A stretch of 64,000 nucleotides of DNA from Antedon mediterranea (Eukaryota; Echinodermata; Crinoidea; Comatulida; Antedonidae). The position numbers were made by a program, and so were the translations under genes. The DNA lies in contig NC_092671.1 in the NCBI RefSeq assembly GCF_964355755.1, positions 37,093,304 through 37,157,303 on the forward strand, written 5' to 3'. Each line of letters begins with the position of its first letter. The first letter of the stretch is position 1. Below, piece by piece: positions 1 through 64,000 of the stretch. A model generated the notes under the pieces. That model was not told the DNA's origin, did no database searches, and saw nothing but the letters and a program-made list of their open reading frames with translations.

Positions 1-44
1 GAGGACAAAAATATTTCTATAATGATTATTTTTGTTTGTTTTCA

Positions 45-234
45 GAAATTATCAAGCGAGGCGAATGAACTTCTTCCAGTGTTCAACAGCAGTGCTTCAA
101 GACACTACAAGACACCAGCCATCACTCACGACTGGAGCCGGGCTGGTAATCACGTCCGCCCCTACCACTCTATATACCGCAGTATGTCACGATGCTACAA
201 GACGACCTCCATCCCAGTATCATTAGCTAAATAA
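45..234 (+). CDS. possible terminal exon of an upstream gene
   Basis: A pyrimidine-rich tract ending in CAG at about 44 looks like a 3' splice site. Two frames stay open for about 60 residues before stopping near 226-236, and a third stops after seven codons. No family is recognised. It could be the last exon of a gene lying mostly to the left, or chance. The frame cannot be chosen without upstream sequence. Confidence 0.2.
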
Positions 235-734
235 TGTTAGTTATTTATCCTGTCTTTCTCGCTGACTTTAGTTGCATAGTGGCACTGTGGGTTGGTGCTT
301 GCTTTTTAATCCGGTATCCTGGTTCAATTCTTGGGTGATACTTTCTGAATACGTACTGGTATATCTCATGGCAAATTGATGGGATGGCAACAGAATTGTA
401 CGTTTATCACATATATTTTGTCCAATATTTTCACATACTTTAAATGTGAAAATCTTTATTATTTTCAATACTGTAATGATATTCATTATGTATATATATT
501 TTAACTTGAAAGAAACTGTTTTAGTTGTAAATAATTTATGATAAGATTGTTTTATTTGGGAAAAATGCATTCCAATTTGTTTTATATTTAAAATGAATGA
601 ATATGGCATGATCTGTACAAAGTTGTTGGTCAAGTTGATACGACTAAGATGTGGTAAATTCCACTTTATTTTGTTACGTGGGTAAAAAAAAAGGTGAGTC
701 CCGTGTTCTCTGAACGTAGGGGAATGAGCTGTTA

Positions 735-935
735 GGAGCTCATTGTACTAAGCCTCGGCATTATGTGGTAGGGTGGCCAGTTCCTTTCCACGCCGCCTTT
801 TTTCTCCCTAGTATTTTCAACCAGGTACTCATTTACAGCTGAGTGGACTGGGAGTTGTCGGGAATTGAACCCGGGTCTATCTGTATGACAGTCAAGTGTC
901 CTAACCACTCCGCTATCCAACTCCAACCCACGTCT
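735..935 (-). mobile_element. tRNA-derived SINE
   Basis: Read on the minus strand, the unit starts with a tRNA-like head carrying an A-box-like TAGCGGAGTGGTTAGG and a B-box-like GGTTCAATTCC, with short ends (GGAGTTG/CAACTCC) that could pair. The anticodon stem does not pair well, so this is not a functional tRNA gene. A non-tRNA body of about 120 bp follows towards 735. Confidence 0.6.
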
Positions 936-1677
936 GTTACGTGGGTACATATTATATATTGATCAACCCTCCATGTGTGCTATTGCTTGTGTTTAAACAT
1001 ATGGAGTAACACAATACTTACACCTCTGTTACAGTTGAACCTCTTCTATAGTTTAACCCAAGGAAATCTAACAACAGGATGCTGAGCTCCGAAGATCAAA
1101 GAGTTTATCTGTGTCTGTAACATGATCAGTTCTGAACAGACACCGTAGGCTGCTGATAATATGTAATACTGTATTTGTCGCAGCCATACATAAGATCAAG
1201 GCGAGCTCAGTGTCCCATTGTTAGATTGCCTGGTTTTTAAACTAAACTATTGTAATATGATTACTATAGAAAAACAAAACCAAGCTTGAAGCTGGTGATA
1301 TACAAATCACTTATTGTAAACTAAAATGTGTAAATAATTTTAACTTAGAGATTGTGAAAAATATCATTGGGTTATACCAATGGAATGACAATAACCATTT
1401 GTACATACACTTTAATGTTTCGATTTGTTGGAACACTATAGCAATCATACATTGGTTATGAAATAGAAAAGGTTATAATATAAAGACCTTTATTAATACA
1501 ACACATGCCATGAATATACAGTAACTGTTCTAAATCGTTAAAACTGCCATGTAATGCATTTTATATAATGAAGAGAATTATCTATAGTGTTGTACAGTTT
1601 ATTTGTTTTAGAAATATTTAATGGATTTAGTTCAAATGAATATTTTATTAAAACTGTATTGAAATTCATAGAATCTT

Positions 1678-1826
1678 AAGCTCTGTCTACACTATCCAAC
1701 TACTGTAGTTTGACAAAAAAAAGTGTGATGTGCCCAAACATGGTAGTGATATGCCCAAATATGGTAGTGATATGACATCACATTTTTTTGCCACATAGAG
1801 TTTGATGGTGTAGACAGCTTTACATG
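1678..1826. mobile_element. MITE, AAGCTCTGTCTACAC family (copy 1)
   Basis: Short non-autonomous element with terminal inverted repeats AAGCTCTGTCTACACTATC / GTAGACAGCTT. The interior holds repeated GATATGCCCAAATATGGTAGT-type units. At least eight further copies lie in this window. Confidence 0.75.
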
Positions 1827-2082
1827 AAGTTGGGTGAAGAGGTGGGCTAATCTGGATTATATAGTTGAATACAATAGACATTGTCAATTGGAGGATTTTC
1901 CATTGAGTATTAACAAGACTAAGTTAGTACTCAACAAACCGGCTTTAGTTAATTAATGTTATACAATTGAATAAGAAAAGAAGTTTATAAGTCATTCTTT
2001 TAAAAGGCTGCATTTCATCAAATCTCGTTGATGATTTTTGTATGACCTTATAAGGTAAGTTTATTTACCACTGCCAACCAGA

Positions 2083-2083
<1 letters not shown>

Positions 2084-2134
<51 letters not shown>
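2084..2134. repeat. (TA)n microsatellite
   Basis: Uninterrupted TA dinucleotide run of about 50 bp. The minus-strand reading frame that spans it encodes only alternating Tyr-Ile and is not a gene. Confidence 0.95.
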
Positions 2135-2137
<3 letters not shown>

Positions 2138-2253
2138 ACAGTGCTCATATATATATATAAATGTCACTGCTGCCAACTGAACAACTATTAGTATTACTTT
2201 AGTATAAACAGTACAGCAATCCTTGTGTTTTAACATGGATTCAATTGATAAAA

Positions 2254-2335
2254 TACAGTATAACCCCCCTTTGGGACACCCCCATTCAGGGGACACTTTT
2301 GTTTGTCCCCTGAATAGAGGTTCAACTTTCTATCA
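2254..2335. mobile_element. pogo/Tigger-like MITE fragment
   Basis: Begins ACAGTATAACCCCCCTTTGGG and carries GGGGACA / TGTCCCC inverted segments, the look of small pogo-like elements. Only one end is convincing. From about 2340 to 3400 I see AT-rich sequence without a recognisable gene. Confidence 0.4.
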
Positions 2336-3399
2336 TTGCATTTTAATGAAGGAGTTAATATTTAAATATATATTTGATTGATGACAATGCATATAAAGAT
2401 ATTTAAAGTTTGGAGTTGAATTTAAAGTTCTTTCTAGAACTATATTTAAAATATAAGTGTATATTTAAAGTCAAATATATTATATTCATATTATTTATGG
2501 GTTTTAAGCACTTACCTAAACTTTAACAACAGTCATTGAAATTGAAAAAGCTAAAAGTTGAAAATAATTTTAGACAGCCAAATAGTTTGTAAGCGAATCA
2601 CCTAATTTTTTCAGTTTGTGTTTTTTTGTCAATGCTAATTTAAATTGACTTGCAAGAATCAACGTTGTTATTATTTATTGAAAAGTTATATTTTTTTATT
2701 CTGCAAAATAAATCAATTTATTGAATATTCATTAAAAGTTCCGACCATCCGTTGCATTTGCTCATAAATTATTCTTGATTTTCCCCAAAATTTGTATTGT
2801 TTTATCAAATTTTAATTTCTTTGGACAATACTGTAAAACAAATGGAGTTTAGGTATGTGCAATATTTTGTTTATTTGTATTTTAGAAAGAATTTCTAGTT
2901 GATGTAACTTTTATCAGTTAAAACCTACCTCTCTTTTTTTGTAAATTTTCATTGAAAAACAGGAAAAACAAAAACCAAGAATGTAAGTGTATCCTTGGTA
3001 CATCGTATGTGATTGTATGAATCCTAACTAATACAGCCTTTGTATACCAACTGGTTTATTGACCATGTAAATAAATGATGTTTAACGAAGTTAAGAGCGT
3101 TTTGTATTATTTTTTCCTTTAATTTTCTGCGTAGAGGAAATCTGTACAGAACTACACCTACACCCGGTCGGGTCTATTGTAGAGGAGATTTTGTCAAATA
3201 AAATGTCATTATTGGTGGCGTAGTACCACTCCATGTTTTGAAACTGGTCAACCGTAACAACGTGACAGCAGAGTGTGTGTGCTAACCTAGAATATGTGCT
3301 TGTAGAGAGTGTGAACATTATGCGCCGTAAAAAATCAGCATTGTATGTTTTTTAAATTATTAAAAACGGTAAATATTAATACAACTTAAGCACTACAAG

Positions 3400-3877
3400 G
3401 CATACAATTAATTATTTTTGTTTGTACAGTAACAGATAAACGCTTGGCTTTGCTATCATCTGACCGAAATTGTTTAGAGAGAGGAGGTCGAATTCATTAA
3501 CTTGGGTGTCTGTTTTTTCCATTAACTTTAACAACCTAGCTAGGCCTAGCCTTAGGCTAGGCTAGGCCAGGGAGATGTATTTTAGGCCTAGTACTAGTAG
3601 ATAGTAGGTCTGCCAACCTAGTTTTGGCCCTGGGCAACTAACACACGTAACAGGGCTAGGCATATTGAACAAAACCCGAACAAAGGACTGGCTATGATGA
3701 GTGAAAGTAATATATATTAGGACTAACTTATTTCCAATTATTTATATAAAGTTACTAAAATTAGAATAATTTAATTTAAGTCTAAAATACAGATAAAAAT
3801 TCTTGTTTTACAGTTTTAAAATGTTGGTATGAATTTGTGGATTGTGGTATGTGTGATATTGAATGGAAGTTGCAAAA
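3400..3877 (+). promoter_or_regulatory. presumed promoter and 5' UTR region of the zinc-finger gene
   Basis: CTAGGCCTAG-type repeats cluster around 3536-3600. A possible 3' splice site (TTGTTTTACAG) at about 3812 precedes the start codon at 3878, suggesting a non-coding first exon upstream. No TATA box is convincing. The rest of 2340-3400 shows nothing I can assign. Confidence 0.3.
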
Positions 3878-6800
3878 ATGGCTTTAACAACTCCAAGAAA
3901 AGTAAGTTATGTTTCTAGAATTGTTATTTACAATTTACCTAATTGGATTCCAGAAATTAACAATTAAATATAGATATTATTATGTAACTATTGTTTCCAC
4001 AGTCAGCACCATACATCCCGTCGTGGCCTTTAATCCCCCCGGAGGAACCTTGTGTTCGATTCTTTCTCCTGGAATGGAATGCAACGGATCCCACTAATGC
4101 CGGAAGTATGCAGGAAGAAAAGGAAAGAGTAATGCAAGTATGGAATGAAATGAAAAATGAAGAGAAGGAAGTCTACTATAAAGAGTATGAACAGGATTTA
4201 GTAAGAACGCATTTAATTACCGTACTGACGCGGGTATAAGCCCATACTCGGGTATAAGCCCACCCCCGACTTTTGACTAATTTTCATGAAAAATGAGGCA
4301 CTCGGGTATAAGCCCACCCATTAATTCGAAGATCTACAGTGTGTGTCGTAATACATTATTTGTATTTGGCGACGTCCATACACCGAATACACCTACCTTT
4401 GATCATAACAAAGCTAAGCTAACATACGCTAGGCCATATGAGGCCTAGCGGTCCTGTTTTGTTTACACTCCATCGCGGTCGAAGATCGCTTCACACACGA
4501 CGCTACAAGTCGCCAAAACGGAAAACCACTATTTGGTATCGGCTGCCATAAACAAGCTTATTAAATTTCTTTGGTACATTTCTATTTAACGAACATTGTA
4601 TACTTGTTTTTCTGCTTGATAAATTCTTGTTCAATTGATGTTTAAAATGAGATATTCTACGATAAATTACACAAACTATAAGCTTAATTTTCCGACACTC
4701 TACACCTCGTGTATTTAGAGGCAACGTCGTACACGTGAGGGCGCTCGCTCGCATGGTAGAATACACAGTGTACATGTGCTGTTTTTGACGATCTGCATTT
4801 TTGGATCCTCGGGTATAAGCCCACCCCCCAAACTTGACGTGATTTCATGTTCGAGGGGTGGGCTTATACCTGCGTCAGTACGGTAATATAAAAAGGACAT
4901 TTCTATTCTTTGGGTTCTTGATATATGATATGTTTAAAAGGTCTTTTCATTCATTCATTCATTTATTTACACAAAGCAAAATTCAAAATTTCACACATGT
5001 TCCGACACGGTTCCAGTCCAACTTTGTCAAACCAAATCAAACGTCGATGTTTTGTTTGCCCATTACATCGATTGGTGCATAGCCCTGTGGATCATCATAG
5101 AAACAAAACATTGCTGTTCGATTTGATATGCCAGCGCCGGACCAGAACCAAGCCAGAATAGGTGTGAAAGACCTTTAAAGATGTATTAAATGTTTTAATG
5201 TCACATATTATAGTTAGTTTACCTCCGCCAAGGAGGTACTGTATGTAGTCGGTAGCGTGTGTTTGTTTGTTTGTTAGCAGAATTACTCAAAAAGTAATTA
5301 CACGATCTTTACCAAAATGAATATACAGATAGATATGTGGTCAAGGACCATTCCATTAAATTTTGGGACTATTTGGGACCATGGTCCCAATTCTGGACCA
5401 CTTTTTGAGTATACTTTTCAGACCTGCTAGTGTTAAAAGATAGGACAGAATTTTTCAAAAGCTGGCGAGCAGTCTTAAAGTAACAAGTAAACTGAAATTG
5501 CATTTTCTCGAGAACTACTTGTCCAAAAAACTTCATTTTTGTACAAGAGGCAAGAGTTATAATTTGTGATTTGTAATTTTAAAACATAATTTGATTTAAT
5601 GTGCACGTTTTTTTATGCGAGTAGTAAACCTATTTCTTTTCAAATTTACTCGTTTGATTTTTGCGTTGCTGTTCTATTGTTAGTCAACTGAAGCTATTGT
5701 TAATTAAAAGGCTTGTTACATATCCATTACACCAAACTCGCATACACATGCTTGTAGTGAAATTAGCCTCAATCACAAACAGCATTAAGACACGCACAAA
5801 TATATATATATGTATTTTTACCGGAGAAATCTTATGTAGGAGAATGTTACAGTAGACGGAGGTCGTAGGTATGCACTCTCTGAGTGGCTTTCTAGTTAGT
5901 TATATATTATAGTCCACTTTGACAAAAAGTGGGGAACAATGCATCTTTTTTTCAAGTCAAAGTTATTGAGAACATTTTAATTATGATTACAACAAGGAAG
6001 AAAGAGTATAAACCTATTGCTGAAATATTGCTGATTGATTGCATTTAAACTAATGTTATCTGTTCACAGACCATTTATTGGAGGATGCAAATGGTGATAT
6101 GTGGATGCCATACCTGTAGGCAAGAAATTCAAAGCCACAGTAGTAAGTAACTAAGTTATAATTGGTCACAAAATAAATGATAAATTTATAAATATTGCTA
6201 TTAATATAATGAAATAAATTATTGGTATATTATAAATGATTATAGTCTATTTTCAATAAACCAACGTTGGCCTATTCTCTCTGGGAAGAGAGCTACAACT
6301 CAAATACTGTACTGTATATAATATTTTATTAAACACCCCTATCAGATAGTGGTACATTCCATGAACCCTGCCCTTAAGTGGGAGCATCCAAACACCAAAC
6401 CATCATCATTATGATAGACATGGTAGAGGTAACAATTTGGCCCTCAGGCTTAAATTCTAAAATTAAGTCTGAATTTAACCTTCATTGGGCATTATTTACC
6501 TGAAAAAAAATGTAATTCAAAGCAAACAAATACCGTACTGACGCGGGTATAAGCCCACCCCCCTCGAACATGAAATCACGTCAAGTTTGGGGGGTGGGCT
6601 TATACCCAAGGATCCAAAAATGCAGATCGTCAAAAACAGCACATGTACACTGTGTATTCCACCATGCGAACGAGCGCCCTCACGTGTACGACGTTGCCTC
6701 TAAATACACGAGGTGTAGAGTGTCGGAAAATTTTAAGCTTATAGTTCGTGTAATTTATCGTATAATATCTTATTTTAAACATCAATTTAACAAGAATTTA

Positions 6801-9581
6801 TCAAGCAGAAAAGCAAGTATACAATGTTCGTTAAATAGAAATGTACCAAAGAAATTTAATAAGCTTGTTTATGGCAGCCGATACCAAATAGTGGTTTTCC
6901 GTTTTGGCGACTTGTAAATGTAGCGTCGTGTGTGAAGCGATCTTCGACCGCGATGGAGTGTAAACAAAACAGGACCGCTAGGCCTCATATGGCCTAGCGT
7001 ATATTAGCCTAGCTTGGTTATGATCAAAGGTAGGTGTATTCTGTGTATGGACGTCGCCAAATACAAAATAATGTATTACGACACACACTGTAGATCTTCG
7101 AATTAATGGGTGGGCTTATACCCGAGTGCCTCATTTTTCATGAAAATTAGTCAAAAGTCGGGGGTGGGCTTATACCCGAGTATGGGCTTATACCCGCGTC
7201 AGTACGGTACTTAAATTGTCTGTCAGACAATAATTTTTGGTTACAATTAACTGTTTCTTTTGTCTTTTTATAAGTGAAATACTGATTTTTTTTTGTTTTC
7301 TTTAAAAAGAAGTCAATAACTTATTAAAACTGCAAAATGGCCTATTCAAAGCCTGATTTTATTAATCTTCATTTTTCATGTTTTTTGGAACAAAACATCT
7401 TGAATTATTAATTTATTATTATTATTTGATTATTTATAGGTATACTTGATGTTACTCATTTTGTCAATAAGCTGAAACAAAGTCAGGATAGAAAAATTTC
7501 AAAAGAAAGACAAAAACCAAAGGTTGGAATAAATACAATTGAACATGGTGCTCAGGTAAAACAAAATCTTGTATCCACTTGTGAAGTCATAGCAAAATCT
7601 GTAAATTCTGTGGAACAAAATGTCCACACAGAAGAGCTGCAGCAAGTACCTCAACAATGGTACAAAAACAGCAATGAAAAATGTTGTGAAACTAATCAAA
7701 ACACATCGATAGAGTTTAAAGAGGAAATGCCGATTGATTTTCATTCAGAAACATGCAATACAGCGGAACATGGTTGTTTAAGACGTGAGAACAATTACTC
7801 TAAATTTGTTGATAAAAAAACTACCCAACTGATAAACATATCACCTGATAATAACTGTAAGTTACCACTGTCAAAAAATTCCAAAGAGAACAGTTCTGAA
7901 GTCAGTAATTCGTCTGTTGTGACACGTGGATACCCATTTACTACAACAAACTGTATGGATTTCTCTGATAATGAGTCTGATGTGTCAGAAGAAGTCTCTT
8001 TACAAGATTTAGTAAGAAACAATTCTTTTGTCTGATGATCGTTCAAGTCCCATTCACCAAGACTCTCCTGGCGCTTCCTGTCCATCAAACACAAGTGCAG
8101 AATTTTCTACTCACTTAATATGTTCTACCAACAGTGGTCTTTCAGTATTTCCTGCAGACTCTCTTGTAGCAGTTCCTTCAAAATCTCTTGTAGCAGTTCC
8201 TGCAGACTCTCTTGTAGCAGTTCCTTCAGAATCTCTTCTTGCAGTTCCTTCAGAATCTCTTCTAGCAGTTCCTTCAGAATCTCTTCTTACAGTTCCTTCA
8301 GAGTCTCTTCTTGCAGTTCCTTCAGAATCTCTTCTAGCAGGGATAGAAGGAAGTCATTTGCAGTCAAATTCAGAATTTTCTTCAAATTCTCATTTACCTA
8401 AACCATTGACTTCCAAAGATTTGCAATCTGCAACTGACATCTCCAATTCTCCAGTTGATCTTTTGACAGATTCTTTGAATAATGTGCTACTACCTGATGC
8501 TATGTCATGTCTTCCAATACCAGATTGTCATTTAGAGAGGTCAGTTCCATTAAATAAAGAAATTAATGATTTAAAACCAAATGAAGTTGAGTATTCAGAC
8601 ATTAAAAGGATTACCGTTGAAATGATCCTTAAAAAGTTGAGACATCTTAAGTCACAGGATGAGAAAACCCAAGTTGACAGTGGAAAGAATATTCCAGATT
8701 CAACAACAATGTCCGATGTTGACCACATAAAAAATGACATTGATAATAATTGGTCAGATTTTGCACCAATTAAGAATACCTTCACTCAATGCACTTGGGA
8801 ATTCTTCATTGAAAATGAGGCTAGGAGAAACTATAACAGAAAGGTGACTTTAAAATTACGTTGGAATTCAAAAGGCGGAGAACCTATTCGATGCGTCGAT
8901 AACAAAGGTGCAATATTAGACATACGCAGTATGCAGCCGTTTGTTAGATTAAAACAGTTAAAGTCGCTTACAACTCCCATTGTGCTAAAAACCTGTGATA
9001 ACAGTCCTCTTTCAAGAATAGGAAAAAAGAGACCACCGATATTTATACGTAAGAGCAGATTGTCAACGTTTCGTCAATTCCGTTCCAAAGAAAATGTAAT
9101 CCGACTTGGAAATAGACAAGTTATTGATAAACCTGTTGTTTGCAAGGTGTGTAATTTTGGTTTCGCAAAACAGGAAACTTTTAGAGTTCACATTGCTTCC
9201 TGCAGTAAACCAATTCATCTAAAGAAAGACAAAGCTTTAAAATCATTATTTGATTGCTTACCGTCACCAGTAGATAAAGACAAGAATTTAACCAGTATCG
9301 CACAACAATGTACGTTATGCACGGAAACATTCACTGATCGCGTTCAACTTAAGATTCACATGTTCACTGTTCACAAGGCACGTGTCTTGGAACACTTGCC
9401 AAATCGACCGTACGCATGTTCTATTTGCCCGAAGCGATTTAAAAAAAAGGGTCACTTAGTTGGACATGTGTGGACGCACATGCCACATGGATATAAGTGT
9501 AGTGATTGCAGAATGTCATTTCCGCGTCCTCATATACTTAATGGCCATATTAGAAAATACCACCGTACTGGAGTCCGATAG
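3878..9581 (+). CDS. zinc-finger protein, HMG-like N-terminus plus C2H2 fingers
   Basis: Predicted coding exons are 3878-3901 (MALTTPRK), 4003-4200, 6070-6142 (tentative) and 7440-9581, with consistent phases at the three junctions. Exon 2 encodes FFLLEWNATDP...WNEMKNEEKEVYYKEYE, spaced like an HMG box. The long last exon encodes a Ser-rich region, eight copies of an 8-residue SLxAVPSE repeat, a basic stretch and four zinc fingers near the C-terminus (CKVC..., CTLC..., CSIC..., CSDC...); the first is C2HC-like, the others C2H2. Stop is TAG at 9579-9581. A nuclear DNA-binding regulator is likely, but I do not recognise the orthologue. Around 8030 the frame breaks: the upstream frame stops at TGA 8033-8035 and the finger frame is open from 8016, a +1 shift. 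No intron of sensible size repairs it, so it is an indel, a real frameshift site or pseudogenisation. Confidence 0.65.
4218..4885 (+). mobile_element. TA-flanked TIR element, copy A (intron of zinc-finger gene)
   Basis: A 668-bp element with ends TACCGTACTGACGCGGGTAT and its inverse, flanked by TA, with subterminal GGGTATAAGCCCACCC repeats near both ends. No transposase is encoded, so it is non-autonomous. It lies just after exon 2 and is the near-complete inverse of copy B at 6531-7209. Confidence 0.85.
5215..5895. repeat. dispersed repeat with CCTCCGCCAAGGAGG end
   Basis: Starts with the palindrome-like ACCTCCGCCAAGGAGGTACT, then GTTTGTTTGTTTG and ACTCAAAAAGTAATTACAC. It ends near GACGGAGGTCGTAGGTATGC and CTCTCTGAGTGGCTTTC. 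From memory this resembles a repeat common in marine invertebrate genomes. No coding capacity is seen. Confidence 0.5.
6531..7209 (-). mobile_element. TA-flanked TIR element, copy B (inverted relative to copy A)
   Basis: A 679-bp copy of the same element in opposite orientation, with identical terminal bases and TA flanks. Together with copy A it makes an inverted repeat separated by about 1.65 kb, all within introns of the zinc-finger gene. Confidence 0.85.
7215..7425 (+). repeat. dispersed repeat, GCAAAATGGCCTATTCAAAG family
   Basis: A segment with TTTTTATAAGTGAAAT, then AAACTGCAAAATGGCCTATT and CTTCATTTTTCATG. Related copies occur at about 52735-52970 with 53605-53650, 56780-56960 with 57600-57710, and 59240-59480. 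Two of those copies are interrupted by other insertions. Origin unknown. Confidence 0.55.
8160..8342 (+). repeat. 24-bp coding minisatellite in the zinc-finger gene
   Basis: Eight tandem units of 24 bp encode SLVAVPSE-type octapeptides, with variants SLLAVPSE, SLVAVPAD and SLLTVPSE. The unit is a multiple of three, so copy number can vary without changing frame. The array lies in the low-complexity linker upstream of the zinc fingers. Confidence 0.9.
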
Positions 9582-9647
9582 AATTTCATATACGAGAGAA
9601 AAAATGAGACACAGAATGTGCAGAAGATAAATTTGTATTTGTTCATA

Positions 9648-9653
9648 ATAAAT
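9648..9653 (+). terminator. candidate poly(A) signal, zinc-finger gene
   Basis: AATAAA lies about 70 bp downstream of the stop codon. It is in AT-rich sequence, so chance occurrence is possible. Confidence 0.4.
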
Positions 9654-9972
9654 AAAAACATTAGTCAGGACCAGACTCAAATTATATATACATATATATA
9701 TTTTTATTTAGCAACTACAGTAGAGTATGTATTGTTCTTACATACAACAAACAAACAGTATTCAAAATATTTTATTTATATCTATTTTACAATACATATA
9801 TGTATAGATATTAATATATAATTATTAATATATTAATATAAAGACATTTTTTAAAGAACTTTGCAAATTAAAGCAGTATCAGTATTTTATTATAGGCCTA
9901 TTTTAATCTTTTTAAATAGTAATTTATTAGCTATGTATAATTTTTGTAGTTAAAATTAAATTTGATTAGTTT

Positions 9973-10277
9973 ATGATAAACTCAATATTGTTAAAATCTA
10001 TAATTAAGAAAGGTTTTTATTAGTACATGCTAATTAAATATAATTATTTTATGATAAACTCAATATTGTTAAAATCTATAATTAAGAAATGTTTTTATTA
10101 GTACATGCTAATTAAATTTAATTATTTTATGATAAACTCAATATTGTTAAAATCTATAATTAAGAAATGTTTTTATTAGTACATGCTAATTAAATTTAAT
10201 TATTTTATGATAAACTCAATATTGTTAAAATCTATAATTAAGAAATGTTTTTATTAGTACATGCTAATTAAATTTAC
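9973..10277. repeat. 78-bp AT-rich tandem array, about 4 copies
   Basis: Units begin ATGATAAACTCAATATTG at 9973, 10051, 10129 and 10207, a period of exactly 78 bp with very few differences. The array lies between the converging 3' ends of the zinc-finger and polymerase-helicase genes. No other feature is seen in 9660-10490. Confidence 0.9.
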
Positions 10278-10495
10278 ATGTGTTCTTTTTTGCCATTTGG
10301 CGTACATTCTGTTAAAGAATTATACATTCTAAAAGGATACAATGTTACTGTAAGTTGCAGTATTTGATTAGTTTTGCCTTGAATTTGAAAAATTACTGTT
10401 ACTTTGTTATCTAGTATTATGTTTAGAATATTTAAATAAATTATGTTGACGTGTTAATTAGTTTTTAATGAGATACCTTGTATTAATTTAAAGAA

Positions 10496-10501
10496 TTTAT
10501 T
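10496..10501 (-). terminator. candidate poly(A) signal, RdRP-helicase gene
   Basis: AATAAA on the minus strand, about 190 bp past the stop codon at 10686. Assignment is by position only. Confidence 0.35.
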
Positions 10502-10685
10502 GATTTGTCTTTTAATTGATAATAATAAGCATTCATTAACTAGTATTTTACACCACCCAAACGATCACTTCTACAATGGTTGCGGTTACCACCCCAATTA
10601 TAGTACTGACTGCCACCACCATAATTGGAATGCGGCCACCTCTGCTGCCACCACCCTAATTGCGACCACCTCTGCTGCCACCACC

Positions 10686-10874
10686 CTAATTGCGACCACC
10701 TCTGCTGCCACCACCCTGACTGTAGCCACCACCCCGACTGCCACCACCCCAACTGCCACCACCCTGATTGCTACCACCTTGCCTGTAACCTCCCTGACTG
10801 CTACCACTCCGATTGCTATTACCCCTACTTCTACCACCCCGACTGCTACCACCTCGACCCCTTTTTCTCCTACC
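10686..10874 (-). other. RGG/Gly-Ser-rich C-terminal tail and its repeat-borne stop
   Basis: About 62 residues made of RGG, SRGG, NQGGG and YSQGG segments follow the helicase, typical of RNA-binding or condensate-forming tails. The stop TAG (10686-10688) lies inside a 30-bp repeat. Downstream the same unit recurs twice more in frame, one recurrence again ending in TAG, and then a Gly-rich reading continues in another frame. Confidence 0.8.
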
Positions 10875-13800
10875 ATGCTCAAAACTATCTCTTGTATCCC
10901 CCTGTTTCTCTGTCCTGATATTTTGTGATTCGCCAGCCTCTTCACCCCTTCCAGATTTGGTTGTAGACTCCATATCTGCTTCCGACACCATTGCATTCAT
11001 TTCTTTGACCCAATTAATCCAATGGCTCCACAGGGCACTACTCCTCAATGTACTTGCATTTCCAACTATGATTAAACCTCGTCGTGCCCGCGTTAACAAC
11101 ACATTAAAACGTCGTTCATCGTCCAGGAATCCTACAACATTACCAGGTAAATGGTTTTTTTGTGAGTATTACTTTGTTAAAACAATAAATTAATTTAATT
11201 TTTGTATAAAAGTGTTCAGTAATAATGATAAAATTATAACCATATATTCTTTTTTTTTATATTCATGCATCATAGTTTTCTTATATCCATTGTTGAATAG
11301 TTAAAATGTACTAACCAATAAATTGATCTTTATTCGACCGAACAGCAGAAAATATGATCACTTCTCTTTCCTGTCCTTGAAAACCATCCACAGTGCGGAC
11401 GTCAATTTTCTGTTTGAGTGTTTTCTTGATTAAATTAACCTACGTACCAGGTATGAAAACTTACATTAGATAGATCAAAGCAATCTATTGGATACATTTG
11501 TGTTCTGTTTATGTTTCAGGTCAAAGTTTACACAAGTCAAAGGTCAACTGGTTGAGAAATTTAAATTAATAGCATATACGCATGTTGTGTTCAATTCGAA
11601 TGCAAGTTATACTACATTATGTAAGTACAGCATATATTTTTCTATCACATTGTGATATGTATTATTTTGTACCTGAGCTGTATATGGTGATATGATCCCT
11701 ATTTCACTTTCCTTGATCTGTTTTGCGTTTAACAATCCAGCAACAAGTGTCTTGATGCGGTTGGCTTCATCAATATTAGACTTAGAAGAACCTGTCGTCA
11801 TTTCTTTACTCTACAATTGAAAGTAAAACATGCTAAAGTGTATAGAAGACTACACAAAAAGTAAGTATCGTATATATCCTCGAGTATAATCCCACTTCGG
11901 GTTCTAATCCCACCTTATACTTTATGTCTGATTTCACAAACAGGCATATCCCCAGGTAGAGTCGGTCCCAGTATTAACCTTTGATCTAGATGTAGGCCTC
12001 TCTCTAGCCAGTTTAGATGAGTTTTTACAAGAAATGGTAAACAATAATTTTTTTTTTCTGAACCAGGCTTTCCCTGGTACAGTCTCGCTGATCGGCCCAA
12101 TTTCGTGTTAAGTGGAATTATAGCAGAGGATATACGGTAGTACAAGAACATAAAGACGATGTATTTCATTTTTCAAGTTTTTTAGACATTTAGTAGACAT
12201 TGACAATCACAATACTACTTAAAAGCAAGTATGAACAGAGTATGATACAATGAAATCAAAATAGTTGTTCTTTGCTTTTGTTACAAGAGAGTTCTTTGTA
12301 CTAATAGCTTTTGAATTATATTACCTTAATATCTAAGAAGATTATAGGCTGGCCTTTTTCGTGATAAGGAAATCCAGACGGAAGAGGTCTTCTTTTTGCC
12401 TCTACTCCGTTCAGTAGTTTGCTATCATAAAATTTCAGAGATGGGAACTCTGCGAGCTTTGGATGCATTCTGTACTGGGTGTTCAGAAGATGTGTTGGGA
12501 AGCTCCTTCTTAACCTTTATGCAATAAATAAAATGTATTATTTTTTGTTCAAATCAATAAAAGAATTCTAAACTCTGTCTACACTATCAAATTTTATGTG
12601 ACAAAAATATATGATGTAGCCATATATGGACATGATGATGTCATATCACTACACATAATGGGCATACAGTATCACTATCATACAGTATTTGGGCACATCA
12701 CACTTTTTTGTCAAACTAGTTAAGTTTGATAGTGTAGACAGAGCTTAATCATTTTCTATGTCGTTTACATGATTAGAAGACATTAGAATTTCATATGAGA
12801 ACATTTCAAATATTTACCTTTCAAATATAGACATTTTGAGATTGTCTGCATTAGAGCTCTTCACCAGTGGAGGTAGTTGTTTGTCATCTCCAACAAGACA
12901 TAATCGTATGCAGCCATATTGCAGCGGCACTATGGCTGCTGGTTCTGTAGCTTGTGACGCCTCGTCCATCAGAACATGTGGGAAATGTTGGTCTGTCATA
13001 TAGCCTACACCCGCCCCAATACAGGTAGTGAAAACGATCTACGAAATTGAAACAGATATTTGATCTATTGAATGGTTAAATCAACTTATAAGCTAAAAGA
13101 TCCACAATGAATAGTTAGTATTTAAGCTCTGTCTACACTATCAAACTTGATGTGACAAAATAATGTGCCCATATATGGACATGATGATGTCATATCACTA
13201 CCATATTTAAACATATCACTACCATATTTGGGCACATACTTCTTGTTTTTTATCAAACTAGTTTGATAGTTGAGAGAGCTTTACAGTACCTTAGCCCGAT
13301 GTATAATATCTTTTGCAACAGCAAAGTCCATCTGCATAGCATGCATCTTGTGTCCTCCAGCCGAGTACTTTGCCTCAAGAGTTATGCGTTTCATATCGTC
13401 AGTCACTTTACTAACGTTTCCAATTCGAACCATATCATCTGGAGATATGAAACCAAGTGTTAACACTTTCATAATCAAGTTATTTACGCCCTCGTTTGTT
13501 TCCGCACATGCTAGAATCGGTTTAGAATCCCAGGTGTCCACCCATCTCTTGATAATCTCAGTGGCAGTAAATGTCTTTCCAGTTCCAGGTGGACCTTGGA
13601 TGATAGTTATCCCATCATTCATTGCAGCATCGACTGCTTCCATTTGGCTTTCATTCAGGACTCTTGCCTCACCCCTTTTTGCTGGTTTACGACGTGTAGA
13701 CGAGGCAGCTCCAGAAACAGCTGATTGTTCTAAAGTGTTAGAATTATCTGGAACTTCTCTTTCATGTTCTGGTTGTTTTGCATTGTCTGCATTTACGTCT

Positions 13801-16800
13801 GAATGATGAAATTCTGGTGAGATTTCTGATGCGATTGGACAGGTTTCCTTAACGGTATCACTTGAAAGAGCACATATATTTTTCAGAGCATCTATCATGC
13901 GTCTATATGAGACAAGGCTGGCAAATCTGTCAACACGCCAGTAGCTGTTGCGTGGGACATCTTGAGCGGTCAACTCATCTGGCGACGAGCCAACTTTACA
14001 GATGAGATTAACCTGAATCATAAGACCTTTAAAGAACAGAAAACATAATTATTAAATATAAACTCACTCAAAGGCATAAAAGAACTCTAAACCACCTGGT
14101 GATATAATGGAAATTAATTACTTTTTTAAATGTTAAGGTGAGGAAATCTGTGAGGATAAAAAAACGAATAAAAAAAAAAAAAAATTCTTTGAGAATGAGA
14201 AAAATCTGACCCAACCGAGAATTGAACCCAGAATGTTCTGCTTGCAGACTTCCTACTATTAGACCACTGGGACTTTCATATGCATACATTTGAGACAAAA
14301 ATCATTAATTTACTTATACAGCAACATGTACGTAGACCTACTAAAATACCAAAGTCACAAAATCATAATAGAAATACATGCAAGATATTATGTCACAGGA
14401 TACCTACCTGTTCTTTTTGATTGCACGCATTCAGCAAAGTATTTTGGTTGAAACAGCAGGTTTTCATCCATTTGATGAGATGGAGTAAGTGCCATGCCAT
14501 CTTGAGGCAAAAACGTCTGACGTGGAGCCTGAATGTTCAACCATCTTGCCAGCTTGCTTTCTGGGAAGGCATGTGCTTTTGAGAAATTGTCTGTGTTGAT
14601 GGCAGTCTTCTTAAACACCTTGGCTTCCTCTAAGACTTCTATTGTCAAAAGACTGGTCCATCTAAGAAAGTATGTCTTGGCACCTTCCGTTTTGAAATCA
14701 GTTGGATCCAACGGAAATAAACCTGAAAACAAATTTACTTTTATATCAAAAACTTTTTAAATTATTTTATCTATTTCTACAGTACAATATTTTAGTAACA
14801 AACTGCTGTTAATATTAATATTGGGCCAGATACAGTCAACTCCCCCAAAACCGGAAAATCTCCCAAAGGTCCCAAATTCCTTTTTACCATTAAAAACACG
14901 TTCTGAATACCAGACTTTCCAGAAAACCAGACATATTTGGCCAGCCTAAAGGTGTCGGCTTTTTGGGAGAGTTGACTGCATCGTGATAATTATCATTACA
15001 TTAGCTCTTTATACCTACCAATCTCAAATTGTTTGAGAAGATCCACAGAATGTGTTTCCACTGCATTCCCATAGATCAATAGCTTTAGGAAATTTACATA
15101 TGTGGCTACTCGAAAAAATGTACATTTTCTCTCCATGCTTTCCAAAAACCTGGAAATCATAATATTATTAAATAATAATATTTCAGGACTTGTATTTTTA
15201 AAATTGTAGGTGTTCTACAAATTGCCTACACTATCAAACTAGTTTGACAAAAAAGGTGTGAAGTGCTAAAATATGTAGTGATATGCCCAAATATGGTAGT
15301 GATATGACATCATTTTTTGTCACATAAAGTTTGATAGTGTAGGGTAGACAGAGCTTAATAAATGTGGTGTTTGTATCATAAAAAGTGTAAAAGTTTGCCA
15401 AATTTAAGTGTGATGTAATTTGCACCACCTTAAAGGTCAAATTGGCACATGACCTTTCTAGATTTTTTTAGTTTTAATGATTATAGGATATAGAGCAATC
15501 TCCATATACATCTGTACTTATTTCTCCATGGAATAAATATTGCCAACAAAGAATGTAAGAATGTGCACAGCAGTAACCTTGATGTCTTTGGTACAGCAAA
15601 ATTGCGTTCCATTGCAAGAAAGCAAAGTAACTTGTAATACGGGTCATCAGTGTAGTCATTGCTCAGTTTGGCATTTGTTTTCGAAAAAAGTATTTCTGTA
15701 TAACTTGCTATGTAAGCACCATTCTGAAAAGAACACAGTTCAGTAACAAATTAAACTAACTGTGCAGTTGTTGTATACATTTGTAGGTCTATAGGCGGAC
15801 CCCCCCCCCCCCCCCTCTCAAAAATGTCTGGATCCGACCCAGATAGCTAAACTTTGTCTCCCCCTCCCAATTTTCACAAACTCTCTGTAGTTTTTTAACA
15901 ACCCACCTCAGAGTCTCCCTCAGCCATTGCAAAAAATTCCTGTAGTTGAGAATCCAGTAAAGTTTCATTGTCTGCAAAAACCTTCAATTCATCAAACTTC
16001 TTATCAACCTCGTCAAACCAGGTCTTTTTGTGTTCAGTATGTTGTGAATGAGAAACCACTGGAAAATCATCTTCATTGTACTCAAATTCTGGAACTTCAG
16101 AATCATTTAGAACTGGTTCTACATCCGGAGGATCTGTATCTGCTATGTAATATGTCGGTAACATTCTAATGTCTGTATACCCTAAAAATAATTCACAAGA
16201 CATTACAGGTTCCCGTCTTAGATACGCATTACGATGTCTACTCTTAAACCCAGTGGAGAAATTCTGGAGGGCGACGCTCATTACTGTATGTCCATTTTCT
16301 TCCATGATGTTAATGAACGTGTTTCCTGTAGATTGATCAGCTGGATAGATTTGCAGCCTGCTACGGCGTACAAGCACTGCTTGGATAAATTGGCCTTTAT
16401 CAACTATGCAGTTCTCTGATTTGAAACCGTGGATGGAAACAAACGCCCTCAAACCAGGAGATGTCGTTGCATCATTAGACATTTGCGATAGTTCAAGTGC
16501 TCCGGGTATAAGAATAGTTATTATCCATATTCCACCGAGGTCAAACTTGCAGATCAGTAATTTTGGAAGATCTTCAGCAACTTTGCTTATTATTTCTTCC
16601 CAAGAAAATGATTCTTGAGTATGGTCCGCCATAGTGTACATCAAAGACCATTTAGTAGGGGATATTTCGGAGTCAAGAGTAGCAATATCTTCTTGAGACA
16701 ATATAGACGAGTGATTGAGGCCTGAATGTTTTGCTTTGATTACGTCTGTGCTATCTGGACAATCAACCATTGCAAGATCTCGCTGCAATCTGGTGAACGT

Positions 16801-19800
16801 TTTAAAGTCGATCAACTGACAAAACTCTGAAAGAAGATCCATTTTGTCATTCCTACAGCACCACTTAAACATCATTCGAAACAGTTTAAAATTGTCGGCC
16901 GGCCAGTTGTTGCTTCGTAATAAAGAAGAAATTGTTTTTTCGTCCTCGTTCATAAGATCATGTGACAGTATAGTAGATTTTTCACAAATTTCTAGATTGT
17001 ATCGTATCATCAGAAGCTGTATGATTCCACTTCGTTGTCGTTGCAGTATGTTGCTATCGCCCTCGTAACAATGTTCTGTTCTTACCTCATCACCTGCTTT
17101 GTAAACAAGTGAAGCGGCCTCTTTAAATGTTTTATATTCTTCTGAGTTCTCCCCATATTCTTCCATCATCTCCTTTTCAATTTTGGAGATACTGTCTTTC
17201 GTTTCACCACTCAGTAATTTCGCGTTACTCACCATTTTTTGACAAATAAATGCATTTTCTTTTGGACGGCCAACTTTTAACAAGCATTTTGGAATAGTAA
17301 CATTTTCACCAGTTTTTGCTGAATCAATTGCATGGTTGAATAGGTTAGCCAGGGCCATGCATTCTGGTGAATCAATTCCACCCATGTCTGCCCATTTTTC
17401 AAGTAGATTTGAGAATCTTGCCACCAGTCTGACATCATATCTAGCAAAGTAATCTATGAGATGTGTTGTGGTTATATTTGCTTGCGTTTTTGCCTTACAA
17501 CCTTAAAAGACAAACATTTAACAAAATCAGTAAACCGTTTCATTCATTATATTCACTAATAGATTCACTTCGTGACTTGTTATGCTATTGTTATTTTACT
17601 ATTTATACTGGGTAGCCTCTTTAGTCAAAGACTGGTCTCCTAGAGGGCGCAGTTATGATCAGTGGCTGTGTGTGTCTCTTTCGCGATGTACGAGGTAACC
17701 CCTATTCATCTCGAAAGATGTACTGTACTAGGTTCTTTTAAGTGCACAGGACCTATGTTTTATAGTCTTTATCCGAGAAGACATTTGTGAATGTCAAATG
17801 TGAATATCTATAGAAGTATGTTACCAGTACCTTGATATGATGTTGGTTGCCAGTGCGTTTTTGGAACCAGAGTTGGATCCCAACAAATCAAGTATTTATC
17901 TCCATCCAGGTCACTTCCAGCAATTTCATCGCAATGGGGTCGGCTGCCTATAACATAATTTGGATTCAAACTAATTAGAATTTGTGTGACATGCGGCCAT
18001 ATACTACTATACCATAATATAAAACATACTGTACTACTTATATGAGTAACCAGTAACAAAACATCACTCTTTTAAACGAAATATAATTACTTGGTAATGG
18101 TTCGTGTGCTTACCTTTCACTGGGAAGACTACACAGTCAACAAGATGTCTGATGTGTTTGTTATCCACACAATTAAGTATCCTAATATCGCCAGGATAAT
18201 AACTTGGGCTCTTTGCGACAAACACTCTACCCTTTATTACCTGTGATTTTCCACGTATAGTCGGTTGAAAAAACACTGTTCCTTCCTCAAGGGTCTCGGA
18301 GATGTCGCATACACCAAAGACGTTACGCGACATCTCTGCTCGAATATTGAGGCCTTCAGCTTTAGATTTCTTGATTCGTTCCAGCTTATCAGAAGCACCG
18401 ATTTTTCGGTCATCAAATACTTTTCTTCGAATGCTCTTCAAAACCTCTCTGATTTCTCTACTAGAGCAGTAATCACCTCCCTCTGTTGCTATCACCTTCT
18501 CTGCAAGGTCACTCCGCCCATTGATATACAGATGTTTTACTGCTATCCACTTGTCTTTTTCCAGATTTTGCAGTTCATCAAAGAATGTTGTCTGAAGCTT
18601 TAGGAACGCTTTATCAGGAATGCCCAAAGCTGAAAGAATTCTGATAAAATGCTTTATGAGGTTACCATACGCATATGGTTTGGCGATACCATCGTCGACC
18701 ACTCCAAGAATGTGTGGCTCAACCAGCTTCCATGAAAATTTCTCCTGTAAGACAAATACATACATCAATACAAGCAGAAAGTCAATTTTTCATGATTATG
18801 TAAACTATACTATACATTATTATACAAATAATGAATATTCATGAGTGGGTCATTAAATAGTATGTACTATTCCATGCCATAGCGTACATCAATACAAGTA
18901 GAGAGTCAATTTTTCATGATTATGTGCACTACACTATACGAGTGGATCGTTAAATAGTGTGTACTATTGCACACCATGTGACACACAATCAAATGACAGA
19001 AATTTATTTAGGTGTTTTATATAATATACAAATAATGAATTTTTATGAGTGGATCATTAAATAGTGTGTCTATTGCATGCCACCAAATCAAATGACATGA
19101 ATTTATTTGTTTCAAACCTATACTATTAGGCTGTATTATCACTGCTGTATAATGTATACTTACCAAAGAGTCCCTTAGCTTGATTCCTTTTTGGAGTTTT
19201 GGATCCACAACCAATACACCTTTACATCCTTTCAGTCTAATTTGGAAGACTGAGGGTACTGGTGGGTACTGGTTCTTGTATAGCTCTGTTAGACCCTTTG
19301 ACTCTGCAACCCTCATTGCGCATTCAATCGATATTGTTCCGCATCCATCCGTAAAGTTATACCCATCTCGTTCAATATCGCCTTCCTTTGAGATTTCAGC
19401 ATCTTTCAATCGGAGGACTTCGTTTGCGGTGGAAAGTAACAACCCAATGCGTGCAGCCCGCTTAGCAACATTATTGATGCTACTGAAGTCTCCAAACAGG
19501 TTGATGATATCATTGAGGTTCCCTAGCTTCTCGTTGTACATATAACACGTTCGATTCCTAAGTTGGGAAGAACTGTGTCCGAAAAACATGTACCGAGAAG
19601 GGCTGGTTTTTTTGTTGCGGTAACTTACAAGTAGTCCATTTGACAGACATTCAAATAGTTCTTGTCCCGGAAGATCAACATGAACATGAAGGACTAAGAA
19701 GTCACGATGGTTGAAGTTTGGATGTCTAAACAGGTTACACATCTTTAATTCACTTCCTTCTGGATGCGGATCAAGGACGAAATCTTCACAAGTCAGTTTT

Positions 19801-19958
19801 GGTCGTTTAGACGGTGGCGGTATTTGAATTTTTTGGGGTTTACGTAAAATATCTACAGATTTCATTCGCTTTTCTGATTCTGCTCGAAATTTTAAAGAGT
19901 CCGTTTTGATACGACTCATTTCAACAGCATTCTTTGAAATTTTGGCCACAGACGCCAT
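10686..19958 (-). CDS. RNA-dependent RNA polymerase fused to SF1 (UPF1/ZNFX1-like) helicase with RGG tail
   Basis: Coding exons on the minus strand: 19958-19164, 18744-18114, 17947-17831, 17501-15907, 15723-15578, 15149-15019, 14722-14408, 14026-13290, 13038-12818, 12514-12325, 11810-11673, 11439-11316 and 11131-10686. All junctions are GT-AG, phases agree throughout, and the sum is 5586 nt (1861 residues plus stop). Order: NLS-like PPSKRPKL (48-55), RDR-family polymerase (about 85-1000) with catalytic DLDGD at 488-492, a middle region without a recognised domain, SF1 helicase motifs (about 1365-1735) and a Gly/Arg/Ser tail from 1800. The protein should copy RNA into dsRNA for small-RNA pathways, with the helicase remodelling the template. 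The start is the first ATG after a 3' splice site at 19966, implying a non-coding 5' exon. One fused transcript is an inference; two genes would need a stop or start in the middle, and none is seen. Confidence 0.85.
11869..12140. mobile_element. short TIR element in RdRP-helicase intron
   Basis: Ends CGTATATATCCTCGAGTATA at the left and a matching imperfect inverse (AGCAGAGGATATACGG) at the right, with roughly 26-bp TIRs and no coding capacity. It lies in the intron between coding exons 10 and 11. Confidence 0.55.
12569..12747. mobile_element. MITE, AAGCTCTGTCTACAC family (copy 2)
   Basis: Both TIRs are present (AACTCTGTCTACACTATC / GATAGTGTAGACAGAGCTT). It lies in the intron between coding exons 9 and 10 of the RdRP-helicase gene. 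Confidence 0.75.
13122..13282. mobile_element. MITE, AAGCTCTGTCTACAC family (copy 3)
   Basis: Same family, in the intron between coding exons 8 and 9. Its right end stops 7 bp before the splice donor-side boundary of exon 8, so the element makes up nearly all of the 5' part of that intron. Confidence 0.75.
14195..14295 (-). mobile_element. tRNA-derived SINE in RdRP-helicase intron
   Basis: On the minus strand TGGTCTAATAGTAGG (A-box-like) is followed by GGTTCAATTCTCGG (B-box-like). A poly(T)/poly(A) stretch lies at one side. It sits in the intron between coding exons 7 and 8. Confidence 0.5.
14829..14983. mobile_element. pogo/Tigger-like MITE in RdRP-helicase intron
   Basis: About 150 bp with TIRs CAGTCAACTCCCCCAAAA and TTTTTGGGAGAGTTGACTG. 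The CAGT-type ends and small size fit a pogo-related non-autonomous element. It lies between coding exons 6 and 7. Confidence 0.65.
15222..15358. mobile_element. MITE, AAGCTCTGTCTACAC family (copy 4)
   Basis: Both TIRs are present, the left slightly degraded (TGCCTACACTATCAAACTAG). It lies in the intron between coding exons 5 and 6 of the RdRP-helicase gene, the third copy in that gene. Confidence 0.7.
17580..17795 (+). mobile_element. dispersed repeat (GAAAGATGTACTAGGTTCTT family), copy 1
   Basis: Contains CTGGGTAGCCTCTTTAGTCA, CATCTCGAAAGATGTACT, AGGTTCTTTTAAGTGCACA and ATCCGAGAAGAC. Related copies lie at 23655-23855 and, in reverse, at about 50430-50545. Shared length and both-strand occurrence point to a SINE-like element. 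Confidence 0.6.
18775..19115. repeat. diverged tandem repeat in first RdRP-helicase coding intron
   Basis: Three imperfect units of roughly 110-130 bp share ATGAGTGGATCATTAAATAG, ACTATTGCATGCCA and AATCAAATGACA. They fill most of the intron between coding exons 1 and 2. Confidence 0.6.
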
Positions 19959-20214
19959 TTTTATTCTATAAAGAGATATATAAGCTTTTAAAATAAACTC
20001 TGAAAAATACATGGAAAAAATAGCCAAATTATCTGTCAAATGGTTCAGCATTTATATAAAAAATAAATTTTAATTATAAAAAAACTCTGTTTTTGGTCAG
20101 AGTAGTTAAATAGTATAAATAACACTTGGACAAGGCACAGCAGAAACCATGGTGAACTACTGTATACATATATATTATATATATCCAATCTGCAGACAGT
20201 ACTGTTTCGATCTT

Positions 20215-20541
20215 ATTAGATCTCGTCAGTGCAGCTCAGGTTTCGAAATGAAATGTACAGCAAAACTGGCACAATATATAGGCTGAGCCAGGTATGCGGG
20301 ACATGGTACACCGATTATGAACACAAAGAGTGCACAAGCTCAACGAGCGTGCTTTGCAAAATGCTAATAGTATTCACAACAAAAATGCACCGTTTCGAAA
20401 TAAATATATATAAATCCAAAGGCAAATTACTGAAAAAAAATGACAATGCTGTGGGTATCTCAATGGAGATACAAAAAAAAAGTGAAAAGCTAAATCAAAA
20501 CGATAAAGTAAACAGCCAGAAATAATTATATATATATATAA

Positions 20542-20572
<31 letters not shown>

Positions 20573-20580
20573 TAAAACAG
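20215..20580. repeat. dispersed repeat plus AT microsatellite
   Basis: The segment 20400-20525 (AATGCTGTGGGTATCTCAAT, GCTAAATCAAAACGATAAAG, CAGCCAGAAATAAT) is the reverse complement of sequence at 35730-35880 and 43560-43830. A run of TA/AAATATA follows at 20527-20572. I see no gene in 19966-21290. Confidence 0.55.
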
Positions 20581-21289
20581 CATTCAAACTTTAATTCTAT
20601 GAAAGGTCTTCATATTATATATTTCAACCAATAATGAGTAGCGCGCTTGGAGGTTTTGTCATTTTATTCAATTGATTTTTTTTGTACAGCACTACGTGTA
20701 TATACTGTATATGTACTAAATGTACAAGATAGAGTTTTCATGTAGCTAATGTTTTATAAAAAAGTATCATTCATTAAACAAATTTCATGTCTATTATTAC
20801 TAGCCTATTATGTGTCTTTAATTGGTAAATTTTAATAGCTGAAACATTTTAAAAATCACACCATTGAATAAATACCTGTGTTTGGCGTCTCTTTTGACAA
20901 ATTTCAAGAACTTATAGATGTTTGTAAATCAGAATAATGGACTCAAAACGTCTTGAAAACTGGGAACTCTTCTTAAAATGGAAAATCCCCACTAACAAGG
21001 GAATTTCCGGCCAACGCGTCATAATGTGGTAAAAAAAACCGTCGATTGGTGGCGCAAATTGAATGTTAAATCAAAACAACGATTTAACGATTTATAAATA
21101 ACCGTATTTGCTTTATAAATTAGGCATAATTGAACAAAATGATTAGTAGAATAAATCTAAATGTATGTTAATTGTGTGTCAGGATGATTTGTTACGGTGT
21201 GGATTTTTAGATAAAAACAGAATACAAAATCGTTACAAACCTGAGACAACTAATCCAAAACTTTGAGACTGATTTAACCCGTGTGGGGG

Positions 21290-21560
21290 CGGAGACTAAA
21301 AACTTCTCTCACACCCCGCGCGTGTCTCATCATGTGGAAACAAACTTTGTTCATGACGTAATAACAGTGACGTTATTAGCCAATCAATGAACCGCTTGCA
21401 TTTAGTTCGCACACAAAAACCACCAGTGACGACACACTATACGTCACGTACACTGGACTCGACACAACCGGCCGCCAGCAGGAGGCGTGCGTGTGTGTAC
21501 GTGTTATACGAAAAGTAACTTTTGTTAGGCCTAGTTTTTAGTATAAAAATAAGTTGTAAC
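21290..21560. promoter_or_regulatory. presumed bidirectional promoter region, RdRP-helicase / SQOR
   Basis: This stretch is less AT-rich and more CpG-containing than its surroundings. It lies between the divergent RdRP-helicase and SQOR genes. A CRE/ATF-like TGACGTAA is at 21354-21361, an inverted repeat TAATAAC-6-GTTATTA at 21359-21378 encloses GTGACGTTA, and CCAAT follows at 21380-21384. Both neighbouring start codons follow 3' splice sites, so non-coding 5' exons probably start here. Start sites cannot be read from sequence. Confidence 0.4.
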
Positions 21561-22044
21561 ACGTTGATGTTGTAACAAGATACGTATCCTGAGATAGTTT
21601 ATCTTTAGAGTACGTTATTACTACTAATAACTTGTTATTTAATTATACGTAACATGCTGGTGATGATAATTAATGTTTAGTGCGTGAGAGGGAATTTAGG
21701 TACTTGCACTGGCTGGCAGTGTCTGTAGGTACCTGGATGAAAGGTCTCGCACGCCTGTATGTATGTGTAGAGGTCACCTTGCTTGTGCAGTGAGGGCCTA
21801 GGCTAGCTATTAAAAGATTGTTCTCTGACCTAAAAACTGCTGCAAAACATAGATAAATTATTCCCCTTTTTACTCCCACCATGATACTCTTTTATTGTAA
21901 TTTTCTATGAAATAGTGTGTGGCTACCTTGTTTTTAAGTTCATAATTATTAACATAATAATTATTTTGTAATCAATTCAAAACGACAATTAAAATTTTAA
22001 AATTTATTTACAGAAAGCAATTAGAACTAGGACCAAGTAAAACA

Positions 22045-27127
<5,083 letters not shown>

Positions 27128-27654
27128 AGGGATGGTAATCTGTATCATTGATACTGAAATATAATAGCATTTTATTTTATAAATAAGATTTTTTTAATCT
27201 TACATAGTATATATTTTTATGATAAGACTTTATCAGTACTCGGTTACTATGTATCTTTTACTCAGTCAGAAATTTGATTTTTATTTTCGTTAAATTAAGT
27301 TTACAAATGAAAGTAATTGCAACACAATTTTAGATTTTATAAAAATTTTAGATTTTTTACATAAGCCCTTAACATAGCCTTGTCCTCTCTGACTTAAATT
27401 TTAATAAGTCAGTTTTTAAAGCTTTGCTTAGTTAACGTTTATTGATCCAATCATGAACATCCAACTAACTTTATTTTTAGATGACTTTTACAGTATTAGA
27501 AATATGTATTCCATTTCAAAATTAGGTAATTTTTAAACTACAGTATTCCTATTTGTACAAGAATGTTAGAAGTATGAAACTATATTAGCATAACTAGTTA
27601 ACACATGACAGAATATCATGACATCTTCAAACTAATCAGAAGTGTTTTTGAAAA

Positions 27655-27930
27655 AAAAGTGTGGTATGTGGCACAGTGTGTTGGACTTTGGATTACTGAT
27701 CGTGGTTCGAATCCAACTCGTGCCGCCTTGCTTGTATCCTTAGGCAAGACACTTTACTTACACTTGCCTCTCTCCACCCAGGTGTATAAAATGGGTACCC
27801 GGTTAGATCAAGCTGATTACCAGCTGCATTATTATGGGAGTATGTTTTTATACGTGTTTGACCGACACATAATATGCAGCGCATTGAGAGCTTGCTTATA
27901 TGCGCTATATAAGAATGAACTACAGTATTA
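27655..27930 (+). mobile_element. SINE with tRNA-like head and Deu-like body
   Basis: A tRNA-like head with B-box GGTTCGAATCC is followed by TAGGCAAGACACTTTACTTA, TTGCCTCTCTCCACCCAGGT and GTATAAAATGGGTACCCGG, then a 3' part ending GCGCTATATAAGAA. From memory the central block matches the Deu domain shared by deuterostome SINEs. It is downstream of SQOR. The rest of 27130-28385 is AT-rich with a C-run at 28300-28311 and no gene. Confidence 0.65.
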
Positions 27931-28385
27931 ATATTATACGTTTCTTTACTAAACCATGATGCCTTAACTAGCTTTTGATTACAGTATTCATTTTTTTAAG
28001 TAAGATAATCAGTATAATTATAGCATGAAATGCAATAAAATGGAATTAGAAATGCATATTTGTATTGTATTAATTAAGCTGATGAGTCTATTAATACTAT
28101 TGCACATATAGATATATGATATATTCTGTATATATTTCTATATAATATTTATAGCCTTTAAATTGTACAGTATTCTACATCACATGAAATATCAGGCGCA
28201 GATTTTGGCCGGGGCTCCCCCACCCCCCATCTAAAATTAAATAGCCATGTCTTTTGCAATCTAACAGATTTTTTTTTATCATTTATGAAATGTTAAATCT
28301 CCCCCCCCCCCTCCCCGTAATCTATAATGCTTGATCTAACCCCGAATAAGTTTACTCTGACAGCTTGATGTTGCATCCAACGTAC

Positions 28386-30251
28386 TTAACTAGATTCTTC
28401 TGCTTTTATTAGTGTAAAAGGAGGGCCTAGATATTTTAAGCCTGCAACACATCCATGGAAACATAGTCCTTCTGGCATTGATGTCTCCCCTGACCACTTA
28501 TCAAGAACAGGGTCAAAAGATTCAACTTTTTTTACATGTTTCTGAAGCTCGCCGCCGGTCACAAAGATCTTTCTACCGACAACTGCTGCAGACGGACAAT
28601 TGCGTTTGTATCTCATTGGGTTAGCTGTACACATGGACATCATCTTGGGATCCAACACTGTCACCTCTTTCATTGTACAGTTACCCATAAGATACAGGTT
28701 CTCATTTAAAGAAACGGCAGGAAACATTGCTCTCGTCATACCAGATGTTAAGATCACATTGCATTCTAAAGTGTCCAGATCAAAAACTTGAACGGAACAG
28801 ACTCGAGTGAAACACAAAGGGCCTATGATGTATAGCTTATTACGCATGGCCGCTAGACTTGCGTTACTGTTTGTTGGATTAATATGTCCGATGATCGACC
28901 AAGATTTGACCTCTGGGTCATACACCTCGATACTCGTTAATGTGTTGTTGTCATCTTCACCGGCTACTACGTAAATCTTCCTGTTGAAACTCGTAGAAGC
29001 ATGATTGCACCTTGCCCTTTGTAAGCCTGTGACTTGTTGCCATTCGTTTTTCACTAAAGAGTATTTCCAAACATGGTCGCACACATGTTCCTCGTGGAAA
29101 CCACCGATTACATAAATATCTTGATTGACGGAAGTGACGCTGTAATCTGTGTGCGAGAACGGAAGTTGCGTAAGGTTGTACCAACAGGCTTCATGGTAAA
29201 ATATAACATCTTTTTTCCATTTTCTGTCAGAGGTCATACCGCCAACAACTATAAGTATATTGTGAAGCATTGATGGTCTTGGATATCTGACCAGCTTCCC
29301 CTTAACTATCATCTCCTGAAGATTTAAAGCCTCCTTCACCATATCTTTACATTCCTTAACAGCTATAAAAGCAAAATTGGATTTCAGAATATCGTTTATA
29401 ATTGACTTGTCAACGAATTCTAGCCTCACACATTCTAAGACGGATTTAAAACATTTGGCTCTCTGCGGTTCAAAGTTGACCCATTTTATACATGCCTTTA
29501 AAACGGAGTCTTCTTTACTAACGTACAGTCTTTTATCGGATACTAACTGGACTAGCTTGTCTTCGCTTATGGAAAGAAACTCTTTTGTTAGTGAAATTTC
29601 GTTGAATTTGACCAAGATATAATCCCAGGCTTCCGACATCAGGTTCTGTTGGCTGTATGAATCTGCAATTTGATGGATTCTGAGACAGTTGGACGGTTGT
29701 AGATGCGTCATCAGAAAAGATTCACATTCTGCAACGAGCCTAGGGTACTGTAGAAAACAAGCAGTCGCTAATAAGTCACCTGCCGTCGACAATTTGATCT
29801 CAATTTGTCCTAGGTACAAGTAGTCGATGATTTTCCCCAGCATGTCTGCTTTAACATCATGGAGATCAATAACGCTTTGAGAACTTTCTCGTAAATCGTC
29901 GAGGAACATAGCTTGAAAGAACGGACTGCTTGCAGCTAGGATGCTTTTGTGGCAGTGGATCATCAGGTCTCCAGATTGCAATACAACATCTGTCAATTTT
30001 CCAAGTTTTCTTTGCTCCTGTAAGACCAGCAAAAGGTCTGTGGCAAGGGGTTTGTTTGTGAAAGTAATAGTAGCGCCATGGTCCATGTAATGGTCTTCTA
30101 GCGTATTGCCACATTGTATGCCTTTTTCTTCTTCATACACTACGGTATCTTTGTGTGTTATTGCTTTGTACTCTATAGTTGTTCCATGAAACCCCTCCTC
30201 CTCCACTATGAGAGCAATGTCACTGCATTCTATTTCTAAAGCTGCTGCCAT
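28386..30251 (-). CDS. kelch-like protein (BTB-BACK-kelch)
   Basis: A single uninterrupted frame of 621 residues, terminated by TAG at 28386. After an acidic N-terminal extension of about 75 residues comes a BTB domain (about 77-185; KLTDVVLQSGDLMIHCHKSI, LAASSPFFQAMF), a BACK domain (about 190-300) and kelch repeats (about 335-610; IVVGGM, IYVIGGF, IYVVAGE, IFVTGGE). Proteins of this layout act as substrate adaptors for cullin-3 ubiquitin ligases: the BTB/BACK part binds CUL3 and the kelch propeller binds the substrate. A 3' splice site just upstream of the ATG (TTTATTTTTTAG) suggests a non-coding 5' exon. I cannot say which KLHL orthologue it is. Confidence 0.9.
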   Translation of the reverse strand: MAAALEIECSDIALIVEEEGFHGTTIEYKAITHKDTVVYEEEKGIQCGNTLEDHYMDHGATITFTNKPLATDLLLVLQEQRKLGKLTDVVLQSGDLMIHCHKSILAASSPFFQAMFLDDLRESSQSVIDLHDVKADMLGKIIDYLYLGQIEIKLSTAGDLLATACFLQYPRLVAECESFLMTHLQPSNCLRIHQIADSYSQQNLMSEAWDYILVKFNEISLTKEFLSISEDKLVQLVSDKRLYVSKEDSVLKACIKWVNFEPQRAKCFKSVLECVRLEFVDKSIINDILKSNFAFIAVKECKDMVKEALNLQEMIVKGKLVRYPRPSMLHNILIVVGGMTSDRKWKKDVIFYHEACWYNLTQLPFSHTDYSVTSVNQDIYVIGGFHEEHVCDHVWKYSLVKNEWQQVTGLQRARCNHASTSFNRKIYVVAGEDDNNTLTSIEVYDPEVKSWSIIGHINPTNSNASLAAMRNKLYIIGPLCFTRVCSVQVFDLDTLECNVILTSGMTRAMFPAVSLNENLYLMGNCTMKEVTVLDPKMMSMCTANPMRYKRNCPSAAVVGRKIFVTGGELQKHVKKVESFDPVLDKWSGETSMPEGLCFHGCVAGLKYLGPPFTLIKAEESS

Positions 30252-31434
30252 TGTCTCTTAACAATTTCCTAAAAAATAAAATTAAAACAACATTTTATCC
30301 ATATTGCTTTATTTCATCAGCAGATCCAGTGGGTAGTGCAAGCTCCCCTTTTGACAGCCTTTTTAATATATATTTAATACATCTATCTATATATCTGAAT
30401 AGCATTTCTTTAATCTTACTGACGACATGCATTTTGGTTTACCAACCCTGACTGAATGATCACATATACAAAATAATATATCATAAATAAACACAATTAC
30501 ATTTAGCAAAAGTTAATAAACAGGAAACCAATACAGTACAGGCAAAAACCATAAGGACAATACTCCACCTGTCTGATCTACTCTAGTTGTATGCGATTAC
30601 CCCATTTAAATAGTTACCGGCGGCGGGGTACACCCATTCTGCAGACTACATTATTATGTGCACATCACATCCAGGGGTCAGTTGTCAGCACATCATTTGC
30701 AGCAGCAGTGATAATGGGTTGACCTAAACAGCGTTATGGTTTCATATATAACGATGTACATATTTCATTTTTAGCCTAAGGTCCTTTATAAACAACGTTT
30801 ACGTGGGTACGTGCACTGTACCTCAGTTGTCATACCTACCTTGTTTAGTAAAGATCAATTTTGTTAGGAAAATTAACAGGGCTGCTTCTTGTCTCCAGGC
30901 CATTTGTTTATGTTAAATTGCGCCCTCAAACGATACAGACAGAAAGACGATGTTCAATACATTTATTATCAGAACCGCGTTCTGTGACGTACTACTTCAA
31001 TTATACGGTAGTCATATTAAATAGGCCTTATACGTTATAGGATTCAATATGTCGACAATCGCTCTACAAACTGCAACCAAACTGAAGCTTGTAAATAAAT
31101 GAAAGTTATTTTTATTTTGACATATTTTATTTAATAAAAAAAACACGAAATATTAAGTACACGATTCGGCATCACCATTTTTTAGGGTCATATGCTGCAT
31201 ACCGTACAATTGTTTTAAAATGTTCAAATTCAAATAGAACATAGACAGCTAGTTGGCCTTCCTTCTATATGAATTGTAAGACAAAACAATATGCATATTA
31301 TATAAATGAAAACTAAAACTTGAACACAAACGCAACACTAAAGGATTGCGCTTTTTTGCAGCTACGCACATCCTTATAAAAATGCTCTTATGAATGCAAG
31401 TTATGTTTATTCCTTTGAGTGGTAATTATAATGT
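30252..31434. other. intergenic between KLHL and fucosyltransferase genes
   Basis: Nothing coding is seen. The less AT-rich stretch at about 30600-30960 probably includes the KLHL promoter, since that gene seems to need a 5' non-coding exon. 30960-31434 is AT-rich without recognised repeats. Confidence 0.4.
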
Positions 31435-32763
31435 TTAAATAAGACCAGGTGGCATATTTGTTTTATTCCTACATGACTTGAACCAAGCTCGTGAATTTAA
31501 AGCCTTCTTGTTTTTAGTACCACTTTTCGGTCGTTTTAAAGTTGGTATTACATTACAGAAAGAGGAAGACTTTAAAATAGGATATGTACTCTTAACTTGA
31601 TCCTTCGTCTTCCATCCGAAAAACTTGTTGTAGAGGTCGTCGTTCCTGTCTAAAAGTTGAATAAAATCTGCAAGATGATTGACGTTCGCAAAGTCACCGA
31701 TGTGTATAAAAGAATAGCGCGGTAGATAACGTAGATAGTCTGTCTTCGGCGCCCCATACACAATTGGAACGATATTTTTGGACAAACTCGTAAGCCACAA
31801 CTTATGCGTGATGTACTCATCGCACTCGGCGTCTTCTAGCGCTAAATTAAATTTATATTTTGACATTAATTCAGTACAATTTTCTAATGATGAACATCTG
31901 ACGTCACCGCATTCACCGAACGTGTCTACGCCAATTAGACGATCTAGTTTTGCTATAAAGTTTCGCATTGGCCAGAAAGCAGATTGTTTACAATCGTTCA
32001 CTAACCACGATAAAAGTTTCGTCTTTTTTCTGGCTACGTTATAACCACCGGATTCTGGACGCGGCTCGACGAAACCAAATGGTTGATAGATATCTGCTGA
32101 GCTATGATAAGACCAAATGTAATCTACATTGAAATCGTCTAGGCCTATTCCTTCTACCAATGTAGCCATCCTCAATGGCGATTCGTAACCAAAAAGTATC
32201 CATCCTTGAGTTGTGTATTTATATCTTAGCGTACGTATGTGTGCTGAATGTTTAACAAGTGTATCCAGCGTTATGCCGAACACCGTCGCATCCTGTCTTT
32301 CCATTAGTTTCAAGTCAGACCCTAAAGTCAAACTTATTTTCGCATTTTGTTCATGACAAGTTATTGTTGCCTTTAATGATATGTTGTCGTGTTTTTTTAA
32401 TACTGATCTTAATTCAGAAAATCGATCAAGTTTTTGAACATCGTACAAATCAGCGAATGCAAGGATTTTCCATTCGTTCCGTTCTTCGTTGTTTGTTTGA
32501 TGTATGTCTGCACTGTTCGTTTTTTTGGGGTAATCTCGCTTCAATGGTGGTAACTCGATTAGTTCAAGCGCCGCCACCGCCGGGTTGTTATTCACGTACT
32601 CCTTGTCCATAATCCGTCCAGATTCTTTGTCATTGTTGATTAGTGGTGGTTGTTCGAAGGATTTATATCCTTTAACAACGTAAATTAAGTTTGTAATGAT
32701 CATTCCTGATGCTAATATAAACATAATGCAGACAACATGATGCACTCGGCAGTCTCGTATCAT
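31435..32763 (-). CDS. alpha-1,3-fucosyltransferase-like protein (GT10)
   Basis: Single coding exon, 442 residues, with a 3' splice site abutting the ATG (TTTTGTTTTAAAG|ATG), which is why I choose this start over one 20 codons upstream. Type II topology: a short basic cytoplasmic tail, membrane anchor about 8-30 (VVCIMFILASGMIITNLIYV), a stem, then the catalytic domain. The GT10 acceptor/donor motif is YKFNLALEDAECDEYITHKLW, followed by IVPIVYGAPKTDY. The enzyme should transfer fucose from GDP-fucose to N-acetyllactosamine-type glycans in the Golgi. It is clearly diverged from the tandem pair at 35.6-45.4 kb. Acceptor specificity cannot be read from sequence. Confidence 0.88.
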   Translation of the reverse strand: MIRDCRVHHVVCIMFILASGMIITNLIYVVKGYKSFEQPPLINNDKESGRIMDKEYVNNNPAVAALELIELPPLKRDYPKKTNSADIHQTNNEERNEWKILAFADLYDVQKLDRFSELRSVLKKHDNISLKATITCHEQNAKISLTLGSDLKLMERQDATVFGITLDTLVKHSAHIRTLRYKYTTQGWILFGYESPLRMATLVEGIGLDDFNVDYIWSYHSSADIYQPFGFVEPRPESGGYNVARKKTKLLSWLVNDCKQSAFWPMRNFIAKLDRLIGVDTFGECGDVRCSSLENCTELMSKYKFNLALEDAECDEYITHKLWLTSLSKNIVPIVYGAPKTDYLRYLPRYSFIHIGDFANVNHLADFIQLLDRNDDLYNKFFGWKTKDQVKSTYPILKSSSFCNVIPTLKRPKSGTKNKKALNSRAWFKSCRNKTNMPPGLI

Positions 32764-32864
32764 CTTTAAAACAAAATTAAAATGTAAGACTGTATTATAA
32801 CAATAAATATGTGAATAAATCACTGATCAGAACGTTTTTGGTCGTTTTCCTACAGACAGTGGCC

Positions 32865-33005
32865 TAACACAGGTCCTTGGTTTAGGAACCAACGCTGGAG
32901 ACCTGATTTTTAGCCTTTTCGACACATTTTAGTGTATGTTTGTTTTCCTCTGGGCACTGGTCAGGGGCCAATTAGAGCTCATAGCCGTTACGCCACTGCC
33001 TACAG
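32865..33005 (-). mobile_element. GTGGCGTAACGG-ended element, copy 2
   Basis: Contains TTGGTTTAGGAACCAACG, TTTTCCTCTGGGCACTGGTC and ends CATAGCCGTTACGCCACTG. It lies just upstream of the minus-strand fucosyltransferase. The following 33005-33900 contains no gene I can support. Confidence 0.6.
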
Positions 33006-33914
33006 ACTATATAGTTCAATTCCAGGTGCTGTGGAATTTCTTTTCGGGAATGCAAATAGGCTTCTACTGAAAATTATAGGAGATACCCGGCCTATCTATA
33101 GGTAAACACTTCCATAGTATTTATATTATAGTTGCATTCAGAGTGTGGCTTATCGGTCTAAGTGCGCTCGTTCAAAGAATGGATTATGCATTCGTACTAA
33201 AAGACCACCACTGCTCACAGATAGTATCATACTGCTCACAGCATATATATACAACAGACAACCACAGAGGTACCTCCATGAACAGACCACGGACCTATGC
33301 AATGTTATAGCTACATGCATAGACCACTAATTTATAGGTCCATGCATAAAACATCAACACATAATCCAGTAACAAAAACTATTACCTGAAAAACCATAGT
33401 GAACAGCACATACGTCTGGCTGACAATGCGTGAGTTGCTACCAAAATATAACACTATAGCCTTGTTGTAACCCCTTTTGTGTTTACTATAATAGTTAGTG
33501 CTAATGCTAATCTATCACGAAACTGTTCGGTTCAATCATTACTCCATGGTTCAATCGGTAACCGAATATCATAATGTGTGATGAACATAACAATGCCACG
33601 ATATGAAACTGTTGCTGTTTACACAATTAAGATATACTGAGGGTTTTGTTGAGTTGTTTGCTTATGGTTTGGTATTATTACGACGTAGGCTGAAATTATC
33701 TCATTCTAGTATTGATTCAAGCATACGTTAAGTATTGAAAGCAATAGATAAGTTATGTGCACTTAAGAACCCGAGTCGTGTCTTAATACATAAACATCAT
33801 AAATTTTAATTAACTACTATTCAAATTTATTTCGATTATACCGATAATAAAACTACACTAGTTAATTAAATGAGAGAAAGCTTTGTTTCTATCACGCAGA
33901 AGGCGGCGAAAGGG

Positions 33915-34275
33915 AGAAGGGGAAGTGGCGTAACGGCTATGATGAGTGCTCACTAATGCTTTGTCCCCACTTGTGAGACGCAAGACAACGACGTAACGCA
34001 ATGTAAGGGATTTGACCAATCACAAGCGAGGGATTTATTCGAATGTTGCTTGTCATTGGTCAACTCGTTTGCGTTGCGTCTACGTCCTTGCGTTGCGTCC
34101 TAGTGGGAACCCAGCTTAACTAACCAGAGTCCCAAAGCTTAGGGGGCCATGTGCAGTGCCCAGAGGAAAAAAACAGGCACTAAAATGCCAAAAAGTCCCC
34201 CAGATTGGAACTTGGAGGGCCACTTATAGGATTTATAAACCAGGGGCCTCGTGCCTCTGCGTTACGCCACTGGAA
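33915..34275 (+). mobile_element. GTGGCGTAACGG-ended element with a nested MITE
   Basis: The outer element begins AGTGGCGTAACGGCTATGAT and ends GCGTTACGCCACTGG. It is interrupted at about 33957-34118 by a second element with ends GCTTTGTCCCCACTTGTGAG and TGCGTCCTAGTGGGAACCC, whose interior is rich in ACGCAA/TTGCGT. A G-run of 13 follows at 34277-34289. Confidence 0.6.
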
Positions 34276-34975
34276 GGGGTGATGGGGGGGGGGGGGGTGG
34301 GTTGGAGGGTGTTCATTTACATTATTATTCAACCTCGGGAAGATGAGAAAATAAATTACATTACATAGTGCAGTCTGATTGTATTAATTTGTCTGGTAAA
34401 CTTTTTTTTTTTAAATTTGGACTAATTAGGTTGTATTGTCAGGGATTAATTATGAAGTATAATGTAATTATTGTGAAATTTACCTTGAAATTTACCTTGA
34501 ATCGCCACAGTCCATCTTCTTTTGATAGAGTGTGGCAGGGTTAAGGGGGCTTTTTGGCCCATTATAAACCCATGTGTTTATTTATCTCTTTCTTGAAGCA
34601 GAGTAGGTTTGGAGCAGATATTGCACTTTGTGGTAAGTAGCCTATTACAATCATAATCGATTTTCAAACATTACTGATTATACCAATGACAGTATAATAA
34701 GACTTGAGTCGCAATAAATATACAAATAACTATAGATGGTATAATTCGATTAAATACATGAATACAGAATTAATATCGACTATGACTCTATTGGTAGAGT
34801 ACGGTGCCAATTGCCACCCGCCACCCGTATTTCTGACGAATAAACTGAACTCCTACGGTGTCTGTTATATAAAAAGCGACCTGTATAAGCCTACGTTTAC
34901 ACGGTTAACTGGTTATACTGTATACATACATTGTTGGCATTCTTCAACTTCTGTATTGTTTTTATGTTTGTTCGC

Positions 34976-37900
34976 ATAACAATAGAACTTGTTGAAATGC
35001 CCAAAGTCAGGTTTCTCAATAGATTCCCTTTTATAGGCGCGGCCTGCAACGCTGCAGTATCCTAGACACTAACACAATGTAAGTATTCTGTTTTCTTCAT
35101 TAATTTTACGTTAATACACAGACCTCCTATTCATAAAAAGTTATTATTCGCACTGTCTTAGGCCTAGTGATGACGTACGGTAGTGTGCATAGGCTATTTG
35201 CACGTTGGTTTTATATCTAATTAGGCTACAACTCCCTGTATTTTATAGGAAGAGCACAATACACGTGTAAATGATCATGGACCAATAGAGATCCGATGGT
35301 CTGTGTTAACTCTGTAGGCCTACTTATATTAGTGTTTTCTAGGCCCAGGGTGTAGATATACCGTACACAGCGCCAGTGTAATTTTTAAAACCACGTGCTA
35401 TAGGGAATATGGTAATCTGTACAGGTGCTACACTTACACCACCACCTGTATAGAATCGTCGACAGCTCAGTGAAAATCAGAAGACCACATATTTCATGAT
35501 GACGGTATATTTAATTAGTGCATGATTTTGTATACATTTTATTTTATTTTTTTCAGACATTTATCAACGCTTAAGGTTCAACGCATCAAGAAAAATGTTT
35601 GTAAGTACCGTAGACTTTTTTATACGTTGTATTGACCTAGGCTCATTAATTATAATACTAATCTGTACCCTCTCATCTCATGAGATGTAACTACACATGA
35701 AGAACTAGTGTTGCTCAAAAGCTCTGCTAATTTTTCTGGCTGTTTTACTTCATCGTTTTGATTTAGCTTTTTGCTTATTTTATTTTGTATCTTCATTGAG
35801 ATCCAGCCACTGATACCCACAGCATTGTCATTAAAAAAAAGTAATTTGCCTTGGGATTTATATATTCGTTCATTCATTCAATATTGTTTAATCTCGAATA
35901 TACAATTATTTTAATTTTATTATGTGGCCAGTGTGCTTCGTTTGTGGTTTTTTTTATGTGAATTTGAGCTTTGTCCTGTTTTTATTGTTATTTTTTAGTC
36001 ACTTTTATCATGTAAAAATCTATCGCAATTCAGTTTTACTATGAATTTGATCTTGATAAATATACCATATGAATCAAATATGTTTTTAACAATTTTAACG
36101 GTTTTATTTCTCAGAACAAACGTTATTTAACCACGAAAAAGATCTGGATCAGTTTCTTAAGTTTCATTGCAGTAGTCGGTACTGTAAAGTTATTTCATGT
36201 TATCAAAATGGATTTTCCCGAAAAGAGTGACGTCATGGACCTAGTACGTGGCGCTAGTAAACATTTGATTGCTAAAAATAAAGTCGTGAAAGCGAATCTT
36301 CTTCCCAGTAATACGAGTCCGAAAGAGATATTAATATTCGGGGACATTAGTGTCATCGAAAGTTGGTTTGAATTGAGTGTAATGGTCAAATGTTTTAGAG
36401 GCTCAAATGGTGTTAAACAATGTCCAGTATTTTGTCCGAAATATAATTCTTCAATTAATCTATCTTTGGGAAGTAAAACTTCCGATTATAAAAACAAAAA
36501 CGCAATCGTTTTCGGACTTTCGCCGTTCACTCTTCTTCGCAACCACGGTGAAGTTACTAACATTAAGAATCCGAAATTTCCGCCAAATGTTTTGACTGTT
36601 TTTTACAGCATGGAGTGTCCATACAGAATCCATAAATGGATCTGGCGTATTCCGGATGGGAAGTACCACGTGACGATGACCTACCTCACAGGATCCAATA
36701 TAACAGTGCCCTATGCGTATTATAAACCATTTGAAAAGGAAAAAGTTCCTAATAAACGAAATTTCGCTGATGGAAAAACTAAACTCATAGCGTGGATGGG
36801 TAGCAACTGCGTGAAGGAAGTATTCTGGCCTAGGATGGAGTTTATTCACCGTTTGCAGTCGCATGTTCCCGTTGATACGTACGGCAAATGTGGCAACTTA
36901 ACCTGCCTACCAAGACTCTCCAAAAAATGTGTTAACATGCTGCAACAATATAAATTCTATTTAGCGTTTGAGAATTCCGAGTGTCATGAATATTTGACGG
37001 AAAAGTTCTGGGCTAGTTCACTTCAAAACGACGTAGTTCCAATCGTTTACGGAGCTAGTAGAGAAGATTTTAAGAAATTTGCACCCGAAAATTCGTACAT
37101 ACACGTCGGTGATTTCAAAAACGTAAAAGAATTAGCAAGTTATATAAAATTACTCGATGAAAACGATCATCTTTATAATAAGTATTTTGATTGGAAGACT
37201 AAAGGCACTGTTGTCAATGTGTATCCTCAAATGGAACCGTCCTATTTCTGTGAGGTTATACCATTTTTAGATAGAAATTTAGAACGTAAACCGCTTAAAG
37301 ATTCCATATGGTATAACTCGTGTCGATCGAAAATCAAACACAAATTTGACCCTAAAAATATCGGCAGCTTTGATAACTGGTCAAGCTGGTAAGTTTGAAA
37401 GAAGAAATATGAAAATAATATGAATTATATAGTTAATATAAAAATAAATATTGATAGTGTTTATGTACTCATGATTGTATTTCTGTTTTAGTGCTGTTAG
37501 TGTAGGTCTTCCTTTATATATTAAACATACAGAGCTACAATTCTCTCTCCTGAGGACGATCAAAGCATATTGAGCGAAACGTTGAGAAACTCAACAGTTG
37601 TTTTTGCTGTGGAAAGCCCGATAATAAATATAACACGTTTTTTATGAGGTACTGATCATTTTTGTGGTCCTTTTTGGAGTTCAATGTGTTGGGAAGAAGG
37701 AAGCAATGTTAAGTATCCCTATTGTATCTAGTCTCAAATTTGGTTTGATTGCTAAGGTTGCATCACATTGACTTGCAGGCTTCGTTATTCTCCATGTCAC
37801 ATGGTAATGTCTGTACCCAAATACATTTTGTCATGTAATTTACACTGTTACTTGTTATCATTGCAAATCTAAAAACTTATATAAAGTTTTTTATCTTTAC

Positions 37901-38400
37901 AAAGTTTATGAAATTTAAACAACAAACAATTATAGATATAATTAGATGATTGTTTAGGTTTAGCAATAAATAAAAGAAGTTAAGTAGCATAAGTGAAACT
38001 ATTTGAATATGTGTGCGATTTAAAATTGTTGTATCTTAATCTATCCTTCATGTAAGATGATTTAGACTAATAAAGATTATTCTAAATGTGGGGTTTTTAA
38101 AAATAATTTCATTAGATCACAAACAACAAATAATGACAGAAGACAATAGGCTATCCACAACATTTTTGTTTCCATACTTGAAATAATACATTAGGCCTAT
38201 ATTATAAAATAAAAAATTATATGTATAAATATATATTATAAAAGAGTAGTTTCTTATAAAAAATGTATCATCTTTTGAAGACTGATTTTAAAAAAATAAT
38301 AAAGTATCTTATTTTTAAATTAAAATAAAAAAAAATAACTATTTTATGTTTTAATTAACTTAGTATTTACTTACAGGTAAAATAAAAAATAAAAAAACAT
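34976..38400 (+). repeat. fucosyltransferase tandem duplication, left unit
   Basis: Homology to the right unit begins at ACAATAGAACTTGTTGAAA (34977 / 39774) and runs to GTATTTACTTACAGGTAAAA (about 38390 / 46505). It includes promoter, both coding exons, intron and 3' flank. The left unit lacks the large insertion of the right unit. Confidence 0.8.
35595..37392 (+). CDS. alpha-1,3-fucosyltransferase-like protein (GT10), intact tandem copy
   Basis: Two coding exons: 35595-35600 (ATG TTT) and 36115-37392. They encode 427 residues beginning MFNKRYLTTKK, a short basic cytoplasmic tail, then a membrane anchor at about 12-31 (IWISFLSFIAVVGTVKLFHV). Choosing the ATG in the tiny first exon explains this type II anchor; the internal ATG at 36208 would lose it. 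The GT10 motif YKFYLAFENSECHEYLTEKFW is at 281-301, followed by VVPIVYGASREDF. Expected role: Golgi fucosylation of N-acetyllactosamine-type glycans with GDP-fucose. No stops or shifts are seen. A near-identical but frameshifted duplicate lies at 43.4-45.4 kb. Confidence 0.9.
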
Positions 38401-38469
38401 GGAAGGAATTTAAGGTAAAAGATACTTAATCAGTAATATTTTGAATTTAATTTTTTAAAGTTGAAAGTG

Positions 38470-39780
38470 TTATAGATTTATGGTTTGATTTGTGTAATTT
38501 GAAAGTTTGTTCCATAATTTGGTTGATCGATATACAAAAGTTCTTTTACCGTGTGTATGTTTCCATGATGGTTCAATAAGTGTATTATTACTCTGACTAC
38601 GTGTACAATAATGAGTGCAAGCAATCATTAAAAATAAATTTGTTTGATAATCATAGAGCATGACACATTTAGACACTTGAATAACATTATAAGTATTTGT
38701 TCTTCCCACTTATCACGAAGTTTACAACAGCACCCCAAAGAACTTAAAATATCTATAACTGGTGTTTTAATATCTTCGGAAAGTAAAATTCTTCTAAGTC
38801 TGTTTAACAGTATTTGGAGAGAGTTTGCAAGTTTTGCATTACAATTTGACCAAACACAGTCTCAGTAGTTAAAAAGAGGTATTACTAAAGCATTAGCTAA
38901 CATTTTTAGAGTATTTCCTGGTATACGTAGTACTTTACACGTCAGATAACACCAACTCGTTTAGAGATTTTACATTTCAAATTGTCAACATGTTCTGACC
39001 ATGTTAATTTAGAATCCAACACAACTCCAAGATATTTGAATGAACAACTCTGTCAATACGAGTTCCATTATAGGTTAGGGAAATATTTAAAAATGTGGGT
39101 AAACTGTGGTTTGTTCCAAAGATCACACATTTAGTCTTCTTGATATTCAATGCAAGTCTTTTTTCCTCAAACCATTTAGCAATTTTGTTTAAATTTGAAT
39201 TTAATTCATTTTGAAGTAGAGTGGGATCAGATGAGTTACATATGATTGTAGTGTCGTCTGCATACATAACACACTTCGATTGAGAGTGACATTAGTACAG
39301 GGGCACACCGATGTTCACTTCCATATGAGTAGATTGTGTTGAGTTGATTTTAACAACTTGAGATCTCCCACTAAGATACGAGATGAACCAGTTCAGAGTA
39401 GATGACTTAACAGTGTCAAATGCCTTTTTTAAATCAATGAAGATAGCAGCAGTTGCTTTACCTCCATTTAAGTTATTTAGGATATAATCTGACACACCTT
39501 TCAGGGTAGTGTTTGTTGAGTGGTTTTTCCTAAAGCCAGATTATATTTAGTTATACAGTCATAATTGCTGATGTACAGCACGTTCGATAATTTTAGTAAA
39601 TAATGGTAGGACTGATAGGCCTATTGGTCTGTAATTATTGGGGTCAGCTTTGTTACCATCTTTGTATATAGGTGTGACTCTAGCCTGTTTCCGTTCTAAT
39701 GGAAAAATTGATGTAGAAAGAGATAAGTTATATATATATATATATGCAAGTGAGTCACAAATTACAGGTGCTGACAACAA
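38470..39780 (-). pseudogene. decayed non-LTR retrotransposon (LINE) reverse transcriptase
   Basis: Minus-strand fragments in three frames carry reverse-transcriptase landmarks in order: ARVTPIYKDGNKADPNNYRP (39780-39559), AAIFIDLKKAFDTV (39495-39292), YADDTTIIC (39267-39004) and the late RTFVYRSTKLWNKL segment (38709-38470). Frameshifts and internal losses separate them. The style is that of Jockey/CR1/RTE-like LINEs. It lies between the two fucosyltransferase units, directly left of the right unit. It is not functional. Confidence 0.8.
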
Positions 39781-40562
39781 TAGAACTTGTTGAAACGCTC
39801 ACATAGTTAGGGAAAATCAGCACCAAACCTAGAAAAAATTATTTACAAAGCGATTTTTATGGGAAAACCTTTATATGAATCTAAAATACCACCAAAAAAA
39901 AAGTTCTAAGGATTTGGCCCATGGGAAACTTTTTTTTGGCGCCATTTTCAAAATGGCCGCTTACAACTTGACATGCTTGTATCTTGGTAACCATTAATCA
40001 TGGAGACTTGGTTTTGGTCTTAAATTGTTTAGAAGATACATATTCCTATTCTTCATAATGAAACATTTTGTCCAAAAGTGACCAGAAATGGTATTTCTGA
40101 CGTTTTGACCTTTGACCTTAGCTTATTATATCTCAATAACTACTGATCGCATAATCTTCATATTGGTCTCAAATTGTTAAGAACATGTATGTTCCTATTT
40201 AGTATAATGGAGCATTATGTACAATTGTGACAAGAAGTATGGTTTTATTAACTTTTAACCTTATATGTGAAAAGAGCACCAAACTTGAGAAAAAAATCAC
40301 ATTTTAAATGTTTTTGAGGGTGGGGGAGGGGATTATTCATCATGTAATAACACCGAAACTTGGATATTGCTCCCAGTCGTTTACTTACTAAAGATTCCTT
40401 ATTATTGGTAATAGTTTAAAATCTACATGTAATTATAGACGTACAATGATATTATTTTTACCAAATAATCAACTTTATTTAAAACATACACCGTCACTTA
40501 GACGAAAGCTGATGATTTTTTTTTTGTTGAGACTAGCCAGATTATTACTGTGTCAGTAAAGC

Positions 40563-40772
40563 CTAGGTGTCTTCATCAGAAAAATCATGGTCACTTAATG
40601 AAAAGTTACATGAGCCATTTTCACATTTGCCCATACATCCCCCACATGCACTTAAGCATTTAAGCTTACTCTTTCTACAATTACATCTATTCGTTGTACA
40701 CATCTCATTACCATTTCCAGATTTACAGTTACAACACCTTGTCAGGCTTCCGTAAAAATTCAGAGGTATCAT
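40563..40772 (-). pseudogene. Cys-rich (CXC-like) terminal segment of the TIR element's protein
   Basis: Seventy codons with CCNCKSG, CTTNRCNCRKSKLKC and CGGCMGKCENGSC, resembling the tesmin/TSO1-type CXC cysteine arrangement. It ends in an acidic SDHDFSDEDT. It probably forms the C-terminus of the element's protein, separated from the upstream part by frame breaks. Confidence 0.55.
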
Positions 40773-40904
40773 ACAGGGATGTTGGTATATGTGTCAGTTC
40801 ATATTTTAATGTTTCACGTAGTGAAAAGTTATCACGTTCACTGAGAAGGACAAGTCTTGTAAATAGGGTTGTATTGTTGACATAAGCATTCTTTCCTCCA
40901 ACTT

Positions 40905-42262
40905 TCACACATTTTTGTAGACATGATCAGATAATGGTTTAATGTTTCGTGTAGACATTCTGTGATTCAGAGGTTTAGCATCTACTTGTTTCTGTATGGT
41001 GAGACCTATATTGTAGCCATTGTCACAATTTACTTCGTTGACGAATTCAGTGGATAAACCTGTCGACAGTGAAACGATGATGTTACTATTCTGTGGATCT
41101 TCAAATGGAGAACGTTCATTGAACCAATTGAGTACTTGACCGAAGGTAGATGTGTCAATTTTCATTGCACTTTGTGAGCATTCTTTGTGTGGCAGGTTTG
41201 GAGTGTTTCCTTTGTCTTCTAGTAGGTGATGGATCTCAGAAAAATGATTCAAAGTCAGTACCCAAGGCAGGTATGTTGCTCCGCTTGTAGTTGAAGTACC
41301 CCTCATCCGGCCCATATAGACAAACCGCCCTGTGATTTTGAATGTCTCATAAGGGTCTGTTCAATTTCTATGTCACTCCATACACCTGCCCACTGTTTTT
41401 CGTTATATCTGATGGTATGATCCCCATTGCAGAATATCGCCCATGTGACAGGATCATCTTTTTTCAGCTGCAACATAGTCTGAAGGTATATACGGCTGCC
41501 TTTAGCATAGTGAGCATGTCCACACGCTGCAAAATAAGGCAGCATTTGTCCAACTGCCTCAATGTGTAGTTCCCAGTTGTTTTCTCGTTCAGCTCTTATG
41601 AAGTTTCGTACTATTATTGTTACCATATAATGAAACTCCGTCCACAGCTTTGCAGTCCTAGATTTCTTGGATATTGCGTCTAGTTGTTTGCTTAACTGCA
41701 AATTTATGTTTTCAGCATGTTGCAAAATTTCCGTGTTGGCTCATATTGGCCGAATACTTGATCTTCAGCTGGTCGAATGGTTCAAAGACTACAGTGTTTA
41801 GACTGCTGACTGAGGATGAAGGATAGTAAGTTATAGGAATTGCAGCATCCTTTACAATTTTGGTTGTATCTAAATCCTTCATTTGTCTGCGGTGTATTCT
41901 ATAGGTTGTGTTGATAATAATGATGAGCAGGTGTTCCACTATTATCATTTGTCATCTTGATCAACCCCATTGCATGAAATGATGTATTCCCGTGCAATGA
42001 ACGAATGTCCAAATCAAGGTTATCGCCAGCAAACTGAACAATCTTAGTATTATAACTTTTCAGTGTCTGTGTCCTCCCTAGTAGAACTCCAATAATCTCT
42101 TAATATTTCATTTTGGGTACTCTTAAAGCATACAATATCTTTTCTGCCCTTTTCACTAGAAAAGTAAATCTCATTACCAAACTCTTCAAGAAGTAGTTTT
42201 TTCAAATACTTTGAACTGTAAAAGAAATCACTATTACTCCCATCATCTGATAACTCTCTCAT
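40905..42262 (-). pseudogene. broken main ORF of the TIR element
   Basis: Three or four overlapping minus-strand fragments in different frames. 41725-41303 encodes HYAKGSRIYLQTMLQLKKDD, FCNGDHTIRYNEKQWAGVWS and IEQTLMRHSKSQGGLS; 41315-40905 continues GRMRGTSTTSGATYLPWVL after a frameshift at the overlap; 42262-42050 and 41948-41712 lie upstream. I recall multicopy invertebrate proteins with this WAG..SD..IEQ.LMR..K..GGL..GRG pattern, but no named transposase class. No DDE or tyrosine-recombinase signature is visible to me. Confidence 0.55.
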
Positions 42263-43428
42263 TATTTCACATAGGTCTTCAGTTGTATAAGAACCAGTTT
42301 TTGCTATATATTCTATTTATGCTTACCAAAATTGCATTTGATATGCTGTTGCTGCACTCTTTCTAACAAACATTTGAAATGTAGCCTGCTAGATGGCGCT
42401 TCCTGATTGGTCAAAAAGCTTAGCCTATGTACAGCCATGTGGTGGCGGTGTTAATACTTGAATTATATTATTAATAATAATTGAATAATATTGGTTAATT
42501 GGGTTCAACGGTCAATAAATGGTATTTCTACTTGCTTTATAGAAAAATGTGTCATTACTGCAAATATAAAGTTGTACATTATAAACAAATTAAGACCAAA
42601 ACCAACTCTCTAGGTCAAATAGTTATGTAGCTATGAAACTTCCGGTCAAGAAAGGTCAAAGGTCAGAAATAGCATTGCTGGTAATTTTTTTGAAAAATAT
42701 TCCATTATTGCAAATAGGAAATTGTACATTGCGAACAATTTGAGACTAAAATTAAGCATATACACTGTGTGGTTAACGAAGTACTAACTCGTTACTAAAA
42801 ATAGATTGACCTTTATATAAAAGGTCATAACTCCTTCCCCCATAGAGAAAATCACTAGAACTTTTTTTTGGTGACCCCTGGGACTTATATGTTAAGTTTG
42901 ATGATAAAAATCCTTTGTAAATAATTTTTTCCAGGTTTGGTTAAAAAATGACGTTTTTAACCCTAACTAACAGTCAGGTTTGTCAACGGATTCTCGTTTA
43001 TAGACCTGCAACGCTGATGTAAATATACAACAACCCAATGTAAGTACAGTATTCTGTTTTCTTCATTAATTTTACGTTTAATATAAAGACCTAATGGTAA
43101 ACAGTACTTATTATTTGTACTGCCCGGTGGATGACGTAGTGTGGGTAGGCTATTTACACATTGGTTATACAGTATATCTAATTAGGCTACAACTCCCTGA
43201 ATTATTATAAGGAGAGCACATAATACACGTGTACATGATCATGGACCAATAGAGATCTGATGATCTGTGTTAACAATAGCATCTCTAGTTCTAGAGGCCC
43301 AGGGTGTAGATGCACAGCGCCAGTGTAGCCTAATATTGAAAACCACGTGCTATCACCATGCATGATTTTGTATAAACAAATTTTTTTCAGACATTTATCA
43401 ACGCTTAAGGTTCAACGCATCAAGAAAA

Positions 43429-45408
43429 ATGTTTGTAAGTACCGTAGACTTTTTGTGTACGTTGTATTGACTCATTGGATCATTAATTATAATAATAATA
43501 TATTTTACCATCTTATCTTCTTGAGATGTAAGTATACTAAATGAATGGCTTGTGTTGCCCGAAAGCTTTGCTAATTTTTCTGGCTGTTTTACTTTATCGT
43601 TTTGATTTAGCTTTTTGTTTATTTTATTTTGTATCTCCATTGATATCCAGCCACTGATACCCACAGCATTGTCATTTTTTCAGTGCTTATTTTATTTTAT
43701 ATCTCTATTGATATCCAGCCACTGATACCCACAGCATTGTCATTTTTTCAGTGCTTATTTTATTTTGTATCTCCATTGATATCCAGCCACTGATACCCAC
43801 AGCATTGTTATTTTTTTCAGTAAATTTCCTTTGGATTTATATATTAATTCATTCATTCAATTGTTTATTCTCGAATGTACAATTATTTTAATTTTATTCT
43901 ACTATTCTGTATATTGAGATTTAAATCCATTCCCTTTTGTATGTCACCAGCCAGTGCGATTTTATTTTGTTTGTGTTTTTTTAATGTGAATTTGGGCTTT
44001 GTCCTGTTTTTATTGTCACTTTTATCATGTAAAAATCTCTCGCAATTCAGTTTTACTATGAATTTGATCTTGATAAATATACCATATGAATCAAATATGT
44101 TTTAAACAATTGTAACGTTTTATTTCTCACAGAACAAACGTTATTTAACGACGAAAAAGATCTTGATCAGTTTCTTGAGGTTCATTGCAGTAGTCGGTAC
44201 TGTAAAGTTATTTCATGTTATCAAAATGGATTTTCCCGAAAAGAGTGACGTCCTGGACTCAGTACGTGGCGCTAGTAAACATTTTATTGCTAAAAATAAA
44301 GTCGTGAAAGCGAATCTTCTTTCCAACAATACGAGTCCGAAAGAGATATTAATATTCGGGGACATTAGTGACATCGAACGTTGGTATGAATTAAGTGTAA
44401 TGGTCAAATGTTTTAGAGGCCCAAATGGTGTTAAACAATGTCCAGTATTTTGTCCGAAATATAATTCTTCAATTAATCTATCCGTGGGAAGTAAAACTTC
44501 AGATTATAAAAACAAAGACGCAATCGTTTTCGGACTTTCGCCGTTCACTCTTCTTCGCAACCACAATGAAGTTACTAACATTAATAATCCGAAATTCCCG
44601 CCAAATGTTTTGACTGTTTTTTACAGTATGGAGTGTCCATACGTAATCCATAAATCGAATTGGCGTATTCCGGCTGGGAAGTACCACGTGACGATGACGT
44701 ACCTCACAGGATCCAATATAACAGTGCCCTATGCGTACTATAAACCATTTGAAAAGGAAAAAGTTCCTATTAAACGAAACTTCGCTGAGGGAAAAACTAA
44801 ACTTATAGCGTGGATGGGTAGCAACTGCGTGAAGAAAGTATTCTGGCCTAGGATGGAGTTTATTCACCGTTTGCAGTCGCATTCCCGTTGATACGTACGG
44901 CAAATGTGGCAACTTAACCTGCCTACCAAGACTTTCCAAGAAATGTGTTAACATGCTGCAACAATATAAATTCTATTTAGCGTTTGAGAATTCCGAATGT
45001 CATGAGTATTTGACGGAAAAGTTCTGGGCTAGTTCCCTTCAAAACGACGTAGTTCCAATAGTTTACGGAGCCAGTAGAGAAGATTTTAAGAAATTTGCGC
45101 CCGAAAATTCGTACATACACGTCGGTGATTTCAAAAACGTAAAAGAATTAGCAAGTTATATAAAATTACTCGATGAAAACGATCATCTTTATAATAAGTA
45201 TTTTGAGTGGAAGACTAAAGGCACTGTTGTCAATGTGTATCCTCAAATGGAACCGTCCTATTTCTGTGAGGTTATACCATTTTTAGATAGAAATTTTGAA
45301 CGTAAACCGCTTAAAGATTCCATATGGTTTAACTCGTGTAGATCGAAAATCAAACACAAATTTGACCCTAAAAATATCGCCAGCTTTGATAACTGGTCAA
45401 GCTGGTAA
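43429..45408 (+). pseudogene. GT10 fucosyltransferase duplicate broken by a 2-bp deletion
   Basis: Exon 1 43429-43434 and exon 2 44133-45408 correspond exactly to the intact copy at 35595-37392. The body is nearly identical, but GT is missing at about 44882-44883 (CGCATTCCC here, CGCATGTTCCC in the intact copy). The frame therefore shifts and stops at TGA about 44889-44891, before the GT10 motif. The rest is still open in the shifted frame, including FENSECHEYLTEKFW from 44987, so the lesion is recent or is an assembly error. A product from the first part would keep the membrane anchor but lack the catalytic core. Confidence 0.85.
43590..43825. repeat. 67-bp local tandem repeat, about 3 copies
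   Basis: Units TTTTATTTTGTATCTCCATT ... CCACTGATACCCACAGCATT repeat three times, each ending in an acceptor-like TCATTTTTTCAG. The equivalent place in the left unit (35770-35830) has one copy. It lies in the intron of the broken fucosyltransferase. Homologous single-copy sequence also occurs at 20400-20525 in reverse. Confidence 0.75.
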
Positions 45409-45809
45409 GTTTATTTTGAAGATAATGTAAATTATAGAGTTAATATATAGATAAATAGGCCTATTGTAATTGTTTTAGATTCGCTGTTTTAGTGCTGTTA
45501 GTATAAGTCTTCATTTTTTATATTATTATATATTGTTTGAAGGTTTGCACGGCGAAATCATTCATCATTTCTCACTCCTGAGGACGATCAAAATAGGCCT
45601 ATATTGATCGAAACTCAACAGTTTTTTTTCAGAACTTATGTAGGCCTACGTGGTGTAGCCTATCCGCAAACTTATCAACATTATCATATTTAACATATAC
45701 AGCTACAATATACCTGTTGAACCGGGCCCGATAATAAATGTGTAAGACCATTTTGTGGTCCTTTTTGGGGTTCAATGTGTCGGGAAGAAGGAAGCAGGGT
45801 GGGGTATCC

Positions 45810-45985
45810 CCCGTGGCGTAACGGCTATGAGCGCTCACTGGAACCCAGGGGCCCCGGAGCTTATGGAGGCCCTGAGCAGTGCACAGAGGAAAAAACAGGC
45901 ATTAAAATATGCCGAAAAGGCTAAAAACGCCCGAGGGTCACTTAGGTTTCCTAAACCGGCAGGCGCCTCTAAAAACGCCACTGCT
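45810..45985 (+). mobile_element. GTGGCGTAACGG-ended element, copy 4
   Basis: Begins CGTGGCGTAACGGCTATGAG and contains ATGGAGGCCCTGAGCAGTGC and AGGAAAAAACAGGCATTAAA. It is present only in the right duplication unit, so it inserted after the duplication. The rest of 45409-46890 is duplicated flank and AT-rich sequence. Confidence 0.6.
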
Positions 45986-46891
45986 TCATTGTATCTCAAA
46001 TTTACCATAGTAATATTGTTATCATTGCAATATGAAACTTAAATCAAGTTTTGTATCTGTACGTTTACGAAATTTAAACAACAAATAATTATAGATATAT
46101 TAGATGATTTGTTTACTTTCGGCAATAAATAAATGAAGTTCAGTAGCATAAGTGAAACTATTTCAATGTGTGCTATTTAAAATTGTTGTATCTTAATTTA
46201 TCCTTCATGTAAGATGATATTGACTAATAAATATTATGCTAAATGTGTGTTTTTTTAAAAATAATTTTCATTAGATCACAAACACCAAATAATGATAATC
46301 TACAACATTTTTTTCAATACTTGAAATAATACATTATATTATAAAATAAAAAATTATATGTATAAATATATTTTACAAAAGAGTAGTTTCTGAAAAAATG
46401 TATCATCTTTCTTTTGAAAGCTGATTTAAAAGAATAAATATAGTATCTTAATTTAAAATAAAAATAATCATAAGTGTAGAACCATTTTTTTAAATTCATT
46501 AATTTAGTATTTACTTACAGGTAAAATTACCTGAGACAACACACAGTAATTTATTCATAGGCTAATGCAAAAGATAGGTTCAGTTTCAGCACTTAATTTT
46601 ACCATTTTTAGGTCCTGGGTCCATGCCCCTCCCCCTATTTCAAAACCCTGGATCCGCCACTTAATAGTCATGCATAGTTTATTTTGGTGAAAGTTCTTCT
46701 TAAGTAGATGTTTTCATTGGCTTTGCCTCTTTTCTGAGGTGTCTTCTGAGATTTCTTCCCTTCTCATCCTGGGTTTAGAACATGCAGTGTCTGTAATGTT
46801 CTCATTATATCCAAGACCAATAACTATGGCTGGCACCACACTGCGATTCATCTTCAGTAACACATTCAAACGTTGTCTACCTTATACGTTT

Positions 46892-49800
46892 TCAGTTCTT
46901 AGATTTGGTGATATCGCAAACACAGAACTCCATCTCAACTAAATTGTCCGAGCAAGGTTGAAATTTATTGTATGTACTTTTCTGATGAAGCTGTAAACAA
47001 ATATTAAACAATTGTACACATTTAGTACAGTACGTACAGTATTATTCTTTCTACAAAACCACTGGTTAATTGACTAGGTTAGTGATAGTTAACCTGTTCA
47101 TCAACAGGTTAAAATGGTAGACTATTTACTTATAAATTTCTCACTTGTTATCAACAATTGCTAACCATACTTGCTTAGGTGGATAATTGACTAGGTTAGT
47201 GATAGTTAACCAACTGTTTAATTAGTCACCAGACTACTTTATGAATTCCTCACTTGTTATCAACAATTGCTAACCATTGCTTGTTTAGGTGGGATAATTG
47301 ACTAGGTTAATGATAGTTAAACAGGTTATAGTAGACTACTTTATGAATTGTCCAGTTGTTATCAACAGCTGCTAACCCATATTGCTTGACTTGTTTGTTG
47401 GGTTTATTAACTAGGTTAGTGATAGTTAACCAACTGTTTAACAGACTACTTACCTTATGAATTGTCCACTTGTTATCAACAACTGCTAACCATACCGTTT
47501 TAAACTGTTTAGCTTGGAACAGTAACTGGTAGTATATTGCAGTACTTCCATCAGCACCCACTTCTTCCCGTACTTGTATATTTAGTATCTTGTCAAGGGA
47601 AATATTCATACAACTTGTGTCATGTAAGGGATTCCAATCTTTTCTCTTACCAACTTTATAAAGGGTTTTCTGTAAAACAAGAAATATGCAACAGGTGGAG
47701 TAATATTTTTTTGTTTAGGGGTGTGGTAACATTTAGTGAGGTATATTGATTGAAAATATATTTAATCCATCCTGATGATTTATATACAGTATAGTTAAAA
47801 TGATTTACATATTGATTATTGTAAAACTGAACCATGCTTTGAAACTGAAAAACGAAGTGAGGTAAAGTTGATTTTATAAATATATTTAATCCATCCTGAT
47901 GATTTATATATAGTATGATTAAAATAATTTATTGATTATTGTAAAATTGAACCATGCTTTGAAACTGAAAACAGATATATTGATCATAAACATCTTTGTT
48001 TATGCATTTCTAACAAAATCAAAATGATCTACAATGTCTCAGCGGTTTGACGAAGAGATACAAACTGTTACGTGCATATAAGAGTTTAAAATTTGAATAT
48101 TGTTATTATAATTTTTACCTTAGAATGTTTATTATTGATGAATTTGATAACAAAGTTGACTGTTTCATAATGAAGTATTCCCCATTCACTTTTGGCAAGC
48201 TCCTAACAAAATTAAGAACATTTTGTTAATTGTATTCATTTTACGAAACAAACAAGGTGATTCAAGTGGTAAAATTGACAATAATTGATCACGGCCTTGT
48301 AGAAGAACACCTTTATGGTGAAACAAGCTTTTCCGTGTTAAAATAAAGTATTTATTATTATTATTAATATATTACTACTCTTTAAAAGATGCACTGGATT
48401 CTTTTAAGTTTACACAAGTCAGATGGGTTCCACCGATTCTACAACTATATTGTTGAGGAGAGCCTTGAACCAGTGTGCCGATTTTATAGCTGTGATTGGC
48501 TGCTTCTTGCCCTGGACGCGATTTTTTTTTGTACATAAGTTGGAAACCCCATGTAAAAGATAGCCAGACAACTTCCTAAATATAACTAAACCCAACCCTC
48601 TAAATAATCTCTCTCTCTCACTATAAAGTAAAAGAAGTAGCTCATTGGAGTCGAACCCTATACATTGACATGTAAAGTCCATAGCCTTATCCACTCGACT
48701 ACACAGACGGCTCGACAGAAATCGTTTGCACTAGCGAATTGTAGTTAGCTCAATTCTTACGTCACACCTTATGGATATGACTAATAAATATTCATGTTTA
48801 TTTTGTGACGTTTCACGCACCCTGGACACTCTACTAGACAGTCTATTTATTTGTAGAGATATGGTATATTCAAAGATTTCAATAATTATTATATACCCTG
48901 ATTGAATATTAACTACCCACTCATTACAAAATTGAGATAAAAAAACATCCAGCACCTTAATTTTGCCACATGCACAGCTCCATGCTGATATCCCTGCTTC
49001 CTTGCAACTTCTTTTTCTGCAAAGAAACGACCAAATCTCACTCTTTATATTTTTACCTTGTTGTTTAAATGAAATAAAATGAATAAATGGATGAAAAAAA
49101 CTATTATATCCGTCGTATCTCCTTTCAGTTCCAGAAGCTTTGGTCGTTACCTTATTTTTTGGAGAAAGAAGATAACTTGTACAGTTTTTCAAAAGAACTG
49201 ACAATATTAAGAGGACCCTATTTAGTATTAGGATCTGTGTAAAATAAAACCTTGCTATATTGTAATAATAACTGATTCAATTTTTTTGTGTGTGTTTTAC
49301 TATTAATTTTGAGATATTTTAAACCGATTTATCTTGTTTGTGTAATTGAAAAACTCCTACTGGAGTATCACTCAACATGTAGATAGAGGTTGAGGAGGGA
49401 GTATCACTCAACATGTAGATAGAGGTTGAGGAGGGAGTATCACTCAACATGTAGATAGAGGTGGAGGAGGGAGTATCACTCAACATGTAGATAGAGGTTG
49501 AGGAGGGAGTATCACTCAACATGTAGATAGAGGTTGAGGAGGGAGTATCACTCAACATGTAGATAGAGGTTGAGGAGGGAGTATCACTCAACATGTAGAT
49601 AGAGGTTGAGGAGGGAGTATCACTCAACATGTAGATAGAGGTTGAGGAGGGAGTATCACTCAACATGTAGATAGAGGTTGAGGAGGGAGTATCACTCAAC
49701 ATGTAGATAGAGGTTGAGGAGGGAGTATCACTCAACATGTAGATAGAGGTTGAGGAGGGAGTATCACTCAACATGTAGATAGAGGTTGAGGAGGGAGTAT

Positions 49801-52800
49801 CACTCAACATGTAGATAGAGGTTGAGGAGGGAGTATCACTCAACATGTAGATAGAGGTTGAGGAGGGAGTATCACTCAACATGTAGATAGAGGTTGAGGA
49901 GGGAGTATCACTCAACATGTAGATAGAGGTTGAGGAGGGAGTATCACTCAACATGTAGATAGAGGTTGAGGAGGGAGTATCACTCAACATGTAGATAGAG
50001 GTTGAAGAGGGAGTATCACTCAACATGTAGATAGAGGTTGAGGAGGGAGTATCACTCAACATGTAGATAGAGGTTGAGGAGGGTAGAGAGCTAGTCAAAA
50101 TGAGAAATCAGCTTGGAGAAGGTTTAATAATAATTTAATAGCCAACAACGTACTGTACCTGCTAATTTCTTGTGTAAACACATTAATAACATTATCACCC
50201 ACAACTCCAGAAACCTGCTCCATATTCGGAAAATGCATCAAAGATTTCATACTTAGATGTAGATCCATATGAGTCTAATAAAACAAAATTAAAAATTCCA
50301 TTTACAGTATTGATAAACATACATTCATTAAGTAGAGTCGTTGAGCAGTTAAGGCATTGCCGCTGCAAACCATAGCTATCAATCGGCATAGGTTGAAGTC
50401 ACTCCTCGACCATTGATCTGGTGGTAGAACAGGTCTTCTCAGTTAAGGACTTAAAACTGGAGGTCCAGTGTACACATCTGGCTCGTGTGCACTTTAAAGA
50501 ACCGAGTGTATCTTTTGAAGGGTAGGGGGTTACCCCGGTATACAGGTCCATTCAGCCCTTGTCGTTGTGGACAGACGAATGGGTGTCATTTGGTGGCAGC
50601 ACTTGACATGAAGGGACCCTTGGTGGAGAAGAAAGTTGTGGTATGTGTCATCCACGACTATGCAACCTACTACAATTCAGTCCAGTAGAGTGCATAGTCG
50701 TAGTCCCCCAACGTGTTTCTCATTGTTTTTACGTGGGATAACATTCTTACTAAGTATCGTTGCTGGTTCACAAGTAGATTATAGTGAACATCTGGTTTCA
50801 TTTCCAGTAACCATGACGGCATTATGATTGACAGGAATGGTAAAAGTGACTCATACTTTCCCCCAAGATGAGTGATGTCAGAATATGGCTTACCGTGATC
50901 ACCGAGTAACAACTGTAAATTAAAACATACATGGTTGATGAATAAATATTTTTATTTCATTATTTATTTTCATACTTATTAATATAGTGTACAACAAATT
51001 TCTTTAAGCTATGTTTACAATATCAAACTAGTTTGACAAAAAAAGTGTGATGTGCCCATATATGGTAGTGATATGCCCATATATGGTAGTGATATGACAT
51101 CATCATATCCATGTGTGGGCACATCACATTTTTTTGTCACATAAAGTTTGATAGTGTAGACCTCTATTAAAAGGCTACTCCTTCAGGACCGTATCCCAAA
51201 AGAGGGATTTTAATGTCTTTTATATCAATTATTAAAATGTTTACCACAACTAAATTAGCATTATCATTTAGAACATTCTCAAGAAATCTTCTTAAATCTT
51301 CATCCACTTGATTAATTGATTCTGCTTTACGGCTGAAATAATAATAAAATTAATTTTAATTTTGTAATTATTGTTTTTGCACTTTTATACTCGATATCAC
51401 AAGCTGTAGTGAGCCACACCAGATGCAAACTACTGTATTTTGCTAGTGTTCTTGAATGAGACACTGTACTATGTGTGATGGGGTAGCCTCCGGCATCAAA
51501 ATGGATTCAAAATGTCCTCCATTAACCTCAAGACTTAATCTGCATAGCTTAGACTTAAAATAATGGCAGGGGAGATCTTAGAGTATTACCTATGATGAGC
51601 ATTGATACCAATTGCTGCCCACTTGGCCGAGTGAGGTTGTTTAAGAAATCCCTGAGTATAGTTTAAGATGTACTCGTGGAGAAAATGATTCCCTTCACAA
51701 AAACCAGACAGGACACCCGGAGATACCTACCAAGATAAAATATATAATATGATATGATAGAATGCAACAAAGAATTAAGCACAACATGGGAGCGCTACAA
51801 GATTGTAATATGAATTTAGATGGCTGAATAATAATAAATAATAATATGGATTTATACACATACCACTCAAGATTGCTCAAAGCGCGTTAAAATCAACAAA
51901 TGTATGTACATTTATTTTTATAAATAAATATATAATATATAACAATAATAATACAGTAATGTAAGTTTTGTTTACACATTGCTTTCATGATTCTTCATTT
52001 TAAAATAACAGATAAAGTTTTTATACCAGTAGGAAATAAATAAAATCAGATTTAAGTATTTATAAAGCCTTATGTGACAAAAAAATGTGATGTGCCCATA
52101 TATGGACAAGATGATGTCAAATCACTACTATATTTGGGAATATCACTACCATATTTGGGTATATCACTACCATATTTGGGTATATCACTATGTGTGTGCA
52201 TTCTATATTTTAATTGTTTGCTTTATATTGTGAACATATATCTGGTTTTTTTTTATCATACTAATATTTATTTACCAATCTTTAAGAAGAATTTCTATTA
52301 ATTTTTATATAATAAGGGACAAACAAAGCTTTTCAGTATTTTTTTCAGTACACAGAGCTTTATACACTATTTCAACTACATCAACAAAATGTCAATATTT
52401 AATATATAATTATTCCAATGTTGATATTCAATCTTGTTTTTAAATAATCATATGAAAATAAAGGCAATAATACCTGCTCGTTTTCCCTAGCCATCCAACC
52501 ATGCTCCTCATGTGCCATTGCAGGGGGTCTGTAGTGACAGCCCTGTAATAAAAACATTGTATAACATCAGTGTGACATATAACAACACCAGCAAGACCAA
52601 TCAGAATAGGCCACCCAGTGCATTCTAAATTAATAAATAATATCCCGTTTGTCACAGAAGCAACATAGGCCTAGGTAACTTAAATGTAAAGATATAATTA
52701 TTGTCCCCCTAAAAAAATTATTTTTTAAAATTTTTTAAATAGTTATTCACTTTTACCAAAAACTGGATCGAAAAATAAAATTATTTTCCTGAAAAAAACA

Positions 52801-55800
52801 TAATTTAAACCAAAAAATAAAAAAATTGTCTGTTTTTGGTTAAAATTAACTGTTTATTTTGTCTTTTTATAAGTGAAATTTATTTATTTTTGTTGATTTT
52901 TTTTTTCTACAGAAGTGAATAATTTGATTAAAACTGCAAAATGGCCTATTTAAAATCAAATTTGATTAAAGCCCCCTTCCCTACGTTTTTTAGATCTAAT
53001 TTAAGATCACAAACTATATTTAATGTAAAAATAATACTATATGGTCCTATTGCGATAACTTTTTTCGTCTTTAAACGGTTAAAAATGTGAAAAATAAGTC
53101 GATTCTAATAATTATAGCGGCCCGCTATAAATCCCAAAATGCATTGCGCGCGGATTGATATTTTTGTTTTTCACCTGTAATTCACCCACTTTTCGATCGA
53201 TCGTGAGGCCAAAACAAATGGAAGACTCTTAACTTTTCAGCGAAAATACTGGGTTTTCCCCAATTTGTATCAACGGAGTCTGGCAAAAATAGAAAGACAA
53301 TTAATGCAGCAACTATACAACGTCAGGCTAGGTATATAGCTAGCGTATGATGTTCGTACGTTACCAATGTTTACCAGCTAGGCCTACAAAACTAAGCCTA
53401 GCTAGGCTAGGCCTAAGACCGTCCACGAGAGGTCGATCGCCGCGAGCTAATTAGGTAGTGCATAGTTTCTCACTTTTTATCATAATTTACCATAAAACGT
53501 ACATTTAAGACAAGGAATGACATGGTTTAATGTTTTTAAAGTGATATATATGTATTATTTTCCAAAAAACGTCCAAAATTGCAGGGAAGGGGTCTTTAAT
53601 CTTTAATTTTCAGTTTTTTTTTTTTGGGGGGGGGGGGACAATATATCCTTTAGTCTACTATGTATATTTACTATATTATTTATAAAATCTTTTGTTTTTC
53701 TTTTAAAATACAAATCAGTTGATTATTTTCCGGGGTTAGATTTAGGGTTTTTATTTTGTTACCTGCGTCAAAATATACTTTTTCAAATTGAATATTCTTA
53801 TATAAAAGTTGTTTTTAATAATTTAAAAACATCATCTTAATAGAAGATTAAGATTATAGCCTAGGTGAAGTAGGTCTAGATTTGATGTGAACTAGTTGCA
53901 TGACATAACTCAGGATTTATAGCTAAGCTTTGTCACCTGTGACACCATCAATCACACGCAATGTACAAGGTGTTAATGTACCTATGACATATTTATGATT
54001 GTTTAGTGCTGAATCTTGAGTTATCATAACATAACACAAGTAGGTTGAATCAGTTAATTTTGATACTGAAAACCTGAAAGAGCTCTCCTCAATTTTATTT
54101 AATATTGTTGATACTGTACTTGGTCAGATGTCTTGCCCACTGACATAGAACAATATGTAATTTGTAATTTTCAGGTGGGACTCGAACCTACGACGTCAGA
54201 TCACTAGCCTGGGGCTGTATTCACTATCCACACTTAGGCTAATTAGGGAAACACCCTTAAAATTAAACAAATAGTTCTTACAAAAAACGCGTAACAGTTT
54301 TAATTAATGTTCTTTCTTCAGAAGTAATAATGATTTATTATCAATTATCAGTTTCCTAATATGATTTCATTCTCTTGAAAATAACTGCCTAAAGGCGCGG
54401 AGAGAAGAATTTCCTATATAAGGGCGCGTTTATACAACACGCTATTACACGCATATTCTACACGCCTACGAGAAGTGTGTTGTATAACAACAAAGAGATT
54501 CCGTGTAATGAGATTTTAATTGCAAAAAAGGCTACTTGGCTGAATCCTAAAATTTGGTGGATTCCCGGTCGCCGTTACCGTGTTGGAAGTGTCCTCAGGG
54601 TATATTTTGACCTCTTGTTAAAACAGGTCGTAATATCAATCATGTCATGCGACGTCTAACAAGATTGGGCCCATTTATGGCTGCTTCGCTGCCAGCAATC
54701 ATCCTCCTAGTCTTACGCCTAGCCTGGTAGCGCCAACTCGTAGTGGTAGTAGGCCTCTATAGACAATCGTTTCCCACTCCAAACAGAATAAAAAATAACA
54801 TCGCAAAAATGGCATCTTCTTCCATAGTGTATAGATGAAACAATGAAACCCTTAAAATAACTTTTATTAATTTAAATGAACCGAGAACAAAATAAACAAC
54901 AATGCAAACGTGAACGAATACAATAATGAAAACGGTAAAAACCGCGCGAATACATCGGACAGCGAGGAGGCGACGATGATTTGTTGACAACTCAGCCAAC
55001 AATTCAATTCAAGCGATCAACGATTTGACCTTTTATCCTAGCATGCACTGCGTGTTGATGAAACTTCCGGTACAACACGGTATCGTGATTTCTAGTATAA
55101 CAGCAAACGTTAAGGTGGGTTGACCTCGGTCCGAACAACACGCTAAAAATTAAAGCCGTGTTCAAATTTAGGGTGTTGTATAAACACGACCTAAGTGAAT
55201 ACAATTTAAGAGACTTAATATTTAAGGGAAAAATCATTTATGATGCAGTCTATTTTCCTTCCTATATTTTTTCCTGCAACGGATTTGTGACCATTCAACA
55301 ATTGGAGAGTGAAAACTGTAGGAAATTTGAAGAAAATCACAGATTGGTTGTTTTTTTATTTAAATAAAGAAATCAAATACCAAAACTATACATACATTCC
55401 ATTTTGTTTTAGAACCCATCATCATACATTTACTGTTGCCACAACTTGTCAAATAGCCTCGTTTGTTGGCATACTGCCAAATCCATTCTTCAACATAATC
55501 AAGAGAGTTCCTTAAAATAAAGATAATAAATTCCAGATGTGAAAGTATTTATATCATTTAGAATTAATATGATATACCAACACCAGAACACACATTAAAA
55601 CATTCCTTCACATTACAGAGATCAAAGCGGCACATATCTCCCTGAACCATGTAATTAGTTTTATTAGTTGACAAAATCAATGTAAACCTAACCACTTACT
55701 TTTTCGTTTTATACTTAAATTCATCTTTATTCTCAAAATTCTGACCAGAAAATAGCGGAGTAAGGTTCTGAATGTTGTCTGTGCCCGCAGAATTGAATCG

Positions 55801-58800
55801 GTTGAAGAGAAACGAATGAAAAGGACCTAAAATACAAAGAAACTCTATTTATATTATTATTTTGAACTGTATATTGATAAATAATGTTATGTAGTTAAGT
55901 TCTTCTGGGGCCCAGACATATCATGTTATGGTGACTCTGTTGCCGTTTGGGGTCCCAGGAAATGATAATAAATTAATTGAAATGGAACGAAATACTTCAA
56001 AAGTTTTTTATTTGCTATCAACACAAGTAAATGTGGCAAAATACAAGTATATAATTTATTATGTTGGTTGGTCCAGTGTAATAAAAAGTAGTAGGGGATT
56101 ATAGTACGGTGTGCTGACATTGGTAGGGGTTGCATTGCTGGCTGTCTTGGGTTTGTAGAAGGCCTAATTAGAACTTCTTCAGTTTCCAGTTATTAAGTAT
56201 AAGGACATTATAATTAACTTTATATAACAACAGTGTTAATAGGGACGTTTAGATTTTCATGTCGACTATATCGACCGCTTCCCTATTACGTCATTTTATG
56301 ATATGTGCATACACTAGGCGACTGACACTGCCAGTACATTTTTTTTCCCCATTTAATAAAGTTGTACTGAATCTGATATTATTTTATAAACTTACTATTT
56401 TCTCGCTTGAGATTTTTTAGAAATGTCATCGTCTTAGGGAGTCCACATGATCTATGAGCATGTGCTCTGGATAGGGAGTCAAGGGATACAACTAACAGAG
56501 AGATTGGTTGCCAATTTGGTTCAAATAGTAGTTGCTCCTTTAGCTTCTTATGTTGTTCTGTGTTCACCTTCTTCTTTGGTATAAATTGGGTGTGGTAATT
56601 GTGATTGGCTCTTTCTCTCAAACTAAATTCGGAAAAAAAAACTAAATGATGTCTATCTATATTGTTTATTATTTAAAATGTTAACAAAATTGATAATTTA
56701 CCTACATCAAATGTATTGTCCTGAAAAAATAATTTGTTTATAATTCTTTTGTTGAATATGCCATTTTAATGACACATAATAGTTATGTATATATAGTTAT
56801 ATTTGACCAACAATTGGATCGGAAAAAAATTATTAACCTGAAAAAACTATAATTTAAAGCAAAAAATAGTCAAATTTGCTGCCAGCCAATGTGTTTTTGG
56901 TTAAATTTAACCGTTTATTTTGTCATTTTATAAGTGAAAACATAATTTTTTCGGGGTTTTTAGTTAGTTAGACTCTATAGTTCACTATGTCGGTCGGTCG
57001 GTCTGTCGGTCCGGTATCACTATGCGTTTTATCGCTTTCTGACCTTATCTTGATATCAGTTTAATCTAGCTAAGTCAATTTTTCACAGTATATTCCTTAT
57101 GGCCAGGAATCGATGTGGTTATGTTTTCACGGTGCGCAATAAAAAATTACGCGGTCTACGCACGATTTAACGAAATCACGTTTGTAATCATATCTTCACA
57201 ACCATGAATCACAATTAAATAAAATTCATAAATCTCAGGGCATAAATCATCATATGGCAATACAATTACGTGCGTAGCGCATGTAACGCATGCGTACGCG
57301 CGCTTAAAATTTTCAAAATTTATTTAATTTTGATGAAATAAGAGTACGTTTCATGCAATTTTAAGCGTTTACAAAATTGCCATGAGTGCGCAGATTTTTG
57401 CGCGCGCACTGCGCGTTAAATGTTATTGCGCACTCTTTTTGCCCGATTTCTACGCACGTGTAAATTAAAAAAATATAAATGTTTTTAAACATTTCAACAT
57501 TTTTAAACATGTTCAGTAATTTCGGTCAGTTGGTAGGTTGGTCGGTCGATCGGTAAACACTAATGAGCACGCGACTGCAGCCATCTATATGGCCTTGTTT
57601 TCTACGGAAGTGATTAACTTTGTTAAAACTACAAAATAGCATATTCAAAGTCTGATTTAATTAATTTTCATTTTTCATGATTTTGGGGGACAATACATCT
57701 TTAATATAAATGATACCTTTTTGTATTGCATGCAATGTCCATGTACTCTGTATTGAATTCAACAACAGCAGGTCCTTTGTGGTACATCCACTTGGCAGGT
57801 TGGGCTACATACACATCATTCTGTTCGATTAATGTTCTATCAATGGTGTTTACACGAAAATCATCGCAAGTAACATGAATTGTCCTGGGAAATATGAATA
57901 AACATACAGTATCCAGTAAAACTACTGTATTACAAAATAAAAATAATAAAGATATTGATATTAAAGAATCAAGAATCCTATTTCACAAATTTTAAAATGG
58001 CTATAAAAAGTTGGTGTGATGTTGACAATGACATAAATAATTAAAACTTAACGTCCCTTGTGATTTTAAGTTTTTTATTTTTTATTTCAACATACTGTAA
58101 TATGTGGTTGATATTTTCATATAGTTTTTCAATAGCTGTTTAGGTTAAATATGAAATATAATAAAAATTAAATAATATTTAAATATCATGTATTGTTTAT
58201 TATTATCTGTAGCTTTATTTTATTTTTAAAATAAAAATCCCTAGCAGCAAAAAGAGTTAGATTGAGGTTTTTTTTTACAAAAGCCCTTCAATTAAAAAAA
58301 AAAATATTGTATTGGCTTACCTATTTCCATTATTATGTGAGAATGTTGGTCCCAAATTACATTTCCAAGCGATGCTTTTTGGACAAATGTTTGGAACTTC
58401 TAATTTTGGAATGAAGCAAATAGAATCACTTTCAGAATGAACTGAACTGTTGAAGATCAAACCTTCAAACTGTTTATAACTTTTACTTTCTTTAATACTT
58501 TTAATTCTACTGTTGATTGCCTGTACGTTAATCTGTTTTCGTTTCAAATAGTTGTTTTTTTGTTCGCCTTGGGCCGCGTCGATGTCGTCTTGAGGAATGT
58601 GAAGTTGAGGTGCCATTATCACATCTGCATTATCTTCCATAATATCTATGAAAAGTTTAAAAGTTTAATGACTGTAAGATGTTATTTTACTGATTTGTAA
58701 TTGATAAACTTTTAACAAATTTTTAAATAATTCAATAAGCATGATGTTCGTTTTCGTTTATTTATTTTTTCCACTCACTTATATATATATATATATATCA

Positions 58801-61800
58801 TTTACATTTACATAACATATATTAAATGTGGGTGGATGGAAGTCACAGTAAGTTCACTGAACTTTAAGTCGTGACTCCCGTATGCCTAAGTATACTAACA
58901 TTGCTACAGAGTAGACTAAAATATGAATATATAATAGTGAAAGTACATAAAATAAAGAAATAAAAAAATTTTATGTTAAAAAGATTAAATAATTATTTTT
59001 AAATAAAACACAATTTAAGAAATAAGAAATACATACTAAAGTAACTTGCTGAGACATGAAACACAATTTAAAGGGCTGTAAGAAATACATACTAATTAAG
59101 TAACTTGTTGTTGAGAATTTTCTGACATAATTTAGGACAAAGTATACCATGCAAAGTTTACAGTTTAATGACTGTAAGATGTGGTTTTAGTGATTTGAAA
59201 TTGATAAACTTTTAACAAATGTTTCAAATTTTTAAATAATTCAATTCACCCTGGAAAAAATAATTTTTTAACATTTTTTTTTTAATATGATATTTTAATG
59301 TCACTTAGTAGTTATTCACTTTGACCAGAAATTGGATTGAAAAAAAAAAATTATCTACCTGAAATTTGTAACCTTTTTATTTTTTATTTTTTTTTACAGA
59401 AGTAAAACTACAAAATGACCTATTCAAAGTCTGATTTTATTCATCATCATTTTTCGTGTTTTTGTGGGACAATACCTTTAAATCTAATTATTAAATATTT
59501 ATCTGGTAAAACATGTCGTACATAGCAGATGATGAAGTTCTACATGAATTAACTCGTGTCTGTACAATCAATCTTGTAGACATTATCTAAAGTGATTATC
59601 AATTGAATTCCAATATCAGGTATGAGATAAGTGCCTTCAATCCTCCTCTCTTATGGCTTGTGTACTAGGTATTTCAATCATCCCATGTCATTTCAAAACC
59701 GTAGGAATGCTTCTTGCATATCTAATACTAACTTCTCTTGCTCTTGAAACATTTTCCATCATACTAACTATATGCATTAAAAAATATAATTACTAGTTAC
59801 TGAGTACAGTAGTAACAAATATATTTGATGTTTATTTTTTTATTTTGCTTCACATAGTAAATTGCCTGTAAGGGTTCCTTTAATGTTGTGAATGTTATTC
59901 TATGATTACATAGGGAATAAAGATAGTAAGACCTTTAATGCTCTCATGTCGTGGGATGATGACTAATGGTGATCCTGAGCATGAAAGGTGAACTCAAAAA
60001 AGATCTCTAGTACTGAATAGTAACTGATGTATTTGTTTATTTTTTATTTCGCTTCACACAGTAAATTGCATGTTATTATTAGGGTGCCTTTAATGCATGC
60101 TGTGAATGCTATTCTATGATGATATAGTAAATAAAGAGATAGTAAGACCTTTTGCTCTCATGTCATGGGATGATGACTATTTATGGTGATCCTCAGCATG
60201 AAAGATGAAACCCAAAAAAGATCCCTAGTACTGATCATAGTAACTAATATATTTGTTTATTTTTTTATTTCACTTCACACAGTAAATTGCATGTTATGTT
60301 TGTGATGCTATATGATGATATAGTGAATAAAGTCAGTAAGAGGGTAAAACCTTTGCTATCAAGTCACGGGATGATGACTATTATTATGGTGATTCTAAGC
60401 ATGAAAGGTGAACCACTCCCCCCCACCCCAAAAAAAAGGAAGAAAACTTCTAACACATTTACAGCACAACATCTCATCTGAAGGACAAAAACATGACTTT
60501 TGAAATTCAATAGTGTCTGATCACAAAACTGGAATTTATCTCAATTTTAAAAAAAGAATGAACTTGTTGACCTTTTTATATCAGATTGACCATTCGAGAA
60601 AAAATAAATGAACCGTGAATTTGAAGTGTAAACATCAAACACTTGTGTAAAGTATTTAAAGGTGCAATTAGTGGACTGAAATGAAATAATCAAAGGCAAG
60701 GATTGAAACATCCTAAATTACAGGGTTGTTGTCCTACACTTTTACCTACTACAGCCCTTAATAAAAGATTCCATTTCCTATAGGCTATTAACAAACACGA
60801 CACACACATAACCCTTTAAATGCATAGATTTCCCAAAAGGGCAACCCCATACAGGTTTATGCATTCAAACAAAGATCTTTTAACCCATTTTGTTAGTTGA
60901 AAATCTAGAATACAATCACTGCTTGTAAATCAGTAATTTGATTGTTCATTTTTTTTATGGTATATTGTTTCTTACATATAATAGTAGGCTACTGGATCGA
61001 TTTTAAAAATTATCTTGAGACTTAGCTAGCCCACTATATACTTCTGGGTTCAAGTGAAATCACTAACCAAATCACCATCAGCCCATGCAAGGAAATTAGC
61101 CTAGATTCAATTTTGGGGTGATGACATATACTGGCTTTTATTTTAACATAAATTCAATGACTGATTTTTAATATTTTTGTTTGCTATAGTGGGATGTACT
61201 TGTTAATAATACTCTAGACAACATAATTATATTACTTATAATGTACATGCTTTTACATAAATCAAATCAACATGTTCATCTGATACTGGATCTATTAAGA
61301 TGAAATGCCTACCACATTTTACAAGCGAAAATAAGGGAAGCTCAAATTTCCTCCATCTCCCTAGGGTTTAATATTTAATTACCATGACAACTGACTTTCA
61401 ATTGGACTCCTTATATGGTACTGTATGCTTGATGTATGTATGTAATTCTCTCTCCAAAGATTAAAGATTTGAGTTTTTTATTTTATTTTCAAACAAATAA
61501 TAAACTCAAACGAATGATTAGATACACATCATTAATGACCTTGATCTGTCAGTTTCATAGCAGGGTGTGAACAAATTAAGTAACACACATATTCTATGAC
61601 GTTAAATTTCATGTTATAAAACTCCGCAAAATATTCTACAACAAAGGCCCTAGCTAGGCTAGAGTTTGTTATGTTGTGTTTTATAATCAAATTATCAAGG
61701 GAATGCTATCATCAGTTGAGTAGTATCACATGCGACCAGGTGAATCTTGGCCTAGATTTTCATAAAAAGGTTTAAAAACATGGCTATATAGAAAATATTT

Positions 61801-62039
61801 ACTAGGCCTATGGGCTTATGTCTATACAGCCTAGGCCTAGGCCTAAAAAAATAAAGTAACTTACCATCCTTGTGGGCCCGGTCCCCTTCCCGTCGCTGTT
61901 CATCGTCGTATTGACTAGCTACGAAATCCATCTTTTGGTCATTCTTCTGACTAAAAGAAGTCAACCCTACAAGTAGTAATATCTGAGGAACGCAAAATAC
62001 AACAAATATTATACATAACTTTCTTAATTGTCTTCTCAT
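46892..62039 (-). CDS. DUF229 family type II membrane protein (sulfatase-like fold)
   Basis: Exons on the minus strand: 62039-61865, 58645-58321, 57884-57717, 56622-56396, 55826-55700, 55510-55434, 55315-55281 (tentative), 52542-52474, 51726-51590, 51332-51245, 50912-50751, 50274-50159, 50090-50061 (first donor), 49016-48761, 47669-47454 and 46990-46892. Phases match; 2307 nt, 768 residues. Landmarks: basic tail and membrane anchor (about 8-27), VVSLDSLSRAH (267-277), NRFNSAGTDNIQNLTPLFSG, YRPPAMAHEEHGW, LLLGDHG (477-483), MDLHLSMKSLMHFP, RSCKEAGISAWSCAC and the terminal FCVCDI. Asp/Ser at 271-272 and the DH of LGDHG sit where this alkaline-phosphatase-like superfamily places catalytic and metal ligands. 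Biological role of DUF229 proteins is unknown to me. Exon 13 and the end of exon 15 are embedded in tandem repeats that copy their splice donors. Confidence 0.85.
47060..47510 (-). repeat. tandem array copying the end of DUF229 exon 15 with its donor
   Basis: Four imperfect units of about 108-115 bp. Each holds a version of TTAGCAGTTGTTGATAACAA, GGACAATTCATAAG and the adjoining intron start with TTAACTATCACTAACCTAGT. The genuine exon end is the rightmost unit (47454, donor GTAAGT); the others are degraded downstream copies, one with an in-frame repeat of VDNNWTIHKV. Confidence 0.8.
48500..48720 (-). mobile_element. tRNA-derived SINE in DUF229 intron
   Basis: On the minus strand TAGTCGAGTGGATAAGGC (A-box-like) and GGGTTCGACTCC (B-box-like) form a tRNA-type head, followed by a CT-rich tract and a body towards 48500. 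It lies between exons 14 and 15. 48280-48360 looks like a separate retroelement 3' end with a TTATTATTATTA tail. Confidence 0.55.
49355..50085 (-). repeat. 36-bp minisatellite, about 20 copies, spanning an exon/intron junction
   Basis: About twenty almost identical 36-bp units; only two show obvious single-base changes. On the minus strand each reads TCCTCAACCTCTATCTACAT then GTTGAGTGATACTCCC, so each contains the 3' end of DUF229 exon 13 plus a candidate splice donor (AT|GTTGAG). The array is open in the exon's frame throughout and would encode SSTSIYMLSDTP repeats. Confidence 0.9.
50430..50545 (-). mobile_element. dispersed repeat (GAAAGATGTACTAGGTTCTT family), fragment
   Basis: Reverse-orientation match to the copies at 17580 and 23655: GTCTTCTCAGTTAAGGAC, GGTCCAGTGTACACATCTGG, GTGCACTTTAAAGAACC and GGGTTACCCCGGT. 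It lies between DUF229 exons 11 and 12. Confidence 0.55.
51004..51165. mobile_element. MITE, AAGCTCTGTCTACAC family (copy 7)
   Basis: Ends TTTAAGCTATGTTTACAATA and GTTTGATAGTGTAGACCTC; two ATATGGTAGTGATATGCCCA units inside. It lies in a DUF229 intron between exons 10 and 11. Confidence 0.7.
52065..52196. mobile_element. MITE, AAGCTCTGTCTACAC family (copy 8, partial)
   Basis: Only the TTATGTGACAAAAAAATGTG side and three to four internal ATATCACTACCATATTTGGG units are recognisable; one TIR is missing. It lies between DUF229 exons 8 and 9. Confidence 0.6.
52975..53603. mobile_element. non-autonomous TIR element nested in another repeat
   Basis: Ends AAGCCCCCTTCCCTACGTTTT and the inverse of TGCAGGGAAGGGGTCTTT. 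It splits a copy of the GCAAAATGGCCTATT repeat family whose halves lie at 52735-52970 and 53605-53650. Interior contains CTAGGC-type stretches but no coding sequence. It lies in the DUF229 intron between exons 7 and 8. Confidence 0.6.
54120..54232 (-). mobile_element. tRNA-derived SINE
   Basis: On the minus strand CAGGCTAGTGATCTGACGTC and GTAGGTTCGAGTCCCACC mark a tRNA-type promoter, followed by GGGCAAGACATCTGACCAAG. It lies in the DUF229 intron between exons 7 and 8. Confidence 0.55.
54422..55191 (-). mobile_element. PIF/Harbinger-like non-autonomous element
   Basis: TIRs GGGCGCGTTTATACAACAC and GTGTTGTATAAACACGACC are flanked by the 3-bp duplication TAA. A minus-strand start codon at about 54822 opens a 22-codon frame (MEEDAIFAMLFFILFGVGND) that looks like the beginning of a Harbinger-type transposase, then stops. 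The TWA-type target duplication supports the assignment. Confidence 0.6.
56780..57710. repeat. dispersed repeat split by a second repeat
   Basis: The outer repeat (56780-56960 and 57600-57710) is the GCAAAATGGCC/TTTTTATAAGTGAAA family. It is interrupted by a 640-bp unit starting TAGTTCACTATGTCGGTCGG and ending ATATGGCCTTGTTTTC, related to 25715-25870 and rich in GCGCGCGT/CGCAC stretches. It lies in the DUF229 intron between exons 3 and 4. Confidence 0.55.
59240..59480. repeat. dispersed repeat, GCAAAATGGCCTATTCAAAG family
   Basis: Contains TATTTTAATGTCACTTAGTA, AGAAATTGGATTGAAAA, AAACTACAAAATGACCTATT and TTCATCATCATTTTTCGTG. It lies in DUF229 intron 1. The remainder of 58646-59240 is AT-rich without recognised features. 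Confidence 0.5.
59805..60440. repeat. tandem repeat of about 205-220 bp, 3 copies, DUF229 intron 1
   Basis: Units start near 59829, 60034 and 60255 with TTTATTTCGCTTCACACAGT. Each continues AAATTGCATGTTA, GATAGTAAGACCTTT, TCATGGGATGATGACTA and GTGATCCTCAGCATGAAAG. The copies are diverged by indels. 60440-61860 shows no further feature I can name. Confidence 0.75.
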
Positions 62040-62165
62040 TTTAAAGATGAAAGTGCGAAGAAGACAGTCTCCTCTCCTCGTTCCAGCGTGCACCTCTTGG
62101 TGGTGTGAAAAAAGAAAGAAAATGTGTCGAAAACTTTCCTAAGAAATGAGGGCGCTATATAAAGT
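62040..62165. promoter_or_regulatory. compact bidirectional promoter between two divergent genes
   Basis: Only about 126 bp separate the start codon of the minus-strand DUF229 gene (62039) from the plus-strand ATG at 62166. No 3' splice site is needed on either side, so both 5' UTRs must be short or overlap. No TATA box stands out. Confidence 0.5.
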
Positions 62166-63750
62166 ATGGCAGCCTGTGAAGACAACAGGTCTGTTGAAAA
62201 TCAAGACTATTCAAGACTAGAATTAACAACTACAGATACTTATAGGTTTGTATTAATATTGCTAGTTTGTTTATTATTTACTAGTTGTTTGTATACAGTG
62301 ATTTAAAAGTAGTTTTGAAAGCTAATTATTACGATTTGAAGGGACGATGTTTGCGTCACTCAACCAAAAGGCAGCCACAGCATACACAGAGCCCAGCAGG
62401 GAGGGCAGGCTTTGATTTGTCTCCTGCACTGATTTTGGTGAGAAGAGTACCAGTAGGCCTAGCCAACAGTTGCAATATACATGAAGTCGCGGTGTCGCAA
62501 TACCACATTTATATAATTTGTACTGGTACCCCCAATATTAATGGCATCTTTTTCTGGATTACGTCAAGGACAGAGAGAGTAGTGTCATACTACTATCTAT
62601 ATAGGCCTGGCCTAGTTTAAAGCTTCAAACCAACCCAACATTATACAGCAAGTACAGTATATACTATTTAGTATACCGGCTCAACAATGATTAATCAGTG
62701 CCTATATAACATAACATAATAATCATGATGCATGCATTCTAACTCATAGGCTATATAAGCCTACCCTCCCCCCCCCCCCGCCTAAATAATCAAATTCCTT
62801 CATAAATAATTGCCATCAATAAACTTAACTTAAACCTCTAACCTAAATAAGTAATCTCTTAATAAAAACTAGCCCGCGTCCTGATCATCAATTTTGTTGT
62901 ATTTTGCTATTAAATTGACCACATTGTGATACAATTTTGATTAAACGATACTTTGTTTGATTTACGTCATAGATTAACGCTAATAGATGATTATGACAGC
63001 GATGGTGTTTTTGAAAACGAGGCTGAACTACTTGGAAATACTAGCTTTGACAATGTTCACTTTATAGCACAATGTAAGTGATTATTCTATATAATGTGCT
63101 TTTAATTAAACATCTACATTTTCTAAATTTGAAAAATATGTTTTTAGTCTAAGATTTCTTGTGAAATGTTCTTTTATCAATGTCTGTATATTGTAAAATT
63201 ACTACGATTTTATGTGTCAACAACTCAAATGTTGGAGCTGTAGCTTGTTGGTTAACATGCTTGCCTTCCAATCCCAAGGTCTGAGGTTCAATCCTGACCT
63301 AGTGCCAGAGTTGTAACTCACGACTCTTTCAACTCCACTCCCTAAGCCTCAAACGAGACATAGTTTATAAGCACGATAAATTATTAAATAGTTTATCCAT
63401 CCTGTAATTGGCAAGTTACTCGATGCGTATGAAATTAAAAAAAATATACAAATTTTAAACGTAACAATAAAGTTGATCTTTAATCTTTAGCTCCTGAATC
63501 GGCACAAAGAAAGGAGAATGAAACTGAAAAAGAGGAGGACACAGCTATTGACGATGATGCAGAAAACACAGACTTGGGGAATAACAACAATTATGACATA
63601 CTGCAGCATGTTCTTGATGCCTCAGATACGACGTCACATCACGAGTCGGATTCAGATTACAGAGATAAAAACGACCGATGCACTTCAAAGCTCCTTGATA
63701 TATTAGATGAGGAGCTTGCAAAAAAGAAGTGTAGTGCTAACAAAAATGAG
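62166..63750 (+). CDS. 5' part of an acidic protein gene, running off the window
   Basis: Coding exons are 62166-62245 (MAACEDNRSVENQDYSRLEL...), 62973-63073 and 63491-63750, with phases 2, 1 and 0 in agreement. This gives 147 residues before the donor at 63751. The sequence is hydrophilic and acidic (DDYDSDGVFENEAELLG; KEEDTAIDDDAENTD; HHESDSDYRD; LLDILDEELAKKK) with no domain, signal peptide or membrane segment. It reads as the disordered N-terminus of a larger intracellular protein. I considered a VPS8-like trafficking subunit because of the acidic start and LDILDEE pattern, but the evidence is too thin for a name. Confidence 0.6.
63230..63430 (+). mobile_element. tRNA-derived SINE, GGAGCTGTAGCTT family (copy 2)
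   Basis: A more complete copy than that at 24765: GGAGCTGTAGCTTGTTGGTT, GCCTTCCAATCCCAAGG, GAGGTTCAATCCTGACC, ACTCCACTCCCTAAGCCTC and ATTGGCAAGTTACTCG. It lies in the intron before exon 3 of the right-end gene. Confidence 0.65.
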
Positions 63751-63767
63751 GTAATTGAGAGAGTATA

Positions 63768-63980
63768 AAGCTCTGTCCACACTATCAAACTAGTTTTGAC
63801 AAAAAAAAAGTGTGATGTGCCCTAATGTGGTAGTGATATGCCTAAATATGGTAGTGATATGCCTAAATATCGTAGTGATATGATGTACAAATATGTTAGT
63901 GATATGACATTATGTCTTAACTGTATATGGGCACATCACATATTTTGTCACGAAAAGTTTGATAGTGTAGACAGAGCTTA
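63768..63980. mobile_element. MITE, AAGCTCTGTCTACAC family (copy 9, long)
   Basis: TIRs AAAGCTCTGTCCACACTATC and GATAGTGTAGACAGAGCTTA. The interior has four to five GTAGTGATATGCCTAAATAT-type units, more than other copies, making this the longest member seen. It starts about 17 bp past the splice donor at 63751. Confidence 0.75.
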
Positions 63981-64000
63981 TGGACCTTGCCTATCTTTCC

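Follow-up and report, generated by a model that had tools for sequence, protein, structure and literature searches.

A predicted RNA-dependent RNA polymerase carrying a TLDc-like domain and a UPF1-like helicase in the crinoid Antedon mediterranea belongs to a widespread animal and fungal family

The window analysed here is a 64,000-nucleotide stretch of the genome of Antedon mediterranea (contig NC_092671.1, positions 37,093,304 to 37,157,303). Its minus strand carries, at positions 10686..19958, a predicted gene of 13 exons, delimited by splice sites, phases and translation and, over exons 1-9, by identity to the public protein P0001. Exons 1-7 occupy positions 19958-19164, 18744-18114, 17947-17831, 17501-15907, 15723-15578, 15149-15019 and 14722-14408, and exons 8-13 positions 14026-13290, 13038-12818, 12514-12325, 11810-11673, 11439-11316 and 11131-10686. 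When rebuilt from the window, all introns show GT-AG borders with matching phases, and the exons (795+631+117+1595+146+131+315+737+221+190+138+124+446) add up to a coding sequence of 5,586 nt, corresponding to 1,861 amino acids with zero internal stops, which reproduces the gene structure of the preliminary description. The reading frame begins with an ATG at 19958 and ends with the stop codon at 10688-10686. Upstream of this ATG the frame is open as far as 20051, and the 5′ end of the gene is a prediction. The stop codon, a TAG, lies within a 30-nt tandem repeat that recurs downstream, so that the exact end of the encoded C-terminal tail may vary.

P0001, an A. mediterranea protein of 1,563 amino acids, is 100% identical to the model over the whole of exons 1-9, starting at the same ATG; it was quite possibly predicted from the same assembly and does therefore not represent independent DNA. 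The exon junctions were compared with nine homologues, each of which was counted as fitting if at most 2 gap columns were present within 6 residues of the junction. At nine of the junctions (12 in total), among them 9/10 to 12/13, all nine homologues fit; six do so at junction 4/5 and seven each at 5/6 and 6/7. Exons 9-13 are also backed by protein P0003 of another crinoid, Anneissia (69% identity). As judged from the sequence, the predicted fusion gene is far beyond what chance could produce.

The N-terminal part of the protein is an RdRP region (about aa 82-605, exons 1-4, positions 17230..19715), in which Pfam family PF05183 matches aa 122-589 on the identical P0001 with 344.4 bits against a curated cut-off of 23.8 (E 1.8e-102). 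The motif DxDGD, found in the second barrel of cellular RdRPs, is present as DLDGD (aa 488-492, exon 3, positions 17898..17912), and D.DGD is conserved in 121/121 fused sequences. Based on the PF05183 match and this catalytic motif, the protein is a predicted cellular RdRP. The polymerase is followed by a helical segment (about aa 702-770, positions 16735..16941) that we tentatively call BACK-like: among six homologues scanned, the Pfam BACK family was matched in P0011 alone, below its cut-off (E 0.043), and the segment is helical in the structure model of homologue P0142. The subsequent middle region (about aa 777-956, exon 4, positions 16177..16716) is TLDc-like by its fold in the AlphaFold model of a homologue. 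By sequence, the curated Pfam TLD cut-off of 24.5 bits was not reached in either set of pieces scanned: two of nine pieces matched with 13.9 and 15.7 bits, and two of ten in a second set, with a best E of 0.0059.

The region in front of the helicase core (about aa 1010-1290, from the end of exon 4 into exon 8, positions 13887..16017) comprises helical repeats, a stalk and a 1B β-barrel, as seen with our own HMM and in the model of homologue P0152, which aligns with UPF1 from residue 111. The core itself (aa 1362-1765 by helicase profile match, exons 8-13, positions 10977..13673) contains the Walker A motif GPPGTGKT (motif I, aa 1388-1395, positions 13572..13595) and the motifs DEASQ (1514), GDDKQLPP (1539), QYRMHP (1576), DGFQGQE (1690) and LTRARRG (1726). 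These motifs are present together with DLDGD in one chain, and the SF1 motifs are preceded by the stalk and 1B barrel of UPF1-like helicases. The window helicase matches UPF1 (2xzo) with an E of 2.5e-64, and models of homologues show folds resembling RDR2, TLDc and UPF1. The protein ends with an RGG/Gly-Ser-rich tail (about aa 1801-1861, positions 10689..10871), as originally noted. Among the 110 fused sequences in which the helicase match extends to the end of the profile, 43 have at least three RG dipeptides in the tail, compared with 1 of 95 control stretches. A natural fusion of an RdRP with a UPF1-like SF1 helicase, as first proposed, is therefore supported by gene structure, motifs, the 2xzo match and the homologue model.

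By sequence comparison, the predicted helicase is UPF1/SMUBP2-like, and we tried to place it more narrowly. UPF1 proper carries an N-terminal CH zinc domain, which we take to be PF09416; this domain was missing among the Pfam matches listed, up to E 0.1, for five members (for one of the five, the best 25 of 34 matches). SMUBP2 (IGHMBP2; NCBIfam TIGR00376) was the top match for three fused members, at 123, 289 and 289 bits and thus below the cut-off of 348.9. ZNFX1 has NF-X1 zinc fingers. No NF-X1 family was found among the Pfam matches listed for the five members, a scan covering the window protein up to exon 9, and the helicase is fused instead of being a separate polypeptide as in ZNFX1/Hrr1. 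An SF2 DEAD-box RdRP fusion was ruled out, as the helicase is SF1 and lies C-terminal to the RdRP, not SF2 and N-terminal. The order of domains is that of Fusarium graminearum Fgrdrp5, with the RdRP first and PF13087 last; PF13087 was found in four of five members scanned, and P0001 ends before it.

The end of P0001 bears on whether the fused protein is the main product of the locus. Reading from exon 9 into intron 9 gives an R codon (positions 12817..12819) followed by TAA, so that P0001 ends with FER at the exon-9 donor (AG/GTAA reads R-stop) as an annotation without exons 10-13. The Anneissia model P0157, which comprises a portion of the stalk plus one half of the helicase, ends on the same residues, SIFER. 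Transcripts might accordingly end mainly in intron 9, and the shorter product, with RdRP, TLDc and the first RecA half, would in crinoids use the helicase as an RNA-binding module and not as a motor. We consider this improbable, since the later helicase motifs are kept in exons 10-13, all nine homologues fit the junctions concerned and Anneissia P0003 crosses them. Moreover, a phase-2 intron with AG/GTAA always gives R-stop, and equal protein ends can thus be a gene-caller habit. A more radical objection is that two adjacent genes, one for the RdRP and one for the helicase, were read as one through a chance match of splice sites. The preliminary description had named a separate helicase as an observation that would speak against the fusion, and such a model does exist in Anneissia: P0157 has no RdRP, while P0002 contains two RdRP-middle units and no helicase, each on a contig 143,542 bases long. 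A second pair of RdRP-only and helicase-only models, P0141 and P0155, lies on contigs of 239,420 bases each, and P0003 joins exon 4 directly to exon 9 and so lacks Walker A. P0002 and P0157 may represent one gene divided into two models or two different genes; both the neighbouring P0002 and the paralogue P0003 hint at split or partial models. Against two genes, P0001 is annotated as a single chain over exons 1-9, the chain contains middle and stalk segments that are conserved across animals and fungi, and contigs hardly longer than the open reading frame code for both halves (P0006, P0068 and P0101, with 1.04, 1.05 and 1.06 times its length). We regard this objection as very unlikely to hold.

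A first search for related proteins returned 42 sequences, and a profile search was evaluated for the best 120 of 645. The 151 proteins returned and the window protein (152 sequences) were scanned with four profiles (RdRP, middle, stalk and helicase) built from 10 fused sequences; ranking by a fused-protein profile favors fused proteins, and the counts are therefore no census. All four profiles matched in 105 sequences, RdRP, middle and helicase in 16, RdRP and middle in 6, RdRP only in 14 and helicase only in 11. Hence, RdRP and helicase occur together in 121 of 152 sequences (the window protein and P0001 being counted separately, though one gene), and all 121 contain the middle region in the order RdRP, middle, helicase. 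Sources known by name include crinoids (Antedon, Anneissia), three species of amphioxus, corals (Dendronephthya, Stylophora), sponges (Dysidea, Ephydatia, Oopsacas), molluscs (Mya, Mercenaria, Patella), rotifers (Brachionus, Adineta), mycorrhizal fungi (Diversispora, Funneliformis, Racocetra) and mushrooms (Auriscalpium, Coprinopsis). This search for the same architecture, as initially suggested, shows that it is widespread in animals and fungi, which points to an old shared machine and not to an accident of one genome. Two of the entries, P0140 and P0150, have names styled like de novo transcript assemblies; each is annotated as complete and contains both the RdRP and the helicase half in a single open reading frame. 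Some members deviate: two mushroom proteins match the middle domain weakly (17-27 bits) and lack Walker A, the Patella protein is without standard motif II, and motif II is altered in some others.

A later search with the window helicase, confined to shorter proteins and to the 7,999 candidates with the greatest word overlap, listed at least 120 helicases. Many of these are close copies from marine archaea. Across all 272 sequences, none of the 131 helicase-only proteins has the middle domain, compared with 6 of the 20 RdRP-only proteins, and the six end at most about 140 residues past it.

For 75 fused proteins (from 114 well-covered sequences of the 121, after close copies had been removed and the list cut at 75), the RdRP and helicase trees agree with a Mantel r of 0.935; none of 5,000 permutations was as high, the best reaching 0.39. 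Both trees have 47 of 72 bipartitions in common. Such agreement is expected of one old fusion. In an RdRP tree calculated with a better model, 21 fused proteins are separated from an outgroup of seven unfused RdRPs, all of them fungal, by a branch with 100/100 support. The helicase tree places 20 fused proteins and three fragments on one side and 11 stand-alone helicases on the other, with weak support (64/39). The simplest reading of these sequence comparisons is a single old fusion that would have been passed down intact in both animals and fungi; spread of the family by horizontal transfer is also conceivable.

A six-frame search of the 354 Mb Antedon genome (18 contigs) with PF05183 gave four matches, all on exons 1-4 of the fused gene. 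Piwi-domain exons of the Argonaute/Piwi type were matched 21 times in the same genome, in five clusters.

The conserved chain order, the intact catalytic motifs and the agreeing trees lead us to favor, with some reservation, the following explanation: a single chain of RdRP, BACK-like segment, TLDc, helical stalk, UPF1-like helicase and RGG tail would define an old, unit-inherited animal and fungal family that acts as an RNA-copying machine with a duplex-clearing helicase in silencing or defense. In this view, an RNA would be bound and rearranged by the RGG tail and the helicase, and the RdRP would use it as the template for complementary RNA. By stripping off duplex or attached protein, the helicase would allow copying to proceed or set the product free. 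Translocation of UPF1-type helicases is 5′ to 3′. As this is the direction in which a new strand grows, the helicase would track the new or the displaced non-template strand and not the template, on which a 5′ to 3′ helicase runs against the polymerase. TLDc may serve as a docking or control module. Most likely, the product would be antisense or double-stranded RNA that is used in RNA silencing or in defense against foreign RNA, an RNA-copying role that we infer for the animal proteins.

Less probable, though a serious competitor, is a function outside RNA interference, in which the protein would sense or remodel foreign or faulty RNA in antiviral defense or quality control and copying would mark RNA as double-stranded. 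The UPF1-like nature of the helicase is in line with such a role, and NCOA7, a TLDc protein, is antiviral. Mouse and human ZNFX1 homologues act in immunity against RNA viruses (PMC9276528), half of the individuals of Branchiostoma belcheri can dispense with one of its six RdRP genes, in a pangenome with an enrichment of defense genes (PMC12373286), and in amphioxus neither an siRNA-like population nor a role in RNAi was found (PMC6396948). In contrast, deletion of Fgrdrp5 reduces Dicer-dependent exonic siRNAs: antisense exonic sRNA falls from 27.3% to 18.91%, and 5′-U reads of 21-25 nt decrease by about 32%, compared with about 70% and 80% for two other Fusarium RdRPs (PMC11237814). The Argonaute/Piwi genes of Antedon likewise argue against a function outside RNA interference. 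The drop in Fusarium siRNAs and the lack of amphioxus siRNAs could mean that fungal members of the family act in RNA silencing and those of some animals have another task.

Animal RdRPs have been lost many times and are retained in a scattered manner, with siRNA traces absent in amphioxus (PMC6396948). A broader and rather speculative scenario is that RdRP, TLDc and UPF1-like helicase formed one chain before animals and fungi split and survived patchily, as the sole RdRP found in Antedon. It would copy foreign or faulty RNA for defense or quality control and not for classical secondary-siRNA amplification, TLDc would fix the site of action, and sponges, bivalves and bdelloids would have a P-loop kinase-like part in front as a third enzyme-like part. 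Should the RdRP retained by crinoids, amphioxus, corals, sponges, molluscs and rotifers be this multi-domain machine, the question moves from the missing RNAi to the role of an RdRP combined with a UPF1-like motor and TLDc.

To our knowledge, plant RDR2 and Neurospora QDE-1 contain neither a helicase nor TLDc, and none of the TLDc proteins NCOA7, OXR1/2, TBC1D24 and mEAK7 is an RdRP or a helicase. Judging from structure titles, several of these TLDc proteins have been solved bound to V-ATPase. The number of residues before the RdRP core also differs: it is about 325-520 in 14 RdRP-only fungal-type sequences, but 81 in the window protein and 70-150 in its nearest named relatives. The preliminary description knew of no RdRP-UPF1-like fusion, a view that does not hold: RdRP-helicase fusions are an already known kind, both in SF2 versions and in Fgrdrp5. 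The latter, which forms a separate branch in the RdRP tree of PMC11237814, is drawn there as one chain with an RdRP followed by DEXDc (1277-1478) and PF13087 (AAA_12; 1475-1677), but its helicase is described as DEAD-like and the main text contains "SF1", "TLD" and "RGG" zero times; compared by this published drawing, it may be alike in architecture only. Similarly, Branchiostoma lanceolatum BL02069 is drawn with RdRP and AAA_12 in one candidate (PMC6396948), in a main text that uses "helicase", "UPF1", "SF1" and "TLD" zero times; we infer that it corresponds to P0043, a fused protein of the same species. Neither "SF1" nor "TLD" occurs in the main texts of PMC11237814, PMC6396948, PMC4791657 and PMC7943196, the last of which reports expanded divergent RdRPs of bdelloid rotifers without using the word "helicase". 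A description of the RdRP-TLDc-helicase family as a whole was not recognized in the literature searched, which was queried with terms other than TLDc and lay outside most subscription journals. Thus, the fusion itself stands as originally interpreted and its novelty does not, whereas the breadth of the family, the TLDc-like domain and the sole genomic RdRP matches had been missed; the TLDc domain and the breadth seem to be the unreported parts. The SF2 RdRPs of Dictyostelium, oomycetes, Hydra and Nematostella also combine helicase and RdRP in one chain, but their DEAD-box helicase is N-terminal, in contrast to the C-terminal SF1 helicase of Antedon (PMC4791657). Finally, SF1 helicases work with RdRPs in Schizosaccharomyces pombe, where Hrr1 functions with the RdRP, and in Caenorhabditis elegans, where ZNFX-1 immunoprecipitates with EGO-1 (PMC9276528), an analogy that supports the original premise of cooperation between the two enzymes.

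Among the 121 fused sequences that join an RdRP, a middle segment and a helicase (the window's own included), 73 carry a P-loop kinase-like domain at the N terminus, as judged by matches to a profile that we built from 10 of the fused relatives. A Walker A pattern N-terminal to the RdRP is present in 57 of the 121. The fused relatives tied to this domain include P0014, P0047, P0113, P0126, P0128, P0138 and P0150, and the PF13521 match in P0014 corresponds to its N-terminal P-loop kinase-like domain. Within the same set of 121, the crinoid, amphioxus and coral members are without it. One annotated protein of the crinoid Anneissia japonica, P0002, contains a tandem pair of RdRP-middle units, the second of which lacks the RdRP start.

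At the C terminus of the window's fused protein, the RGG tail is encoded by a tandem repeat with a 30-nt unit (window 10631-10778). Because the TAG stop of the fused gene sits inside this repeat, its copy number could shift the protein end. Four 78-nt tandem repeats (9954-10276) lie immediately 3′ of the gene. Introns 9, 8 and 5 contain inverted-repeat stretches (12569-12759, 13123-13270 and 15216-15342, respectively), which are related to one another and resemble short mobile elements.

Elsewhere in the window, two very similar ORF regions (36073-37392 and 44106-45408) look fucosyltransferase-like by eye, the latter occupying two overlapping frames. An open frame of 623 aa (28386-30257) appears BTB-BACK-Kelch-like by the same inspection, and another (49319-50107) is minisatellite-like, with repeated units of STSIYMLSDTPS.

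Among the best stand-alone helicase matches listed are proteins of marine archaea (Poseidoniales, Thermoplasmatota, Thalassarchaeum; P0162, P0182, P0226 and P0229), which share ∼40% identity with the window's helicase.
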